Origin: a virus
IMG/VR virus record: IMGVR_UViG_3300042691_022862
Location: 1-64,000 of that record
DNA length: 64,000 nt
Strand: one strand, 5' to 3'
The notes under the pieces were generated by a model. That model was given only the letters and a program-made list of their open reading frames with translations. It ran no database searches and was not told the origin of the DNA. Positions 1-64,000 of this stretch are shown here, piece after piece. The position numbers and the translations under genes are program-made. The number at the start of each line of letters is the position of its first letter. The first letter of the stretch is position 1.

Positions 1-1139
1 TTAGTGCTACTGGCGTTCAGCCAAGCGGTAATTATAGCTTGGTGGGTCATACTCATACATCATCAAATATAACGGATTTTAACAGTAGCGTTAGCGGATT
101 ATTACCCGTTAAGAATGTTATTGGTAGCGGATATATTGGAGTATCTGGTTCAAATGGTAATTACACAGTATTTGCAACTGGATTACAGCCTAGTGGAAAT
201 TATGCTAACTCTATTCATTCTCATGCCATCGGAGACGTTACAGGACTACAAACGGCGTTAGACAATAAAGTCCCGACAAACCATACCCACGATGATCGTT
301 ATTATACTGAGAGCGAAGTAGATAATTTATTATCCCTTAAACAATCTAGTGGTAACTATTCAATAGTTGGACACTCTCATACATCATCAGATATAACTAA
401 CTTTAATACTTCCGTTAGTGGTCTTCTTCCGGTAACAAATATTACTGGCGGAACAAATATCAGCGTTGTTCCCAGCGGAACCAATTTTACAGTTAGTGTA
501 AGTGGACAACTTGGGTTGACGGCGGAAGAAGTAGACGACAGAGTTAGTAATCTACTAGTTGGTGGGAGTGGGATTAGTTTAAATTATGATGATAATGCAA
601 ATACTTTAACCATTAATAATACTAGTATTAGTCCAGACGAAATAGAAGAATATGCGACCACAAGTAATTTCCCAGCGAGTGGCAATGCCAACATTCTTTA
701 CGTAGCTACTAATACGGGTCAATTATTTAAGTGGGATGGTTCTGTCTACTATGAGGCTGGACCACAAGGAGCAAGCACAGGAACACACGGAACACAACAC
801 GACAGCGACGGAATTGACCCTATTCCTCTTACAGAATATAATGTTCCTCAGTTTACAGCTAATACAAACAATTTAAATCACTTAAATAAAGATATACTAT
901 ATATTACTGCTGATGCTAATAATAGGGAATTAACGGGCCTTTTAGCTCCAACTTTTTGTTGTGTAAAATTATTAGTAAATATTAGTAGTACAAATACTAT
1001 AATTATAGATAATCAGTCCACTAATTCTGATCCGGCGAATAGATTTTTAATTTATACTGGAGCAGACTATTATTTATTGCCGGGACAGAGTTTGTCGGTA
1101 TTATATAGTACAGAAGCTATGAGATGGAGAGTGTTGTGA
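1..1139 (+). CDS. Tail fibre protein, C-terminal part (5' truncated by window edge)
   Basis: The frame is open from base 3, so the true start lies outside the window; the TTG at 39 is only an internal codon. The protein is built from repeats: an ATG[LV]QPSGNY-type segment, HxH motifs (GHTHTSS, HSHA, NHTH, GHSHTSS) and two copies of a [DN]FN[ST]SVSGLLPV segment. NHTHDDRYYTESEVDNLL matches the common phage tail-fibre repeat (phage_fiber_2 type). The last 120 residues are repeat-free and look like a terminal or receptor-binding domain. The following gene overlaps its end by 16 bases. Fibre identity is clear; receptor and chaperone are not known. Confidence 0.8.
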   Translation, partial: SATGVQPSGNYSLVGHTHTSSNITDFNSSVSGLLPVKNVIGSGYIGVSGSNGNYTVFATGLQPSGNYANSIHSHAIGDVTGLQTALDNKVPTNHTHDDRYYTESEVDNLLSLKQSSGNYSIVGHSHTSSDITNFNTSVSGLLPVTNITGGTNISVVPSGTNFTVSVSGQLGLTAEEVDDRVSNLLVGGSGISLNYDDNANTLTINNTSISPDEIEEYATTSNFPASGNANILYVATNTGQLFKWDGSVYYEAGPQGASTGTHGTQHDSDGIDPIPLTEYNVPQFTANTNNLNHLNKDILYITADANNRELTGLLAPTFCCVKLLVNISSTNTIIIDNQSTNSDPANRFLIYTGADYYLLPGQSLSVLYSTEAMRWRVL

Positions 1140-2686
1140 GTTTAGCTAAATTAGTATTACCGGCACAAATACGAAGAAGGTATGATCCTGACGCGGCGGC
1201 GTATATAGCTAATGTTGAGGCCGCAGACGGCCAGAGTCTAGAGCAAGGAATCAAGGATGCTATTACGGGTTTTGTTATTGATTGTAAAACCACTGGTATT
1301 TGGAATTCTATAAAAAGCTGCTGTTTGTTGTGTGGGGCCAGAACAATAGCCGGGGCCACAGTGCCACTAAAAGGAAATGCCCCAATATTGACAAGTTTTG
1401 TTGGAAATTACAGTAGAGAAAATGGATTAGTAAGAACGGGCGGATTTTTTAGTATTAATAGAAATAATAATGCTGATCCTCAAAATAGTAAACATGTTGC
1501 AGTATATCCGACCAGCATAGACTATGGAAGCTCGGATAGTAATTTTAGAGCAATAATAGGATCAACAACAAGCAGCGGTTCTACATTTATTACAGTAAAT
1601 AGCTTAGGTCTTGTCGCTAGAGCAAATACTTCTACTAATTTAGTTAATAATCAGCCAGTGTTCGCAAATAGTTTAATTGGCATATCCATATTCAACGATA
1701 GTCAAAGCCAACTATTATATAATAATAACTTATCAATATTAAATATATCAACAACAACACCAGTAAATAATGACTTATTATTATTCACTGGGGCTGGAGT
1801 TGCACCTTCTGCTGGTAGAGTAGTTTTTTATAGTGTTGGAGAAAGTTTAAATTTACAAATATTAAATAATCTAATTAAAATACTAAGACAAAAAATACTA
1901 CGCACTTTATCAACATATAGCGTGATAGACAATGATGCTCTAAATTATATAAAAAGAGTAGAAACTGCTGATGATTTTGTTTTAGAAAATAGCGTTAAGC
2001 AGGCTATAGATAATTTTATCTTAGGATTAAAAAACGACAACACTTGGTCAGCTATAAAAGCTTCGTGCATTATGTGTGGAGCTAGAACCATAAACGGAGC
2101 TTTAGTTCCTCTGGTCGGATTGCCTCCTATTAATTTCAATTTTACTCATGACAATAGCTATATTCGCTCTCTAGGATTAATTGGAATAAATAACGGTTTT
2201 AGGTTTTTAGATTCACGTAGAAGAAACGATGAAGACCCCCAAAACAATAGTCACCGTGCAGTTTACAAGCCTGTAGCCTCAAATTACTTAAATGTTTTTA
2301 TTGGTACAACAAATACCAATGGACATGACTTTATTGGTGCTAGGGGTCAATTGTCTGGCGCTCTCATGGTAGCATCTAGACTAGCTGTAACTGCTGCTAA
2401 TGATACGCCGTGGGGTTTTAATACAGGCGCAGGCTTAATAGGAATAGCTAGAAACAACAATCTTAATTATGAGGTGATAGGTGCAGGATTGACAACAACT
2501 ATCAGCGCAACATCTTTAACTCCTAGTGCTGGAAATATAGCTATTTTTGCTAGACCCGGAGGAGGAGTTAATTCCAACACAGATGCTAGATTATCTTTCT
2601 ATAGCATTGGTGAGTATCTAAACTTGTCAACGCTAAATAGTAGAGTAGCTACATTAATGACAGCACTGTCTAACGCTGGAATATAA
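1124..2686 (+). CDS. Virion protein with duplicated domain (tail or fibre-associated)
   Basis: 520 residues made of two homologous halves, about 1-250 and 255-520. Each half has an alpha-helical lead (A..YI..VE.AD...LE..[IV]K.AI..F), then the signature W[NS][SA]IK[SA][SC]C.[LM]CGART and G[AT].VPL.G, then a beta-rich body ending in a Y[S][VI]GE.LNL segment. I know this module from phage tail and fibre regions but not its biochemical role. The ATG at 1124 overlaps the fibre gene and implies co-translation. The internal duplication is the notable point. It could be a second adhesin or a fibre-attached lectin-like (concanavalin-type) protein. Confidence 0.6.
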   Translation: MESVVSLAKLVLPAQIRRRYDPDAAAYIANVEAADGQSLEQGIKDAITGFVIDCKTTGIWNSIKSCCLLCGARTIAGATVPLKGNAPILTSFVGNYSRENGLVRTGGFFSINRNNNADPQNSKHVAVYPTSIDYGSSDSNFRAIIGSTTSSGSTFITVNSLGLVARANTSTNLVNNQPVFANSLIGISIFNDSQSQLLYNNNLSILNISTTTPVNNDLLLFTGAGVAPSAGRVVFYSVGESLNLQILNNLIKILRQKILRTLSTYSVIDNDALNYIKRVETADDFVLENSVKQAIDNFILGLKNDNTWSAIKASCIMCGARTINGALVPLVGLPPINFNFTHDNSYIRSLGLIGINNGFRFLDSRRRNDEDPQNNSHRAVYKPVASNYLNVFIGTTNTNGHDFIGARGQLSGALMVASRLAVTAANDTPWGFNTGAGLIGIARNNNLNYEVIGAGLTTTISATSLTPSAGNIAIFARPGGGVNSNTDARLSFYSIGEYLNLSTLNSRVATLMTALSNAGI

Positions 2687-2696
2687 GGAGATAATT

Positions 2697-2930
2697 ATGC
2701 CACTTAACTTCCCAAACAATCCATCATTAAATCAAACAACCACCATCAACGGGCGTACTTATCAGTGGAATGGCACTGCTTGGAATTTAGTAACATATAC
2801 TTTGCCAACAGCATCAATCTTAAATCAAGGTAGCGTGCAAGTTGTTGATGGCGGTGGTATTAATGTATCAAACAGCGGACAAATAAGTTCTATAGGTTCA
2901 CAATTGTATTTATGGGCAAACTTTAGGTAA
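2697..2930 (+). CDS. Small virion or fibre-associated protein
   Basis: 77 residues preceded by AAGGAG. The N-terminus carries the short motif FPNNPSLNQTTTINGRTYQW followed by NGTAW, a motif common near the ends of phage tail-fibre and baseplate proteins. The rest is a short beta-rich, Ser/Gly-rich tail. It lies 10 bases after the duplicated-domain protein and is probably a minor virion component or fibre tip piece. Function is not known. Confidence 0.5.
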   Translation: MPLNFPNNPSLNQTTTINGRTYQWNGTAWNLVTYTLPTASILNQGSVQVVDGGGINVSNSGQISSIGSQLYLWANFR

Positions 2931-2953
2931 AATTTTTAAGAAAGGAACTTTCT

Positions 2954-3340
2954 ATGGCAAGTAATCCAGTTTTTGCAGTAACACCACGCATAGGGTTTGG
3001 TCAAGTTAGCACAGCGAACACGAACTATGACGGTGTGACCGGAACATATGTTGATATTATAACGGGTGCTAGCACTGGCACAAGAATAGCGGAAATTGTC
3101 ATACAGGCTACCGCAACAACAACAGCCGGTATGGTGCGTTTATTTATTACTGATGGCACAACTACAAGAATGTTTGACGAAGTTTCCGTTGCCGCCGCCA
3201 CGGTGAGTGCATCAGTAAAAGGAGCGAGACTAAGTACAACCTACAACAATCTTATTCTTCCAAATCAAAATTGGAGAATACGAGCTAGTACCCATAACGC
3301 CGTTGCTATAAACGTATTTGCTTTGGGGGCAGATTTGTGA
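2954..3340 (+). CDS. Small beta-rich virion protein
   Basis: 128 residues after AAAGGAAC. The sequence is Thr/Ala/Val-rich with strands around RIAEIVIQATATTTAG, MVRLFITDGTTTR and a terminal IRASTHNAVAINVFALGADL segment. This pattern recurs in small decoration or fibre-associated proteins of environmental phages. The stop overlaps the next start as GTGA, which ties the two together translationally. No enzymatic motif is present. Confidence 0.45.
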   Translation: MASNPVFAVTPRIGFGQVSTANTNYDGVTGTYVDIITGASTGTRIAEIVIQATATTTAGMVRLFITDGTTTRMFDEVSVAAATVSASVKGARLSTTYNNLILPNQNWRIRASTHNAVAINVFALGADL

Positions 3341-5022
3341 ATAATGGTATTTTTGTACAAGATTCATATGATGGTAAAGTCTCTTTTGATTCTCAATCAA
3401 TAAAGGGGTTGTTAGGTAATCCAACTCTTGTTCCGTTGCCGTATAGTTGCTCTTTTAATCGTTGGGATCCAAATAAGCTAGTCTATGTTATAGACACAAG
3501 ACTGCAAAGTTCTACAACTATAACATTTAGTACTAGTAGTTTAATATATACTATTGATTGGGGTGATGGATATATAGAAAGTATTCGTGTAGCATCTCCA
3601 TATTTTATTATACGGCACACTTATGCGACTCATGGCTCGTATATCATTCAAACAGATAACATAAATAATCCAGTTATAGGTGAAGCCTCTTTAATAGGAA
3701 TATTATCTTTTGGAACATTTCCTTCTAATGTAAACCTCATATATAATGGAGGAGGTGCTGGATCTTTTGCTAACTCTTCAAATTTATTGTTTGTTCCATC
3801 TAATCTTCCGCTTCATAATTCGCTTGATTTAGGTACAGCATTAAATAACGCTTTTAAACTCAATGATCAAAATATTTCTTTGTGGGACACTAGCAAAGTC
3901 ACCACAATGAGATTTTTATTTCAAAATAATAGATTTTTAAATCAGCCTCTAAATTCTTGGAATACATCTAATGTAACATCTATGCAAGGAATGTTTGGCG
4001 GAGCTTTATCGTTTAATCAAGATTTGAGCAATTGGAATGTTCGCAAGGTAACGCTTTTTGATAGTATGTTTGTGGGAGCAACTAATTTTAATGGTAGCCT
4101 TAGCGGGTGGGCGTTGGGTGCAGATACCGCTGGAGCAAGTTGCTCATCGATGTTCTCAAGCTGTATAAATTTTAATCAAGATTTAAATTCTTGGAATGTT
4201 AGTAAAGTTACTAATTTTAATGGTATGTTTAATGGCGCTAGTTCTTTTAATCAAAACCTTAACTCTTGGAACACTATTTCTGCAACTACTATGGATAGTA
4301 TGTTTGTTAACGCTGTTGCTTTTAATGGAGATGTTGGAAATTTTAATACTTCTAATGTTACTAGTTTTGGCAATATGTTCAATACTGCTACCTCTTTCAA
4401 TAAACCAATTAGTAATTGGAATGTTGGCAATGTTACCATTACAGCAAATATGTTTTTGAATGCTACTAACTTTAATCAGTCGCTAGACAACTGGAATGTA
4501 AGGAAATGTACTAATATGTCTAGCATGTTTAATAATGCTCGTAATTTTAATAGTAGTTTAAATAACTGGTCTCCCGGACTTGACTCAACAGGAGTTAATT
4601 GTAATGGCATGTTTAGATCTGCTAGATCATTTAATCAAAATCTTACTAGTTGGAATATGAGTAAAGTAAACAATATATCTGAAATGTTTTTATGCGATGG
4701 AATACCCGGAGGAAATGTGCCTAGTGCATTTCAAGGAGATATTAGTAATTGGAATTTGGCTGGATTAAATGCTAGTACATCATTAGATAATTTTATGAAC
4801 GGAAAAAACTTAACAGACAGGTATTCAACAGCAAACTATGACGCTTTGCTTATCGGTTGGAACAACAATAAATTGATTGGAGCTAATGGTGTAGCTAATT
4901 GGCGTACAGATTTGCGCCCCAATTTTGGTGGGGCAAGATATACAGCGGGCGGTGCAGCGGCAACGGCTAGAGCAGCCCTAGTAAGTTACGGATGGACAAT
5001 AACAGATGGAGGAGTAGCATGA
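3337..5022 (+). CDS. BspA-like 26-residue repeat (DUF285) virion adhesin
   Basis: 561 residues from a GTG start overlapping the previous stop. After about 70 residues a PKD-like segment (IDWGDGYIESI) appears. From about residue 165 to 520 there is a run of roughly 24-26-residue repeats, SFNQDLSNWNVRKVT...MF.GA..FN, in about a dozen copies. This is the BspA/Mycoplasma-lipoprotein 26-residue repeat family (DUF285). In bacteria such repeats are surface adhesins. In this fibre cluster the protein is most likely a host-binding or surface-exposed virion protein. No signal peptide or membrane anchor is seen. Family call is strong; virion location is inferred from position. Confidence 0.75.
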   Translation: MNNGIFVQDSYDGKVSFDSQSIKGLLGNPTLVPLPYSCSFNRWDPNKLVYVIDTRLQSSTTITFSTSSLIYTIDWGDGYIESIRVASPYFIIRHTYATHGSYIIQTDNINNPVIGEASLIGILSFGTFPSNVNLIYNGGGAGSFANSSNLLFVPSNLPLHNSLDLGTALNNAFKLNDQNISLWDTSKVTTMRFLFQNNRFLNQPLNSWNTSNVTSMQGMFGGALSFNQDLSNWNVRKVTLFDSMFVGATNFNGSLSGWALGADTAGASCSSMFSSCINFNQDLNSWNVSKVTNFNGMFNGASSFNQNLNSWNTISATTMDSMFVNAVAFNGDVGNFNTSNVTSFGNMFNTATSFNKPISNWNVGNVTITANMFLNATNFNQSLDNWNVRKCTNMSSMFNNARNFNSSLNNWSPGLDSTGVNCNGMFRSARSFNQNLTSWNMSKVNNISEMFLCDGIPGGNVPSAFQGDISNWNLAGLNASTSLDNFMNGKNLTDRYSTANYDALLIGWNNNKLIGANGVANWRTDLRPNFGGARYTAGGAAATARAALVSYGWTITDGGVA

Positions 5023-5486
5023 GTAGCGAAATACGAGCGGGAGATAATAGAACATACTGGATTATTAGTAATGGTAATAGTTATGTGGACGGCGTGACCG
5101 ATCCTAATCTTGTTACAACTGTTGGTAATGGTTGGCATATTTATTGGATAGGAAGCGATTATAGTGAGTATTTAACGTCATGTAATAATTGCAATATAAT
5201 GCCAAGAAATACTGATCCTAATACTCCTTCGATTTCTAATAATTATCCGAAGGTTAGCGCCAGACAGATAAGATTGTGGCTAATTCAAAATGGTATTAGT
5301 TTAAAGACCGTTTATGATGCTATCGATACTATTGAAGATCCAACTTTGAGAGATAGTGTAGCTGTAGAGTGGGAATATGCTCCATATATTGAGCGTAGTC
5401 ATCACATGTTGGTTTCTTTGGCGGGAATTTTAGGTTTGACAGAAACTGATATAGACAGAGCTTTTAAAGAAGCTATTAGTCTATAA
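5019..5486 (+). CDS. Tail-associated protein with a C-terminal helical tail domain
   Basis: The start is placed at ATG 5019, which overlaps the previous stop as ATGA and has GGAGGAG five bases upstream; the longer reading from 4992 lacks this. This gives 155 residues. The N-terminal half has a CNNC pair. The C-terminal part (VSARQIRLWLIQNGISL ... VEWEYAPYIERSHHMLVSLA ... TDIDRAF) resembles the helical C-terminal domain found in many prophage tail and fibre-assembly proteins, which reads as ARQ.RL.L...G then IEWE...I.R then LGL...ID.LF. Likely a minor tail protein or fibre chaperone. Confidence 0.5.
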   Translation: MSSEIRAGDNRTYWIISNGNSYVDGVTDPNLVTTVGNGWHIYWIGSDYSEYLTSCNNCNIMPRNTDPNTPSISNNYPKVSARQIRLWLIQNGISLKTVYDAIDTIEDPTLRDSVAVEWEYAPYIERSHHMLVSLAGILGLTETDIDRAFKEAISL

Positions 5487-5534
5487 GGTGTATTTTATAT
5501 AGTAAATATCTGACTTACAACAAAAGGGTCAAAA

Positions 5535-6059
5535 ATGAGCTGGCAAACCGAATTAACTATTATAGTACGCACATTAATTAATGATTTAAATGAACCATAT
5601 GAATTTTCAGATGCTAGAATACAGCAAATATTAACTGTAGCTGGCAAATATGTTCAATTTGACGTTAACTTAGAACATCCATATACTATTGATGTTGTTA
5701 ATAATAATATTAGTCCTGATCCCACAGTAGATAATGATAGTATTTTTACTAGTTTAGTTTGTTTAAAGGCTGCATGTATTATTGACCAAGGCACATTCAG
5801 AACAAAGGCGGCCCTAGAAGGCATTAGAACAGCACTAGGTTCAGCGTCATTGAGTTTTGGTGGTTCGTTAGCTGGATGGCAATCTATTATAGATCATGGG
5901 GCCTGTGGCCTATACGAAGAACTAACAAGCCATTGGGATGTTAGAAATGCTACGGCGTTTGCTGCTGTACTTAGTCCTTTCGTTAGTAATAAGTTTGATC
6001 CAAGATATCTTAATGTTGGACCATTCAGAAATGTTGGCAATAATGACTTTTATTCGTAA
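5535..6059 (+). CDS. Putative head-tail connector or adaptor protein
   Basis: 174 residues, largely helical at the N-terminus (LTIIVRTLINDLNEPYEFSD, RIQQILTVAGKYVQFDV) with a strand pair after it. Phage adaptor proteins typically open with an R.LI.D......Y.DE.L...L..A..yv pattern, and this protein has it. It is the first of four genes in the connector-neck position before the tail tube gene. Function is inferred from pattern and order, not from a catalytic motif. Confidence 0.5.
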   Translation: MSWQTELTIIVRTLINDLNEPYEFSDARIQQILTVAGKYVQFDVNLEHPYTIDVVNNNISPDPTVDNDSIFTSLVCLKAACIIDQGTFRTKAALEGIRTALGSASLSFGGSLAGWQSIIDHGACGLYEELTSHWDVRNATAFAAVLSPFVSNKFDPRYLNVGPFRNVGNNDFYS

Positions 6060-6068
6060 GGATAATCC

Positions 6069-6578
6069 ATGACATATCCCAATTTTCCTAATTTGCAGCA
6101 GATATATAATAATCAAATGGATTTATTGTTTGCTAGTACTGGATTAACCACAGAATGTCAACTAAATTTTGGCATAACAAAAAAAGATATGTGTCCAAAC
6201 TGTTTATATGATCCAGCCTTAAAAAAGTCTGCGAATAAATATAAAACTGGTGGGCCAATAGCTTTTTCTTTAGGTCAGCTTTGTCCATATTGTAATGGTC
6301 TGGGATATTATGGAGAAGAAACTACAGAAAATATTTTTATGGCTATTATTGCTGATCATAAAAAATGGATTAATCCACCCATTAATTTAGCCATTAGTGA
6401 TAATGTTGTTCAGTCTATGTGTTCTAGAATTTATTTAGCAAGCATCAAAAGATGTAAAGATATGACAGTATTGTATAGTGCAACCAATACAAATCCAACA
6501 TATACTCTATTCACAGATCCTACGCCTGCTGGACTTGGTGATAATAATTACATTATTTGTTTATGGAAAAATGTATGA
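6069..6578 (+). CDS. Neck or head-completion protein with paired Cys zinc motif
   Basis: 169 residues. Two cysteine pairs, CPNC at about residue 41 and CPYCNGLGYYGE at about 77, form a DnaJ-like zinc-binding site. The second half is a compact alpha/beta region. Small zinc-bearing proteins of this kind occur in the connector cassettes of several environmental phage groups. Its position between an adaptor candidate and tail-completion candidates supports a neck role. The stop overlaps the next start (ATGA). Confidence 0.45.
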   Translation: MTYPNFPNLQQIYNNQMDLLFASTGLTTECQLNFGITKKDMCPNCLYDPALKKSANKYKTGGPIAFSLGQLCPYCNGLGYYGEETTENIFMAIIADHKKWINPPINLAISDNVVQSMCSRIYLASIKRCKDMTVLYSATNTNPTYTLFTDPTPAGLGDNNYIICLWKNV

Positions 6579-7213
6579 ACTTATCTTTAAAAATTTTAGA
6601 AACTAATCAAATTATTCAAAAGGAAATTCTTCAAGCTCTACTACCACAAGTAGATATCTATATGACTAGGATTATGGGTAATCTTAAAGAAAAACTACCT
6701 CCTATTGTGTCCAAAGCTATTACCAACAGACCAGAATATATGAGCTTAGTTAGCGGTAGATTAAGACTAGAATTAGGAATACCGGACGCTTCTACCAAAG
6801 TATCACAACTAATACAAATATGGATCTCTAATATTCAATACACATACAAAAAACCACAAATTAGTGGTGGCGCTATTAAAAGCTCTTTTTCTGCATCTCT
6901 AATCAAGAACGATTTTTCAGATGTAACTAATACTGAAGCAGGATCTGTGCAGGACAATATAAGAGGTTATAGTTTGCCTTGGTTAGAATGGTTGTTATTA
7001 GATGGCAATCGCACTATTGTTCCTAATCAGTCTGTAGTTATCGGACCCAATAACAGTTCTCGTACTGGAATGGCTATTATGAGAGAATCTCCGGGAGGAT
7101 GGAAAGTTCCAGCAGAATTTACAGGAACTATCAACGACAACTGGATCACACGAGCGATAGAAGATGCTGCCCCAGACATTAACAATTTATTAAACAGGAT
7201 TATGAAATCATGA
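6575..7213 (+). CDS. Putative neck or tail-completion protein
   Basis: The start is set at ATG 6575, overlapping the previous stop, in preference to an upstream TTG at 6557. The product is 212 residues. The N-terminal half is helical (IIQKEILQALLPQVDIYM, IVSKAITNRPEYMSLVSGRL) and the C-terminal half carries a basic beta region with SLPWLEWLLLDGN. The layout resembles HK97-gp10-like or gp17-like head-tail joining proteins, but no diagnostic motif is present. Coupled to its neighbours by 4-base overlaps at both ends. Confidence 0.4.
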   Translation: MNLSLKILETNQIIQKEILQALLPQVDIYMTRIMGNLKEKLPPIVSKAITNRPEYMSLVSGRLRLELGIPDASTKVSQLIQIWISNIQYTYKKPQISGGAIKSSFSASLIKNDFSDVTNTEAGSVQDNIRGYSLPWLEWLLLDGNRTIVPNQSVVIGPNNSSRTGMAIMRESPGGWKVPAEFTGTINDNWITRAIEDAAPDINNLLNRIMKS

Positions 7214-8166
7214 GCTGCGAACACAACACCACCTTCAAAGGCATCAACAGTATATCTGATGATCTATTACTAAATATAGTAGAATCAAACTTTAAAACTT
7301 TCTTCGATTGGGCATTTCTGCATATAGGGGCGTGGTTTGATGCCTCTGCCGCTAATAGCGGAACAATTTACGCCAATAGACCTCCTGCACAACTATTAGC
7401 TGTAGACGATATGTCTTATACAGACGGTAGGGTTTGGCAAGGGGTTAGAAAAGATTGGGTGTGGGAATATGAGTCTGTTTTTAATAGTGGGTCTCCTATT
7501 CAAATTAGTGGTGTTTATGTCAACAACAACTATGTGCCGTATGCTAGTGGTGGCTTTGTTGTGAACTATCCAGAAGGTAAAATTATTTTTGATAATCCGA
7601 TATCAACTAATAGTTCGGTCAAAATCAACCATAGTTATAGATATGTGCAAGTTTATAGAGCAAGCGATAGTCCTTGGTTCAATGTTTTACAGTATCCGAC
7701 ATTCAATAATTCTTTGCCAGATATTCAGCAAATTTCGACGGGAGAGTGGTCAATAGGCTCACAACATAGAGTTCAATTGCCATGCATTATTATAGATCCA
7801 GTACCCAGATCACGATCAAGACCTTATGAAATAGGCAATACAAGCTTATGGCTAGAACAAGATATTGCTTTTTATGTTTTAGCCGAAAGTAAAAATGAAA
7901 GAAATAAACTTCTTGATATTATTCGTTTACAACAAGATCTAACTATTCAGCTTTACAATACTAATAGCTTAACTCAAAACGATCAATATCCTCTAGATTA
8001 TAATGGCGATTTAAAAAATAATCCATTAATGTATCCAGATATGATTGATCAATATCCTTGGAGAAAGTGTTTTATTAAGAATATTAGCCTATTTGAGATC
8101 GATTCTACAACTCCAGGTTTACACCAAGGCATGGCAAGGGCTACCGTGGAAATAATTTCTGGTTGA
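7210..8166 (+). CDS. Neck or tail-terminator-type structural protein
   Basis: 318 residues, ATGA overlap with the preceding gene. N-terminal helical segment (LLLNIVESNFKTFFDWAFLH) followed by beta-rich sequence with aromatic strands. The pattern W..V..P.....LP.I.I....... in its middle is like tail-terminator and tail-completion proteins, and it is the last gene before the tube gene. No enzyme motif is seen. It ends the connector cassette; a gap of 101 bases follows. Confidence 0.4.
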   Translation: MSCEHNTTFKGINSISDDLLLNIVESNFKTFFDWAFLHIGAWFDASAANSGTIYANRPPAQLLAVDDMSYTDGRVWQGVRKDWVWEYESVFNSGSPIQISGVYVNNNYVPYASGGFVVNYPEGKIIFDNPISTNSSVKINHSYRYVQVYRASDSPWFNVLQYPTFNNSLPDIQQISTGEWSIGSQHRVQLPCIIIDPVPRSRSRPYEIGNTSLWLEQDIAFYVLAESKNERNKLLDIIRLQQDLTIQLYNTNSLTQNDQYPLDYNGDLKNNPLMYPDMIDQYPWRKCFIKNISLFEIDSTTPGLHQGMARATVEIISG

Positions 8167-8219
8167 TTCGGAACCTTTAGTGTATCATAAAATAAGATTA
8201 ATATAGCAAAATACCATCA

Positions 8220-8225
8220 TATAAT
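8220..8225 (+). promoter_or_regulatory. Possible -10 box upstream of the tail tube gene
   Basis: The 101-base gap 8167-8267 contains a perfect TATAAT at 8220-8225, but 17 bases upstream there is only an AT-rich stretch and no recognisable -35. A strong GTGGAGAT ribosome site lies just before the ATG at 8268. The gap is one of the largest on the plus strand, which makes a late promoter plausible, yet in AT-rich DNA a lone TATAAT is weak evidence. Confidence 0.2.
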
Positions 8226-8267
8226 TAGTTATCACTAAACTACATTTCAATTAAGTGGAGATAAATT

Positions 8268-9368
8268 ATGGCCAATAATCGTATCTATTATGCAATTCAA
8301 CAGGTTAAACTAGGCCCCGCAGCAGGCGTCATGGCTCCCATAAACGGCTTACAAACTGTTGGCATGACAACAAACTTTAATCTAGAGCAAGTGTTTGAAA
8401 TGGGTCAGTTGGCTATCTATCAAAACATCGAAAACGTACCAGATGTGGAAGTCACACTTAATAAGGTTCTTGATGGTTATCCACTAGTATATGTTTTAGC
8501 TACTGAAGAAGGCTCTAGTGTCGCTACTGGTCTTACCGCAGTGAATCCAACAATTGCTGGTCGCCAAAATGCTCGTTGCGATATGAGACTATCTATTTTC
8601 AACGACACCAATGTGAGTTCTAGTGGTAATTCTATTGCTAATGTTACATGTTCTGGTATGTATGTGAGTAGTGTAAGTTATACGTTTCCAGTTGATGGAA
8701 ATTTTACAGAAGACGTAACACTAGTAGGAAACAATAAGGTTTGGGGTGGTGTAGTAACTGGTTCTTTTGCCGGAAATAATGATGAGCCATTATCTGCAAC
8801 CGGTGTTGGTCGCAGACAATATCTAAGTATGGCTAATTGCAGATTTCCTACTCAAATCCCAGGCATCTCAGGAGACGGCACCAACGCATTATTAGGTAAT
8901 GGCAGTGGTTACGCAGCACACTTCCAGAATATCTCAGTAAGTTGCGATTTTGGTCGTGAAGCCATTAGCGAACTAGGCACATTTGCTCCGTATCATCGCT
9001 ATGTAACATTTCCTGTTGAAGTTACTAGTGAGTTTGAATTAGTTGCTGTTTCTGGAGATATGATTAATGCCACAGAAAGTGGATATTATAGAGGCTTAAC
9101 TGGTACAACGGTCGCTACACCAAGCGATACAGGCTGTGTTGCTCGTCATAATCTATTAGATCAAACAATCTTCTTAGAAACATGCGAAGGCACCAGAATT
9201 TATCTTGGCACCAAGAATAAACTAACTAGTGTTAACTACACAGGTGGTGATACTGGTGGTGGTAACGTGAATGTCACATATAGCTATAGTACATTTAATG
9301 ACTTTGTTGTGGCTCACTCTGGTGGTGATTTTTATAGTCAATTAGCCGGTAGTACATATACTCCATAA
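8268..9368 (+). CDS. Putative major tail tube protein
   Basis: 366 residues, almost entirely beta-rich and Gly/Ser/Thr/Asn-rich, starting MANNRIYYAIQQVKLGP. It holds the position of the tube gene: after the neck genes and before the chaperone-position genes and tape measure. Its own upstream gap and strong GTGGAGAT ribosome site fit a highly expressed structural protein. The opening (Y.I.QV.LGP......I.GLQTVGMTTNF.LEQVFEMGQL) is typical of tube proteins that describe an N-terminal hairpin and arm. No sheath gene is adjacent, so a non-contractile tail is favoured. Confidence 0.65.
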   Translation: MANNRIYYAIQQVKLGPAAGVMAPINGLQTVGMTTNFNLEQVFEMGQLAIYQNIENVPDVEVTLNKVLDGYPLVYVLATEEGSSVATGLTAVNPTIAGRQNARCDMRLSIFNDTNVSSSGNSIANVTCSGMYVSSVSYTFPVDGNFTEDVTLVGNNKVWGGVVTGSFAGNNDEPLSATGVGRRQYLSMANCRFPTQIPGISGDGTNALLGNGSGYAAHFQNISVSCDFGREAISELGTFAPYHRYVTFPVEVTSEFELVAVSGDMINATESGYYRGLTGTTVATPSDTGCVARHNLLDQTIFLETCEGTRIYLGTKNKLTSVNYTGGDTGGGNVNVTYSYSTFNDFVVAHSGGDFYSQLAGSTYTP

Positions 9369-9410
9369 TTGACTTAAACAAAAGACTCTGGAATTTTGTA
9401 GATAAGGACT

Positions 9411-10457
9411 ATGGATCAAACAACAGTAGGAATATATCTATCCAGAATTTTATCTGGGTACTATATCTTTTTTTATCGTGGACAAAAATATAAACTCATA
9501 TATCCTAATATGGATATAAAGTATGAGGCAGATATTTACGCCCAAGAGGAATATGAAAATAATAAGTTTAATGATTGGATTTCTGATGATATGATTGTGG
9601 ATAGTTTGGTTAGTATAGGAATGTGGTCATATAATGGCGATGATAATATAAAAAATATTGAGAAGCAGATAGAGGATCTTAAGGTAGATTTATATCAAAA
9701 CTTTTTAAATCCACCAAAACTTAAATCTGTTCGTCGCACCCTAAACAATACAAAGAACACATATGATAAGCTTTATCAGATTAGACATTCTTTAGACTCA
9801 TGTACAGTTAAAGGTTATTGTAATGTTCTTAAAAATCAATATTTATTAATGCACAGTATATATGACAATAGCAATAATTTAGTATTTAATTCTAAAGATG
9901 CCGATTTTCAATTACTCAACTCTTTAGCGTCTATTATTGCAGAAAATACTATAGACCTTAAAACATTTCGCAGCATCGCTAGAGATGACGTATGGAAAAA
10001 TTACTGGTCCGCTAATAATAATTATGTTTTTGATCAACCAACTATTAATTGGACAGACGAGCAAAAAACTTTAGTTGTATTAACTAAAATGTATGATAAT
10101 GCATATCAACACCCAGAATGTCCAGAAGAAAAAGTAATTAATGATGACGATATGTTTGATGGTTGGATGATTTTACAGCGCAGAGAACACGAAAAAAATA
10201 AGAATAAAAATAGAACAGAGAAACTTTTAGAGGGTAAAAAATTAGGAAAAGCGGGTGAGATATTTATAATGGCTAATTCCCAAGAAGAAGCACAAAACAT
10301 ATATGACTTGAACGATATAACATCAAGACATATTATAAAAGAAAGACATTCTACTATTATTGGTACTAATAATGATGTTAGTGATTCACAGTTGCCAGAT
10401 GTTAAGCGAAATATGGTAGTACAAAGTAATCAACAATTCAAAGATACTAGGAAATAA
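9411..10457 (+). CDS. Tail assembly protein of unknown function (chaperone position)
   Basis: 348 residues, strongly charged, mostly helical, with Lys/Glu-rich coiled-coil-like stretches (about 75-110 and 245-270). No recognisable enzyme motif. It sits between tube and tape-measure genes, where phages encode tail assembly chaperones. The long N-terminal segment has a short beta lead (YIFFYRGQKYKLIYPNMDIKY) that looks like an adaptor to a partner. Role is inferred from position alone. Confidence 0.4.
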   Translation: MDQTTVGIYLSRILSGYYIFFYRGQKYKLIYPNMDIKYEADIYAQEEYENNKFNDWISDDMIVDSLVSIGMWSYNGDDNIKNIEKQIEDLKVDLYQNFLNPPKLKSVRRTLNNTKNTYDKLYQIRHSLDSCTVKGYCNVLKNQYLLMHSIYDNSNNLVFNSKDADFQLLNSLASIIAENTIDLKTFRSIARDDVWKNYWSANNNYVFDQPTINWTDEQKTLVVLTKMYDNAYQHPECPEEKVINDDDMFDGWMILQRREHEKNKNKNRTEKLLEGKKLGKAGEIFIMANSQEEAQNIYDLNDITSRHIIKERHSTIIGTNNDVSDSQLPDVKRNMVVQSNQQFKDTRK

Positions 10458-10460
10458 CTT

Positions 10461-10763
10461 ATGGACAATATGCATAAAACAATTTTAACTAAAAGATTTC
10501 AAACCACAATGATTGGTGCGTTATTCGAATTTGAAAAAGTGTTTGGTTATTTATGGGGTCAAGACAAGCACGAGGATGAATTGACTAATAAAGAATTGGA
10601 TTTTTTGGACAGATGGGATAGTGTCAGGAATCAAATTTTGAATAATGGTAATAGTCAGCTTCGTAAGGCTATTGCTGATCTAGATAAAGTAAATGGACAA
10701 ATCAAATATAACTACCGTTTTTACCAAAAGAAAGAGGAATCAAATGAAGACCCAAAACTTTAA
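10461..10763 (+). CDS. Small helical protein upstream of the tape measure (chaperone-like)
   Basis: 100 residues, all helical and charged, 3 bases after the preceding stop. Its end overlaps the next gene by 20 bases in the +1 frame, and its last sense codon and stop read CTT TAA G. The size and place match the short form of a tail assembly chaperone pair, whose long form is often made by ribosomal frameshifting. The next gene, however, has its own ATG and ribosome site, so separate translation is the simpler reading. Confidence 0.45.
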   Translation: MDNMHKTILTKRFQTTMIGALFEFEKVFGYLWGQDKHEDELTNKELDFLDRWDSVRNQILNNGNSQLRKAIADLDKVNGQIKYNYRFYQKKEESNEDPKL

Positions 10764-11604
10764 GATTATCAATAAAGAAGGCAAGGAAGTAGAACTTTTA
10801 GTCAGGTCTCCTTCTGCTGAAGATCAGAAGCAGGCTACTAAAGTTTATAATCAAGCTTTTAGTGACGCTATTAAGTCTAAGGCTATAGTCAGAGCTAAAT
10901 TAGATGATGTATTAACAGAACAGGGACTATGGGACGGCAACAAACAGGTCAAGTTTTTAGAATATCAAACAACTATTCTTGAGGGTGAGAGACAACTCGC
11001 TAAGGGCGGTATTTCCATCAATCAAGCTAGAGATATTGCCCTAAATATGAAAAAGGCAAGAGAAGATCTAAAAGAGCTAATTTCTGTTAAGACTAATTTA
11101 GACATACATACTGCCGAAGGACAGGCCGATAATGCTCGCTTTAATTATTTAGTTTCAGCTTGTACGGTGTATAGTGATACTAAAGAGCAATATTTTAAAG
11201 GTTATGATGATTATCTAAATAGATCAGGAGAAGTAGCAGCCCTACTTTCTGCTCAACATTTGGCCGCAATGATATATGGTTTGGACAATGATTATGAAGA
11301 TAAGTTACCAGAAAACAAGTTTTTAAAGAAATACAAGTTTGTTGATACTAAACTTAGACTCATAAACAAAGAAGGTAAGCTAGTAGATAGTGATGGTAGA
11401 CTGATTGACGAAAGTGGTCGATTTATCAACGATAAGGGTGAGTTTGTTGATAAAGACGGTAATGTCGTTGATCAAGAGGGTGACTATGTAGTAGACTTTA
11501 AACCATTTTTAGATGATAATGGACAACCAGTACTTGTGGAAGAAAAAAAGGATGAAACCATCAACACAACTAGCGAGATTACAGAAGAAAAACAAACTAG
11601 TTAG
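10744..11604 (+). CDS. Tail assembly-type protein with C-terminal seven-residue repeats
   Basis: The start is placed at ATG 10744, with AGAGGAAT just upstream, instead of the in-frame TTG at 10693. The product is 286 residues. Residues 1-200 are helical and charged and open with a short beta segment (FKIINKEGKEVELLVRSPSA), reminiscent of tail chaperones. Around residues 207-250 there are six tandem seven-residue repeats of the form xxGxxx[DN], such as KEGKLVD, SDGRLID, ESGRFIN, DKGEFVD and KDGNVVD. The tail is acidic. An intrinsic terminator follows before the tape measure gene. Confidence 0.45.
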   Translation: MKTQNFKIINKEGKEVELLVRSPSAEDQKQATKVYNQAFSDAIKSKAIVRAKLDDVLTEQGLWDGNKQVKFLEYQTTILEGERQLAKGGISINQARDIALNMKKAREDLKELISVKTNLDIHTAEGQADNARFNYLVSACTVYSDTKEQYFKGYDDYLNRSGEVAALLSAQHLAAMIYGLDNDYEDKLPENKFLKKYKFVDTKLRLINKEGKLVDSDGRLIDESGRFINDKGEFVDKDGNVVDQEGDYVVDFKPFLDDNGQPVLVEEKKDETINTTSEITEEKQTS

Positions 11605-11633
11605 TAGTCCTAAATTTTATACATCATTTGAAT

Positions 11634-11672
11634 ATATCCCCAAAGAATTAACTTCTTTTGGGGATATTTTTT
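11634..11672 (+). terminator. Rho-independent terminator before the tape measure gene
   Basis: ATATCCCCAAAGAA pairs with TTCTTTTGGGGATAT around a five-base loop, with one bulged T, and is followed by a run of six T. It lies 30 bases after the preceding stop and 17 before the tape measure ATG. Inside a tail operon it would lower, not abolish, downstream transcription. Confidence 0.75.
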
Positions 11673-11688
11673 ATAGAAGAGCTTAAAC

Positions 11689-14600
11689 ATGGCACAAGGC
11701 TTTAACTTAACAGCAGAAATTAATCTAAGAGGGCCAAGTAATATCAGGACTGTAGTGGCTGATATTAGAAGACAGCTAGGTAGTATAGATGTTAACATTA
11801 ATCCTAGGTTGGATCAAAATGCAGCTCGTAATATTACCAGTCTTAATAATAGCCTAACCAGACTCAATTCCACGCTATCAGCCACCAGAACTTCTGCCAC
11901 AGACGCAGCCAGAGCTATTAGAGATCTAACACAAGCTGCCAATGGTCTAGGCAATAGATCTATTCAGCAAAATATCAATAACGCTGCTGCCGCATGTCAA
12001 AATCTTGGTAGGTCAGCGGGAGGTGCCGGTGGAGACATAGGTGGCGCCTCTACTAGAATAGAAGAGTTTGGTAGACAGTCAGCTTTAGCCGTTAGACGTT
12101 TTGCTGCATTCAGCTTAGTAACGGGCACGATATATGCTTTAACAGGAGCTATCAGTAGGGGTATAGATGCTTTTATTGATTTCGATAAAGAGTTTGTTAG
12201 ATTACAACAGGTTACCGGAGAAAGTGCTAAAGGATTAAAGGGACTAGCCAACGCTATAACTTCTTTATCAACAAGCTTGGGCGTAAACTCAGCAGAACTA
12301 ACTACCGTAGCTGTGACTCTCGCACAGGCTGGTTTAAGTGCGACAGACACTAAGAGAGCGTTAGATGCATTAGCGAAAAGTTCATTAGCTCCATCGTTCG
12401 ACGATATTAATGAAACTGTGGAAGGTAGTATTGCTTTAATGAGACAGTTCGGCATTGGAGCTAACGATCTAGAAAAAGCCCTAGGCTCTATTAATGCTGT
12501 ATCAGCAAAGTTCGCTGTAGAAGCTAGCGATATTATTACTGCTATTCAGCGTACGGGTGGTGTATTTGCCACAGCCAGTAGAGGTGTGAGCGAAGGCACA
12601 GATGCTCTTAATGAATTTATTGCAGTTTTTACAAGTGTACGACAAACTACTCGTGAAAGTGCAGAAACTATTGCTACTGGTTTAAGAACAGTATTTACTC
12701 GTATTCAAAGAGGTCAAACAATAGATGCTCTTAAAGAATTCGGTATTGAGTTGACAGATCTAGAGGATAAATTCGTAGGACCATTTGAAGCTATCAGAAG
12801 ACTGAGTGAAGGTCTTAGTACATTAGATCCAAGAGATGTAAGGTTTTCACAGATCGTAGAAGAGCTTGGTGGCTTTAGACAAATCGGCAAGGTTATTCCA
12901 TTAATTCAGCAGTTCGCCGTTGCCCAACAGGCTTTAAAAACAGCACAAACAGGACAAGACTCTTTGGCGGCCGATGCTGCAACAGCACAATTATCTTTAG
13001 CTAATCAAATAGCAAAAGTTAGAGAAGAATTTACGGCACTTATAAGATCAATAGGCGAGAGTGAAAGTTTTAGAAGTTTCGTAAGTCTCGCCTTACAATT
13101 AGCTAGCGCTCTTATTCAGGTGGCTGATGCTGCCAAGGGAGTGCTGCCCGCTTTAACTGCTATTGCTGCTATTAGAGGTGCCTCGTTTTTAACTCAGTTC
13201 GTCACTGGGTTTGGTGGTGGTATTGGTGGTGGTCGTGGTGGTCGTGGCCCTCGTAGATTTGCTACTGGTGGTTTAGTGCCAGGATCGGGTAATAGAGATA
13301 CTGTTCCTGCTATGCTCACTCCCGGCGAGTTTGTTATACGTAAAAAAGCCGTAGAACAAATTGGAACAGATAATCTGCTTAATATGAATAAAGGCGGGAG
13401 AGTTATCAGTCCTGCTGCGACTGAGTCTAAAATGCCACAGCTTTTTATGGAGCGTGGAGGAGACGTTTCTAATGAAATTAGACAACAGTTAGATACAGGA
13501 AGAAAATCACAAGGGTTCTCTGGTCAGACAGCAGCTAAAGGACTAGGGAAAATTACATCCTTAAGTGAGCAAATCGCACTATCTCCAGATCTTAACGACG
13601 TTTATGGTGGTGCGTTTTTAAGTCCAGAGGGTAGTGTAAGAGATCTTAAGGGTTCATTAGATAAAAATATAATATCTTCTATTGTTAAAGGAACAGATGC
13701 TTATAAAGTTTTATCTAGAGCTAGTGCTCAAACCCCAGAAGGTAAACTTGTATTAGGAGAATTAAAGAATATTGAAAAAGCAGCCCAGGCTAAAGGTGAT
13801 TTTAGTTTGGTTGCTGAGTCGCTCGCTAAAAGTAAATCAGAAAAAATAGAAAATACTATTTTAGGTAAAGTTTATGATGCTGTTGAAGATGGCTCCAAAG
13901 AACTTTCTTCTGCAACAAGGATATCTACAGGAGGAGCATCAGAAGCTACAAGAATTTTAAAACAGTCTAATATAGATAATGTCATTGGTAATATTTATGA
14001 AGCTATTATTAGTAATGCTGGCTCTCCATATAACGAAAAGGATAGAGACTCTAGCAACGAAGCTTTCGATTTTCCGTCGGGGTTGGGGTCTGTTGCTTCA
14101 AATTTTGGTTCTGGTAGATTAGCTAAAATTATTACAGACGCTAAAACAAGATTTACCTCTGGGAATATATCATCATTTCTTAATAAAGTAAAGAATTTTG
14201 AAAGTAAAAAACTATCTAAAGAAGTAGAAGCCATCTTAGATAGACCAGATATTTTATCAGGATTTAGTACGCGAGAGCTAGCAGATAAAAGAGCTTCTAG
14301 TGCTAGGTCTGAAGTAAAAAGATTGGTTGATACCAGGATACAAAGAAGAGCATCTGGTGGGTCCATATCTGGCGAAGACACTGTTCCTGCCATGTTAACC
14401 CCCGGCGAATTTATAATTAATAAAAAAGCAGCAAAAAGAATTGGTTCATCTAGTTTACATAATCTAAATAGGGCAGATAGAATTGGATACAATAAGGGTG
14501 GTGCTGTAGGACATATTCAACATTTTGCTAGTGGCGGTGGAGTACAAAAGTTTTTTGCTGGTGGGGCTGTTGCCGGTGTGAGAATGTTATTCACATCTAT

Positions 14601-17565
14601 GCCTAGAATTATACAAGGTTTTCAAAGACTATCTACTTCTGTTCAAACAAGTTCTAAAGGCTTGACCATGTTTGGTCAAAAGGTTACCAAGCTAGATGTT
14701 GGTATACCTCGCACTGGTAGTGGCACAGCTAGAGCCGGCGGGTCTAGTGCTGGCAGAAGAAATTTCGACAATCAAGGAGCCGGTGTTCCGCAAAACAGAG
14801 ACATTGGCACCGCTGGATTATTGGCTTTGACTGCTGGAGGCGCCGCGGTTGAAGGTTTATCTAGTGGTATTGGTGGCTCAACCGGAGAAGTTATTAGTGC
14901 TGTAGGTAACGACGTTTTAAATTATTCTGCTATTGGAGCAACTATAGGATCTATGGTTCCCGTGGTGGGAACGGCAGCAGGAGCGGCAGCAGGAGCATTA
15001 GTTGGTTTAACTACAGGCTTATTTAAGTCTACAAAAGCAGTAAATGAATTCAATCTAGAGCTTGCTACAAATAAAAAGAACGCAGCCGCAGACGCATCAG
15101 ATGCTAGTATTGCAAAGTTTGCTAAAACCGGATCACAATTAGACAAGGGTAATGCTTTATTGGACTTTAGTAAAACGATGAAAGCCGAACAAGAATTGGC
15201 TACCCAAAAGGGTGGTCTTAGAAAGATGACCACACAAGAGAACGTACAAGTGCAACAAAGAGGTGCTGAGCAAGCTATAGCTATACTTTCAGCAGAAATG
15301 TTGAATACGGGCCAAACGCTGGAACAAGTACAAAAGGCTATGGATCCAGCTTTGTTTGATAGTTTAAGTATAGAAATAGCCGAAGCTCAGTATGATTATA
15401 TTGAAGCACAAAAAAGAATCAATCAAGAGTTTCAAGACGCAGAAGGAAACGAAGCTAAACAAAGAGATATTAAAAAACAAGGACTAATAGAACTTAAAAA
15501 AATTAGAGATAAAAATGTACAACTGCTCTTAGCAACTGCCGACGCAGAAGTTAAAACTAGAGAGAATGCTAAAAAACAAGCTGAAGTTAGAAAAGTAGTT
15601 GAATCTTTATTAGATAAATATCGTAAGATATCTGCAAGCCTTGAAAGATTTGGAGATGAGATAGAAGCTATCAAGGAAAGCGCAGCTAACTCAGTTAAAG
15701 GTTTTCAGGGACAAGCAGAATTCAATAATGTTGACAGATCTAATGAGAAGACTCTTGGTAATCTTAGTGCATATTCTATGGCAGAGGTTGCAAAGGTTGC
15801 CAACCAAGTTGGTAATTTAGCTGGAGGTCAAACAGGACAAGAATTAAGCAATAATATACAGTCAGCAAAAGTAGCTCAAGATATTTTGCCTGGAATTTTA
15901 CGAAATACTATGGCAAAAGATTCTCAAGGGGTTGTGGATGAGTTAAAAGCGGCTTTTGCTAAGGAAAAGATTCCGTTCCCTGACTTTTTAGCTAAAGATA
16001 TTACCTCTGTATTAGGAGATGAAAGTGTTAGCCGTCAAGGAAAAAGCTTTAGTGAACTAGCCGACGACCCATCTTTACTTAATAATCTAAGCAAAGCAAT
16101 GGGCGTCTCATTAGAAACTGCTACCTTATACTTGAAAAAATATAATGATGCCCTACAAGCTGCTCTTACAGAGATTAGTAATAGTTATGCTAAATCTATG
16201 GCAGAGGCGGCAGAATGGCAATCTAAAGCATCAGATATTAGAGCCAGATCTCGCATTGAATTAGACCAAGCACTAGGAAAAAATATTAGTTTGGAAAGAA
16301 TGAATGAGCCATTTGATCAGAGAATCAGAGGATTAACGGGAGATGTGGTTTTCGGAGGCAGCACCAATCCAGCAGAAATTGCGAGAGGTATGAGAGACTC
16401 TATAGCTGCAAAACCAGGAGAAGAAAAAAAACTACAAGACTTATTAGCAAAAGACCTAGCTATTGACCCCAACAACGAAGCAGCTAAAAAAGCATCCACA
16501 GCAGCTATTGTTAATCAAACGAAAGCTTTGGCTAATCAAAATAATGGTATTAATAATGCTCGTAAAGCACTAGAAGAATTAGCTAATGATAGCAGCGCAG
16601 CGGCTAATGCGTTAACAAAAATTCAAGAAGTCCAGAGAGTGTCTCAAGGAGCTACAAACTTTGCTCGCAAAGCACTAACAAGTGATAATGAGCAACTAGC
16701 AGAAATGAATGACGCATTAACCGCATATACTAAGATTGTATCTGGACAAGCTACCAAAGACGAACTGAATTCTTTACCTTTTAGACAGCAAGGTTTTGAA
16801 GGTATGGATATGATTAAGGATTTAGTTCCAGAAAGCATGGGTAGGCGCATTGAAGCTCAAATGACCAGACAAATGATCGAAGCTATGCCAAATGGACAAG
16901 AGCTTCTTAATAAGCCTATGGCTCTTCGTCCAGACGGAGAAAAAATTACTTTAGGTGGAGCGCTAGATAATGCCGCATCTGGTATAGATCCAGTACAACA
17001 AAAATATATTGACGCATATACAGAAGCAACATCTAGACAAGCAGAAGCAGCAGATGAACTAGGTAAATCGGCAGTCTCTGTTGCTCAAGTTTTTGAAGGT
17101 AAGATGGTAGAGATTCTAAATAGAATTGGACAAACAATGGGCGTAAAAGACGGAGTTCCGGCTATACCACAAGCTGGCGGTGCCGCCGGAGCACCTATTC
17201 CTTTTGGCGCCCTCCCAGCAGCAGCACCCAATAATGGTGGACAGGTCGCAAATAATGGTAATGCAGTAGCTAATATACCCGGTTTCGGCCCCATCACAGT
17301 AGATGATGCCGCTAAACAATTTGCTCAAAGTATTAGCTCTGGATTTGAGGCATTTGGTACTTATGTACAAGCCCTGTCCGGTATTAAGTTGCCAGAAAAA
17401 ATTGAACTATCTGGTAATCATGTTGTAGACGTTAGAATCACCGGAGCGGCTGCTTTTGATGCTCTAAAGAAAGATTTTACAAATATGATTTCTGTAGAAG
17501 TTAGTAAGGCTATGAATCAGATATGGAATCAAACTGGCGGTGGAATAGGAAGCGCCCCAAAATAG
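11689..17565 (+). CDS. Tail tape measure protein
   Basis: 1,958 residues, the longest gene in the window, in the canonical place after the chaperone-position genes. It is Ala/Gln/Ser-rich and largely helical with coiled coils. Two copies of the hallmark loop D[ST]VPAMLTPGEF[VI]I..KA...IG occur at about residues 535-555 and 895-915, each after a Gly-rich linker. A hydrophobic Gly/Ala segment at about 1083-1115 (IGSMVPVVGTAAGAAAGALV) could cross a host membrane at injection. Length times 1.5 angstrom per residue gives a tail near 0.29 micrometre. No lysozyme or peptidase domain was noticed within it. Confidence 0.93.
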   Translation: MAQGFNLTAEINLRGPSNIRTVVADIRRQLGSIDVNINPRLDQNAARNITSLNNSLTRLNSTLSATRTSATDAARAIRDLTQAANGLGNRSIQQNINNAAAACQNLGRSAGGAGGDIGGASTRIEEFGRQSALAVRRFAAFSLVTGTIYALTGAISRGIDAFIDFDKEFVRLQQVTGESAKGLKGLANAITSLSTSLGVNSAELTTVAVTLAQAGLSATDTKRALDALAKSSLAPSFDDINETVEGSIALMRQFGIGANDLEKALGSINAVSAKFAVEASDIITAIQRTGGVFATASRGVSEGTDALNEFIAVFTSVRQTTRESAETIATGLRTVFTRIQRGQTIDALKEFGIELTDLEDKFVGPFEAIRRLSEGLSTLDPRDVRFSQIVEELGGFRQIGKVIPLIQQFAVAQQALKTAQTGQDSLAADAATAQLSLANQIAKVREEFTALIRSIGESESFRSFVSLALQLASALIQVADAAKGVLPALTAIAAIRGASFLTQFVTGFGGGIGGGRGGRGPRRFATGGLVPGSGNRDTVPAMLTPGEFVIRKKAVEQIGTDNLLNMNKGGRVISPAATESKMPQLFMERGGDVSNEIRQQLDTGRKSQGFSGQTAAKGLGKITSLSEQIALSPDLNDVYGGAFLSPEGSVRDLKGSLDKNIISSIVKGTDAYKVLSRASAQTPEGKLVLGELKNIEKAAQAKGDFSLVAESLAKSKSEKIENTILGKVYDAVEDGSKELSSATRISTGGASEATRILKQSNIDNVIGNIYEAIISNAGSPYNEKDRDSSNEAFDFPSGLGSVASNFGSGRLAKIITDAKTRFTSGNISSFLNKVKNFESKKLSKEVEAILDRPDILSGFSTRELADKRASSARSEVKRLVDTRIQRRASGGSISGEDTVPAMLTPGEFIINKKAAKRIGSSSLHNLNRADRIGYNKGGAVGHIQHFASGGGVQKFFAGGAVAGVRMLFTSMPRIIQGFQRLSTSVQTSSKGLTMFGQKVTKLDVGIPRTGSGTARAGGSSAGRRNFDNQGAGVPQNRDIGTAGLLALTAGGAAVEGLSSGIGGSTGEVISAVGNDVLNYSAIGATIGSMVPVVGTAAGAAAGALVGLTTGLFKSTKAVNEFNLELATNKKNAAADASDASIAKFAKTGSQLDKGNALLDFSKTMKAEQELATQKGGLRKMTTQENVQVQQRGAEQAIAILSAEMLNTGQTLEQVQKAMDPALFDSLSIEIAEAQYDYIEAQKRINQEFQDAEGNEAKQRDIKKQGLIELKKIRDKNVQLLLATADAEVKTRENAKKQAEVRKVVESLLDKYRKISASLERFGDEIEAIKESAANSVKGFQGQAEFNNVDRSNEKTLGNLSAYSMAEVAKVANQVGNLAGGQTGQELSNNIQSAKVAQDILPGILRNTMAKDSQGVVDELKAAFAKEKIPFPDFLAKDITSVLGDESVSRQGKSFSELADDPSLLNNLSKAMGVSLETATLYLKKYNDALQAALTEISNSYAKSMAEAAEWQSKASDIRARSRIELDQALGKNISLERMNEPFDQRIRGLTGDVVFGGSTNPAEIARGMRDSIAAKPGEEKKLQDLLAKDLAIDPNNEAAKKASTAAIVNQTKALANQNNGINNARKALEELANDSSAAANALTKIQEVQRVSQGATNFARKALTSDNEQLAEMNDALTAYTKIVSGQATKDELNSLPFRQQGFEGMDMIKDLVPESMGRRIEAQMTRQMIEAMPNGQELLNKPMALRPDGEKITLGGALDNAASGIDPVQQKYIDAYTEATSRQAEAADELGKSAVSVAQVFEGKMVEILNRIGQTMGVKDGVPAIPQAGGAAGAPIPFGALPAAAPNNGGQVANNGNAVANIPGFGPITVDDAAKQFAQSISSGFEAFGTYVQALSGIKLPEKIELSGNHVVDVRITGAAAFDALKKDFTNMISVEVSKAMNQIWNQTGGGIGSAPK

Positions 17566-17577
17566 GATAGATAACAC

Positions 17578-19314
17578 ATGAATAATATTTCTGTTTATTA
17601 TTGTAAAGCTAGCGAATCTCCTGGATCATCACATAGATTATCGCCGGCCCCAACCATATCTATTAGTCCAGAAATTTACTATGCAAATGATAATGTAATT
17701 GGCTATACTTATGCTATTACTCTTAATGGCTATGCTAATGCTCTGAGATTAGATCTGGATCCAGGGTCTACTGATTTTGGCTTAGAGCCAACCGTTGAAC
17801 ATATAGGACATATTAGAGAAGTATTCAATACTAATGGTGGTACTTTATATATTAAGGATGGATCTAGAAACATTATTGTGGCTAAAGGTGCCACTATTAA
17901 AAATATTCAATTTGATACATCTGAGAATAGATGGGTAAATTATGCCCCATATACTGTAGAAGTTGAGTTTAATGAAGTTGATTTTATCGGTTGTTCTAAT
18001 AACTCAGCTGTTGCCTGTAATAGTAGTTTTTTTCATTCTCCTCACCAAAGCGCGACTGTTACAGCAGATAATTTGGTAGATATCAAAAAACATAAAATTA
18101 AAGAGTTTAGTGATAAATGGTCATTTACTGTAGAAAATGAAATTTACGATAATTATAATGGATTTTTAAATTCTTTTTTTAATGTGTCTTATACAATATC
18201 AGCAACAGGCAAAAATTATTATGTTGGTGATAACTTGGTACCAGCTTGGCATCAAGCTAAATTATTTGTACAAGAAAGATTACAAAAACAAGTTTTAGGA
18301 CTATTGAATGGCGTTTTACAAATTACCCCTCTTAATATAGATGCTTGTGCAGCTTCGGGAGATATTTCTAGTTTACACAACGTAGATACTTCTGCCCCAA
18401 GAGCTGGAGGATTATTGCAAAATCTCAACACTTTGAGAGATGGTGTTACTAGAACATTTGATATTTATAACGAACAAATTTCTTGTGATACTTCGGAAGC
18501 GGAGGGCACATTTAGTGTAACCTATAATGCCTTAGTTAAGCGTAGCGATCCCGCTTTGAGTCCTTCGGCAAATGCCGCTATTTTCACTTATAATAAAAAT
18601 ATTACAGTAACTGATGATGATGGATTAAATGCTACTATTAATCTACAAGGCACAGTACAAGGACTAGTTAGAGGAGGATTTATATATTATAATAATGACT
18701 ATGTATTACCATCTACTGGAACAATAGTTATAAATGTCGATAGCGCAGAAACTAAATATAGTAATGCTGTGGCTTATTTTAATGCCAAGATAGGTACAGC
18801 AACTGATTTGTTACAATCATTTAAAGCTTCGCTCAATATTACCAAAAGACAACTATTGCTCAAGGGTCCAGACGGATATCCTTCGCCATCTTCTTTTATT
18901 TTGGAACATAGCTATCATGATGGCTCTATTGGCATTACCGCTGTTTATGATAAGTCTCAAACAGAAAATGCTGACAGAGGATACTATACATTATCCATAG
19001 TAAGAAATGATCCTGTAGAACTTATACAAGAGTTTGTTATTCCTGGCAGAATACAAGGACCATTAATTCAAAGACTTAATGCTTTAACATCTAAAACAAT
19101 AGCTATTAATATTGAAGGGGCCGATAGGTCGAACAAAATTTGTAACACGATAAACAACCTAGATCTATGCAGTCTTTACCCAGCTTTTAATATTCCTAAT
19201 TATACTCAACTATTACAAGACAATGATATGTGGATCAAAACTAAAGAAGACTATACAATGAATATTGTAGATGGTTCGTTTAGTATTGCTCTGGAATATA
19301 CTTCTAAAGGATAA
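17578..19314 (+). CDS. Putative distal tail protein, paralogue A
   Basis: 578 residues, beta-rich. It is clearly homologous to the next gene: shared SHRL.PAP..[AS]IS.E..Y.ND.VIGY.Y.ITL near the N-terminus, S[FN]...YSISATGK, [VL]PAW.QAK.FVQ.R...QV..LLNGVL and E.[IQ]SC..SE..GTFS.TY in the middle. It comes directly after the tape measure, where distal-tail and tail-tip proteins are normally encoded. AGGATAG precedes the ATG. Likely part of the tip ring or baseplate; no catalytic motif is visible. Confidence 0.5.
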   Translation: MNNISVYYCKASESPGSSHRLSPAPTISISPEIYYANDNVIGYTYAITLNGYANALRLDLDPGSTDFGLEPTVEHIGHIREVFNTNGGTLYIKDGSRNIIVAKGATIKNIQFDTSENRWVNYAPYTVEVEFNEVDFIGCSNNSAVACNSSFFHSPHQSATVTADNLVDIKKHKIKEFSDKWSFTVENEIYDNYNGFLNSFFNVSYTISATGKNYYVGDNLVPAWHQAKLFVQERLQKQVLGLLNGVLQITPLNIDACAASGDISSLHNVDTSAPRAGGLLQNLNTLRDGVTRTFDIYNEQISCDTSEAEGTFSVTYNALVKRSDPALSPSANAAIFTYNKNITVTDDDGLNATINLQGTVQGLVRGGFIYYNNDYVLPSTGTIVINVDSAETKYSNAVAYFNAKIGTATDLLQSFKASLNITKRQLLLKGPDGYPSPSSFILEHSYHDGSIGITAVYDKSQTENADRGYYTLSIVRNDPVELIQEFVIPGRIQGPLIQRLNALTSKTIAINIEGADRSNKICNTINNLDLCSLYPAFNIPNYTQLLQDNDMWIKTKEDYTMNIVDGSFSIALEYTSKG

Positions 19315-19318
19315 ACTT

Positions 19319-21154
19319 ATGTCTACATATAGCCCAGATGTAAAAATTTATTACGGACCCAAAGATGCTGATCATAGATTAATTCCGGCCCCAGATGTAG
19401 CTATTTCTCTGGAATTAGATTATAGTAATGATACGGTTATTGGTTATAAATATATTATTACTTTAACTGGAATTGCTAGTGGATTAGATTTAAGAAATGT
19501 AGCCTATGGAGGTAATATACCAGAACCTTCAAGCTATGGGATAGGAGCCATAACAAATCAGATTCATATCTTGCGTAAAATTCTTAGTCAAAATGGAAAT
19601 ATTTTACATATTGTTCATGGAGATACTGAAGACCATATCCTTAAAGCCAAGGGTGGTATTTTAAGATCTTTACGCTTTGATGAGTCCTCTAATAATTGGA
19701 CCCATTTTGCTAATTATACTGCCACCATAGAGTTTACGTCTCTAGATCTACTAAACTATACTGAAGACTGCTCTTCATTATTTTTGGATGGGGCGACTTA
19801 TTCTGCTAATGATACCGGTATCACTAATATTGCTACATATAAAATTAAGAGCTTTACAGATAGCTGGAAGCTTTCATTTGACGAAACAGAAGCATTTAAT
19901 CGTGTTAAAAATATAGATACAGGTTATAATCTTAACATTAACAATAGTAGCTTTAACATAGAGTACTCCATCTCTGCTACAGGTAAGCATAATCATGTTT
20001 ATACTGATGAGGAAACCGGGGAATCTAAATTATTGCCAGCTTGGGAACAGGCTAAGAACTTTGTGCAGTACAGATTATACTATCAAGTTATTAATCTTCT
20101 GAATGGCGTTCTTAAACTCTATGATAATGCCTGTACAAGCACAGATACTCTTTCGACTGTAAATATTCCGGGCACAACAGCGGCTGGATTATATTCTGGT
20201 TTGAATGATTTAGACTATAATATATTTAATGAACAAATTTCTTGTGAAAGCTCAGAATCAGACGGCACCTTTTCTGCTACATATTCAGCGGTTGTGAAAA
20301 GTAAATTTGGTAATTTAAATTGGAGTAGCGTTAATACAAAACATACTGTAAATAAAACTGTTACTCGTACAAGCTCTCAAGAAGATCCAAATAATGTATC
20401 AATATCAGTTAATGGCTCTATAGAGGGTTTGATTCCTGGGGGTTTAATTAGGGCTCCTAAGCCACTCGCATTGCCTGATGGCGGAGCTTTTTTAATATTT
20501 AATGGCTCTACTCTCTCAAAGTATACGTATGCTAAACTTTTATTAGATCAAATTTATAGTGATAATGATTATAATGGTGGTATTGGAGATACTGGAAAAA
20601 GAGACTTAAGACCATTTTTTAAAAATGCTTTAGGAATAGTATTACCAGCACTAAATGAAAACTGCACTATAGACCCAGGAGTTCCAGAACCAGCAGATCC
20701 TCCGCATCCAGTATCATTTAACTTGACACATGACTATAATAGTGGTATTATTACATATGATGTTGAATATAATAGTAACAATCTCGGAGGTCGTAAGTAT
20801 AGAGACGTTTCTATTCAGATTACTAATCCTAACAAGGTGATAGCTGTATTCAGCATACCTAATAGCTTGGCTTGTGCCAGAACACAAGAGTTGGGAACAT
20901 ATACGGCTAAAACAGTTAGTGTGACTGTACAAGGAAGAGACTATAGTGAAATGGGTCAACCCACAGAACTTAACTTAGTAAATGAATGGATGTCTGGTGG
21001 GTGGTGTATAGATGAAGCATACCTACCTATCGCCTTACCAATGTTAAATAATGCGATATTGACCCAAAAACAATATACAAAAGACCCAATCACAGGAGCA
21101 TTTACAGTTAATTTGACGTATATTTGCGATAATCCAGGATGTTATATAGCTTAG
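19319..21154 (+). CDS. Putative distal tail protein, paralogue B
   Basis: The start is set at ATG 19319, four bases after the previous stop; an upstream in-frame ATG at 19271 lies inside the preceding gene. This gives 611 residues. It shares the same sequence blocks as the preceding gene across its length and has an extra acidic and Pro-rich loop (GVPEPADPPHPVSF) near residue 460. A tandem duplication that diverged, probably giving two related rings or arms at the tail tip. Confidence 0.5.
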   Translation: MSTYSPDVKIYYGPKDADHRLIPAPDVAISLELDYSNDTVIGYKYIITLTGIASGLDLRNVAYGGNIPEPSSYGIGAITNQIHILRKILSQNGNILHIVHGDTEDHILKAKGGILRSLRFDESSNNWTHFANYTATIEFTSLDLLNYTEDCSSLFLDGATYSANDTGITNIATYKIKSFTDSWKLSFDETEAFNRVKNIDTGYNLNINNSSFNIEYSISATGKHNHVYTDEETGESKLLPAWEQAKNFVQYRLYYQVINLLNGVLKLYDNACTSTDTLSTVNIPGTTAAGLYSGLNDLDYNIFNEQISCESSESDGTFSATYSAVVKSKFGNLNWSSVNTKHTVNKTVTRTSSQEDPNNVSISVNGSIEGLIPGGLIRAPKPLALPDGGAFLIFNGSTLSKYTYAKLLLDQIYSDNDYNGGIGDTGKRDLRPFFKNALGIVLPALNENCTIDPGVPEPADPPHPVSFNLTHDYNSGIITYDVEYNSNNLGGRKYRDVSIQITNPNKVIAVFSIPNSLACARTQELGTYTAKTVSVTVQGRDYSEMGQPTELNLVNEWMSGGWCIDEAYLPIALPMLNNAILTQKQYTKDPITGAFTVNLTYICDNPGCYIA

Positions 21155-21161
21155 GACTATT

Positions 21162-22784
21162 ATGAGTGATATTATTACACAACCAATTAAGTTTTTAGGG
21201 GCCACAGTATTATCTTTTAATGCTACTTTAGGCTTCGGTTCTACCCAAGAAACAACTATTAATGTTGATTTAGTGGAAGATTGTGCAAACGGAGATTTAT
21301 TTTATCCTAATAATGGATTAATTTTTGTTGGAGGTCCAGTATACTTTAGTGCTGGCGCTTTTAATTTTGGTGGTATTCTGACTAATTGGACAGTATCTCA
21401 GGGTGGAGGTGGGAAAACGTTTAATGTTAGGGCTGTAGACCCAAGGTCTCTTTTGGAAAATTCTGTAGTTATTATTGATACATATTTAGGTCCGCCAACT
21501 CAAGGAATAAATTATTTTAATGTATATGCTGGTTACGAATCTCCTGTTTTAAATGGCAACTGTCAATTTTTTGGTAGTTCTCTGGGTAATGAAAGAGGTA
21601 TGCCATATCAGGCTATAATTAGTAAACTTCAACAGATGAACCCAACTATATACTCACCTACTGGTTATGCTTTTACTGTTAATTTTAGTTCTTTCCCAAC
21701 AGGCTTACCAGAATACTATAGAGTTCCAGGACCACAAATCACCCTACTGCAACTTCTTCAAGACGTTTGTGACATTCTAGGATATGATTTTTATGTAGAC
21801 TTATTGCCGGGAGGCATTATTAGTGTTGGATTGGTTAATCTTAGACAGCAACCCACTAGTTTCAACAGCATAATTTCCGCATACAATGGAATTGCCACGG
21901 ATCTTTCATATGGTCAAGAGTTGAGAAATGAAAAAACCAGAACAGTATTGTTTGGTGAAAAACAACATTATTTAGCTCCTATAGATAAATTTAATTTCTT
22001 TTTTGGAGAAGATCTAATTAATAATGAAATGGTTCCCGTTATTCCATTTAGAGAAGATTCTTGTGGCTTTTGGATCAATAAAAAAGTGGATTCATTAAAC
22101 GCAGCTCTTACTAGGCCACTACCAACTAATGGCCCCTATGAAATTTCAGAACTAGATATTCGTGCTGCACTATCGTCTTATAAGCTATGGAAAAATAGAG
22201 TTTTAACAGCTACTATCCCAGGATCTTTTAATGAGGCTATAAGAGCCAACTGGCCAGAGGCGGCAGAAGACCTACGGGCGGCTGGTCAAGTATTAGCTAA
22301 TGGTGGAGACGCGATTAAGGCAACAGAAAATCCTCAGCGAGGATTTGTTGATCAAATGCAAAATGCTCGTAAACCAGCAGCTAAAAGTAATAAGCCAGAA
22401 TTTTTAAATGATCTAGAAAAAGTATTTAATTTTGTGAAAAATCTTGGTAGTACATATTATGGCAAACAATTTTTTGTACCTTTAAACCAAAGAATTTGTT
22501 ATTATAGAGGAGATGATTTTCAAGAAATTATTTTCTCAGACGTTCCAACCAACGATGGAGGCTGGGTAGAAGAAGGAGTTCCAGTGTTGGGGTTAGCAGA
22601 TCCCGAATTGTCTGCTTTTAGAGAAGAAGATAATAGGGTAGGATGTTTTGCAGTTTTTGCTTTCAATGCCGCAGAAGCACCCATACCAGAAACCTCAGAA
22701 GAAGATACTAGTACTGGACCCGTATCTATCCCTGATGATTCTGTGTTTAATGATGGCAGTATTCCCCCAGAGCTTCCCTCTTAG
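21162..22784 (+). CDS. Putative tail hub or baseplate protein
   Basis: 540 residues, seven bases after the preceding stop. The segment TLLQLLQDVCDILGYDFYVD followed by LPGGIISVGLVNL is typical of hub or tail-tip proteins, in which a helix that senses LL..IC...G.....D lies between beta domains. The C-terminal 35 residues are acidic and Pro/Ser-rich (a flexible tail). Located between distal-tail candidates and the large Cys-module protein, so it likely belongs to the tail tip. Confidence 0.5.
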   Translation: MSDIITQPIKFLGATVLSFNATLGFGSTQETTINVDLVEDCANGDLFYPNNGLIFVGGPVYFSAGAFNFGGILTNWTVSQGGGGKTFNVRAVDPRSLLENSVVIIDTYLGPPTQGINYFNVYAGYESPVLNGNCQFFGSSLGNERGMPYQAIISKLQQMNPTIYSPTGYAFTVNFSSFPTGLPEYYRVPGPQITLLQLLQDVCDILGYDFYVDLLPGGIISVGLVNLRQQPTSFNSIISAYNGIATDLSYGQELRNEKTRTVLFGEKQHYLAPIDKFNFFFGEDLINNEMVPVIPFREDSCGFWINKKVDSLNAALTRPLPTNGPYEISELDIRAALSSYKLWKNRVLTATIPGSFNEAIRANWPEAAEDLRAAGQVLANGGDAIKATENPQRGFVDQMQNARKPAAKSNKPEFLNDLEKVFNFVKNLGSTYYGKQFFVPLNQRICYYRGDDFQEIIFSDVPTNDGGWVEEGVPVLGLADPELSAFREEDNRVGCFAVFAFNAAEAPIPETSEEDTSTGPVSIPDDSVFNDGSIPPELPS

Positions 22785-22805
22785 TTTTAAATAAGGACTA
22801 TATTT

Positions 22806-25800
22806 ATGGCTGGAATTAACTGCGGCAAATTAGATATAACTAATATTAATGATGATGATGTTATTGCCATTAATAATAAGGCATGGGTTAGGGGCGATGT
22901 AGACGAAAAGGTTTATATATGGGACAATAAAGCTTGTGTTGTTATTAAATTTAATGATGCTTGTACAGCTACTATATGTAATGATCAAACAGACGTAAAT
23001 AAGACATTGATGTTGTTGTCTAGTGCTATTGAAGTATCAAAAGAATCTGGAGATGGAGAGTCAAGCCCTTCTCCGCCAAACGTAGACGAAGACAGTGCTA
23101 ATGAAGAAAGAGAAGCTAAGTCTATTTGTGGAGTTGAATTAGACAAACTAAAAGAAGCCCAAAAAGCTTTAGATTCATCTAGTATTAACGACAGAGGATA
23201 TCAGGGTGCTGCCGTTATGCCGATTGGTGCTGTGGTGCCTATGAGATCCAATGTTCGCACCTACGGACCATATGCGTCTGCTAATTTCGGCAGCAGCGCC
23301 GGTGGAGTAAATGTAGAGGTTAATACCGAACTATGCCCTTGGGTTTTCGGTTCTATAACAGCCATGCATGCTGCTGGCTCTTCTTTAGTATCTAATGCGG
23401 ATGTTGGTCTAACCAGAGCTGAGACAGGATCTATAACCATACAAGGACTACCCGATCTCATAGGTCTAGGCGCTACTGTTGTTAGTGGAGGACCAAATCT
23501 TACAGGATTAAATGTTAGTTTTGGCTCATCTGGTATTACGACTAATTATGAGTTTAGAACATATACTCCTAAATTTGGTGGATTAAATAGGCATTATTTA
23601 GAAAAATTCAAGAGCATTGCTAAAAATAGAGTAGAACAACTAAGATTTTTGCGCAACAATCAAATTTTACAAAATAAAATTCGTAGAAAACTTAAAAATA
23701 TAGATCGCAACAATAATAAAGCTGGCGGAATATTAGACAAAGACGAAGGATCTAAAAATTCGCTACAACGAGTCTTAATGGGAGAAATATATAATTGGCA
23801 AAATGATGACGGAAGTATAAGTCAAAGAACTGTAGTAGGAACAAACGGCCTAGCTAAAAGTGTAGCAGAAATGATGTATGACTATGAGAAAAAAGCATAC
23901 GTTAGTCTAGACGCCCTTTTCGGTCCTGTATCATTATATGGCGACGGTCAATTGCCCAGATATGCTAATCCAAATCCTCTGGAACACAAAAAGTCTAGCA
24001 TAGGCGCCCAACCACCATTTGCTAAATATGGTCAATGTTATGGCTCATTGAATTTAGATCAATATAATATAGACTTAACACAACAATATTTAAATCCTCT
24101 AACTAATAATTTTGGAGATAATGATCATCACCATACTGGTCCTGGTGCCGGCCACGTTATAGATGTGGTTGGTAGAAATAGCGAAGTGCCAGACAATGGC
24201 GTTATCACCAATATGTATTCTCCAGACGATTCTAGCAGATACTCCAACGATTATCGCTTTTTAGCCATGAGAGGACCATTAGTTTTACATAGTTGGGGAT
24301 ATGACTTAGATGGTAAACCAATACCCAATGCTGCTGATGATGAAAATGCTACGAAGGCAGGAACATTCAAGACAGATCTCTTAAAAGATCAATTTTTGAA
24401 AGATTGGCTCAAGAAGCCCGCAACATGGCCAGCTGCTCCTGTTGACCTTAGATTTGATAGAGAAAGAGGATTATGGGTTAGTCCACAGCCATACAAAATT
24501 GTGGTAGCAAAAATAGTTACTAAAATTAATCCGTTTCAAGAAGGTCGTGGGGTGTTGATTAATTATGGTAAAAAACTATTTGATCAAACTGGCGCAGAAA
24601 TTCGTGCAGATGGTGAAGGAGAGTGTGAGAATACAGAAAAACAAGAAGAATGGGTATTAGTTAATCTAACTGATTGTCAAGAGCCAAAATATTGGTGCTG
24701 TACAAATGGACAAGACGAATACTCTAACTTACTATATAAGTGTGTTAGAGAGGATGACTATAATTTTTGTGGTGCTGCTAATTCTGTTAGTGGTCCATAT
24801 GATACTCCTAGCTGTGATGGTGGGTGTGATGGTGGAGAAAATTATTATTGTTGTACTAATGGCACAGACGAAGAAGGCAATCCTTTATATAGATGTTTAA
24901 GAGATAATGATCCTGCATTTTGTGGTGTGGATAATGCTGTTGGCGGACCATATTTTGATGACCCCAACTGTGATGCTGGTTGCGGACCACAAGGCAGTTC
25001 TTCCTCTTCTTCCTCTTCTTCCTCTTCTTCTAGTATAGACCTATGCAATCCTCCATGCGCTCAAACGATTACAGTATTAACTAGTATTTCTTTGAGTTCT
25101 GGTGGATTAGTTGCCGGAACTGCCTCAGTTAGAGTTTTAGATTATACTCCTACCGCGCCTATTCTTATTGCGGCTACCGCTTGCTCTGGAACAGGAAGTA
25201 GTAGTAGCAGTAGTAGTTCTATGTTTAGCGGATATTATTGTTGTACTAACGGTACAGATGAGCTTGGTAATCTTTTATATGAATGTATAGCCGATAATGA
25301 TCGAGCATTTTGTGGTATTGCAAATGCTGTTAGTGGCCCATATGAGGATCCGGCGTGCGGAGGTTGTGGCGTCGAGAGCAGTAGTAGCAGCAGTAGTAGT
25401 AGTAATCCCTGGTATTGTGTATCAGACAATGGAAGTGTATGCTTTTGTAAGGATGATGGTGGTCAACGACCAGAAGATCCACTATATGAGTTAGAATCAG
25501 AATGTATTGCTGTCTGTTGTGAATCTAGCAGTAGCAGTAGTAGTAGTAGTAGTCTTCCTTCTAGTAGTTCTAGTAGTATTAGTAGTAGTTCTAGTAGTGG
25601 TCCCGAGCCGACACCTCCAGACGGAGATACTCAGCAGCCAATGATTAAGCTTGTTGATCGTATTGGTAAAGGACATAATGCTGGCGAATTAGTTTATGCT
25701 TACTTTGATGCGGAAAATAATGTATATATTGTCTTACAAAGACATAAAGAGCTTAATACTGCAACTATTTATGGCGAATTTAGATACGGATACTTACAAG

Positions 25801-25943
25801 TAGAAGGTATGGCTGGTGTTGATCCTTTAGATAATATAACTATAGGTTCTACTATTCCAGTATTTGATAGATTATATTTACAGAAAACTGAGGAAGATTG
25901 TTTTAGAAAAGGCGTAGCGGTTAAGTTTACACAATCAGAATAA
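22806..25943 (+). CDS. Large tail-tip or surface protein with poly-Ser linkers and Cys-rich modules
   Basis: 1,045 residues after AAGGACTATATTT. Residues 1-600 are an ordinary mixed region with a Gly/Ser-rich beta part, a basic helix (about 260-300) and a HHHTGPGAGH stretch. From about 629 the protein changes: three Cys modules of about 46 residues start at about 629, 680 and 810 with the pattern Y[WY]CCTNG.DE..N.LY.C...D..FCG..N.V.GPY followed by C..GC. A fourth, different Cys block lies near 870-905. Serine runs of 8 to 13 separate them. A compact C-terminal domain of about 110 residues follows. Likely a spike or adhesin with disulfide-bonded modules; receptor binding is inferred. Confidence 0.6.
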   Translation: MAGINCGKLDITNINDDDVIAINNKAWVRGDVDEKVYIWDNKACVVIKFNDACTATICNDQTDVNKTLMLLSSAIEVSKESGDGESSPSPPNVDEDSANEEREAKSICGVELDKLKEAQKALDSSSINDRGYQGAAVMPIGAVVPMRSNVRTYGPYASANFGSSAGGVNVEVNTELCPWVFGSITAMHAAGSSLVSNADVGLTRAETGSITIQGLPDLIGLGATVVSGGPNLTGLNVSFGSSGITTNYEFRTYTPKFGGLNRHYLEKFKSIAKNRVEQLRFLRNNQILQNKIRRKLKNIDRNNNKAGGILDKDEGSKNSLQRVLMGEIYNWQNDDGSISQRTVVGTNGLAKSVAEMMYDYEKKAYVSLDALFGPVSLYGDGQLPRYANPNPLEHKKSSIGAQPPFAKYGQCYGSLNLDQYNIDLTQQYLNPLTNNFGDNDHHHTGPGAGHVIDVVGRNSEVPDNGVITNMYSPDDSSRYSNDYRFLAMRGPLVLHSWGYDLDGKPIPNAADDENATKAGTFKTDLLKDQFLKDWLKKPATWPAAPVDLRFDRERGLWVSPQPYKIVVAKIVTKINPFQEGRGVLINYGKKLFDQTGAEIRADGEGECENTEKQEEWVLVNLTDCQEPKYWCCTNGQDEYSNLLYKCVREDDYNFCGAANSVSGPYDTPSCDGGCDGGENYYCCTNGTDEEGNPLYRCLRDNDPAFCGVDNAVGGPYFDDPNCDAGCGPQGSSSSSSSSSSSSSIDLCNPPCAQTITVLTSISLSSGGLVAGTASVRVLDYTPTAPILIAATACSGTGSSSSSSSSMFSGYYCCTNGTDELGNLLYECIADNDRAFCGIANAVSGPYEDPACGGCGVESSSSSSSSSNPWYCVSDNGSVCFCKDDGGQRPEDPLYELESECIAVCCESSSSSSSSSSLPSSSSSSISSSSSSGPEPTPPDGDTQQPMIKLVDRIGKGHNAGELVYAYFDAENNVYIVLQRHKELNTATIYGEFRYGYLQVEGMAGVDPLDNITIGSTIPVFDRLYLQKTEEDCFRKGVAVKFTQSE
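24690..25602 (+). repeat. Cys-module and poly-Ser repeat region
   Basis: Three imperfect coding repeats begin at 24690, 24843 and 25233, each encoding CCTNG and FCG motifs. Ser homopolymers lie near 24994-25032, 25197-25220, 25375-25404 and 25521-25600. The first Ser run uses TCT/TCC codons only, while the later ones use mainly AGT/AGC, so the runs did not arise by copying one another. Confidence 0.8.
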
Positions 25944-25961
25944 AAGCAAAAAGGCAACAAC

Positions 25962-26942
25962 ATGGTATGTACTACATTAACGCCGACACCATCATATACT
26001 GGAGCTATTACTCCAACGCCAACAAGAGCTAGTACCCCCACGCCCACGCCAACTCTAACCAGAACGGCTACTCCTTCTAATTCTCTACCTCTTTCTCCTA
26101 CGCCATCTTCTGGAGATCCTAATACTTGGCTAACGCCAACCTTTGTTGCTGATGTTCCACCCACTTCAACACCAGCTCTCTCTAGTACACCAGCATTAAC
26201 GCCATCCAATTCTCCCACCAGAACATCTAGTAGAACACCAACAAAGACAGTTTCTATTACAAGAACTAATACTCAGTCTCGCACAGCAACAAGAACACCT
26301 TCTTCCACGAGAGGTTCCACTCCCACCCCTACGTCAACTGTGTCGATGACTTTTACTCCAACTAAAACCTTAACAGGGTCACTTACTAGAACTCCAACTA
26401 AAACACCAACTCTTAGTAAAAGCTTAACTCAGACTATTACCCCTACTAGAACTATTGGAGGAACTGATACTTCTCCAACACCCACACAAACAGCATCGTC
26501 TACTAGACCCTTTACTCCAACACCCACAAATAGTAACACCCCCACTAAATCTAGTACTCCAGGAGCTAGTCAAACTCGTACTCCTAGTCTAACGACATCT
26601 TATAGTCGCACTGTTACTGCTAGCGTAAGCGAATCCTCATGTCCAGTGCCACCAATTAGTACAGGAACTTTGACACCAACCCCAACAAATACTACAACAG
26701 CATCAAATACTAGAACAATTACTCCAACTAGAACAGGAACTAGAGCACCAACACCCACACCAGTAATAGCTAGTCCAACACCAACACCAACACCAACATA
26801 TACCCCCACACAAACCGGAACTAATACTAGAACCCCCACTATAACTAAAACACAGACCAGAACCATTACTCGCACAGCATCAAACACACCAACACGAACA
26901 CCAACACGAACACAAACACGGACTCCATCACGATCTCTATAA
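25962..26942 (+). CDS. Thr/Pro-rich mucin-like virion protein
   Basis: 326 residues dominated by Thr, Pro, Ser and Arg in short repeats (TPTPT, SRT, TPTRT, NTPT). Only two Cys are seen (MVCTT near the start, ESSCPVPP near residue 225). There is no signal peptide, membrane segment or enzyme motif. AAAAAGGCAACAAC precedes the ATG. It follows the poly-Ser spike gene and ends three bases before a convergent glycosyltransferase operon. A long unfolded Thr/Ser/Pro region next to glycosyltransferases looks like an O-glycosylation acceptor. Alternatives are a flexible stalk or a head fibre. The long antisense frames across it are composition artefacts. Confidence 0.6.
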   Translation: MVCTTLTPTPSYTGAITPTPTRASTPTPTPTLTRTATPSNSLPLSPTPSSGDPNTWLTPTFVADVPPTSTPALSSTPALTPSNSPTRTSSRTPTKTVSITRTNTQSRTATRTPSSTRGSTPTPTSTVSMTFTPTKTLTGSLTRTPTKTPTLSKSLTQTITPTRTIGGTDTSPTPTQTASSTRPFTPTPTNSNTPTKSSTPGASQTRTPSLTTSYSRTVTASVSESSCPVPPISTGTLTPTPTNTTTASNTRTITPTRTGTRAPTPTPVIASPTPTPTPTYTPTQTGTNTRTPTITKTQTRTITRTASNTPTRTPTRTQTRTPSRSL

Positions 26943-26945
26943 TAA

Positions 26946-27761
26946 TTATGTTGATGCTTTAATTAATATGTTTTTACTCCTCATACAATGAACAATGTTT
27001 GACTTAATTGGAAACTTATCTCCTGTCATATAATCTTCAAAAGTCCAGTCTGCATATTCTGGAAGCTTATTTCTCCAATAGCCAGTCCAATCACTAGCCC
27101 ATAGCCAACTGGTTTTTTCTAAGGTTCTTTCTTCTGGGTTTTGCATGCAATGACCTAAGAAGGCCAAAGACACCTCTTCTGTAAAATTATAGTAGCCCTT
27201 CTTTTTCGCATAAAAGAAAAAATTAAGTCCAATATTATAAAATTCGTCTATATAATTTTTATCAACTATCCAAAATCCAGCATTAGTATTATAGATCTTA
27301 TCTAACTTTAAGCCAGTTTCTTCATACAATGGTTTATATTTTTCCACAGGACAACCCCACCAATCTTTTCTTTTAGCATTGGGTGAGGTAATTTCGTTCT
27401 CCATTTGAGCAAAAATTTTATGACCATCCATCATATGTATAAAATCGCCCGGATGATTAACAAAATAATTGTCGGCGTCTAAAAAAACATAATAGTCATA
27501 ATTTAAACTGCTAACTTGTTCTTTGAGAAAGTGAAACTTAAACATATATAGGGATTTTTCAAAAGTACCACACTTATGAACATTGGCCCCGTTTATATGT
27601 TCCATATCTGTCCATATGTGAAAGTCCTCTTGTACTCCACAGTCTCGGGCTGATTTCACCATTGTTTGTGCCATTTTGGCATGGTGTCCATCAGCAACTG
27701 TCCAATAGCAAAATGTTTTATTTGCTATATCCTTTGAAGTTTTTAAATCCATACTCTCCAT
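26946..27761 (-). CDS. Glycosyltransferase, GT-A fold (nucleotide-diphospho-sugar type)
   Basis: 271 residues. The N-terminal FCYWTVADGHHAKMAQTMV and HIWTDMEH segments, then the metal and nucleotide motif YVFLDADNYFVNHP (DAD at about residue 96), then NTNAGFWIVDK and a late HCM. This is the layout of GT8-like and related nucleotide-diphospho-sugar transferases. It is the last gene of the long minus-strand operon and overlaps its upstream neighbour by 44 bases. Cytoplasmic; donor and acceptor cannot be told from sequence. Its end lies three bases from the mucin-like gene on the other strand. Confidence 0.7.
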   Translation of the reverse strand: MESMDLKTSKDIANKTFCYWTVADGHHAKMAQTMVKSARDCGVQEDFHIWTDMEHINGANVHKCGTFEKSLYMFKFHFLKEQVSSLNYDYYVFLDADNYFVNHPGDFIHMMDGHKIFAQMENEITSPNAKRKDWWGCPVEKYKPLYEETGLKLDKIYNTNAGFWIVDKNYIDEFYNIGLNFFFYAKKKGYYNFTEEVSLAFLGHCMQNPEERTLEKTSWLWASDWTGYWRNKLPEYADWTFEDYMTGDKFPIKSNIVHCMRSKNILIKAST

Positions 27762-28410
27762 TACCTCTTCTTTCAGCCTTATTTACCATGAATGTATCTT
27801 CCCATCCGAATAATGTATGAAAAGTTCCAGATGTTTGAAGCAATAGGTCCCCCAGCAACATATCTCCATTTCTTTTAATCATGTTTCTATCTGGGTAATC
27901 ATATTTTCTTAAATATTCACACCTACCTACCCATAACCCACCAACGGGGAAAAAGCATGTGCTTGGCTGGGTAGGATGTTTAATTCCTTTGTACCAAGAT
28001 CTGCTTTTTAAAAAATCTATATACAATGCATTTCTGCCATTAACATGAGGAAAACCCAACACATCAACCGGATGGTTTTGTATTTGCTCATTTAGCGTTT
28101 GGTCCCAATTTGGTTTTCTGATATAGCTATCATCATCAAACCATATCATATATTCAGTATCTACTAAATCTAATAACATTCTGAACATAGGATCTTTATT
28201 AATATTAACATTACAGTCAATTAAACTACTAATTTGAGCAGTATCTAGAAGATGTCTATAGTATTTTTTAGTCTCATTACAGCACTCACTCAAACCAACA
28301 TGAATTTTTAGTGGTAGTGTTTTATGTTGTAAGATAGAATCTATACATTTTTTAGATATATCATAATAATTGCCATAACAACATATTAAAACTTCAAATT
28401 TATTATTCAT
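27718..28410 (-). CDS. Glycosyltransferase family 2-like
   Basis: 230 residues opening FEVLICCYGNYYDISKKCID, a GT2 entry strand and helix, with the metal motif YMIWFDDDSYIRKPNW at about residue 87-102 and a C-terminal GWEDTFMVNKAERRG. The start overlaps the upstream methyltransferase-like gene by eight bases. Probably adds one sugar of the glycan made by this cluster. Confidence 0.7.
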   Translation of the reverse strand: MNNKFEVLICCYGNYYDISKKCIDSILQHKTLPLKIHVGLSECCNETKKYYRHLLDTAQISSLIDCNVNINKDPMFRMLLDLVDTEYMIWFDDDSYIRKPNWDQTLNEQIQNHPVDVLGFPHVNGRNALYIDFLKSRSWYKGIKHPTQPSTCFFPVGGLWVGRCEYLRKYDYPDRNMIKRNGDMLLGDLLLQTSGTFHTLFGWEDTFMVNKAERRGNGEYGFKNFKGYSK

Positions 28411-29023
28411 ATTTGTACTTAATTAGCCATGCTACTGTTTGTAATAGGTCTTGCATATATGGTTTAAGATTTTCTTTTTGAGATATGTCTATTATATGAG
28501 AATCTTCTATTTCTAGCCAGTTCCATATTTGGTCTTGCATATGTTCTTTAAAAAAGCCTAAGTTTGGAGAATAGTCGTGGGCCATAATAATATCGCCCAT
28601 CTTTAACAGCGGGGCTAGTATATTATACTCACACCTTTTACATCCGCCATCACATAAAACTAATGTTAAACCATCTTGTCTTATAAAAGAACGAATTTCA
28701 TCTTCTGCTTTTTTTGTAATAAAAGACGTATTCTCATAATCGAATAAGTTTTCTGTTCTAACATCCACAGCCTTGTTTACTACTAGTGGCTTTAAAAATT
28801 CTTGGTCATTAATATCATAAGTACGAATAATATTCTTGTGAAGATTTAATTCATCCATAATATCTCTTAACATTAATGTCAGCCCACCATGAAATGTTCC
28901 AATTTCTAATATTCTGGCTGGAGTTATTTCTGCTAATAGTTGTTTAAATACTTGTGGCGTATTTCTGTGCTGGCTCATAAATAAATAGCCATAAGCAAAG
29001 CCACCCTCTACTGTGTCTGTCAT
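28403..29023 (-). CDS. SAM-dependent methyltransferase-like protein
   Basis: 206 residues with the class I motif I ARILEIGTFHGGLTLML at about 36-52, an acidic strand end (RTYDIND) and a later motif LVLCDGGCKR then MGDIIMAHDYS. This is the pattern of small sugar or CmcI-type O-methyltransferases. It starts directly after the upstream stop with AGAGGA in front. In a glycosyltransferase operon its likely job is capping or decorating a glycan, which is inference. Confidence 0.6.
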   Translation of the reverse strand: MTDTVEGGFAYGYLFMSQHRNTPQVFKQLLAEITPARILEIGTFHGGLTLMLRDIMDELNLHKNIIRTYDINDQEFLKPLVVNKAVDVRTENLFDYENTSFITKKAEDEIRSFIRQDGLTLVLCDGGCKRCEYNILAPLLKMGDIIMAHDYSPNLGFFKEHMQDQIWNWLEIEDSHIIDISQKENLKPYMQDLLQTVAWLIKYKYE

Positions 29024-30004
29024 TTATAAGTCCTCTAAAGTAAATTTTGACAATATATAATCTATATTATTGTTAGGGTTGCAGTTTTTTAAATACCATT
29101 GTCTAGCATTATGACTAACAAACTCAAGATAATCATAGTTATTTTTGATTAAATTCCAATAGTATTCCACATAGTCGCCAAAATTTTCGTATTGTGAATA
29201 CCAAGGATTGCCATCCCAATATTTACAGGCATGAAAACAATTAACATAATGATAGTTTGAAATTAATGGATCAGGATAATTAATATCTAGGTGTGGTCTT
29301 AGAACAGGAACACCCACAGCAAAACACTCTATATCCCTATTACATATCTCAGTTCCTCCAGGTAGACTTAAAGCAGACCTATTCTCAGACAGTTCTTTTA
29401 AGTACTCAAGATAGTTTAGATTATTAGATTCTTTATTTTTGTCGATAATTCTGATAGATGGATCGGATATAGTTCTAACCATATCTTCTCTAAAATGCCA
29501 CATATATCCACGAAAATGCAATAGACCCCGAGTCTGCTTAACATTTCTTTGGGTGTATATCTCATTAATTTCGTTATAAAAACTATCATAATATGGAGCA
29601 TAGAAAAAACTATGATATTTATTAGTAATATTCAGAGGACAATCAATGTCAGGATTATCAGCCTCTACTGATCTAAAATTAAAATAATCAATATAGTTAA
29701 AACCACCACAATAAAAAAACTTATGCATTTTAGATGGATTCCAACCTAAATGCTTCATAAAGTGATATTTCCAATTATCAAAAAATGATACTATGATATA
29801 GTTTTGCGTATCAGGATTAATAATAGAAAAATTCATACAGCTATATATACTGCCATATCCATTGTTCTCATAGGATGGATCATTATGAATTTCAAAGGTA
29901 TGTTGCGGAAACCGTGTCTCTATAGTTTTATAAAGCTTTTGAAAAAAAGAAGTTACATAATAGTTAGGAATATCTCTAAATTGATGACGTATATGGTATT
30001 TCAT
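29024..30004 (-). CDS. Putative glycosyltransferase, GT-B or exostosin-like
   Basis: The start is set at ATG 30004, which overlaps the upstream stop as ATGA; the longer frame from 30031 is less likely. This gives 326 residues. The C-terminal half carries SALSLPGGTEICNRDIECFA then VGVPVLRP, the donor-site pattern of GT-B enzymes of the exostosin/CAP10 type (PG...D.E....G.PV). Tyr- and Asn-rich N-terminal half without clear motifs. Family call is by pattern; donor unknown. Confidence 0.55.
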   Translation of the reverse strand: MKYHIRHQFRDIPNYYVTSFFQKLYKTIETRFPQHTFEIHNDPSYENNGYGSIYSCMNFSIINPDTQNYIIVSFFDNWKYHFMKHLGWNPSKMHKFFYCGGFNYIDYFNFRSVEADNPDIDCPLNITNKYHSFFYAPYYDSFYNEINEIYTQRNVKQTRGLLHFRGYMWHFREDMVRTISDPSIRIIDKNKESNNLNYLEYLKELSENRSALSLPGGTEICNRDIECFAVGVPVLRPHLDINYPDPLISNYHYVNCFHACKYWDGNPWYSQYENFGDYVEYYWNLIKNNYDYLEFVSHNARQWYLKNCNPNNNIDYILSKFTLEDL

Positions 30005-31278
30005 ATATTGCCTACAATTGGTTCTGACCACCCCTTACTTACGCTGTGAGGCCATACCAACCAGCTGTGTGGCTTTTCTTTAGTTTCAAACCATCTCCAA
30101 ACTTTACAATATCCATCAGGGTCTTTTTTCATTCTTTCAATTTCATCTATATCAGCATCTTGTCTAAACATTTCTTGGCCATTTTGATCTTTAAATGCTA
30201 CCGCCCAGAAATCATAGTCATTTTCTGGAACTTGATCATATCCTAGATCAATACAGTGCTTAAACATGTATACTAAGCTGGCCTCAAAGTCTTCATCAGA
30301 GATTTTCATATTATCAAGCTTAGGAGGCTTATGATCTAAAACATCTAATGTAATAGCTCTATTTTTAAAACTAATACCAGCATACTTTTCATAATCAGAC
30401 AATGATCTTTCATTACCAAAATCATATATGCCAAAGTCTATATCTTTGATTTCGCCGTCCATACCAAATAATTTGCGATTCCTTGAATGACACTGGTTAT
30501 TTCTGTCTATCCATTTTTGATCATCGTCCCATTGCTTACTTCTTCCTTTTCTAGTATATTCATGCCAACAAATTACCTTATTTGGATAGAATAAATCATA
30601 CCCCTTAGTAAAAGCCCTAGCGGCAACGTTGATCTCTTCACCATGAAAATAATAGTAAGGATCATGCTTAACCTCTTGAGCAAATTGACCGATAGAAAAC
30701 GCAAAGTGGGCGCTGTAAAATCTGCCGGGAATAGGCTTTGTTATATCTTCTATCTCTGGTTGTAAACTAGTTGGTAAAAAGAATATGGCGCCTTCTGGTA
30801 TAAATCTATCAAAAGTCATTTTCCATGGCTCTTGTATTCTAGCAGCCGGATCGTTGTCAGGATCAAAACTTGGGATGTATGTTGTTATTAGTGGTTTAGC
30901 ATGTCCGTCCGCCTGAAGTTCTGAGACCATATTAATGAGCATTTCATCCCAGTCTTTAACAAATCTATGATGACTATCTAGCTGTAATGTATAATCTTCA
31001 TTTGAGTATAGTGTTTGAATAAGATTTCTAGCCCAACAAACACCCTGAGAATCTCTATAGTCTATATCTAGTATTTTAAATCTACTATCTTTTTTAAATT
31101 CGTCTAAACTATCCCAACTATCATCAGGATGATGTTGCCAAGCTATACCGAATCTTAGATTCTCTGGATATTTGGCACTTTCTATTAGGTTGTGCAGGGT
31201 AGGTGATAGTTGAGGATCTCTATATGAGGCGATTTGTATAAAAATAGTACTAGTTTTCTTTTCTTTCTGTTGCGCCAT
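30001..31278 (-). CDS. GlcNAc-transferase family protein (PF11397/GT60-like)
   Basis: 425 residues. The N-terminus IFIQIASYRDPQLSPTLHNL, then LRFGIAWQHH, GVCWARNL, the metal motif YTLQLDSHHRFVKDWDE (D-S-H at 101-103), EGAIFF and FHGEEINVAARAFTKGYDL then WHEYTR. These are the successive blocks of the GlcNAc family that includes Dictyostelium Skp1 Gnt1 and the Trypanosoma cruzi mucin polypeptide alpha-GlcNAc-transferase. Family knowledge: UDP-GlcNAc to hydroxyproline or threonine of a protein. Whether the phage enzyme modifies protein is inference, but a Thr/Pro-rich gene lies about 3 kb downstream. ATGA overlap with the next gene. Confidence 0.75.
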   Translation of the reverse strand: MAQQKEKKTSTIFIQIASYRDPQLSPTLHNLIESAKYPENLRFGIAWQHHPDDSWDSLDEFKKDSRFKILDIDYRDSQGVCWARNLIQTLYSNEDYTLQLDSHHRFVKDWDEMLINMVSELQADGHAKPLITTYIPSFDPDNDPAARIQEPWKMTFDRFIPEGAIFFLPTSLQPEIEDITKPIPGRFYSAHFAFSIGQFAQEVKHDPYYYFHGEEINVAARAFTKGYDLFYPNKVICWHEYTRKGRSKQWDDDQKWIDRNNQCHSRNRKLFGMDGEIKDIDFGIYDFGNERSLSDYEKYAGISFKNRAITLDVLDHKPPKLDNMKISDEDFEASLVYMFKHCIDLGYDQVPENDYDFWAVAFKDQNGQEMFRQDADIDEIERMKKDPDGYCKVWRWFETKEKPHSWLVWPHSVSKGWSEPIVGNI

Positions 31279-32878
31279 AATAATGAACTCTTCTGTGTGT
31301 AATAGGACTTGCTAATAAAATTGCGGGCTTAACTTCTTTTTGTTTAGTTAGAGTATAAATATGGCTCATCCATGTTTGTTCATAAGGATGTTGCCATTTG
31401 GTATCCATAAAGCACTTCTTATTGCCTTGCTGACTTATTATATGTGGCCAATTAGAATAGTAAATCTCACCATCAGCATATGGTATACCATTTAAACTTT
31501 TAATATTATTGAATTGGGTTGGTGGCTTGTGTTGTAAGTCTTCAAAATACTCTACTCTCAAAGACTGTGGTACATTATGCCAACTCCATTGTTCTCCGTT
31601 ATGACCATAAAATTCACTAAAGCTAAACTTTATAAAATCATAATTCTCTTTATTCATAATTTTAATAAGGTTACTATATAGACTATTTATTGTTTTAGAA
31701 AAGCCAAAATTACAAAATCCTTCATACTCCAACAACATATCATCCTCAAAGAAGAACATAAAATCAGCACCACTTTCCGCAAAGTGTTCAGCAGCCAATT
31801 GTCTACCCCCACAAATACCAATGTTGCCGGGCCTTATCTCTATGAAGTTATATTCTGCGACAATTTTATCATATTCATCAAAGAATTTATTTTCAGTAGA
31901 ATTATTAATTAGTATTTTATTAGTTTTGTCTAGAAAATCACGATCATATTCTTCAAAAGAAGACAAGACCATCCTTACCTGTTCAGGCGAATTAAAGGTT
32001 AAGATATACAGGTTTGTTTGATTGGTTTTGACCTTAATACGAGAGTCCTGTAGCTGCTCAAAGAAATAATAGACCAAACCATCACCCTGAATTAATTCAT
32101 AGTGGTAGGTTGATGGGTCTAGATATGTCATTATTGTGAAAATGCTCTCCTCTGTACCCATGTATCCGTCATCTAGGGTGTCATTTAAGAGTCTATAATA
32201 AAGATCATTGGCTGGAGATATGCTGTTTTTAGACCCGCCAAAAAACCCTCCGCGTACCACCCTAGTAATATTATCTGTTTGGCCATATTGTTTCATTCCA
32301 TTTATATTAAATCCATGAATCTCAGTATCTGTTTCATATGGAAAAGCTATAAACAAGAAATTGTCTGATATTTTAATAAGATTATTAATAACTACAGGAT
32401 TTTGAAAATATCCTAAGCTCATAGTATTGCTTAATCCACCATCTATCCAATAAAAATAATCACTATTAAATGGATCAAAACACTTAGCGTTATGTAGCAA
32501 AAACATCTTGCTCATAACCATAGGATTATAATATTCTAAAGATGCCTGCGTACTATCCTGTAACCAACCAACCTGATTATACCATTCTGGATTATTTCTT
32601 ATGTTTTGTACTTTATTAAAGAATGGAAAAAAAGATCCAGCAAAATCTTGTTTTGTATGATAATATATGCGAGTATTATGCTTCGACCTATGCTGCCACA
32701 CAATATCTTCTAATGTTGGATCAATAAAAACAATTAGATTATAGTCTTTAAGGTCCGCTAGAAGTTGAATGAAGTGATGAATATAGTGGTCAAAACTTCT
32801 TTGCCAGCCCGGTTTGGATTTGTCTCTATCCAAGTTCCAAATACCAGTGACAAAACAAATATTATGTTTTTTTTGCAT
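31250..32878 (-). CDS. Two-domain protein: HtrL/YibB-like plus GT2 glycosyltransferase
   Basis: The start is placed at ATG 32878 (MQKKHNICFVTGIWNLDRDK); the longer frame from 32920 runs inside the upstream gene. This gives 542 residues. The first ~280 residues resemble the HtrL/YibB/WlaTC family (FVTGIWNLDR, FIDPTLEDIV, YYNPMVMSKMF, FYWIDGGLSN). From about 290 a GT2-type domain follows (LYILTFNSPEQVRMVLSSFE, PGNIGICGGRQLA, MFFFEDDMLLEYEGF). The fusion would place two transferase activities on one chain. Overlaps its downstream partner by 29 bases. Confidence 0.65.
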   Translation of the reverse strand: MQKKHNICFVTGIWNLDRDKSKPGWQRSFDHYIHHFIQLLADLKDYNLIVFIDPTLEDIVWQHRSKHNTRIYYHTKQDFAGSFFPFFNKVQNIRNNPEWYNQVGWLQDSTQASLEYYNPMVMSKMFLLHNAKCFDPFNSDYFYWIDGGLSNTMSLGYFQNPVVINNLIKISDNFLFIAFPYETDTEIHGFNINGMKQYGQTDNITRVVRGGFFGGSKNSISPANDLYYRLLNDTLDDGYMGTEESIFTIMTYLDPSTYHYELIQGDGLVYYFFEQLQDSRIKVKTNQTNLYILTFNSPEQVRMVLSSFEEYDRDFLDKTNKILINNSTENKFFDEYDKIVAEYNFIEIRPGNIGICGGRQLAAEHFAESGADFMFFFEDDMLLEYEGFCNFGFSKTINSLYSNLIKIMNKENYDFIKFSFSEFYGHNGEQWSWHNVPQSLRVEYFEDLQHKPPTQFNNIKSLNGIPYADGEIYYSNWPHIISQQGNKKCFMDTKWQHPYEQTWMSHIYTLTKQKEVKPAILLASPITHRRVHYYGATERKEN

Positions 32879-33302
32879 TTTTAATAGCTTTCTTAACCAA
32901 AATCCTTCCGGCCATATCAATAAACGGTAAGCCTCTTTTGGTCGCTTCTTCTTTTAACCATCCCACGATAGTATCAATATTATTTTCACACCATTCTATT
33001 CCATTAGTATCCATTAGTAATGCTTTTTTATTACATGAGCAATTAGGAGTTGCTTTGATTCCAATTTTACCTAAAAGTTTTTTTAATTCTGTGCCGACGC
33101 CAGAGATAGGGGTTTGTGGATTTGGTGAAATCTTTGTTTCAGAGGATAGTCCTGGCTTCGGCACACTTGGGTAAGCCGGATGCGTCTCGTCCACCGTGAT
33201 CTTGTTGCCTTCTGCGCTGACGATGCAGGGCTGGACTTGTTCAAGCGTGTAGCCGCGCTGTCGGCAGATCGCCGCTAGCTGATTCTTGCTCGTGTGGATC
33301 AT
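32862..33302 (-). CDS. Two-module small protein, GC-rich N-module and AT-rich C-module
   Basis: The start is placed at ATG 33302, overlapping the upstream stop as ATGA. This gives 146 residues. Module 1 (to about residue 48) is NQLAAICRQRGYTLEQVQPC then VDETHPAYP; module 2 (about 70-146) is GVGTELKKLLGKIGIK, CSCNKKALLMD and IVGWLKEEATKRGLPF then AGRILVKKAIKNA. From memory both modules recur in phage and bacterial sugar loci, including planctomycete genomes, as short unknown domains. Module 1 is about 58 percent GC and module 2 is AT-rich, so a recombination joint probably lies near base 33130. Function is not known. Confidence 0.5.
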   Translation of the reverse strand: MIHTSKNQLAAICRQRGYTLEQVQPCIVSAEGNKITVDETHPAYPSVPKPGLSSETKISPNPQTPISGVGTELKKLLGKIGIKATPNCSCNKKALLMDTNGIEWCENNIDTIVGWLKEEATKRGLPFIDMAGRILVKKAIKNAKKT

Positions 33303-33950
33303 GGCGGCAGGAATGAAATAACAGGGTCTAGTTGTCCATCGCACCCGCTAGAGCAGGCGCAGCCATCGCCGGGCAAGTCGCCGCACGCTTCAGGGCGAGG
33401 ACCGTCAACGTTGATATCAAAGCCCCCGCCCGGCTCGACAGGGAAATACGGCGAAAACCCAGACCACTGCACGACTTGAGCATCTCCTACGGGGCAGCCG
33501 TCCTCGTCATTTTCCCACCGGAGGCAGACAGTCCGCGTGCGTCCGAAAAGCGCTCTTGAGCTTACAAACTCACTACCTGGAGGCTTTCGGCAAACGAAGC
33601 AAAAGTATCGAATCGTTGCCGTTACATAAGCCACGCCATCGCACCAGACAACTGGCCCAACGTTAGCAATCGAAACAGAGCTTTCTGTACCTTCTGGCGC
33701 ATCGTCGCCGGGATCGAAAGGATTTTGGCCTGAACAAAACAAATCACCTTGCGCGCACACGGTTCCGAAAAAATCACCAAATGCCCCTTGGTTTCTAGTC
33801 GGTATTGCTATAGGCCCGCTTTCGAGATTGTTAATGCCCCAATCGACATACATAAACTCTGGAATTTCGCATGGCGGTCCACCTGACTCGCACGGGCCGT
33901 AGCATGCTTCCACGCACTGCCCATCTACGCATGGTCCTTTAATACATTCT
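33125..33950. other. GC-rich patch spanning two overlapping genes
   Basis: Counts on 60-base blocks give 58, 62 and 63 percent GC near 33181, 33361 and 33421, and 50 percent near 33601. The left edge blocks give 40 percent at 33061 and 48 percent at 33121. On the right, values drop from 53 percent at 33841 to 35 percent at 33961. The patch covers the 3' half of one gene and the 5' third of the next without breaking either frame. Confidence 0.75.
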
Positions 33951-34645
33951 TCTGGTAGTGAAGAGATAATGTTTGGATCGAATTCACACACGCTTCTAGT
34001 AATTGTATTTCCACTACAAGCAAACACAATACCATTAATAGGCCCCCAAGGGGCTATATTAATCGCTCCAGGTTTTAATTGACATAATGGAAACTGATTA
34101 GGATTTGAAAAGGGGGAACATAAAACTGGAGCATTCTGCTCTCCATAAGGAGTAGCACACTCGCTAGTCACTACATAAGCACCATCTGCTGGGCCATTAT
34201 AACTATCATTGCAACAACGAGCAGTGATATGCGGAGGAACGACATCCCAGTATCCATCAGGCTCTTCTTCTGACGGAGGTCTTAACTGTACCACCTCTCC
34301 TGAATACGGAATAACATCACAAAATCCAGCGGCTTGCAGAGCAGTTACGGCACCATTTAGACTTACACCATCTTCATAGTTATAAACAAACCCACCAAAG
34401 GGTCCAGGCTGCCATCCAGTACATATTGCGTTAGTTGCCGATCTTAGTTGCTCTAAGCACGCCTGTGCGCATGCTTCACTAAAATTAAAATCGCAATTAA
34501 TAGTAAAATAATCGCAACTTTGATTTGTTGGAAGGTATATTATATCACACACACACACGGCGTCTTTACAACAACAGCTGTTAGTGGTTGCTAGTTTATT
34601 ATCGACCAATAATAAACCACCATTATATAGTATAAGCGGAGACAT
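33299..34645 (-). CDS. Cys-rich putative surface or virion protein with GC-rich 3' half
   Basis: 448 residues with 35 cysteines, among them CCCKDAVCVC near the start and CACSSGC near the end. Short Cys loops (IKGPCVDGQCVEACYGPCE) resemble disulfide-bonded adhesin modules, as in the plus-strand poly-Ser spike. No signal peptide is seen. The first ~230 codons match local AT-rich composition; the last ~215 are about 55 percent GC or more with different codon choice, yet the frame is uninterrupted. Likely an exposed virion or fibre-type protein whose 3' part was replaced by recombination. Function is unproved. Confidence 0.5.
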   Translation of the reverse strand: MSPLILYNGGLLLVDNKLATTNSCCCKDAVCVCDIIYLPTNQSCDYFTINCDFNFSEACAQACLEQLRSATNAICTGWQPGPFGGFVYNYEDGVSLNGAVTALQAAGFCDVIPYSGEVVQLRPPSEEEPDGYWDVVPPHITARCCNDSYNGPADGAYVVTSECATPYGEQNAPVLCSPFSNPNQFPLCQLKPGAINIAPWGPINGIVFACSGNTITRSVCEFDPNIISSLPEECIKGPCVDGQCVEACYGPCESGGPPCEIPEFMYVDWGINNLESGPIAIPTRNQGAFGDFFGTVCAQGDLFCSGQNPFDPGDDAPEGTESSVSIANVGPVVWCDGVAYVTATIRYFCFVCRKPPGSEFVSSRALFGRTRTVCLRWENDEDGCPVGDAQVVQWSGFSPYFPVEPGGGFDINVDGPRPEACGDLPGDGCACSSGCDGQLDPVISFLPP

Positions 34646-34654
34646 TATTATCCT

Positions 34655-34975
34655 TTATTTATCTTTAGTCCACTTATGCCAGCCTTTGTTGGGTAAATAG
34701 TTACCATCATCATCTTTACGCTTAGGAAATAGAGTGCCACCCTTTTTGTGTTGGCCAAAAGCTAAAATAGCACCACAATCCGCACAGCGTAGTTCGTAAT
34801 AGTCATTGCCTTCTACACTTCGCACAACAAAGCGCAAATTAGTGCTACTGCATAGACCACACTTTTCTTCAGCAAAAATTTCTTGTATTAGAGCCAATTC
34901 CTTAAAAATTTCTTTTTGACCAGAACCCTCTAATTCAAATTCAAGCTTGTCTCCAACCTTATATTTAACTTTCAT
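34655..34975 (-). CDS. Small zinc-ribbon protein beside a recombination-like gene
   Basis: 106 residues: CGLC at about 39-42 and CADC at about 64-67 form a zinc ribbon; the C-terminus has LFPKRKDDDGNYLPNKGWHKW. I have seen this layout in phages next to single-strand annealing or replication genes, but I do not know a tested function. It starts 13 bases after the upstream gene. Likely cytoplasmic nucleic acid-binding. Confidence 0.45.
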   Translation of the reverse strand: MKVKYKVGDKLEFELEGSGQKEIFKELALIQEIFAEEKCGLCSSTNLRFVVRSVEGNDYYELRCADCGAILAFGQHKKGGTLFPKRKDDDGNYLPNKGWHKWTKDK

Positions 34976-34988
34976 CTTTTAGACTCCT

Positions 34989-35678
34989 CTATTTCCAGCC
35001 AGGATCATACCCAATAACATCTTGAGGTATATCGTTGCTTTGTTGATATGATGATAGTGTGGTAATAGTTTTTACAGCATCATCGTATGATATATTATAG
35101 ATATTCTTGGAGTCTATAGCAAGTTTATCTAATAGTTTGATAATATTAATATTTAGTCTTTTACCAAATACATCAAAGAAATTTATTTGTGTACTATTAA
35201 TTTTACCAATATTATTTTCCTCTAAATGATGGGTATCAATATCTTTTGCTAATTCTTCTGCTGCTACTACCTTGCGTAGTTTAAGCGCTCTTCTTAATGC
35301 TCTTCCTTCGGCTCGTGTTTCTGCTACTGCCACTGGATGATTACGATAAATTTTATCACAATTTCCCCAATAAACATCAGCAGCACCACTTACGGTTTTG
35401 ACCACATTATTATTTAAAACATACTTAATGGAGTGTACAACTGTTGCTCTGCGTTCGTTTTCCATACTAGGAGATTGAACAACAGAAGAAGTAGCCTCAA
35501 TTACTGTGCAATCTAGGGCTATTTCCAAAATTCTTCTCAAGCCATCTGTAGTAGGATTGCCAGCAATTTTTTCGTCATCACTCAATAAACCCAATACATA
35601 GTCGGTCCATTCTAGATCATTAATATTTGGGATAGTGATATTATCATCAGCTTCAACGTTCTTCTTGGGTCTGCCCAT
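34989..35678 (-). CDS. Putative recombination (ssDNA-annealing-type) protein
   Basis: 229 residues. Residues 40-150 contain PTTDGLRRILEIAL, ATVVHSIKY, SGAADVYWGN and AVAETRAEGRALRRALKLRK followed by VVAAEEL. The TRAEGRALR..L....V.AEEL ending is shared with Rad52/Sak-like and related phage annealing proteins, although full assignment needs a profile search. The C-terminal ~75 residues (ISYDDAVKTITTLSSYQQ) form a small helical domain of the kind appended to such proteins. The zinc-ribbon partner follows directly. Confidence 0.35.
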   Translation of the reverse strand: MGRPKKNVEADDNITIPNINDLEWTDYVLGLLSDDEKIAGNPTTDGLRRILEIALDCTVIEATSSVVQSPSMENERRATVVHSIKYVLNNNVVKTVSGAADVYWGNCDKIYRNHPVAVAETRAEGRALRRALKLRKVVAAEELAKDIDTHHLEENNIGKINSTQINFFDVFGKRLNINIIKLLDKLAIDSKNIYNISYDDAVKTITTLSSYQQSNDIPQDVIGYDPGWK

Positions 35679-35679
35679 C

Positions 35680-36471
35680 TTAATCTCCTAATTCTATATA
35701 TCTATGATCAATGTCGGGAAATTTGTTTTTAACGGCCTCAATAGCTTTGTGCAGGGTGTTGTATAATACTCTGGCTCTAGCTTTAGAAAAGTCCTTCTTT
35801 TGCTTAACTCTTATCAACACTAGGCCCTTACCTAATATTAATCCTGTCTTTTTATTATCATATCCTTTGTTTCTTTTTAAAGCTTCGTCTCCCCATACTG
35901 GTTCAAAGTGGGAGGGTCCATCAACTTCGATAGCTATGTTTAATGTAGGCAGAAATAGGTCTATTTGCAACTTTGTATTTAGTAAGCTTTGCTCTTTATG
36001 AAAATCAACCTTATACCCATCACCCAATAGCTGTTTTAACAGAAAATCTTCTAGCTTAGATCCGTGCTTACTAGCATGTCTAACAGCAGAATTAGCCTGT
36101 TGTAGTATTTCTTTTTTAACATCTTCTGGCAAATTTTCCCAATTTTGTCTAGCTTTTTCTTGTCTCTTTTTCTTTGTTTTAGAGTCTAAGGTTTCCCATG
36201 CCTCCATAACGCCGTCTCCAATTTTGTCTTTAACGTCTTGTGGGCGTGGTTTTCCTTTGGTTGGATGCGTTGTTTTACCAGAGGATAAAGCATTTTTTTG
36301 AGCTTCGCTCTTATCTCTGATGCTAATTTTAAATTTTATAGCATCCCGTCTAATTTTATTAGCATATGTATCATACTTATCTGCTATGTCTCTAAAACTG
36401 TTTTGATTATTTTGATATTCTTGATATAGCAGATCTTTTTTTTGCTTTTCTGACAAATCATTATACTTCAT
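35680..36471 (-). CDS. Putative Vsr-like (EDxHD/PD-(D/E)XK) endonuclease with N-terminal HTH
   Basis: 263 residues. An HTH-like start (YQNNQNSFRDIADKYDTYAN) leads to a NUMOD3-like basic stretch (HPTKGKPRPQDVKDKI) and a helical region. The C-terminal nuclease part reads LQIDLFLPTLNIAIEVDGPS then HFEPVWG, with K.RN...D..K. and a final strand LVLIRVKQ. This is the core of the Vsr/DUF559 restriction-like fold used by free-standing homing endonucleases. It begins directly after the upstream gene. A mobile, selfish gene or a repair nuclease are both possible. Confidence 0.55.
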   Translation of the reverse strand: MKYNDLSEKQKKDLLYQEYQNNQNSFRDIADKYDTYANKIRRDAIKFKISIRDKSEAQKNALSSGKTTHPTKGKPRPQDVKDKIGDGVMEAWETLDSKTKKKRQEKARQNWENLPEDVKKEILQQANSAVRHASKHGSKLEDFLLKQLLGDGYKVDFHKEQSLLNTKLQIDLFLPTLNIAIEVDGPSHFEPVWGDEALKRNKGYDNKKTGLILGKGLVLIRVKQKKDFSKARARVLYNTLHKAIEAVKNKFPDIDHRYIELGD

Positions 36472-36835
36472 ATTTTTGCATTAGCTCCATTTTATCATTA
36501 TCGTATTTCAAAATTTGTGTGTTTTTTAATAACGAGATATCTAGCTTATGTTCTAGTGCGTCCTTAAAGTCTAGCAACAAGACATAGTCATTTGTTAATA
36601 AATTATTTTTATTCGCTAAATAATCTTCTACGTTCAGGAAAATTATTTGGCCTGGATAAAATGTCATATAGAAAGTAGAAAGTATCGCGGTATCTACTAA
36701 TAGGCCCGACGCTATATCGTCACTAAATATTAAAAAGTCCACAAGCTCATCCGAAGATTTAAAAAAAGCCTTCACACGACGAATAATATCAATTTGAACG
36801 TTCAGAGCCGACGAGTACACTGCAATAGAAGACAT
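36461..36835 (-). CDS. Hypothetical protein
   Basis: 124 residues, no recognised motif. Alternating hydrophobic strands and acidic loops (LVDFLIFSDDIASGLLVDTA, YVLLLDFKDALEH) suggest a small alpha/beta domain. AAGG precedes its ATG by nine bases and its end overlaps the endonuclease gene by 11 bases. Follows the sugar nucleotidyltransferase-like gene, so a link with glycan synthesis is possible but unsupported. Confidence 0.45.
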   Translation of the reverse strand: MSSIAVYSSALNVQIDIIRRVKAFFKSSDELVDFLIFSDDIASGLLVDTAILSTFYMTFYPGQIIFLNVEDYLANKNNLLTNDYVLLLDFKDALEHKLDISLLKNTQILKYDNDKMELMQKYEV

Positions 36836-36839
36836 CGTT

Positions 36840-37478
36840 TTATACCTTATTTAGTGTTGGTGTTTTATAGTCTGCAAAAAATGGTCTAATTGTTTGTTTC
36901 ATGTCTATTATTTTGTTGATGAGTTCAAATATGAAGTTGTTGTGGTTTTGAGTATTTATTATTAATTCTTTTAGCGCTCTGGTTGTTTCTTTGTTGAAAA
37001 AATAAATTTCTGGTAAATAATTGTCCAGATCATATGCTATATTTTCTATCTTATTGTTCATTATCACACAACCAAGCTTGCTTTTTTGTTTATTGTTTAT
37101 AAATATTTGTGATCCACTTTTGTCAGAAAAATTTTGAAAACTTTTTTGATGTAAATAATTATCTCCAAACATAATAATAGTATCGCCAGTTAAATACTGA
37201 TTGGCTAAATACAGACTATATGCATTATTATACTTCTCATAATTATGGTTGGCTATCATGTTTAGGTCTTGATATGCTCCATGATTTTTGTTTAGAAAAG
37301 AGCACAGCTTTCTACCATCAAAACCATAAACATAATGAATCCTACACTTAGGAAACGAATGTTTGATAATCTTATATTGCTGCTGAATGATTGTTTTGTT
37401 ATTAACTTTAATTAATCCAACACACCCCTTGGATTTCATTCGTTTTTGAAATTTATCACCTATAATAATAACATTCAT
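36840..37478 (-). CDS. Diverged sugar-nucleotidyltransferase-like protein
   Basis: 212 residues with the Rossmann-like entry MNVIIIGDKFQKRMKSKGCV followed by GLIKVNNKTIIQQQYKII, matching the NTP_transferase pattern (IIAAG.G.R......PK.L..V..K.I....) but with the signature Gly/Lys residues altered. TIIMFGDNYLHQ contains a GDN in the metal-binding place. Probably supplies or modifies an activated sugar for the cluster, or is a catalytically weak relative. ATGA overlap with the upstream gene. Confidence 0.5.
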   Translation of the reverse strand: MNVIIIGDKFQKRMKSKGCVGLIKVNNKTIIQQQYKIIKHSFPKCRIHYVYGFDGRKLCSFLNKNHGAYQDLNMIANHNYEKYNNAYSLYLANQYLTGDTIIMFGDNYLHQKSFQNFSDKSGSQIFINNKQKSKLGCVIMNNKIENIAYDLDNYLPEIYFFNKETTRALKELIINTQNHNNFIFELINKIIDMKQTIRPFFADYKTPTLNKV

Positions 37479-38227
37479 ATTATTTGATATGCGGACTTAT
37501 TCGCTAGGATATTTTCTTTACCAGCAACCCCAAATCTATATACTCCTCCACCAAATACTACACAACTATAGTTCTGATTAGAGGCAACAATAAAAGACTC
37601 TAATTTATGATGTACAATATTATTGGCGCCATTAATAGTCTCTTTAATATTTGTGTCATAATTATCTATAGATACTATAAACCTATACTTTGGATTAATA
37701 ACAACAATATTGTGTAGAATTTCCATGTCTGATAGTTCTTTATCTAACATGCTTTGAATTCTCCAGGCATATTTAATGTTGTATTTGTTAATAATATTTT
37801 CAATATTAGCATATGTGAAGTGGTCGCTGTTGCTTTGATGACGAATAAAGATAATTTTTTGTGGCAAAGTGTCGCAGTTGGAGATTTGCTCACATATATT
37901 GTCTAGGTTCTCTAAGCTCATATTTCTTAGGCTAATCACGGCTAGATAGTGTAGCTTATTGGTGGCATGGAACTTATTAACCTTTTCTTCCATAGAAGCA
38001 TCTTCCATATCAAATTGCTTAAACCATTTAGGTTCTCTATATCCTAGGCACTTTTTATCGTTGATAATATAAAACTCTTTATCATCATCGTATGCTTCTA
38101 TTACCAAGTTTTCCTGTTGGTATTGGTCTAAATATTGTAAAGCGCAGTTTGTTTGAGTAATATTATCATATAGTGCATATGTGCAATTTTTACAAGAAGT
38201 ATGAATTGTATTTATAGATGGAATCAT
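37475..38227 (-). CDS. Putative glycosyltransferase-associated protein with N-terminal Cys cluster
   Basis: 250 residues. The N-terminal segment CKNCTYALYDNITQTNCALQ with a following KCLGYREPKWF gives a Cys4-type cluster; then comes LHYLAVISLRNMSLENLDNI and LPQKIIFIRHQ, a GT2-like alpha/beta body, and a late IVSIDNYDTNIKE. I recall the same N-terminal block on phage family 2 transferases. Flanked by ATGA overlaps on both sides within a GT operon. Donor and acceptor are not known. Confidence 0.4.
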   Translation of the reverse strand: MIPSINTIHTSCKNCTYALYDNITQTNCALQYLDQYQQENLVIEAYDDDKEFYIINDKKCLGYREPKWFKQFDMEDASMEEKVNKFHATNKLHYLAVISLRNMSLENLDNICEQISNCDTLPQKIIFIRHQSNSDHFTYANIENIINKYNIKYAWRIQSMLDKELSDMEILHNIVVINPKYRFIVSIDNYDTNIKETINGANNIVHHKLESFIVASNQNYSCVVFGGGVYRFGVAGKENILANKSAYQII

Positions 38228-39876
38228 AGAAAATCTTCTTTCTTTATACTATCAGGATGTGTTCTCATTGTTTCGTACACAATTTTATTATTAAGATGAC
38301 CCTCTAGTGCTTCTACAATATTCTGTTTAGTAAGGCTCATAATTGATCCATTTCTAGCTACTAGTCCAGAAACAGCGTCTCTTATCAATACTTGAATATG
38401 GGCAGTGTTTATTAGGGATGGCTCGTTAATGACATTATGACAAATATATTCAATAAACTCTTTACTATTTAAGCCAGAAGGCACCTTCATTGATGAGTGT
38501 TGCGCCTGTTTAACATTAGGACTATCCCAGGCCACTTTGGACTTAATGTCTATACTGTCAAAACAAGCATCCCATACCGCATATACATGATCCCAGGTAT
38601 ATTTGCTAATACATGCTTGTCTAATTTTTGTGCTATTATCTAAACGTATTGTTTGATCAGTATTAACAAAGAAATTGTACATAATGTTGGTAGTAGCATC
38701 AATATCAGGATAAGCTCTATCTGCATTAGTCTCCATTTCTCTGAACATTCTAATGACCGGAATTTTAATGCCTTTTAATGATTCGCACACCTCAGACATG
38801 GCACTATAATCAACAGAAGCTATTTGTACTCCGCAAGCCGCAGCCTCAACCTGTGGCATACCAAAGCCTTCGCAAATAGCATATTGAATATACAAATCAA
38901 ATAAGTTGTATATATCATTTAGGTCTCTTGTGGATATGCCGTGTACAGGACTAGAAACTGTGGCCGTATGATTTCCACAGCTTTTACACATAGCTAATCC
39001 ATTGTGAAACTTAGACGGAAAAAATTTCTTACAATGACGACAGTGATATGTGAATAGTGCTTTATCTAGTACTCCGTATTCAAGAAGTATAGATGGAATA
39101 TCCCAACCATTATCTTCTGGATAGGACGTGTGTAAATAAAGATATGTTTTGTTACATAGTTCTATTTGATTATTAGCTTTGAGTGCTTCTAAATATTTCT
39201 TAAAAGCTAACACTAGATCAGGAATAAGTTTCCGCTTTTGGTTTCTCATTACTGTGCCAATTATATTATAATCATCACCCAAATGCTTAATTTTGTGAGC
39301 TTTTTTATCTACTATAGGATAAAATTCTTCTGGATTAATACCAGCATTAGCTATTTGCGGAAATAGATTAATTTTATTACCACAAGACTTAAGCAGGGTT
39401 TGTTTGGCCCACTCTGTATATGGTATTACTACATCAGCATTAGAAAATGTAAATAGCCAATCATTTTTCGGAGGAGCTGAATCTGTGGCAGGCATAATCA
39501 CCCAATTAAAGTGCTTTTTATATGGGCTTGCTTCTTGATATGCGAACATCCAGTAATCACGAATGTCAAAGACTATATGCGGCTTAAAGTCTGCCAAACA
39601 GCGATTAAACCTCCATAAACCAAATTGGTTAATATTATTAGACTTATACTGTTCTTGTCTAGGGTCATTAGCCTGAACAGCATTTGGATAAACTTTCCAA
39701 GGAATATCTTTAATGGCAGGATTAGCAGTATCACAATAACAAGCCATTTCAGCGACTTCATATTTGCCGCTATTATGAAGACGAGTTAAAAGTTCTTTAC
39801 CATAAATAGAGTAGCCGGTATTTAAACCGCTAAAGTCATTGACTGTGAGAATTCTTTTTTTTGTTAGTTTACCCAT
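38224..39876 (-). CDS. GT4-like (GT-B) glycosyltransferase with inserted zinc ribbon
   Basis: 550 residues. N-terminal GT-B domain KKRILTVNDFSGLNTGYSIY; donor-domain signature EGFGMPQVEAAACG at 336-349 with the E-x7-E pair. Between them CRHC (279-282) and CKSC (297-300) form a zinc ribbon just before the donor helix, which ordinary GT4 enzymes lack. C-terminal helical tail of ~90 residues. It is the first gene of this sugar block, 79 bases downstream of ssb. Cytoplasmic; the ribbon may dock a nucleic acid or partner. Confidence 0.7.
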   Translation of the reverse strand: MGKLTKKRILTVNDFSGLNTGYSIYGKELLTRLHNSGKYEVAEMACYCDTANPAIKDIPWKVYPNAVQANDPRQEQYKSNNINQFGLWRFNRCLADFKPHIVFDIRDYWMFAYQEASPYKKHFNWVIMPATDSAPPKNDWLFTFSNADVVIPYTEWAKQTLLKSCGNKINLFPQIANAGINPEEFYPIVDKKAHKIKHLGDDYNIIGTVMRNQKRKLIPDLVLAFKKYLEALKANNQIELCNKTYLYLHTSYPEDNGWDIPSILLEYGVLDKALFTYHCRHCKKFFPSKFHNGLAMCKSCGNHTATVSSPVHGISTRDLNDIYNLFDLYIQYAICEGFGMPQVEAAACGVQIASVDYSAMSEVCESLKGIKIPVIRMFREMETNADRAYPDIDATTNIMYNFFVNTDQTIRLDNSTKIRQACISKYTWDHVYAVWDACFDSIDIKSKVAWDSPNVKQAQHSSMKVPSGLNSKEFIEYICHNVINEPSLINTAHIQVLIRDAVSGLVARNGSIMSLTKQNIVEALEGHLNNKIVYETMRTHPDSIKKEDFL

Positions 39877-39893
39877 AATTGTTCTAAATAGAA

Positions 39894-39922
39894 GTCTCTA
39901 GCACCATTAAGATACTAGAGAC
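39894..39922 (-). terminator. Hairpin downstream of ssb, possible terminator
   Basis: GTCTCTAG and CTAGAGAC form a perfect eight-base stem with a 13-base loop in the 79-base gap after ssb. The following sequence (TTCTATTT) is only partly T-rich, so termination strength is uncertain; it may instead be an mRNA end-protecting hairpin. Confidence 0.35.
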
Positions 39923-39955
39923 CCTATTCAGATTCCTTCTTTTTTTAGTGTTAGA

Positions 39956-40336
39956 TCAGAAAGCAACTGTTTCTGTTTCATTCTCAGTTGCCGAGCTATT
40001 AGCTCTTTGCGTCTTTACAATATGACCAAAATTATTCACTCTGATCTTTATCGTACTATGCTTAACTCCGTCTTTTTCCCAGCTATCATTCCTTAATGAG
40101 CCTTCGACCATAATTAGATCGCCCTTCTTAAAAGATGCGGCTACGGTCTCGGCGGCACTATCCCATGCTTCACACTGAACAAAAGATGTAACCTTGTCCT
40201 GTGTGCCGTTAGCCTTCTTAAACTCTCTGGAAACAGCAACGGTAAAATTAACAACTGCTGTTTTCTTATCTCCAGATGTTACAAAGCGTAGTTCTGGATC
40301 ACGAGCAAGATTACCACGAAGCATTACAATATTCAT
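39956..40336 (-). CDS. ssb: Single-stranded DNA-binding protein
   Basis: 126 residues. Classical bacterial-type OB fold: MNIVMLRGNLARDPELRFV, VVNFTVAVSREF, TSFVQCEAWDSAAETVA, FKKGDLIMVEGSLRNDSWEK and KIRVNNFGHI. The C-terminal tail (ENETETVAF) is acidic but does not end in the DDDIPF-type tip that recruits host partners. AAGGAG lies nine bases before ATG, behind a near-consensus promoter. It should cover ssDNA for the phage polymerase, helicase and RecA. Confidence 0.92.
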   Translation of the reverse strand: MNIVMLRGNLARDPELRFVTSGDKKTAVVNFTVAVSREFKKANGTQDKVTSFVQCEAWDSAAETVAASFKKGDLIMVEGSLRNDSWEKDGVKHSTIKIRVNNFGHIVKTQRANSSATENETETVAF

Positions 40337-40385
40337 ATCAATCGTCTCCTTTTAAAAGTAAATTACCAAAGTACCAACGTATCTT

Positions 40386-40413
40386 ATTATAAAAAGTGGG
40401 GCGTAGGTGTCAA
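40386..40413 (-). promoter_or_regulatory. Near-consensus sigma70 promoter for ssb
   Basis: Reading the minus strand: TTGACA (40413-40408), a 16-base spacer and TATAAT (40391-40386), both hexamers perfect. The stop codon TGA of the polymerase C-part lies inside the -35 box. It would start transcription about 40 bases before the ssb ribosome site. Confidence 0.75.
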
Positions 40414-42809
40414 GTTCTAGCTACGTAAGCCTTGTCTACAATAAGGCCATCTCCGCTCTTAGACTTTGACCCCTTAACAATAATAATATTTCCGACGAAC
40501 AACAGGTTTTTGTATTCGCTATATTTTTCTGGAAAAAACACGATAGAGTCAATAGATCCCGTGGTGTCCGTCATTGTAACGAAAGCCATTTCTGCTCCAG
40601 GATTTTTACCGGTTTTGGTTTTCGTAACATTAATAAAGTCTATCTCTCCACCAAGTATAAGATTGTCTTTTTGTGTTGTGGTTTTCAGTTCTTTGCAATT
40701 AATATTAGTCATACTAATATCATACATATCAATCTTAGAACAAGTAATAGAACAACCCAGCAACACATCCTCAGAATCTGCTAACCACTCAGGACTATCG
40801 TCTAGAGAATAAGGAGGATTATTTAATGACACTATCATATCTTGGATATTGCTTTTGCGGTTTTTATTAATTCTAGGCAGTCCTAGCAGAAACTCTAGAC
40901 AGCCCTTTAAGTCTTTAAAAGAGACTAGATGCACACTGATATGCTCTATCTCTTTTTTGGTTAAGCTGCTAATTAAATTATATTCAAATAGCATCTTATT
41001 GCGAGTCATAGGCAAAAAGCTTAAAGCTCCACTTTGTATCAAAGCCTTTGCTGCTGTAGAATTAATATTGTTTAATACCAAAAATAAAAACTCTAACCAT
41101 GTTGTTTTGGTCAAGTCCATTTTAGATATTATAGATATTAGCTTATCATATACTGATTTGCCGACACCCTTAATGTCTGTTAATCCAAAATATATAGTAT
41201 TATTTTTTAAGATAAATAGCTCATTTTTGTTTCTAATATCTGGAGTTTTAACCAATACGTCCATTTCATTGGCGTTTTGAATTAACTCCTTAATTTCTGC
41301 TTGAGGATCTATTTTATCCTTAGCAAATCTTAAATATGATGCAAAAAAGATTTTGGGGAAGTGTGCTTTAGTATAGGCGGATAGATATGCATTAATAGCA
41401 TAGCTTACTGAGTGAGACTTATTGAACGAATATCTTTGACTCTTTTCGATCCAACTAAAAATCTGTTCTGCCTCATCAACTGTTACAATGCCTAGCTTTT
41501 GAGACCCCTCCAAGAACTTACTTTTGACCTTTGCCATTTCTTCCGGTTTTTTCTTACCAATAGCCTTTCTTAACATATCTGCTTCTTGCAGATTAAATCC
41601 AGCTATAGCCTTAGTTATTTCCATAGCCTGTTCTTGATATACCATTTCCCCATAGGTGTTTTGCAAAGAGTCTTTCAGAGCTTCGTGAAAATAGTCCACA
41701 GACTCTAATCCATTTTTTTTGTCTATATAATGATTAGATACTGTTTTACCATCTCTCACAGCCTCAAGACAATTATGAACTATTACATTACCAGCAATAA
41801 AATTGTGGTGGGGCGACTCCATAGATATATCATAAACCTTTTTATATCCAGTGCTAATTTTATCTATATAAGTAGCCCATTTACAGTCATCGCTATAAGA
41901 TAGTCTATATTTTTTTCTTGCTTCTATAATAGTATCTATATCAATATTACCTTCTGAATATTCTCTATGATGGTTTGGACATAAATAACAAAGATTTTCA
42001 ACATCATTATTGGTATGTCTATTTCCTTCAAGGTGATTAACATCTAAAGATCCTTTATCCCAATCACAAAAAACACATCTGTATTCATAGTTTTGATAAC
42101 ATCTTAATTTATATGATTTAATACCATCAATATTATCAATACTAATTTTTGAAGAATGTCTGGATTTAATCTTTTTCTTTAATTTTTTGGTTCCGTTTTT
42201 CTTTCTTATAACCAATATCCTCATTCCGGGCTTCATATCTTTAAGCTCTACCCATCCATTAGGAGTTAAAAGCTTATGGTCATCTGTACATTCTACTTTA
42301 TACCAATTGTATGGTAATGTATTAGTTTTTCTTTCATTAGTCTTTATCTTGATCTTGAAACATTCTTTAATACCACTATCAATAATATCTAATATTTTGT
42401 TTGAAACTAATTTTTTAGACTTTTCATCATACGATATAATTCTGTCATATTGACGATCTTTAAATAGTTTTTCTATTGAAATAGTTTTATTTCTTAAACG
42501 ACCATCGGTATGAGTATAATAGCCTACTAAGATCTTAGTATCTCCAGCAATACACCCAGGTCTCATAATACTAATCAGGGCAGAAAGCTGCTCTATGTTT
42601 TCTGGCTTTAGTTTTTTAGCCATAGACCTTCCCAGTCTAGACTCTAGCTGAAAACAACCCTTGGTATTACCGTCAGATATAAGATCCCACGTTCTTTGAC
42701 ATTCCAGATTAATATTTTCTATAGAAGAATCGAACTTTATACTCAGTCCATTATTCTGCTCTACTATATCAAAGGAACATCCACAAGGGTATTGGTATTT
42801 TTTAGACAT
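40410..42809 (-). CDS. dnaE: DNA polymerase III alpha subunit, C-terminal part, with intein
   Basis: 799 residues including a 261-residue intein (86-346). Mature sequence starts with a short CGC block, then TKGCFQLESRLG, ALISIMRPG|CLEAVRDGK (the junction), TYGEMVYQEQAMEITKAIAG, DMLRKAIGKKKPEEMAK, SQRYSFNKSHSVSYA, a tandem helix-hairpin-helix region, and a C-terminal OB fold ending near LIVDKAYVART. It is the fingers, beta-binding and OB part of a C-family polymerase. The palm and PHP parts lie in a separate gene (43672). Both parts are needed for synthesis, presumably as a complex. Its start overlaps the exonuclease gene. Confidence 0.88.
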   Translation of the reverse strand: MSKKYQYPCGCSFDIVEQNNGLSIKFDSSIENINLECQRTWDLISDGNTKGCFQLESRLGRSMAKKLKPENIEQLSALISIMRPGCIAGDTKILVGYYTHTDGRLRNKTISIEKLFKDRQYDRIISYDEKSKKLVSNKILDIIDSGIKECFKIKIKTNERKTNTLPYNWYKVECTDDHKLLTPNGWVELKDMKPGMRILVIRKKNGTKKLKKKIKSRHSSKISIDNIDGIKSYKLRCYQNYEYRCVFCDWDKGSLDVNHLEGNRHTNNDVENLCYLCPNHHREYSEGNIDIDTIIEARKKYRLSYSDDCKWATYIDKISTGYKKVYDISMESPHHNFIAGNVIVHNCLEAVRDGKTVSNHYIDKKNGLESVDYFHEALKDSLQNTYGEMVYQEQAMEITKAIAGFNLQEADMLRKAIGKKKPEEMAKVKSKFLEGSQKLGIVTVDEAEQIFSWIEKSQRYSFNKSHSVSYAINAYLSAYTKAHFPKIFFASYLRFAKDKIDPQAEIKELIQNANEMDVLVKTPDIRNKNELFILKNNTIYFGLTDIKGVGKSVYDKLISIISKMDLTKTTWLEFLFLVLNNINSTAAKALIQSGALSFLPMTRNKMLFEYNLISSLTKKEIEHISVHLVSFKDLKGCLEFLLGLPRINKNRKSNIQDMIVSLNNPPYSLDDSPEWLADSEDVLLGCSITCSKIDMYDISMTNINCKELKTTTQKDNLILGGEIDFINVTKTKTGKNPGAEMAFVTMTDTTGSIDSIVFFPEKYSEYKNLLFVGNIIIVKGSKSKSGDGLIVDKAYVART
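41772..42554 (-). other. Intein with HNH homing endonuclease in the polymerase
   Basis: 261 residues from Cys86 (CIAGDTKILV) to Asn346 (FIAGNVIVHN), followed by Cys+1. TxxH-type block B (CTDDHKLLT) and block F/G are clear. Residues about 241-283 carry CVFC ... VNHLEGNRHTNNDVENLCYL, then CPNHH: an HNH nuclease with two zinc-binding Cys pairs. Inserted in the conserved RPG motif of C-family polymerases. Standard Cys1, penultimate His and Asn chemistry implies self-splicing. Confidence 0.9.
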
Positions 42810-43503
42810 TTTCGTTCTTGGTGAAGGCGTTCTTAAACTTAATCTTTTGTCCCAAATTTCTATGTAACTTTAAAAATCTAATAATTATTTCAGCGGTATC
42901 TCTAACGTCCTTTAAGGCGTCGTGGGCACCTTCTTTGGAAATTCCGAAATAATCTCGCAAACTATCAAGAGTGTAGCTTTTTAAGTCATTATTATTTTCG
43001 AACCAATAAAAGATTAAATTCATACCATCAATAACATCTCTTGGATAAAAAATATCTGTTCGCCCTTCCTTATTTAGGTTGCCGTACTTATTACTAAGCC
43101 GATCAACAATATGAAGGTCGAATCTGTTGATATTGTATCCCGCCGCAATAGGAGCGCTAAATTGGCTTTTCTTAGAACTTCTGGAATGATATTTATCCAG
43201 ATAGTTAATAAACATCTTCCATGAGTGTTCTTGTTTTGGATATTGATGCCAAGCCTTTAAAACATCATCTTGGGAACACCCCTTAACTTTAGAGTGAAAT
43301 TCCAAAATGTCGGTTTCGTATCTATGGTCTTTGTTATTTTCTAGAACTTCTGGCTTGAAATGCATATTAAATTCTGACCCATCAATAACCTCTAATTGTA
43401 GAGGATCTATCATAAGTGCAGCAATTTGTACAGGACTGCAAACCCTAGGATCAGAACCGTCTGTTTCAAAATCAAAAACGCAAATCTTATTATAGTTGAT
43501 CAT
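42802..43503 (-). CDS. DnaQ-like 3'-5' proofreading exonuclease
   Basis: 233 residues with the DEDDh set: VFDFETDG (D11, E13), NINRFDLHIVDRL (D129) and GAHDALKDVRDT (H194, D199). This is the family of polymerase III epsilon and other proofreading exonucleases, which remove mispaired 3' ends. The gene lies between the two halves of the alpha subunit and overlaps both neighbours, so a role as the proofreading subunit of the split polymerase is well supported by position. Confidence 0.88.
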   Translation of the reverse strand: MINYNKICVFDFETDGSDPRVCSPVQIAALMIDPLQLEVIDGSEFNMHFKPEVLENNKDHRYETDILEFHSKVKGCSQDDVLKAWHQYPKQEHSWKMFINYLDKYHSRSSKKSQFSAPIAAGYNINRFDLHIVDRLSNKYGNLNKEGRTDIFYPRDVIDGMNLIFYWFENNNDLKSYTLDSLRDYFGISKEGAHDALKDVRDTAEIIIRFLKLHRNLGQKIKFKNAFTKNENV

Positions 43504-43675
43504 TTACTTCTACTTCTACATTGGGTGATAGAAACGTTGTATTCTTTTCATTTGCTGTTGCATGAGCATTGATTGATCGACAGCAGCTTACTTTTACTGT
43601 TGCAGTCTTCTTATATTCAATACCTTTGTGTGTGAATGTTTCGCCTTCTGCAATTTCTGAAAACTTCTTAATCAT
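43490..43675 (-). CDS. Small conserved phage protein in the polymerase operon
   Basis: 61 residues. FSEIAEGETFTHKGIEYKKT then TVKVSCCRSINAHATA and a beta end FLSPNVEVEVND: a compact all-beta protein I have seen repeatedly in environmental phages without a known function. It overlaps the next gene by 14 bases and the polymerase N-part by 4 (ATGA), so it is a real coding sequence, not a shadow. Confidence 0.6.
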   Translation of the reverse strand: MIKKFSEIAEGETFTHKGIEYKKTATVKVSCCRSINAHATANEKNTTFLSPNVEVEVNDQL

Positions 43676-45534
43676 ATTTCTACTCCTTCTATTAAGAGAT
43701 CTTGTATTGTCATAATCTTATCTAACATCGCTACGCCTAAAACATCAAATTTAATAATACCAATAGCTTCTAGGTCTTGCATTTCCATTCCGGCAATTAG
43801 CTGATTATTTTTACTATCAAAAACCATAGGACATAATTCGCTTAATGGCTCTGAACTAATAGCAATACCAGCCGCGTGTTTGGACTGATTAGACTTAGTT
43901 CCTTCTAATCTAATAGCCTGCTCAAACCTTTTTGCCAACGGCCCCTGTAGTTCTCCTTTGTCGTCAATATAGCACCACTCCTTGAGCTTTTCAGAATTAT
44001 TTTCTAAAGCCCAACGAATAATAGATGCCTCTCCAGTTTCTTCTTTCATTTCTTGTAGTTCATCTGCAATCTTAGCTTCATCTGGAATATTTTTAGTAAT
44101 ACGATTCATTTCTTCAAAACTAATATTACCATATACTCTTAATACGTCCTTAAGAGCACCTCTTCCCTTGATGGTGTTAAAGGTAACCATTTGAGATACT
44201 TTATCATGACTATACTTATCTTTGATATATTGAATAATTACTTCACGCTTATTAATAGGAACGTCAACATCAATATCTGGCATACTAATACGATCTTTGG
44301 TGTTTCGGCCAGAATTATAAAATCTATCAAAGAATAGGTTGTATTTGATTGGATCAATACTGGTAATACCTATTAGATATGATACCAGACATCCAGCCGC
44401 ACTTCCTCGTCCCGGTCCCGGAAGCCACCCACTTGTTCGCACATAATTTACAATATCTTGTACTATCAAAAAGTAGCTACTTAAATTCGCCCCCTGTAAA
44501 ACATCTAGTTCATATTTGATTCTATCTACATATTGTTGTTGATCGTCTTTTGGTATGATATTAGCAATTTTTTCTTTCCAGCCCTTACGACAAAGCTCTC
44601 TAAGATATTCTGCGTCATCAAAACCTTTCGGACAATCAAATGGAGGTAGTTTAGGCTTGCTTAGGATATCATATTCTTCTATAAGACTAGCCACATATTG
44701 TGTGTTTGCTATTTCTTCTTCTGTATGCAAGGCTGCCATTTCTTCTTGAGAAAGAATATGGTAATTATCTGATGTGAAAAAGCATCCCATAGGCACATCT
44801 TCGTCATTACTAATCTTACGACTAATTTCTGGAAATGTAGTTTTCAAATTGTTACAGAGCAAAATGCGCTGATCAATAGCGTCCTCTTTACGACAATAAT
44901 GTGCGTCTGGAGTACAAATAACTTTTGTATCTGTTTGCTTACCAATTTCTCTAATAGCTTTTGTAAGCTCTTTTTGTACGGTTAGATTTTCGGCATCCAT
45001 TAGTTGGGCCTCTAAAAACACACCACTAAAGTGCTTCTTAAGATCTAAAACATGATTCTTTCCTAGCTCTAGCCAGTTTGGTTTGAGTTGATAATTATCC
45101 AGAATAGTGTCAGCTAGGGTTGATCCTAGATGTCCGGTGATAGCAATTAAATTACCGTCATTTAAAGCATAGAGGCTTTTTAGGTCTAGTCTAGGCTTAT
45201 GATAATAATTCTCCGGTCTATTGGATTCTGATACTATACGAACGAGAGTTTTCCATCCATCATAGTTTTTAGACAAAATTAGAAAATGGCTTAATTCTTT
45301 ATTATGCTTTTCTTTAATGGTTGGATCATTGTCGCAAATATAAAGCTCACAACCAAGAATCGGCTTAATGCCAGCCTGTTTCATTGCCATATAAAATTTA
45401 ACAGCACCGGCAATATTACCATGATCTGTGATAGCACATGCTGTTGCTCCAATCTCTTTGCATCTTTCTGCCATTTGTTCTGGTTTAGATAGTCCATCCA
45501 AAAGTGAGAACATAGCCCACTTAGGAATGGACAT
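43672..45534 (-). CDS. dnaE: DNA polymerase III alpha subunit, N-terminal part (PHP and palm)
   Basis: 620 residues from the in-frame ATG at 45534. PHP motifs: AITDHGN (about 34-40), LGCELYI (60-66) and CTPDAHYCR (207-215). Palm: LPGPGRGSAAGCLVSY then SMPDIDVDV (metal ligands D422, D424) and IIKFDVLG (D597), after which the gene stops; fingers and OB parts are in the 40410 gene. ATG 45534 has no ribosome site and leaves out the HxH motif of PHP domains. That motif, HVHS, sits just upstream in another frame behind AAGGAG (see 45521-45562), so the functional start is probably upstream with a +1 frameshift. Confidence 0.85.
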   Translation of the reverse strand: MSIPKWAMFSLLDGLSKPEQMAERCKEIGATACAITDHGNIAGAVKFYMAMKQAGIKPILGCELYICDNDPTIKEKHNKELSHFLILSKNYDGWKTLVRIVSESNRPENYYHKPRLDLKSLYALNDGNLIAITGHLGSTLADTILDNYQLKPNWLELGKNHVLDLKKHFSGVFLEAQLMDAENLTVQKELTKAIREIGKQTDTKVICTPDAHYCRKEDAIDQRILLCNNLKTTFPEISRKISNDEDVPMGCFFTSDNYHILSQEEMAALHTEEEIANTQYVASLIEEYDILSKPKLPPFDCPKGFDDAEYLRELCRKGWKEKIANIIPKDDQQQYVDRIKYELDVLQGANLSSYFLIVQDIVNYVRTSGWLPGPGRGSAAGCLVSYLIGITSIDPIKYNLFFDRFYNSGRNTKDRISMPDIDVDVPINKREVIIQYIKDKYSHDKVSQMVTFNTIKGRGALKDVLRVYGNISFEEMNRITKNIPDEAKIADELQEMKEETGEASIIRWALENNSEKLKEWCYIDDKGELQGPLAKRFEQAIRLEGTKSNQSKHAAGIAISSEPLSELCPMVFDSKNNQLIAGMEMQDLEAIGIIKFDVLGVAMLDKIMTIQDLLIEGVEI

Positions 45535-45562
45535 GAAGCGGTATATAGTTGCTCATGTCCAT
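45521..45562 (-). other. Upstream frame encoding the missing PHP HxH motif, ending at a UAA shift site
   Basis: ATG 45562 (or 45556) encodes MDMSNYIPLHVHS and then TAA at 45523-45521. AAGGAG lies eight bases before ATG 45562, and ATG 45556 overlaps the upstream gene's stop as ATGA. LHVHS is the metal-binding PHP start of C-family polymerases, and skipping one T at TCC TAA G joins it to KWAMFSLLDG of the long frame. Either programmed +1 frameshifting or a one-base error. Confidence 0.7.
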
Positions 45563-45873
45563 CCAATTTTCTCCTTGTTGGCTACGACCTTCTCACATAA
45601 TTTAATAAATATATGTAAAGGAAAGTCTAGTTTCATTTTATTAATATCTTTTTTGACCCACCAAACATTATTTTTGACGTATCCTTTAGAACTATCAATT
45701 CTATCTAATGACCCGTCTTTGTCAAGATCAATTTCTTCGCCTGTGATGGCACACTTTTTATTCTGGGTTTCTGTATAAAGTTTCCACAAAAATTCAATGG
45801 GTATGTAGCTATTCAGCCGAGCCAGGAGCCTTGTACTTTCCAATAGTATATCCCGGAACTGTGTATTCGTCAA
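45553..45873 (-). CDS. HNH-type small endonuclease-like protein
   Basis: 106 residues with KKCAITGEEIDLDKDGSLDR then IDSSKGYVKNNVWWV and INKMK, the pattern of small phage HNH or NUMOD-type proteins (C.[IL]TG......SLDRID...GY..GN..WV). The catalytic histidines of a full HNH are not obvious, so activity is uncertain. It overlaps the RecB-like gene by 65 bases at its start, and its stop overlaps the polymerase start (ATGA). A homing nuclease placed beside the polymerase is plausible. Confidence 0.5.
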   Translation of the reverse strand: MTNTQFRDILLESTRLLARLNSYIPIEFLWKLYTETQNKKCAITGEEIDLDKDGSLDRIDSSKGYVKNNVWWVKKDINKMKLDFPLHIFIKLCEKVVANKEKIGWT

Positions 45874-46807
45874 CTACATTTTCCATCCCCTTGAGTTGAA
45901 TATCATGCTTAATTTGTTCGCACTTGGTCATTGCTGTATCAACAGAACACAACTGACCATCTCTATACTCAAGGATTGGTAGAACATGACTATTTTGAAA
46001 TGTTGTTTTACCAAAATGACAAAGCTTATTACATTTCCAAGACTTATTTAATTGAGGGACTTTAGTGCTTTTAATTGTTTCAAATTTTTGCCTAATCATA
46101 TCTTCTGTTTTGGGCAGGTCGTTCTTATCGTAGCATATGCTAAATGCTCCGCCATCATTAATGAAATTAATTGTGAATATGATATGTTCTATTTTTGGAT
46201 ACAGCTGACTTACAGCATAATGATAAATTCTTAATTGGGGGTCATTATGTAATTTTGCTAAGGTTTTTTCTTCGCCAGTTGCCCAATCTAATCTACGACC
46301 AGTTTTCCAGTCTACAATTTCAATAGTATTATCGTCAATAGAGGTAATAAGGTCAATAGTGCCTTTAATAGCCAATTGTCCTTCTAGAATTTCTCCATCA
46401 ATATTGTATTTATAATTAGCCCACGGCTTATTGATCACAATATCAAAGTGCTGCTCTGGCTGTAGTATGTTTCTCAACCTAGGGTCAAAGGATTTGTTGT
46501 GGTCTGTGATTGCTTTATAGCACCACTTGTGGCAGTCTTTAAAATCTTTAACATCCCACTCATGGTGTTTAAACTGGGACGTATAATAATCATAGACCTG
46601 TTCAATAATATGGTCTAAATTATACTTGTCAACACTAATGTCTCCAAGAATATCGTCATTATATATTTTTTGATTATTCTGTGTACATAGCTTAATATGG
46701 GCTAATATTTCTAATACCTTATGACAAATTGTGCCTTTATCGGCTTTAATTCCAGATGGCGAACGTATACCTAGGACATATTCAATAAAATACTGTTGAG
46801 GACACAT
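45809..46807 (-). CDS. PD-(D/E)XK (RecB/Cas4-like) nuclease
   Basis: 332 residues from ATG 46807. Motifs: CPQQYFIEYVLG at the start, GTICHKVLE, then GTIDLI and EIVDWKTGRRLDW (the D and E-x-K metal site), and YHYAV (the Q/Y helix). Late Cys cluster KCNKLCHFG. This is the RecB nuclease fold of phage recombination and end-processing enzymes. The conserved S.SS.....C...Y leader extends upstream in frame (LRSSSYGTHS) and could start at an AUU at 46852 with AAGGA eight bases before it; the ATG coordinate is the conservative choice. Confidence 0.75.
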   Translation of the reverse strand: MCPQQYFIEYVLGIRSPSGIKADKGTICHKVLEILAHIKLCTQNNQKIYNDDILGDISVDKYNLDHIIEQVYDYYTSQFKHHEWDVKDFKDCHKWCYKAITDHNKSFDPRLRNILQPEQHFDIVINKPWANYKYNIDGEILEGQLAIKGTIDLITSIDDNTIEIVDWKTGRRLDWATGEEKTLAKLHNDPQLRIYHYAVSQLYPKIEHIIFTINFINDGGAFSICYDKNDLPKTEDMIRQKFETIKSTKVPQLNKSWKCNKLCHFGKTTFQNSHVLPILEYRDGQLCSVDTAMTKCEQIKHDIQLKGMENVVDEYTVPGYTIGKYKAPGSAE

Positions 46808-46845
46808 AGAGTGTGTTCCATAAGAACTGCTTCTTAAATATGTGA

Positions 46846-47487
46846 TTATAATGGTAGTATTCCTTGATTTTGAAGAAAGGTCAAAATTGTATTGTTTTTT
46901 TGTTCAAGTGTCATATTAGAGTTATCTAATACTAGACTAAATCTTGTCCAATCATAATTATCTGGATCTAATGCTCGTTCTGGTTCAGAGTCTGAGTTGA
47001 ATATGTCTTTGGTTAGTCTGATAACTATTCCATTATTATCTAATACGCTATTTACCTCATTAGGGAAGCGATTGTCTAAAATAATAGCCAAATCATGCTG
47101 CTCTCTATATATCTTTGATATAGTAGCATCCACCCAAATATTACCGTACATTTTACGAAAAATTTCAGTGCCAATAACCTCCATTACCTGTCGCCCAGTA
47201 AGATAGTCATTAGTAACCATGTCATTATAGTGTTTTTGCTGAATCTCTATAGGCATATCTGACCAACGAATATTGGTTAAAGTATTCTTATCCTCGTCTG
47301 TACCATAGCACTGCTCATGTGTTAATCCTAGCAGATTCATACAGATGTCTTGTTTTAATGGATCAGCAAAGCTATATAGCTTGCAAGAAATTGGTAGGAA
47401 ATTTTGCTTAATAAACTTTTCTACAAATTCCCCTGAAGTACTTTTGCCAGATTGTTTTCTTCCAGAAAAGGCTAAGATTTTTGTCAT
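46846..47487 (-). CDS. Deoxynucleoside monophosphate kinase
   Basis: 213 residues. P-loop GRKQSGKST (9-17), then FADPLKQDICMNLLGL, a GRQVMEVIGTE lid segment, WVDATI and ILDNRFPNEV, matching T4 gp1-type dNMP kinases. It phosphorylates dNMPs toward dNTPs and complements the ribonucleotide reductase and dCMP deaminase encoded to the right. Overlaps the primase gene by four bases (ATGA). Confidence 0.85.
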   Translation of the reverse strand: MTKILAFSGRKQSGKSTSGEFVEKFIKQNFLPISCKLYSFADPLKQDICMNLLGLTHEQCYGTDEDKNTLTNIRWSDMPIEIQQKHYNDMVTNDYLTGRQVMEVIGTEIFRKMYGNIWVDATISKIYREQHDLAIILDNRFPNEVNSVLDNNGIVIRLTKDIFNSDSEPERALDPDNYDWTRFSLVLDNSNMTLEQKNNTILTFLQNQGILPL

Positions 47488-48641
47488 ACAATACTTTCTA
47501 AGTAGGTTTTGATTTCTGTATTAATTTCTTCCTTGCTCATTTCGCCAACGTCTGATTTGCTGATTTGCGGAATAAAAATTCTGTATGTATTCTGACACTT
47601 ATTTTTGATTTGTTCTGCTGCTTTCCGTCCAGCGTCATCGTTATCTGTAAGAATAATAAGGCTCATAGCTCCGGAAGAATCTAATAGTATTTTTTGTCTA
47701 TCGCTTAAAGAAGACCCAAACATAGCAACACTATTGTGTATACCATTTTCTTCTAGTCTCCAAACATTACCCGGACTTTCAACAATAATCGCAATGCCGC
47801 TTTTTAAAATATGCTCTTTAGCAAACCAGAAGTTATACAAATAGTTTTGACTCTTAAAGTCAGCATTATGCTTCCACTTGGGAAACTTCCATGAGTTCTC
47901 CGATGTGGGGCAAGGATTGGATGAACTGTGATATGCTTTGCAAGCGGGGCATTTTTCATATGTGCTACGGCCTGTGCATCCTACCATGAAGTCATAATTA
48001 TTATCATAGATCGGAACCACCACTCTGTCACTCATCTCCTTGCCTTCTTTGGTACATAATCCAACATCATACTTGTTTAGTACTTCTGCTGAATAGCTTC
48101 TATCTATATAGTATTGGGCAGGAATGGCTAGGGACTTAACAATCTGACTTCTCTTAACTAGATTTGTACTTTGTACCGGCTGATTCTGTAAATAATTAAC
48201 AACGCTTGTGAACTGTCTTTTTTCTCTATCTGTCTTGGAGATTTTTATGCTGTCCAAGTCTTTATTGATAAAGCCCGTTGCAAAATCTACGGCTTCCTTA
48301 AATGAACACGTTGTGTTACCGGGTTCTCTCCAACCATATTTTTGATTAGAGATTATTCCCCTGATGAATCCTATTACAGAACCCTTAAAGGTTTTTTCAC
48401 ATCCGTGTGTGCGACACTTCCAGTTGCCTCTATAGTTGTCTCCTTCTGGATATAGATTTAATGCCGAGATATTATCTCCACCATGAATAGGACAGGACAT
48501 GGTAATCATTTTATGATTAAACTTAAATTCTAAACCAAAATGTTCCAGCACAGACTCTATATCGTCGCAAATTTCATCGCAAACTACTTTGAGTTTTGCC
48601 TGATCATTCAAAGGGGATTTCTTCTTCATTAGAGTAGTCAT
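47484..48641 (-). CDS. DnaG-type primase
   Basis: 385 residues. Zinc domain with C50, H53, C76, H79, C81 (SCPIHGG and KCRTHGC), a second Cys group at 231-244 (CPACKAYHSSSNPC), and a TOPRIM domain with E288 (IIVESPG) and DNDDAG at 333-338. No C-terminal helicase-binding domain is apparent. Makes RNA primers for the phage helicase encoded upstream. Its start overlaps the helicase gene by 38 bases. Confidence 0.85.
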   Translation of the reverse strand: MTTLMKKKSPLNDQAKLKVVCDEICDDIESVLEHFGLEFKFNHKMITMSCPIHGGDNISALNLYPEGDNYRGNWKCRTHGCEKTFKGSVIGFIRGIISNQKYGWREPGNTTCSFKEAVDFATGFINKDLDSIKISKTDREKRQFTSVVNYLQNQPVQSTNLVKRSQIVKSLAIPAQYYIDRSYSAEVLNKYDVGLCTKEGKEMSDRVVVPIYDNNYDFMVGCTGRSTYEKCPACKAYHSSSNPCPTSENSWKFPKWKHNADFKSQNYLYNFWFAKEHILKSGIAIIVESPGNVWRLEENGIHNSVAMFGSSLSDRQKILLDSSGAMSLIILTDNDDAGRKAAEQIKNKCQNTYRIFIPQISKSDVGEMSKEEINTEIKTYLESIV

Positions 48642-50058
48642 CTACTATAAAGCCTTCATTATTAGTTTTAACGTTGTTTACAATTTCTAGTCTCGTTCTA
48701 CCTTCTGTAATCTTAGCACACCAACCCTTCATGAAACAATTAATATAATCGTTATCATCCAAACCTCCTCCGTGACGACTAATAACCGGGATTAATTTTC
48801 TATTACCATTATCGGAACCATCTTCCGCTATTTCTTCGTCGCTCTTACGTTTGAAAATACTAAAATTGCTACATAACCATATAATACGATCTGATCCGCT
48901 TGCAGAGTCAGTACTTTCTTTAGTTATACCGTCTCTGTTTAACTGAATAAAGGCCACAATAGGCACCTTATATCTTACAGCAAAATTATGTAGACTGGTC
49001 ATCATAAAGCCTAATACCTGATATTCTTTCAAGTCTTGACTAATACCAGCGCTATCCATGAGTTTTAGATAGTCATAAAATATAACACATTCTTTAGCTG
49101 TTCCGTCATCATTTAAGCCAACCTCTTTTACAAGCCATCTTCTCATAATCGCCAGCTGATCTTCAAATGGCTTACCGGCTATACTTTTATGATATAGCTT
49201 CATGTTCTTTAGTTCTTGTACAGATTTACTTATTTTATTTTTCTTGTCTGGAGATTCAGAGAACTTTCCAGTTTCGATAACATTAATTTCTATCTCGCTC
49301 ATCATAGCTAATAATCTGTGAATATGATCTTCTTTATTCATTTCTGTATCCATGTTTAAAACAGGAATACCTAGGGAAGCAATATTTTTACCCATATTAT
49401 CTGACAATAGTGTTTTACCGGTTTTGGGTCTAGCTCCGATAACATTAATAGTTCCTTTTCTTAATCCTCCCCCTATTGCCTGATCATAAATGGGAAAGCC
49501 GGTAGGAATACCTACTTGATCGATCTTATTTTCTTCAAGGTTCTTAATATATTCTTCTACAGTAGCCCCAATTTGTTCGGGTCCAGAATCAGCATCATTA
49601 AGCAGTGAAGTGAAGTTAAAGATGCTATCTTCCGCTATTGCGATAATTGAAGATATGGGTTCATTACCACTAACGTCTAAGATTTTATCTTGTGCTTGTT
49701 CTAGTTGTTTTCTCAGGAGTCTTGCGATTTCTAGCTTGCGAATTTTTGCAGCAAATCTTCTAACATTCTCTAGACTTACTGGAAAATCCATAATAGCCTT
49801 GAGATGCTGTGTCTCTTCTTTTTTAGACAAGATATGAGAGACACCAATTTCCTGGGCTGTAGAATATATAGATGCAATATCAATTGTGTTAGTATTATTG
49901 TCACATAACGTTTTTAAACATTTATAAATGATACTATTACTATCAATAGTAAAAGAGCTTTCCTGAATAATATCTGCTATATCCAAATAAGCAGCATCTC
50001 CATATGTACAAATACCAGCCAAAACCGCTCTTTCTGCGGCGGGATCACACAAAATCAT
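48604..50058 (-). CDS. DnaB-like replicative helicase
   Basis: The start is set at ATG 50058, which shares one base with the upstream stop (TAATG) and has AGGAG in front; an earlier in-frame start lies inside the upstream gene. This gives 484 residues. N-terminal DnaB domain (DPAAERAVLAGI), linker helices, then RecA-like core with Walker A GARPKTGKT (208-216), NMDTEM, Walker B VIFYDYLKL and IVAFIQLNRDG. C-terminal tail acidic. Hexameric 5'-3' unwinding at the phage fork. Confidence 0.9.
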   Translation of the reverse strand: MILCDPAAERAVLAGICTYGDAAYLDIADIIQESSFTIDSNSIIYKCLKTLCDNNTNTIDIASIYSTAQEIGVSHILSKKEETQHLKAIMDFPVSLENVRRFAAKIRKLEIARLLRKQLEQAQDKILDVSGNEPISSIIAIAEDSIFNFTSLLNDADSGPEQIGATVEEYIKNLEENKIDQVGIPTGFPIYDQAIGGGLRKGTINVIGARPKTGKTLLSDNMGKNIASLGIPVLNMDTEMNKEDHIHRLLAMMSEIEINVIETGKFSESPDKKNKISKSVQELKNMKLYHKSIAGKPFEDQLAIMRRWLVKEVGLNDDGTAKECVIFYDYLKLMDSAGISQDLKEYQVLGFMMTSLHNFAVRYKVPIVAFIQLNRDGITKESTDSASGSDRIIWLCSNFSIFKRKSDEEIAEDGSDNGNRKLIPVISRHGGGLDDNDYINCFMKGWCAKITEGRTRLEIVNNVKTNNEGFIVDDYSNEEEIPFE

Positions 50059-50435
50059 TAGCCTGCTCCTGTTGAACACTTGTTGCACTTATATCTTTCT
50101 ATAGACTCGATCAACATTGGTGCAACTTTGTCTTTTTTTCCGCAAACACGACACTGCACCTTGATATGTTCAAATGGTGGCTTTCTCTCTGATGGTGGAG
50201 GCTTACGGATTTTCTTATCAATCTCCACATCTTCTTTGCACATGTTAAACTCAGGCATCCTACTGAATTTGTTCAAAGACTTTTTCTTTTTGGGTTGAGT
50301 AGCGGTTTCCTTCTTCACCCTCGTTTTTTTGGGCTGTGTAGTTGGAGTTATATTTTGTTCAGTTTGTGGTTCTTCTACAAGGCCACGCTGTAATATTGCT
50401 ATTAGTTGTTTAATATCATCATTATTAAGACCCAT
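50058..50435 (-). CDS. Small zinc-finger protein with basic T/P/K linker
   Basis: 125 residues. After a short helix the chain is Thr/Pro/Lys-rich (TTQPKKTRVKKETATQPKK), then a CRVCGK ... CNKC zinc site near the C-terminus. Located directly before dnaB with TAATG overlap. Possibly a DNA-binding accessory of replication; this is inferred from place and charge. Confidence 0.5.
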   Translation of the reverse strand: MGLNNDDIKQLIAILQRGLVEEPQTEQNITPTTQPKKTRVKKETATQPKKKKSLNKFSRMPEFNMCKEDVEIDKKIRKPPPSERKPPFEHIKVQCRVCGKKDKVAPMLIESIERYKCNKCSTGAG

Positions 50436-50913
50436 GTTTCACCTTTGTTTTTTGAACTGACAAGATAATATCCGACAGGTTTTTTAACCCATTAGCCAAA
50501 TAAGATAGTCTGTCGCTTCTTTGCTTGGCGTATTTCTTAATATTATTCACAGATTGGGCCTTGTCATTATGTTTAATAGCTTGTCCAGATTTTTCTAAAT
50601 AGCCATAGCCTTTATAATTATTAATCTCATCTGCTATTAAATCTTTTAATGTTTCGTCTGCCCAATTGTATCTAGCTATTTCTCTATTAATTGTTCTTTG
50701 TGTATGAAAACTAAATTGGCCTAACCGATATGCTATTTGAGCACAATCTTCTGGTGTGAGCTTTTCTATTGTATCTCTACTCATCGTTAAATATTGATTA
50801 AGTTCATCAGACGGCATAGTATCATCCTTATAGGTAGAAAAGCCTATGGACTGCTCATATTCATCTAATATTTCGTCCCAATATTTTACTTCGTCTTTCG
50901 CTGTTTTAAGCAT
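50425..50913 (-). CDS. Conserved phage helical protein
   Basis: The start is placed at ATG 50913, after AAAGGA; the longer frame overlaps the upstream gene more. This gives 162 residues, almost all helical and charged (KYWDEILDEYEQSIGF, LGQFSFHTQRTINREIARYN, YGYLEKSGQAIKHNDKAQSV). No motif I can name. The protein lies between an endonuclease-like gene and a zinc protein in the replication operon. Confidence 0.5.
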   Translation of the reverse strand: MLKTAKDEVKYWDEILDEYEQSIGFSTYKDDTMPSDELNQYLTMSRDTIEKLTPEDCAQIAYRLGQFSFHTQRTINREIARYNWADETLKDLIADEINNYKGYGYLEKSGQAIKHNDKAQSVNNIKKYAKQRSDRLSYLANGLKNLSDIILSVQKTKVKHGS

Positions 50914-51313
50914 TGGAAATCCTTTCAAGCCAGATATCCGGAGATTCATTATAGGCTAATGATAAATATGTTATATTGTTAATGTCGCACCACTCTTCTT
51001 TTTCTCTATCTCTCTTTTGGGCCTTCAAAAAGTTTAATACCGTACTGTGATAGAATGATATAAACTTATAATGTTGCTCACCATGAACTTCAAAACAAAT
51101 CTTTTTAAGTGGAATATAAAAGTCTAAATATAGAGTCTCGTTTTTTCTTAAAGGTATTGGTACTTCCTCTAATGTTTGTAGGGTAGGATATGCTAATTTA
51201 ATTAATTCTCTAGCCTTAAGATGCAAGCTAGACTTATTTGCTATGTTACCCTTGGCCATATTTCCCGTTAATAGCCAATTATGAGAACCACCATCTAAAT
51301 CTTTTATTAGCAT
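50906..51313 (-). CDS. Vsr-like restriction-fold endonuclease
   Basis: 135 residues. LYLDFYIPLKKICFEVHGEQ then HYKF, a D..........E.HG.QH pattern with later RDREKEEWCDINNITYLSL, is the Vsr/EDxHD-type nuclease core. No N-terminal DNA-binding domain. Overlaps recA by seven bases. Either a repair or processing nuclease or a homing gene; the second such fold in the window. Confidence 0.55.
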   Translation of the reverse strand: MLIKDLDGGSHNWLLTGNMAKGNIANKSSLHLKARELIKLAYPTLQTLEEVPIPLRKNETLYLDFYIPLKKICFEVHGEQHYKFISFYHSTVLNFLKAQKRDREKEEWCDINNITYLSLAYNESPDIWLERISNA

Positions 51314-52320
51314 TTTATGCCCATTGTATCCTTAACAGTTTTCACTAAATCATGATACGCTTTAGGATTCTCTAGTAGATAGTGTCTAACCTTTTCAGCT
51401 CCCTGAAATTTAGGCTTATCTTCTAAAGCAGTCAAAGTATACCAAGCACCACCTTTGTGAATGATACCCATGTCTGAGGCTAGTGTAATAGCTTCCATAT
51501 ATTTGTCAATACCCTGACCATATCTGATATAGCTTGTAATATTTCCTCCGGGTGGCCCTAAAGCAGAACATGCTACTTGCCACTCTATCTCTTGTCCTAT
51601 TTGAGTACTATCGGCACTTAGAGTCCAAGGCTTGAAGGTTTTGGCTCTTAGCTTAATGTCTGTCTGATAGGCGATAGCCTGACCGCTCTTCTCCTTAAAT
51701 TCTGCACCATATCCTGTAGGATTACCCATTAGGTGAGTAATGCCAATAACAATATTTTTATTTACTGGAATAACATTAGCGACCTTACGACAAAACTTAG
51801 CCAATAGTTTTGCTCCATCTGCTCTTTGCATCTTATCCATTTCGCTAGTAATTTCTGCTTCTGTACATAGTGCAGAGTAAGAGTCTATGATGAGTACGCA
51901 TCCCGGTATCTCATTAATAATTTTTTCTGCAATCTGTAAATATTCTTCGCCGTGCAGAATCTTACCTTGTTGACTACCGATAACGTGAAATCTATCTAAA
52001 TCTAATCCGGGTATTCCTTCTAGATCTCTTTTTTTCAGTCTACCTTCAATATTTAGGTAGTACACTTCTCTTGGACTTTTCAAACCTCCTTGATATTCTG
52101 GTTTTTGTGCTGTAGCAGCGAAGTCTAGTGATGTTGTGGTTTTGCCGCATTTTGGTTGTCCGGTTAAGATAACAAAACTACCTTCTGGTATGCCGCCATT
52201 CAAAATAATATCCAATGATGGACTAACAGGAATAATAACATTTTTACGATCAACAATGGCATTACCCGTTAGGATAATATCATCTCCAAAGTTTTTTACC
52301 ACATCGTCTTTAAGACTCAT
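51307..52320 (-). CDS. recA: RecA/UvsX-type recombinase
   Basis: 337 residues. Walker A GQPKCGKT (54-61), Walker B CVLIIDSYSAL (about 140), ISPSL-type entry (VSPSLDIILNGGIPEGSF), loop L1/L2 region (GITHLMGNPTGYGAEF) and KSGQAIAYQTDIKL. Catalyses ATP-dependent strand exchange in recombination-dependent replication and repair, alongside the SSB and the RecB-like nuclease. Confidence 0.9.
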   Translation of the reverse strand: MSLKDDVVKNFGDDIILTGNAIVDRKNVIIPVSPSLDIILNGGIPEGSFVILTGQPKCGKTTTSLDFAATAQKPEYQGGLKSPREVYYLNIEGRLKKRDLEGIPGLDLDRFHVIGSQQGKILHGEEYLQIAEKIINEIPGCVLIIDSYSALCTEAEITSEMDKMQRADGAKLLAKFCRKVANVIPVNKNIVIGITHLMGNPTGYGAEFKEKSGQAIAYQTDIKLRAKTFKPWTLSADSTQIGQEIEWQVACSALGPPGGNITSYIRYGQGIDKYMEAITLASDMGIIHKGGAWYTLTALEDKPKFQGAEKVRHYLLENPKAYHDLVKTVKDTMGIKC

Positions 52321-52735
52321 TATCTAATCCCTTTAATTTAGAAATAATATTAGGTTTGACTTTTTGACCACCAAATTTTACATTATCAGAACGTTGTAGG
52401 TTCAATGACAGGTCTTGATTTTCATTACTTAGTTTGATCTGTTCTTGTTCTATGATAGCTGGTAGGTGTGGTGCTCGCAGAGAATATATTTTTGAAGCCT
52501 TGGGATTATTCAAGGCTCTAATAATAGCGGTTTCTGGATATTTTTTTAATAGTTGATACGCAGAAGCTATTTGATTCCTATAATATTTTTCCCATTCTTT
52601 AGCAACCCAGAATCTATAATGTAGATCCTTCTTATCCTTTTGTGCCATCTTTTCACAGATTAGCTCTGTGATATATTGGGCAGCAGATACGCTTTTCCCA
52701 TTAGAGTACTTAGACGGATATTTTTTATTCGACAT
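52310..52735 (-). CDS. Conserved hypothetical protein beside recA
   Basis: 141 residues, charged and helical: VSAAQYITELICEKMAQKD, YRFWVAKEWEKYYRNQIASA then YQLLKKYPETAIIRALNNPK. Last part is Lys/Asn-rich and unstructured. A DNA-binding helper of recombination would fit but nothing in the sequence proves it. Overlaps recA by 11 bases. Confidence 0.5.
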   Translation of the reverse strand: MSNKKYPSKYSNGKSVSAAQYITELICEKMAQKDKKDLHYRFWVAKEWEKYYRNQIASAYQLLKKYPETAIIRALNNPKASKIYSLRAPHLPAIIEQEQIKLSNENQDLSLNLQRSDNVKFGGQKVKPNIISKLKGLDNES

Positions 52736-52748
52736 ATTCTAACTATTA

Positions 52749-53072
52749 TCAATCTCGCGGCCTGAAGATATAGCTTTGTGTTCTTTGCTTATGAGCATCC
52801 ATATTCTTGATAAACTCATCAGAAAGCTGTGCGGCGCTCTCTGTCATAATACTTACTGTATTATTTTTCTTTGCTGATGTTTGTCTAATCATTAAGTCTT
52901 TAGTATGATCTTTTTTAGCCTTAGACGTTTTTTTGGTTTTACCAGCTTTGGCTATGACCGATTCTACCTGAGCTAAAGAAACCTTCAACTCTGTTGCAAT
53001 ATCTGATACTGACTTGTTTTGATCATACAGATACTTGATGGCGTATTCTGTTGTTTTAGATAGTCTGGGCAT
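52749..53072 (-). CDS. HTH DNA-binding protein
   Basis: 107 residues. Helix-turn-helix at about 6-40 (YAIKYLYDQNKSVSDIATEL then KVSLAQVESVIAK), followed by a Lys-rich linker and a helix. Small phage HTH regulator or DNA-binding accessory. One-base overlap with its upstream neighbour's stop. Confidence 0.55.
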   Translation of the reverse strand: MPRLSKTTEYAIKYLYDQNKSVSDIATELKVSLAQVESVIAKAGKTKKTSKAKKDHTKDLMIRQTSAKKNNTVSIMTESAAQLSDEFIKNMDAHKQRTQSYIFRPRD

Positions 53073-53464
53073 TATGATAACTCTCTTTCGGCATTATTAA
53101 GCCAAGCTAGATTTTTGGTGGTTAAAAAATTAAGGTATAGATCAAAGATTTTTTGGTTGACTTCTTTGAATTCAAATTGCTTTCTACCAATTTTCGATAA
53201 GAATTTGGTATTTTTGCCTTCGCTGTATAGTCCGATTGGATTATAAATCTTACCATATGTACCAATCTTGATATAAAATCTGGTAGGCTTATCATCTGTG
53301 CGAACAGACTTGGCAACCACCTTGTTGTTTTCTGTTTTTGATTGTGGGCGATCATTATCATCTAAGAAATCATGATCACCTAGTATAGTAAAGTATTCGT
53401 AGTGCTTTTCTGATGGTTCTCTGTTTTTTTGAAAAAACATAAAATCCGATGTTAGCTTGGCCAT
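53072..53464 (-). CDS. Hypothetical protein
   Basis: 130 residues, beta-rich middle (RFYIKIGTYGKIYNPIGLYS then FLSKIGRK) and helical end. No motif recognised. Overlaps the zinc-ribbon gene upstream by 13 bases and is followed by the HTH gene; translated as part of the operon. Confidence 0.45.
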   Translation of the reverse strand: MAKLTSDFMFFQKNREPSEKHYEYFTILGDHDFLDDNDRPQSKTENNKVVAKSVRTDDKPTRFYIKIGTYGKIYNPIGLYSEGKNTKFLSKIGRKQFEFKEVNQKIFDLYLNFLTTKNLAWLNNAERELS

Positions 53465-53799
53465 ATTGTTTTAGTGCCTTTCTTCATTCGTGACATTCCT
53501 TTTGGTAGAGGCTTATCATCTACCGATTCTTTATAGCTATTATGTTTTTTATGTAGTTCTACCTTTTGATCGTCGCTAAGTCTGTCTCTGTTTCTGTTGG
53601 CTAGATCGCCTATCGTCTTTAGTTCGCTGTCAGACTTCTTTACAGAAGCACTTAATGTACTAACGTCTTTTATATAAAGCCTGTGTGTTGTTTTCTTATT
53701 GCATGAGATGCAATTAGGACTTTCAACATAGTCTTTTATATGAAAAAAAATTTCGAAGTCAGTATCGCACGACTCGCAATGATATGAATATGTGGGCAT
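53452..53799 (-). CDS. FmdB-like zinc-ribbon protein
   Basis: The start is set at ATG 53799, sharing a base with the upstream stop (TAATG). This gives 115 residues. MPTYSYHCESCDTDFEIF with CNSC-type second pair (CISCNKKT) is the FmdB/CxxC_CxxC regulatory zinc ribbon. The C-terminal half is a charged helix ending PKGMSRMKKGT. Probably a transcription-related or DNA-binding zinc protein. Confidence 0.6.
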   Translation of the reverse strand: MPTYSYHCESCDTDFEIFFHIKDYVESPNCISCNKKTTHRLYIKDVSTLSASVKKSDSELKTIGDLANRNRDRLSDDQKVELHKKHNSYKESVDDKPLPKGMSRMKKGTKTIWPS

Positions 53800-54383
53800 T
53801 ATAGTGAGTATGATTCTGGTAAATAAACTGTCCATTCCCTGGGTATATCTGTTCTTATCTTAGATAGGTGGTGAGCTATAGGCAAGTATTTGATACTTTT
53901 TTGGGGCGTTATTGGTAAATTTATTAGTGGCATATTGGCTTGCTTTGGTGTTCTGTTGCGTTTTTTTCTGTTGCACGTAATACATGCTGTTACTATATTG
54001 GTCCAAGAGGTTGGTGTTCCTATATTATGATTCCATAATGACTTAGGTATAACGTGGTCGTATGTTAATTCGTTCATGTCTTTGGAAACACCACAATATT
54101 GACACATATAATTATCTCGTATAAATAAATTCTTACGAGAAAACTTTACCCTATAAGAGTTAATCCTATAGTATTTATTAGTTTTAGCTACTGCCGGTAT
54201 GGGATACTTTTTATTATTAGTACCCATTATATAGTCATTTTTATAGAAGTCTATAATTTCTATGGTTGCGATTTGTGAGCTATCATTTTTCATAGACCAA
54301 ATAATAGCCTTCTTCCAGTCAATAACTGTTAGAGGACTATAATCAGCATTTAAAACTAAGCATTGACTATTTTGGTTGTCCAT
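53799..54383 (-). CDS. HNH endonuclease
   Basis: 194 residues. RDNYMCQYCGV (C94, C97), ELTYDHVIPKS (D109, H110) and NIVTACITCNRKK (C134, C137): a full HNH nuclease with zinc ribbon. The N-terminal half (LVLNADYSPLTVIDWKKAII) matches the widespread HNH-containing family of bacterial and phage nucleases. Overlaps PhoH by 17 bases. Homing or DNA packaging/processing roles are both possible. Confidence 0.85.
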   Translation of the reverse strand: MDNQNSQCLVLNADYSPLTVIDWKKAIIWSMKNDSSQIATIEIIDFYKNDYIMGTNNKKYPIPAVAKTNKYYRINSYRVKFSRKNLFIRDNYMCQYCGVSKDMNELTYDHVIPKSLWNHNIGTPTSWTNIVTACITCNRKKRNRTPKQANMPLINLPITPQKSIKYLPIAHHLSKIRTDIPREWTVYLPESYSL

Positions 54384-55098
54384 TTTCGTAAGTGTCTAAG
54401 CGTCCAAGAATTTTGCCTATAATCGGATGTCTAACAATATCAGAAACATCCAAATATGATACTCCTATCCCCTCTACATTATCTAAAACGTTTGTCATAG
54501 TGTGAAACCCACCCTGCAAATGTCTATTTAGGTCTGACTGGCTAACGTCTCCAGTCAAAACCATCTTACTGTTTGTGCCAAGTCGTGTCAATAACATTTT
54601 TAGTTGATCGTATGAAGCATTTTGACATTCATCCGCCACTATAAAGCTGTCATGAAAATTACGACCTCTCATTAAGCCAAGAGGTACAATCTCGATCTTA
54701 TTGTTGGTCTTAAGACTAGCATATAAAGCACTAGAGATAAAGTGGTTTACTTCGTCTAGTAAGGGCAATAGATACGGATGTAATTTTTCTTCTGCTGTTC
54801 CTGGTAAATACCCGATTTTTTCTCCGGACTCTACTACAGGTCTGGTTATAACTATCTTTTTGACCTTATTATCTAATAAATATTCCAAGGCCATACCAAT
54901 AGCTATGTGTGTTTTACCACTACCAGCCACACCTTGACAAAAACTAATATAGTTTTCTGCTATAGTTCTAATATATTGTTTTTGATTTTCTGTTCTTGGT
55001 TTTAATCTATTGCGGTAGATATCTCCAACCGGCTGAATATCATTAGTCAAATCAATAACTTTAGGTTTTTTCTTAATGTTTTTGCTTTTTTTTCTCAA
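54367..55098 (-). CDS. phoH: PhoH-like ATPase
   Basis: 243 residues. Walker A GVAGSGKT (56-63), IVITRPVVESGEKIGYLPG, Walker B VADECQNA (155-162) and VLTGDVSQSDL. Typical PhoH family (predicted RNA helicase-type ATPase) common in marine and freshwater phages; the role during infection is not established. Lies just before the reductase gene in transcription order's 3' direction. Confidence 0.9.
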   Translation of the reverse strand: MRKKSKNIKKKPKVIDLTNDIQPVGDIYRNRLKPRTENQKQYIRTIAENYISFCQGVAGSGKTHIAIGMALEYLLDNKVKKIVITRPVVESGEKIGYLPGTAEEKLHPYLLPLLDEVNHFISSALYASLKTNNKIEIVPLGLMRGRNFHDSFIVADECQNASYDQLKMLLTRLGTNSKMVLTGDVSQSDLNRHLQGGFHTMTNVLDNVEGIGVSYLDVSDIVRHPIIGKILGRLDTYENGQPK

Positions 55099-55122
55099 GA
55101 TATTTCCTTTACGGATAGTGGG

Positions 55123-58100
55123 TTAAATTAGACATGCACCGCCAGCGCAACTAATTTCCTCTATCCCGGTCGTGTTATCCTCTGTCTCAGCAAGTTGCGT
55201 ATAATCAACCTTCTTAAAACTATTGAATAAATCACAATAGATCTTCCAATTATAGACGTCTTTCATGCAGTATGTTAAACGTCTAATGTCGCTGTCGAAA
55301 TATTTACCAGCAAAATTTTTCATTTTGGTCATAAACAGGAGCTTGTCTTGGTTGTCATTATCTTTAGCTTGATTTAAGCTGACATAATCACAAGCCGCCC
55401 ACAAGTTGTTGTTAAAGGCATTTAGAGCAAGCTCGATTAAACCGGAACACCACAATGCTGCGTCACCGTACTCTTTAACAATTTCACGACTAGTATAAAC
55501 CGTTGTGAAAGGAGCCTGTGGATAGTCTTTATCTCCGCTTTGAGGAATTAATGATATGCCAGCAAAATACTTACGATTATCATAAATATACTTTGTAACA
55601 TCATCCCATTCATCTGGCTTAACCGTTACAGTGTTGCTAACATTATGACTTAGATAGTCTTGAGTACATAATGCTCTATTCTTGCCCGAGTTCACCCAAT
55701 TCTTTTGCGTTTCTTTGACAACCTCCAACATTTCCACCGCTGGCAATTGATTTTTAAGCTTGGCTCCGTCTGGTACTTCTATTGGAAATTTAATAACCTC
55801 ATCTGTGTTATTAGCTGACCAAGAAGATTTTTCACAGGCTTGTGGATTTAACTTCTTAAAGTGTTGGTATGGTGCTTCAAGAATATTGGACTGAACATGT
55901 CTAATATATCTCTTAGCGTGGTGTGGATGAATACCTGAGCTTGTGCCTAACATACTAGAAGATGTGCCTTCTGGCTTTAAACATGTTACTCTAGCGGCTT
56001 GATTGATGTCGATTTTCTTTGCTAGAGCCTTATTGGTGTCAACAGCAATTTTTGCACCCTTTGTAAGCACCTTTTCTGTTAAGACTAGATCATGCTTTTC
56101 CATAGTTCCTGTTAAGGATACTCCTAATAGGGCTTCTCTTGAAAAGATTTTTTCACTAACATCTCCTAAGTACTCTAGCTTAGTAAAACCAGCCTGTAAA
56201 GTACCGATGATTGCTGCTGCTTTGCATCTTTCATAAAAGTCATCTTCATCAATAACGCTTGAGCAGTTAATGGTGGATAGGTTGCATCCTTGCCATCCAC
56301 TTTTGCCACTTTCTTCATCAACTGGCCACATACCAATTTCTACACAAGGATTAAAAATCATTTCTGTGGATTCGCTCCAAATGAATCCTGGCTCACCAAA
56401 CTCCTTGACGCTTTCCATTAATGTTTGGAATTCTTCAAATGTGGTATCGTTTTTGAGTAATAGGGCGGAGTTATTACTACGTGCTCTTTGTGGATTTTCC
56501 ATATACCAATTGCCAGTTTTAGCCTTAGCCATTTCTTCATCGTCTGGACTAAATAACGCTAAACTAGCAGAGCGACGAACACCACCACTTAATACAGCAT
56601 CACTGCTATGCATTACAATATCATAAGCATCAATTGGCCTGAGTCTTTTTTGACCATTAGCAACACAACGATCTAATAAGGTTCTAATTTTTTCTAGACC
56701 ATGTTGTAGTGGCTCAAATCCTGGAGCCTTACCTACGCCAGAGCTTAATGAAGATCCCTTAGTTCTGATATTAGAATAATCGAATACAACGTGTGTATTT
56801 TTATACTCCTTAAAATCCTCAACAGGCTTGCTAAAGTATGAGCTTAATAGTGCGCCTAGAGCATCAGCCCAGCCTTCGATACTATCGTCTACTACATATT
56901 TTGTGCCAACTCCTTCTTTTACATTATGTTCTAGTGTTGGTAGTTTAGCCACATGATGCTTTTGTACACTGAATCCTGTACCACTACCACAGAGTAGTAG
57001 CCAAAAACACTCTTGGAAAAATCTTAATCTATCACAATAACTAGAAGTACAGTTTCCTGTTGTTAAACCATTTGCTAATACAAAACTATGATCCTCTTCT
57101 ACTTCTAAACACCATACATGATCATATACTTTTGTATTCTTAATATTTGTTACCTTAAATTTAGCACAACTCTTTCCTCCAATATTATTAATTATACGGA
57201 ATTTAATGGTATATGGTCTTGTACCAAAATTAGTTACTTGACCAGTTAAATCGGTTTCAGAAACTATGAAAACACCAGCAATAGGAAAACATTTTCTGAT
57301 AAATTCAATATGATCCAAATTACTAGATTGAATATTTCTATAGATATTTTTTGTGTAATTTGTATTTAGTTCTCCATCTGCGTCTAAATATCCTCTTACA
57401 AATGCTCTAATTAATCTTGGTTCATCTTTTTCTGGATTTGGGGCAGTCTTAAGATAAGTGCCAGTATACGCCATAAAGTCACCATCTAAACTTAATGATG
57501 AACTGTTTTTAAATCCAAGTTCTTCAAATCTATATTTGTATTTTATTTGATCTCCACATAATCTTACCATACTATATTTATATGTACCATCTTTGTATTT
57601 AACTTTTGTGCCGTCTCCGTAAACATAGCCATAAGCCCAATAAAGTCTTTCGTCTGGCAAAGCATTATCGTAGTCAAAATCATTAAAAATATCCGGTACT
57701 GCTAATAATTCATCTCCAATATTTAAATCTTTTGTTTGTTTCTTTTGTAGTGTTCCATTAAGAAGCCAATCATGACCACTAGTGGTAAGTATTTTAGTAT
57801 CATCACTATTATGTCTAGATATTGTTACTTCTATTAATTCTTGATTTCCTCCGCTAACAACTTTTGCTCTCTTCCACATACCAGTATGTGTTAATACTGT
57901 TATTTCTTGACCATTAGAAAAATCAGCAAAAGATACGACACCTTCTGAAGATACAAATTTTGTATTCTTATGAAAACAATTATAGATTTTAGCATGACGT
58001 TTTAATATAGGTTCTCCACCAAACTGTAAGGCTCTTTGACTACCTAATACCTTTTTCTTGTACATCATATCATAGGCCCAGTCTATATCGGCCTTGATAT

Positions 58101-58242
58101 CGCAATCAGCATACTTTGTATGCATCATGTTTTTAACTCTCTCTACGGCCTCCTTCCAAGTTTCTCGTCTGTTTTTATCTTCTAACCAACGAGCATACTT
58201 GCTAACAAATGTATAATTTTGTAGTTCTTGAAGGGCCGACAT
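55123..58242 (-). CDS. nrdJ: Class II (B12-dependent) ribonucleoside-triphosphate reductase with intein
   Basis: 1,039 residues, 730 after removal of a 309-residue intein (89-397). GSQRALQFGG and KIYN|CTSSYCD around the junction, GSGTGFSVQ, GGVRRSASLALFS, FNPCVEIG (the radical-site N-x-C-x-E), GCNLSTINCS, CLKPEGTSSS and a C-terminal CAGGACLI redox pair. This is the monomeric adenosylcobalamin-dependent RTPR type, which turns ribonucleotides to deoxyribonucleotides without oxygen. It needs host or scavenged B12. Own promoter upstream (58323-58351). Confidence 0.9.
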   Translation of the reverse strand: MSALQELQNYTFVSKYARWLEDKNRRETWKEAVERVKNMMHTKYADCDIKADIDWAYDMMYKKKVLGSQRALQFGGEPILKRHAKIYNCFHKNTKFVSSEGVVSFADFSNGQEITVLTHTGMWKRAKVVSGGNQELIEVTISRHNSDDTKILTTSGHDWLLNGTLQKKQTKDLNIGDELLAVPDIFNDFDYDNALPDERLYWAYGYVYGDGTKVKYKDGTYKYSMVRLCGDQIKYKYRFEELGFKNSSSLSLDGDFMAYTGTYLKTAPNPEKDEPRLIRAFVRGYLDADGELNTNYTKNIYRNIQSSNLDHIEFIRKCFPIAGVFIVSETDLTGQVTNFGTRPYTIKFRIINNIGGKSCAKFKVTNIKNTKVYDHVWCLEVEEDHSFVLANGLTTGNCTSSYCDRLRFFQECFWLLLCGSGTGFSVQKHHVAKLPTLEHNVKEGVGTKYVVDDSIEGWADALGALLSSYFSKPVEDFKEYKNTHVVFDYSNIRTKGSSLSSGVGKAPGFEPLQHGLEKIRTLLDRCVANGQKRLRPIDAYDIVMHSSDAVLSGGVRRSASLALFSPDDEEMAKAKTGNWYMENPQRARSNNSALLLKNDTTFEEFQTLMESVKEFGEPGFIWSESTEMIFNPCVEIGMWPVDEESGKSGWQGCNLSTINCSSVIDEDDFYERCKAAAIIGTLQAGFTKLEYLGDVSEKIFSREALLGVSLTGTMEKHDLVLTEKVLTKGAKIAVDTNKALAKKIDINQAARVTCLKPEGTSSSMLGTSSGIHPHHAKRYIRHVQSNILEAPYQHFKKLNPQACEKSSWSANNTDEVIKFPIEVPDGAKLKNQLPAVEMLEVVKETQKNWVNSGKNRALCTQDYLSHNVSNTVTVKPDEWDDVTKYIYDNRKYFAGISLIPQSGDKDYPQAPFTTVYTSREIVKEYGDAALWCSGLIELALNAFNNNLWAACDYVSLNQAKDNDNQDKLLFMTKMKNFAGKYFDSDIRRLTYCMKDVYNWKIYCDLFNSFKKVDYTQLAETEDNTTGIEEISCAGGACLI
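57052..57978 (-). other. Intein with LAGLIDADG endonuclease in the reductase
   Basis: 309 residues from Cys89 (CFHKNTKFVS) to Asn397 (ANGLTTGN), followed by Cys+1. Block B ILTTSGHDWLL, then YWAYGYVYGDGTK (about 201-213) and FVRGYLDADGEL (281-292), the two LAGLIDADG motifs. Block F is VWCLEVEEDHSFVLANG. The penultimate residue is Gly, not His. The +1 Cys is the conserved N-terminal redox cysteine of the reductase. Confidence 0.88.
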
Positions 58243-58279
58243 ATTATCTCCTATTTAAAAGTGCAAGAAATCCGAGAAT

Positions 58280-58321
58280 GACAATACTTTTGAAAGACAT
58301 GTTAACCATTTCTGTATTGTC
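58280..58321 (-). repeat. Inverted repeat in the nrdJ leader
   Basis: GACAATAC (58321-58314 read on minus) and GTATTGTC (58287-58280) form a perfect eight-base stem with a 26-base loop, between the promoter and the ribosome site of nrdJ. Too short for a cobalamin riboswitch; could be an RNA hairpin or an operator. Confidence 0.5.
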
Positions 58322-58322
58322 C

Positions 58323-58351
58323 ATTATACTATAATAGATGTGTAAAAACAA
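58323..58351 (-). promoter_or_regulatory. Putative sigma70 promoter for nrdJ
   Basis: On the minus strand: TTGTTT (58351-58346), 17-base spacer, perfect TATAAT (58328-58323), in the 135-base gap before nrdJ. TAGGAGAT follows just before the ATG. The -35 has three of six matches; support comes from spacing and location. Confidence 0.5.
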
Positions 58352-58377
58352 TATCATATAAAACGCAGTTTGATAGA

Positions 58378-58845
58378 TCATAATACACCAGTCAATTCCC
58401 TTAGCCAAGAAAGATCTGGCGTTACATAATTTATTTTGATACCGCTCATACTAACAAATGTATCAAATCTTTTTTGTGCTTCTTCATCAAAAAGGTGTGT
58501 ACCATGATTATCGCTCATAAATACGGTTGATACGCCTTCTTGCCACAAGGCCATAATACAGTCGCAGCAGGATTGTCCTGTAACATAAGCTATTCCATTA
58601 TCTGGTCTAACAACACAATTAGACAAAGCATTACGCTCGGCATGTATCATCCAAGGATATTTTAGTGGCCTAACATTAGGTAGGTCAGTATCCTTGAGTC
58701 CGCGAGGAAAGCCATTATATCCCATCCCCAACACTCTGTTGTGATTATCTGTAATAACACAACCATGTTGAGTTTGAATATCGTGACTGCGTTGCGAAAC
58801 AACTTTCGCAAGTCCTAAAAAATAATCTGTCCAGATTGGGCGCAT
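58378..58845 (-). CDS. dCMP deaminase
   Basis: 155 residues. IHAERNALSNC (H68, E70) and SCCDCIMALW (C93, C96) form the zinc site; GMGYNGFPRGL is the substrate loop typical of deoxycytidylate deaminase. It converts dCMP to dUMP for thymidylate supply, in line with the neighbouring reductase. Gap of 135 bases to nrdJ holds a promoter and hairpin. Confidence 0.9.
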   Translation of the reverse strand: MRPIWTDYFLGLAKVVSQRSHDIQTQHGCVITDNHNRVLGMGYNGFPRGLKDTDLPNVRPLKYPWMIHAERNALSNCVVRPDNGIAYVTGQSCCDCIMALWQEGVSTVFMSDNHGTHLFDEEAQKRFDTFVSMSGIKINYVTPDLSWLRELTGVL

Positions 58846-58849
58846 TTAA

Positions 58850-59101
58850 TCAGTTAGATTTTTCTAATAGTTTTTTATAAAATACTAATGAAGCAATTGC
58901 TCCAGCAACACCCATTATTATGCCCGCCGGTTGAAGTGGTGTCATACCCAGCAGATAGGTTATTATACCTCCAGCGTATGATCCTGCAACCCCTAAAGAT
59001 ATTGTTTTCCAAAAACCGAAATTCTCTTCGCCAGGAACTATACTCTTGGCAATACTACCAACAAATAATCCGTATACACACCATATCATAATACTAAACA
59101 T
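58850..59101 (-). CDS. YeaQ/YmgE (transglycosylase-associated) family membrane protein
   Basis: 83 residues with three hydrophobic segments (MIWCVYGLFVGSIAKSIV, ISLGVAGSYAGGIITYLLG, IMGVAGAIASLVFY) and Gly-rich spacing as in the GlsB/YeaQ/YmgE family. In phage, may alter the host inner membrane or take part in lysis timing. Overlaps the upstream gene by eight bases. Confidence 0.65.
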   Translation of the reverse strand: MFSIMIWCVYGLFVGSIAKSIVPGEENFGFWKTISLGVAGSYAGGIITYLLGMTPLQPAGIIMGVAGAIASLVFYKKLLEKSN

Positions 59102-59486
59102 TGGCTGCCTCCATCAGTGTTTTAAGTTCATCTTCACTAAGATTTTCACCTGTATTTAAAATAGCGTTCATCAGGTCCACACCATAAGCTTTGTATGCGT
59201 CTGGCGTGAGTTCTCTCTTGATTGCTTTTTTTATAGTTCTTTTGGTAAACCACGATCTGCGCATGGCGGTTTGTTTAATTTCGGAGCCGAAATAGTCATA
59301 CTGTTGATTTTTATTTAGCAAAGAGCGCAGCTTGCTTTTGTTGCATTCTTGTAGCACTCTAATAACAGTTAATATAATACTGATAATCATTAATATAGCA
59401 ATAACACTACCACACTTTTCAGTGCCATGATCAGGCACCTGCAATAAAACTTTTTCAGCAATATTTTTTAGTTTAATGTTATTCAT
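59094..59486 (-). CDS. Single-pass membrane protein of unknown function
   Basis: The start is set at ATG 59486, overlapping the upstream stop (ATGA). This gives 130 residues. One membrane segment, SVIAILMIISIILTVIRVL (about 27-46), then a basic, helical cytoplasmic-type part and an acidic end LSEDELKTLMEAANV. Part of the membrane cassette 58850-62826. Confidence 0.5.
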   Translation of the reverse strand: MNNIKLKNIAEKVLLQVPDHGTEKCGSVIAILMIISIILTVIRVLQECNKSKLRSLLNKNQQYDYFGSEIKQTAMRRSWFTKRTIKKAIKRELTPDAYKAYGVDLMNAILNTGENLSEDELKTLMEAANV

Positions 59487-59794
59487 TTTTGAAATACCTT
59501 TGTTTTGCAACCATTTTCGTCGCAAGATTGTTGGGGTGTTGCGGTTTTGGGCTGTTGCTTATCTGGTTCGCAATAGCCGCAATTCACTTTTGTAATGTCG
59601 TCTCCACTAATATACCAACCCTTACCCTTACACACTGGACAATCTTTTCTTTTATATTTGTCAGATACTTCTGTATTTTGAGCTTTAATAATACCACCCA
59701 CAACAGTAACGACAGATGTGGTGGAACCTTTATATCCATAATCCCCAAAAACCAAAAGAGACCCTATTAATGTAAAGGCTAATAATTTATTCAT
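59483..59794 (-). CDS. Secreted small protein with DnaJ-type zinc motif
   Basis: 103 residues. N-terminal signal peptide (MNKLLAFTLIGSLLVFG), then CPVCKGKGWYISGDDIT and NCGYCEPDK, a DnaJ-like Cys4 site, and a Pro/Gln/Thr tail with two more Cys. A phage-encoded envelope or periplasmic zinc or disulfide protein. ATGA overlap with the next gene. Function is not known. Confidence 0.5.
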   Translation of the reverse strand: MNKLLAFTLIGSLLVFGDYGYKGSTTSVVTVVGGIIKAQNTEVSDKYKRKDCPVCKGKGWYISGDDITKVNCGYCEPDKQQPKTATPQQSCDENGCKTKVFQK

Positions 59795-59951
59795 CTCTTC
59801 GTCTCCATCTTGGCTTGCGTTTTTTTTCTTCTGGTTTTGGTAGGTCTATATCTTCAAGAGACTGTGGGGCAAAAATTTTAATTAAACCAAGAACAAAGCT
59901 GGTAATAATACTTATTAACCTGTTTAATACAATTCTATCTAAGATTCTCAT
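59787..59951 (-). CDS. Small basic hydrophobic protein
   Basis: 54 residues, too short for many gene callers. ATG 59951 overlaps the upstream stop as ATGA, and its own end overlaps the next start. Hydrophobic first part (VLNRLISIITSFVLGLIKIF) and a strongly basic end (KKRKPRWRRRDE). Fits a small membrane-active protein in the cassette. Confidence 0.5.
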   Translation of the reverse strand: MRILDRIVLNRLISIITSFVLGLIKIFAPQSLEDIDLPKPEEKKRKPRWRRRDE

Positions 59952-60874
59952 AAATAATCCTCAAAACCATAAGAGGGTAGTTTTTGCACAGGGAATCCGT
60001 CAAAATTACTAAAAGCATAGCTGCCATCTTGAGCTAACATTCCAGCAGCAACTTCTGCACGAATTAAAAAAGAACCATCTGGGATTGGACCCCAATCTGG
60101 GTGTCCACCATCATTCCATTTACCCCAACTATTTTGGACCAAGAATAATGGCTCACTACCAGTATCGTCACACGCTATCCAAGCCATACAATGAGCCCAG
60201 CTACCACTAGGATTAGCTATGCCCTTCTTATCTCTCTTGTGAGTAAAACCATAATTAGAACAGACGGCTAATCCATAACCGTTAGCTAATGCGTCTCTGG
60301 CTTCTTCAATAGTTTTAATTAATGATACCGTTTTAATTTGGTGATCATTAGCTAAATCTATAACCTTATCTGGTAGACCTCTACCACCCCATCCTGCTCC
60401 TAAATTACCATTATACTTACTTAAATCAATAACGCCTTTATAGTCCTTACGTACTAAAACGCCACCAATTTTAGATACAAATTCTGCTGCTCTAGAACAA
60501 CTCATTCCTTGTCCAGCCCAACCTCTGGCTCCATAAATAGCTTCTGTTGCGCCTCTTGCTATCCAAGACTCTCTTTCTCCATCGATATCTATCTCTACGG
60601 CTCTACTAATATCGCAAGCATTACGTGTTCCGTGAGACACACAATCTCCTGTTGTTTGTCTTTCGTTATACGGATTTTTGTCAAACTTCAACACACTCTT
60701 GTATGGGGTAGATAGTTTACCTTTACCGCTATTCTTAATTTTTTTACTAGCGGCTCCAAATAATGGATATTTAGAAGTTTCCATTAAATGATCAAAAATC
60801 TGTTGTTCCCAAATACAACCAGAAAAACCTTTGCGATAATTATTATAGAGTTCTTGTGGAGATAATCTTGCCAT
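59948..60874 (-). CDS. Papain-like cysteine peptidase (C1 fold)
   Basis: 308 residues. Oxyanion Gln73 and nucleophile Cys78 in RQTTGDCVSH, His228 in GSWAHCMAW, and Asn248 in LVQNSWGKWN: the order and context of papain-family peptidases. No signal peptide or inhibitory pro-domain is obvious; ~70 residues precede the catalytic Cys. Surrounded by small membrane proteins and a holin-like pair, so lysis or envelope passage is suggested. Alternatives are virion maturation or cleavage of a host protein. Confidence 0.75.
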   Translation of the reverse strand: MARLSPQELYNNYRKGFSGCIWEQQIFDHLMETSKYPLFGAASKKIKNSGKGKLSTPYKSVLKFDKNPYNERQTTGDCVSHGTRNACDISRAVEIDIDGERESWIARGATEAIYGARGWAGQGMSCSRAAEFVSKIGGVLVRKDYKGVIDLSKYNGNLGAGWGGRGLPDKVIDLANDHQIKTVSLIKTIEEARDALANGYGLAVCSNYGFTHKRDKKGIANPSGSWAHCMAWIACDDTGSEPLFLVQNSWGKWNDGGHPDWGPIPDGSFLIRAEVAAGMLAQDGSYAFSNFDGFPVQKLPSYGFEDYL

Positions 60875-61377
60875 TATTTACTCCCCTCATAGCAAGCCCA
60901 TGCTAATGCTTTGAATCCATCCACAGCCTTTTCTCTTAGTTCTTCGTTTAATAAAACGTGATCGTCTCCAATAGCTTCTATCACAAGAGACTGGGCTGCT
61001 TTAGGAAGATCAGGATATTTACCTTTGATATCTAGCTGTAGCATTAAACCAGCAAGTCTATTTGCTTGTCTAATCTCATCAGTATTTTTAATGACTTCAT
61101 TCTCATTAGTTAGTGAAATTAATGTAGCCATATCATTATACAACCCGGCTAGTCTTTTAGCGTCCATTCTTCTATCTGCACTAATAGATAGTGCCTGAAT
61201 AACGTCGTTAGCCTTTACTCTGAGTTCAGGAGTTTTGGGTTCTGGTAAATTAAGCTCGTCTACTACCACAACCTGTGGCTTGGGACCAAGAGGAATATTA
61301 ATATTCTCTAGACTGGGCTTAAATATACCAATTGCCACTAAAACAGCTGCAACTATTAATAACCATTTATTATTCAT
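60874..61377 (-). CDS. Membrane-anchored helical protein
   Basis: 167 residues. N-terminal anchor NNKWLLIVAAVLVAIGIF, a Pro-rich spacer (LGPKPQVVVVDELNLPEPKT), then a helical domain (about 55-160) with DMATLISLTNENEV. Type II topology with an exported domain is likely. One-base overlap with the peptidase gene; possible partner. Confidence 0.5.
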   Translation of the reverse strand: MNNKWLLIVAAVLVAIGIFKPSLENINIPLGPKPQVVVVDELNLPEPKTPELRVKANDVIQALSISADRRMDAKRLAGLYNDMATLISLTNENEVIKNTDEIRQANRLAGLMLQLDIKGKYPDLPKAAQSLVIEAIGDDHVLLNEELREKAVDGFKALAWACYEGSK

Positions 61378-61778
61378 ACAATATCCTTTCCCTTACCCTT
61401 TGCACATACAACTGGACTAATATACGGAAACATCTCATCAGCCACTCTTACAGCCTCTTCACAGCCGCTTTGAAAAGCCAAGTCTCTAGTTTGTTTCCAC
61501 GAGACAATTAACTTGAAAAAGATGTCCTCTTTATCTGCTTCGGTAATAACCACTGGCTTAACAGGTGGGACCACTACTGTATCCGCAACTGTTACTTGTG
61601 GCTTAACATTATTTAGTACAGACTTTGCACGACCAATAACAGATGCTAATAATGTTTGAATGGGACTAAGTTTATTTTTAAACATAACCCATACAACCAA
61701 ACCCACACCCGCATATAGGGCCAAGTCTGTTGTGCTTAAACTACTACTAAACTGATCGAAACTTTCTGTAAAGTTCAT
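61374..61778 (-). CDS. Small membrane protein, N-terminal anchor
   Basis: 134 residues. TM segment LALYAGVGLVVWVMF (about 19-33), Val/Pro-rich spacer, then a helix ending with CEEAVRVADEMFPYIS. Same architecture as its downstream neighbour (anchor, Pro/Val spacer, helical domain), which suggests they may be distant paralogues. ATGA overlap with it. Confidence 0.45.
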   Translation of the reverse strand: MNFTESFDQFSSSLSTTDLALYAGVGLVVWVMFKNKLSPIQTLLASVIGRAKSVLNNVKPQVTVADTVVVPPVKPVVITEADKEDIFFKLIVSWKQTRDLAFQSGCEEAVRVADEMFPYISPVVCAKGKGKDIV

Positions 61779-61788
61779 ATTAATCCTC

Positions 61789-62211
61789 TTATTTTTCAGA
61801 AATCTTTGGTGTCACATTTTCTGCATTAGGATCACTATCTTTGCTTGGAAAAACACCAGTATCTTTGAATGTTGTTACCATAGCATCGATTGTTGATCCT
61901 ACTAGTATCATCAAAAACGCTTTGACATACTTATGTATAATAGGTTCTACAAGAGTTGGAACAAAGGGAATATCTATCACAATAAATACGCTGTCATAAA
62001 ACCTAGATAAAATTTCCATCGCCACCGCTTTTTTATCTTTACCAGCTACGCCAACAGCGGTTACTTCAATAGCCTGAACGATTTTGGCTACGGCTAATTG
62101 TAAAACTTTCCACGCTTGTGATACTGCGACTATTCTAACTTCCTTGAGGGCGTTTTTTGCTTCTAGGATTAGGCTTTCGAGTTCTGGTTTTAGTAGTTCT
62201 AATAATGTCAT
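61789..62211 (-). CDS. Holin-like membrane protein
   Basis: 140 residues after an AGGAG eight bases before ATG 62211. Helical start (LLELLKPELESLILEAKNAL), a mid region VFIVIDIPFVPTLVEPIIHK and a hydrophobic stretch KAFLMILVGSTIDAMVTTF. The pattern resembles LLH-type phage holins, although membrane crossing is not certain. Its first 77 bases overlap the 62135 gene in another frame. Confidence 0.4.
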   Translation of the reverse strand: MTLLELLKPELESLILEAKNALKEVRIVAVSQAWKVLQLAVAKIVQAIEVTAVGVAGKDKKAVAMEILSRFYDSVFIVIDIPFVPTLVEPIIHKYVKAFLMILVGSTIDAMVTTFKDTGVFPSKDSDPNAENVTPKISEK

Positions 62212-62494
62212 CTTTTTTTCTCCTGTTATTAACGGTATTGGCTACTTCTCTTTCTTCTGTTGATGCTGTGTTCCACCAAGTTTGCTTAATGGCATTTCTA
62301 CTGCTTATATATTTGTATAGCAGTGTGAGCTGCCCAATGATTAGTATTAGAGCTTCTAGTCCTTTGCTTGTTTCTTGAATAAGATCTTCTTTTTGGTCTA
62401 CGTTATCCAATAAGCCTACTAGGTATAGTCCACTAAAAACAAAGCTGACTAATGTAAACCAAAATTCGCTTGTTCTATAACCGGGCTTAATCAT
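62135..62494 (-). CDS. Two-segment membrane protein, holin candidate
   Basis: 119 residues. SEFWFTLVSFVFSGLYLVGL (about 9-28) and LEALILIIGQLTLLYKYI (about 47-64) are membrane segments, followed by a strongly basic tail (NNRRKKDDIIRTTKTRTRKP). Small size, two segments and a charged C-terminus are the holin layout. The basic tail is encoded in the overlap with the next gene. Confidence 0.5.
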   Translation of the reverse strand: MIKPGYRTSEFWFTLVSFVFSGLYLVGLLDNVDQKEDLIQETSKGLEALILIIGQLTLLYKYISSRNAIKQTWWNTASTEEREVANTVNNRRKKDDIIRTTKTRTRKPNPRSKKRPQGS

Positions 62495-62505
62495 TAATAC
62501 ACCCT

Positions 62506-62826
62506 TTATGTTCTTTCGATTCTTTCTTCTAAAGCTTCTAGGGTTTTCCCCAGAGTTGCTATCTGAACTTTAAGTTCGGTCATTACTTCTGTGTTACGCT
62601 GCAAAGCCATAGACAAAGCTGCTTGAGTTTCTTTGTTTACGGCCAATCTCTCCATTATAAATTGACGGTCTTGTAAATAAGGAGATTTTGTTTCGATCAT
62701 ATCTGCAACTTCCGCTTTGGTTGCCATATTTTTCCCTATAGTAAACCAAAAACCAAGCATAGTGACTATAATACCAATGCTTGTTGTTGCAAGACTTTCC
62801 CAAAAATGTATTATAGTATCACTCAT
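62506..62826 (-). CDS. Membrane-anchored coiled-coil protein (lysis candidate)
   Basis: The start is set at ATG 62826 (MSDTIIHFWESLATTSIGII) after AAAGGC; the longer frame from 62865 runs through a terminator hairpin. This gives 106 residues. TM at about 14-31 (GIIVTMLGFWFTIG), then a long amphipathic helix ending LGKTLEALEERIERT. Hemolysin-XhlA- or spanin-like layout. Confidence 0.5.
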   Translation of the reverse strand: MSDTIIHFWESLATTSIGIIVTMLGFWFTIGKNMATKAEVADMIETKSPYLQDRQFIMERLAVNKETQAALSMALQRNTEVMTELKVQIATLGKTLEALEERIERT

Positions 62827-62851
62827 AGATTGTTGCCTTTCTAAGCGAAAG

Positions 62852-62886
62852 AAAAAAGCCACCATACCTGTTACAGTATCATGGCT
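62852..62886 (-). terminator. Rho-independent terminator after the 62925 gene
   Basis: On the minus strand AGCCATGATACTG and CAGGTATGGTGGCT form a stem with one internal mismatch and a three-base loop, followed by TTTTTT. It separates the virion-like gene at 62925-63494 from the membrane cassette. Confidence 0.65.
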
Positions 62887-62924
62887 TCTTCCGTTATAGC
62901 CTTTAAAAATTAGTAAATAATTAA

Positions 62925-63494
62925 TTAGTAATTAGTTTTAGCCTTGTAGTTATCGTTATATGGTGTGGTGTTGCCACGCATATATGTTAGTTCGCCAGGG
63001 ACGGAGCCGGTTGGCGTTGCGGCTTCGTCTGTTGCGAAGGTGTCTACTTGTACTTGTGGATAACCAGCATCAAATGTGTTGGTTACTCTGTTGTACTTGT
63101 TTTGTCTAATAGCTGAAGTAAACTTACGAGTACGAACAACCTCTAACTTATTTATACTACGAATAGTATCTCCATCATTACCGGTTGTTTTGATAGCATT
63201 GTTGCTAACACCGGCTAGTTCTGATGTGATAAGACTGGAAATTGGCTTGACATGATTGTGGGCAAATTCTCCAGCAGATACTGCCTTACTGGCGTAGTCT
63301 TGAAGAGTTGTTACGTCCTCAACAACTACTGAACCAAACACACCCACTGAGGGTGTTGGAGTGGCAACACTATCGGCAACACCAGAGATAACTGATCCAT
63401 TGGCCTTGATTGTGCCATTAGCGTTATTAACCTCTAGATAAGAACCGTAGCCGTTGCCTGTTAAAGATGAATTATTGACTTGTACTGTGGCCAT
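62925..63494 (-). CDS. Putative virion-associated protein
   Basis: 189 residues preceded by GGAG. Beta-rich, Asn/Thr/Val-rich, with short repeat-like segments (NGSVISGVADSVAT, VGVFGSVVVED) and a C-terminal Tyr/Asn/Pro-rich end (TYMRGNTTPYNDNY). Looks like a small structural or decoration protein; no motif was recognised. Followed by an intrinsic terminator, so it may be expressed as a late unit. Confidence 0.4.
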   Translation of the reverse strand: MATVQVNNSSLTGNGYGSYLEVNNANGTIKANGSVISGVADSVATPTPSVGVFGSVVVEDVTTLQDYASKAVSAGEFAHNHVKPISSLITSELAGVSNNAIKTTGNDGDTIRSINKLEVVRTRKFTSAIRQNKYNRVTNTFDAGYPQVQVDTFATDEAATPTGSVPGELTYMRGNTTPYNDNYKAKTNY

Positions 63495-63548
63495 TATGCT
63501 ACTCCATAATAATTATTGGGAAACTGCCGTTATCCAGATAATACACCA

Positions 63549-64000
63549 CTATTTGTCTTTGTGTACAGAATTAAATCTCATTAGGTTCTTTAGACTGTTT
63601 ATAGATGTTGTTCTTAGTCCAAAAAGGCCGGATTTATTGATGGTGTCAAAATGTTTATCTGTCCATATATTGCCGGTAGACAAAACATTCAAATCTTTTG
63701 AGTTTTGATGCAGAAAAATGGAAGCTAGGATATTATCGGCTAAATTATCTATAAAATAGCCACTAGATGGATAAACGTGAGTGATATTGAACTGATCAAA
63801 AATTTCACATATTTTTTTGAGACAGTGGTGGTCGAATACTCTATATTCTAGTATATATCTAATTTCTATGCTATTAGCAGCTGTATATTCTTGTATAAGC
63901 TTAATATCTTCTCTAATTTTTTCATATTTTCTATTGGTCGCTAGATTTTGTGGCATAGAAACATCTATTGCCTTGGCCCCCATCTTATGGGCCTGTTCTA
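63549..64000 (-). CDS. DeoC-like (deoxyribose-phosphate aldolase fold) protein, 5' part outside window
   Basis: The frame is open to the window edge (EQAHK precedes the Met at 63983), so the start lies beyond 64000. Visible residues follow a TIM-barrel order: MGAKAIDVSMPQN, YEKIREDIKLIQEY, IEIRYILEYRV, ITHVYPSSGYF, LNVLSTGNIWT, LFGLRTTSIN. These line up with DeoC strands, including the position of its Schiff-base Lys (KTSTG), which here is Tyr (VYPSSG). Aldolase activity is therefore doubtful. Confidence 0.45.
   Translation of the reverse strand, partial: EQAHKMGAKAIDVSMPQNLATNRKYEKIREDIKLIQEYTAANSIEIRYILEYRVFDHHCLKKICEIFDQFNITHVYPSSGYFIDNLADNILASIFLHQNSKDLNVLSTGNIWTDKHFDTINKSGLFGLRTTSINSLKNLMRFNSVHKDK

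Follow-up and report, generated by a model that had tools for sequence, protein, structure and literature searches.

Conserved RNA folds around a break near the start of a phage DNA polymerase gene suggest that ribosomes hop over it

In the viral DNA studied here, the dnaE gene of a C-family DNA polymerase is broken by a stop codon after its first 13 codons and resumes a few nucleotides later in another frame. The break recurs in many relatives, together with a phase-independent gap, two covarying hairpins, a patchy distribution and an association with HNH endonuclease sequences. The RNA folds conserved around the break suggest that ribosomes hop over it. From sequence comparison, we consider it very probable that dnaE is read by programmed translational bypassing of the T4 gene 60 type, with a hop of 6 to 12 nt after 13 to 14 codons, and that the arrangement was brought by an HNH homing cassette. 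Below, the window means the whole stretch of DNA analysed (64,000 nt), and all window features named lie on its minus strand.

The break at the dnaE start and its distribution

A Shine-Dalgarno sequence AAGGAG (45571..45576) precedes the ATG (45560-45562) that opens ORF1 (45524..45562). ORF1 comprises dnaE codons 1-13, MDMSNYIPLHVHS, and carries the HxH motif of the PHP domain. Its last codon, UCC (Ser13, 45524..45526), is the proposed take-off codon, and the stop codon UAA (45521..45523) lies immediately 3′ of it. A polymerase ORF of 620 aa (43672-45534) in the +1 frame relative to ORF1 passes through KWAMFSLLDG; within it, ORF2 (43672..45513), the remaining N-terminal DnaE part, resumes at AUG UUC UCA CUU (MFSLLDG...). 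The profile matches of ORF2 to PHP (PF02811, E 1.3e-30) and DNA_pol3_alpha (PF07733, E 6e-73) identify a C-family DNA polymerase with a PHP domain. The first-pass annotation had described this same order of AAGGAG, ATG, ORF1 and TAA, with the polymerase one base out of frame, and we confirmed it on the minus strand. Its claim that the polymerase begins in the other frame, with HxH as part of the protein, also holds. It had further seen no ribosome site for the long frame's own ATG 45534, and by eye we likewise found nothing AGGAG-like before that codon.

Two further contigs of the window's virus (L002, L003) carry identical bases at the break, so that a sequencing slip, which the annotation had considered less likely, is very unlikely. 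Sequencing or assembly error was ruled out, as three contigs of the virus agree and many others are broken alike. A group I or group II intron or another known RNA was also ruled out, because Rfam, introns included, gave 0 matches at the gathering threshold for the window and five loci. No second dnaE was found in the virus record (76 kb, possibly a fragment), and the window holds no tRNA gene, so no suppressor tRNA was found there. The break exceeds chance on two counts: the 13 codons end in LHxHS, which stands in frame before SLLDG in 70 uninterrupted relatives (one or two of them with HxHT instead of HxHS), and the break is also present in 10 of the 80 best relatives found by the downstream protein alone.

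Viral contigs were scanned with that downstream protein, giving 245 relatives, of which the best 80 were kept; 70 have HxH in frame directly before SLLDG and 10 are interrupted by a stop, L002 and L003 being counted among the 10. The DNA pattern P-L-H-V-H-S followed by TA matched 76 stretches, 72 with this break and 4 unrelated. Further patterns added the carriers L101, L279, L111, L269, L270, L272, L274, L278, L273, L291 and L301, and their remaining new matches were unrelated. Two of these patterns gave mostly chance matches (13 stretches with 1 carrier and 9 stretches with 1 carrier), and another scan gave mostly chance among the matches listed. In total, 83 contigs are interrupted, 70 are intact and 0 are in another state or decayed; these are not frequencies, as most of the interrupted contigs were reached by patterns designed to find them and a contig is scored only if it has an SLLDG-like motif; the 10 of 80 alone were found independently of the break. 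Each contig was counted once after 14 duplicate loci had been dropped, the window, L002 and L003 were counted singly, and L226 was left out because its contig ends too early for scoring.

Comparison of homologues at the site, which the first-pass annotation had proposed as an alignment check, showed that the break recurs in relatives. By the annotation's own standard, its reading would fall if relatives had an unbroken frame and lacked a conserved shift site. This holds by half: many relatives are unbroken, but those with the break have a conserved RNA anatomy in common. We agree that recoding is the best explanation of the break; it is only the proposed mode of rejoining, a +1 shift, that fails.

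In a rapidly built tree with 113 rows, of which 58 are carriers and 55 intact genes (short or identical rows dropped; L111 and L228 are long branches), the break is patchily distributed, and the trait changed at least 9 times judged by starred branches and 18 times by parsimony. Distant relatives were also fetched: three of four have HxH in frame, and in the fourth, L307, the motif search found nothing. We found no cultured carrier, all 1356 phage-record relatives of the window's DnaE part being below 60% identity. When a 401-base stretch of L076 with the cassette was compared with phage records, a single 40-base match appeared, outside the cassette. The anatomy was also sought in genes other than dnaE: a loose scan returned 391 matches, 46 of them dnaE-like and the rest chance-like among the matches listed, while a stricter scan returned 44, namely 38 dnaE and 6 chance-like matches. 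One carrier, L301 (RFVO01000077.1, a contig of 8130 bases from a Chitinophagia MAG), has a cassette of the L006 type, and its binning with a Chitinophagia genome is a weak hint at the host.

Coding on both sides of the break and the 5′ stem-loop

We compared the coding sequence on each side of the break. PLHVHS ends ORF1 in 47 of 48 distinct leaders, a count to which one scan demanding the motif contributed and two others making no demand on P-L or Val; P, L and the first H show synonymous changes. AAGGAG, AAGGA or AGGAG precedes the ORF1 start in 47 of the 48 distinct leaders, and the codons up to and including the take-off codon number 13 in 10 of the 83 contigs and 14 in 73. Downstream, the PHP motif DHG is present in 57/57 carriers and 54/54 intact genes, and PDAHY and GCE are each present in 56/57 carriers and 54/54 intact genes. 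The S/T-H motif is rarer in carriers (50/57) than in intact genes (53/54), which counts against bypassing. Taken together, these comparisons of sequence show that coding is conserved on both sides of the break.

Conserved coding bears directly on internal initiation, by which ORF1 would be a short leader or a relic and a polymerase lacking HxH would start close to the break, at an ATG, GTG or TTG. Possible starts are not scarce: of 60 distinct carriers, 34 have a main-frame ATG or GTG at or before residue S+2, all but one of the remaining 26 have a TTG just past the break, and TAAGTG at several sites looks like a stop-start overlap. However, those 26 carriers have no ATG or GTG near the break, L076 has no ATG, GTG or TTG until residue 41, and the candidate positions vary between loci. 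The 60 loci offer 112 candidates, and an SD-like site accompanies a single one of them (a TTG in L047, beside the ORF1 site), whereas ORF1 has such a site in 47 of 48 leaders. As PLHxHS is also kept in ORF1 through synonymous changes and the remaining PHP motifs are largely conserved, we regard internal initiation as improbable across the set, though less firmly so at any one locus.

Folding and covariation place a 5′ stem-loop at 45527..45562, in which the start region AUGGACAUG pairs with CAUGUCCAU and which ends right before the take-off codon. In the window its MFE is −14.9 kcal/mol (z −5.3). In consensus form, the start sequence ATGGAC[A/G]TG is paired with CA[T/C]GTCCAT, which covers the three codons preceding the Ser codon. 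Of 333 cells in 37 equally long leaders, 97.6% are paired, partly by selection, because the P-L-H-V-H-S scan prescribed the greater part of the stem's 3′ strand; the 5′ strand was used in no collection scan. Four of the nine pairs are changed on both sides, and the covariation score was matched by 0 of 500 shuffles. Slid controls of the stem were 24-47% paired, and when leader halves were recombined among the 37 leaders, 0 of 300 folded as well as the natural ones. One pair of the stem is G-U in 13 of the 37 sequences.

The mean MFE was −17.5 kcal/mol for 44 leaders and −2.5 for 54 intact stretches; in the set of 44, the starts of L139, L205 and L210 were taken one codon early, resulting in three low outer-stem counts. 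In L111, the sole HCHS carrier, both strands of the stem are changed, and in L291, which has a GTG start, CAC stands opposite, replacing ATG facing CAT. Val is encoded by GTC in 44 of 46 distinct leaders collected by a scan without demand on the Val codon, versus 1 of 19 intact HVH genes, a preference that would follow from pairing in the 5′ stem. The start codon lies inside this stem, which should hamper initiation and counts against the bypassing reading.

HNH sequences and the gene neighbourhood

To the 5′ side of the break, the window holds a truncated HNH endonuclease ORF (45553..45873; PHROG 3322, E 1.6e-14), whose stop falls within the first codons of ORF1. The HNH stop codon is similarly placed inside the first ORF1 codons in L047, L248 and L269, and HNH is present as open frames of approximately 240 aa in L004, L047, L228, L248 and L269. 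Of the 83 carriers, 19 have HNH sequence no more than 1000 bases upstream of SLLDG, versus 2 of 70 intact genes. The carriers gave nine long matches (at least 200 aa), including the five open frames just named, and ten partial ones, three of the partial ones from the window's virus; the intact genes gave 0 long and 2 partial matches. The HNH sequences of carriers match HNH PHROGs and are at most 42% identical to annotated phage HNH endonucleases. A Pfam search gave no HNH model at E 0.01, and a search with one HNH protein reached 3 loci only. The patchy distribution of the break would fit a history in which the cassette was gained by transfer and the HNH gene was later lost, and we infer homing by an HNH cassette. 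For the mobA-gene 60 cassette of T4, the primary paper is Bonocora et al. 2011.

The neighbourhood showed several further arrangements. In L014 and L015, where dnaE is uninterrupted, an HNH remnant of about 80 aa adjoins the gene, and the remnant's stop overlaps the start of dnaE; this lineage possibly never had the gap or lost it. A PD-(D/E)XK nuclease gene (45809..46807; PF12705, E 3.5e-19) lies upstream in the window, and in L123, L208, L225 and L251 a second, different HNH gene stands just before the PD-(D/E)XK nuclease gene. DnaE itself is split in two in the window (40410-45562): the C-terminal part is a separate gene with an intein (40410..42809; PF17657 finger, PF14890 intein), and an ORF of 61 aa lies between the halves together with a gene for an RNase_T-type exonuclease. 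Rossellomorea phage phiT1 likewise has two genes annotated as alpha subunits, with a small gene between them.

The inverted repeats could also be DNA features of a homing element, such as a nuclease target, an immunity mark or mobile hairpins, with the polymerase made from two pieces or from a processed mRNA. An HNH gene or remnant adjoining 19/83 carriers against 2/70 intact genes would suit this explanation, as would the patchy distribution. On the other hand, the G-U pair in 13 of 37 5′ stems favours RNA, the stem stops at the codon before take-off, and the window and five loci have no Rfam match, introns included. We know of no precedent for a 13-residue HxH peptide acting in trans. We therefore hold an explanation by DNA features to be very improbable.

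The gap, the proposed hop and known systems

Compared with intact relatives, the gap to be skipped in the window is UAAGUGG (45517..45523), giving a displacement of 10 nt from the take-off codon to the proposed landing codon GCU (45514..45516), which comparison with relatives shows to be mostly UCN elsewhere. With the landing codon included, the extra stretch measures 7-12 nt in 42 distinct sites; in L291 it is 6 nt long. The 43 distinct sites comprise 11 of phase class 0, 14 of class 1 and 18 of class 2. In the well-supported sister pair L217/L227 (SH-aLRT 100; 75% identical over 300 residues), the gaps are 11 and 12 nt, and the longer-gapped member has one extra base pair.

No single frameshift works, because the extra DNA ranges from 6 to 12 nt and falls into all three phase classes; a frameshift in a single direction was thus ruled out. 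The first-pass annotation had proposed a programmed +1 shift at TCC TAA G. This frame is open in the window and, over the 43 distinct sites, in a total of 11; a shift of −1 or +2 would be required in 18 others and readthrough of the stop in 11, and 3, including the close relative L006, are closed to both +1 and −2. The distance from HxH to SLLDG is exactly three residues in 70/70 intact relatives, and a +1 shift in the window would add three residues to this constant spacing. A hop that leaves from the Ser codon, lands three codons ahead of the serine of SLLDG and reads on from the next codon would restore the intact spacing in every carrier, in any phase. A +1 shift is therefore hardly credible, and bypassing in T4 gene 60 offers a better comparison than RF2 or phage PSA, which the annotation had chosen.

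The take-off codon is UCN in 43/43 distinct sites; the targeted scans demanded TCY or TCN at this position, and the ten carriers among the best 80 were found without that demand. The stop directly 3′ of take-off is present in 10/10 carriers among the best 80 and in 93/93 interrupted rows, most of the latter coming from scans that required the stop. A second hairpin, AAGUGGG-CUAUGUU-CUCACUU (45502..45522), is indicated by folding and a pairing test; its 5′ arm starts inside the stop codon and pairs with the SLL codons. In the window this gap hairpin has an MFE of −5.4 (z −3.0), and 1 of 200 shuffles was equally good. Since the first MAFFT alignment splits the hairpin arms, gap pairing was tested by script and in the 11-nt class alone. 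Over 36 insert/arm combinations the mean longest helix was 5.72 versus 4.99 with shuffled arms (0/5000), and 2.19 in 53 intact genes. The helix has at least 5 pairs in 34 of the 36 combinations, L291 lying outside that set; by eye, L272 and L291 are almost without a gap hairpin. In the 11-nt class alone, the hairpin is 97.5% paired but its covariation is weak: 5 of 500 shuffles reach its covariation score, and only one pair is changed on both sides, no better than in shuffles.

The landing codon is UCN in 30 of the 43 sites and the same as the take-off codon in 12. The other 13 sites have ACU (6), GCU (4) or else GCC, UUU or UGA. At the window's GCU, no more than two positions could pair with the Ser anticodon. 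L101 and L273, the most divergent carriers, read E-Y-SLLDG after the gap with UUU and UGA as landing codons, against the Ser rule.

Returning to bypassing, the arrangement would work as follows. A ribosome initiating at AUG 45562 would open the 5′ hairpin and read 13 codons to UCC, bringing UAA into the A site, where the hairpin that starts in the stop codon would hinder the release factor. As CAUGUCCAU leaves the E site, the 5′ hairpin would re-zip behind the ribosome. Peptidyl-tRNA-Ser would detach, the mRNA would be pulled by 10 nt, and the tRNA would re-pair at the landing codon. Reading would restart at AUG UUC UCA CUU to give ...PLHVHS-MFSLLDG..., with the spacing of intact relatives. 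The strand expected to re-zip is 9 nt long, close to the displacement of 6-12 nt. Release, sliding, landing, their efficiency and the motor role of the 5′ hairpin are what we infer from these folds. The hop would give the junction peptide LHVHSMFSLLDG, and a +1 shift would give LHVHSKWAMF. As a bonus, the refolded 5′ hairpin might conceivably delay the start of the next ribosome. The gap would have come with the HNH homing-endonuclease cassette and outlived the endonuclease in most carriers.

We lean slightly towards a wider interpretation, in which the dnaE sites would form a widespread natural family of very short, mRNA-driven stop-hops. A start-codon hairpin would re-zip and pull the mRNA by 6-12 nt in any phase, a hairpin at the stop codon would block release, and no long nascent-peptide signal would be needed; the whole would travel as a homing cassette and persist after loss of the endonuclease. 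Among the matches listed in searches of an open-access library, there is no report of bypassing in dnaE and no natural family of short stop-hops in phages. The 43 distinct natural sites offer covariation, all three gap phases and the near-minimal forms L291 and L272, and they permit direct tests of which parts are needed: the 5′ stem, the gap stem, the codon match and the nascent chain.

Several known systems can be compared with the dnaE sites. The +1 frameshift of RF2 has a stop codon at its recoding site, like the proposed site in dnaE. Unlike in RF2, the gap phase varies in dnaE, so +1 cannot serve most members.

A 2016 review (PMC5009743) states that short-distance counterparts of bypassing have long been presumed and lists a few unconfirmed natural candidates; it mentions possible bypassing in the terminase of Streptomyces phage Hau3 and an unfollowed 29-nt case in Prevotella. 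In the synthetic stop-hops of Weiss et al. 1987, as described in PMC5009743, matched codons flank a stop. L291 resembles them, reading UCU UAA UCU, nine nucleotides for one amino acid; unlike them, the dnaE sites are natural, conserved and equipped with RNA structure. The byps of Magnusiomyces capitatus, 81 instances in mitochondrial mRNA that seem independent of context (PMC5009743), are also short inserts that are skipped, with take-off and landing codons sometimes unmatched. Unlike the byps, the dnaE break concerns one gene in the DNA examined and has a strong context.

According to the reviews consulted, well-established programmed bypassing in phages and bacteria rests on T4 gene 60. There, as portrayed in PMC3014915, PMC5009743 and PMC11194080, a stop follows the take-off codon, a hairpin forms in the A site, a 5′ hairpin refolding behind the ribosome acts as a motor, the landing codon is matched and an HNH gene (mobA) lies nearby. 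The dnaE sites share with this portrayal the stop right after take-off, the hairpin at the stop, the 5′ stem-loop just upstream, a gap absent in relatives and an HNH homing-endonuclease gene nearby. A landing codon matched or nearly matched to the take-off codon occurs at part of the dnaE sites, the window not among them. As in gene 60, one protein is encoded in two parts split by a stretch missing from homologues (83 versus 70 contigs). There are differences as well. Gene 60 encodes a topoisomerase, and its gap of 50 nt follows take-off after 46 codons, with KKYK about 30 residues from the P site; bypassing of its type also involves a 3′ stem-loop and an SD-like GAG before landing. Here a polymerase is concerned, with 6-12 nt after 13-14 codons. 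A long nascent-peptide signal of the T4 type cannot be present in dnaE, because only 13-14 codons lead up to take-off. Unlike in gene 60, the 5′ stem holds the start codon, landing occurs at or inside the gap hairpin, and the break is found in many lineages. For T4 it has been proposed that a homing endonuclease is paired with a gap that ribosomes can bypass; the dnaE sites suggest that such pairing is a recurring way for selfish DNA to occupy an essential gene.
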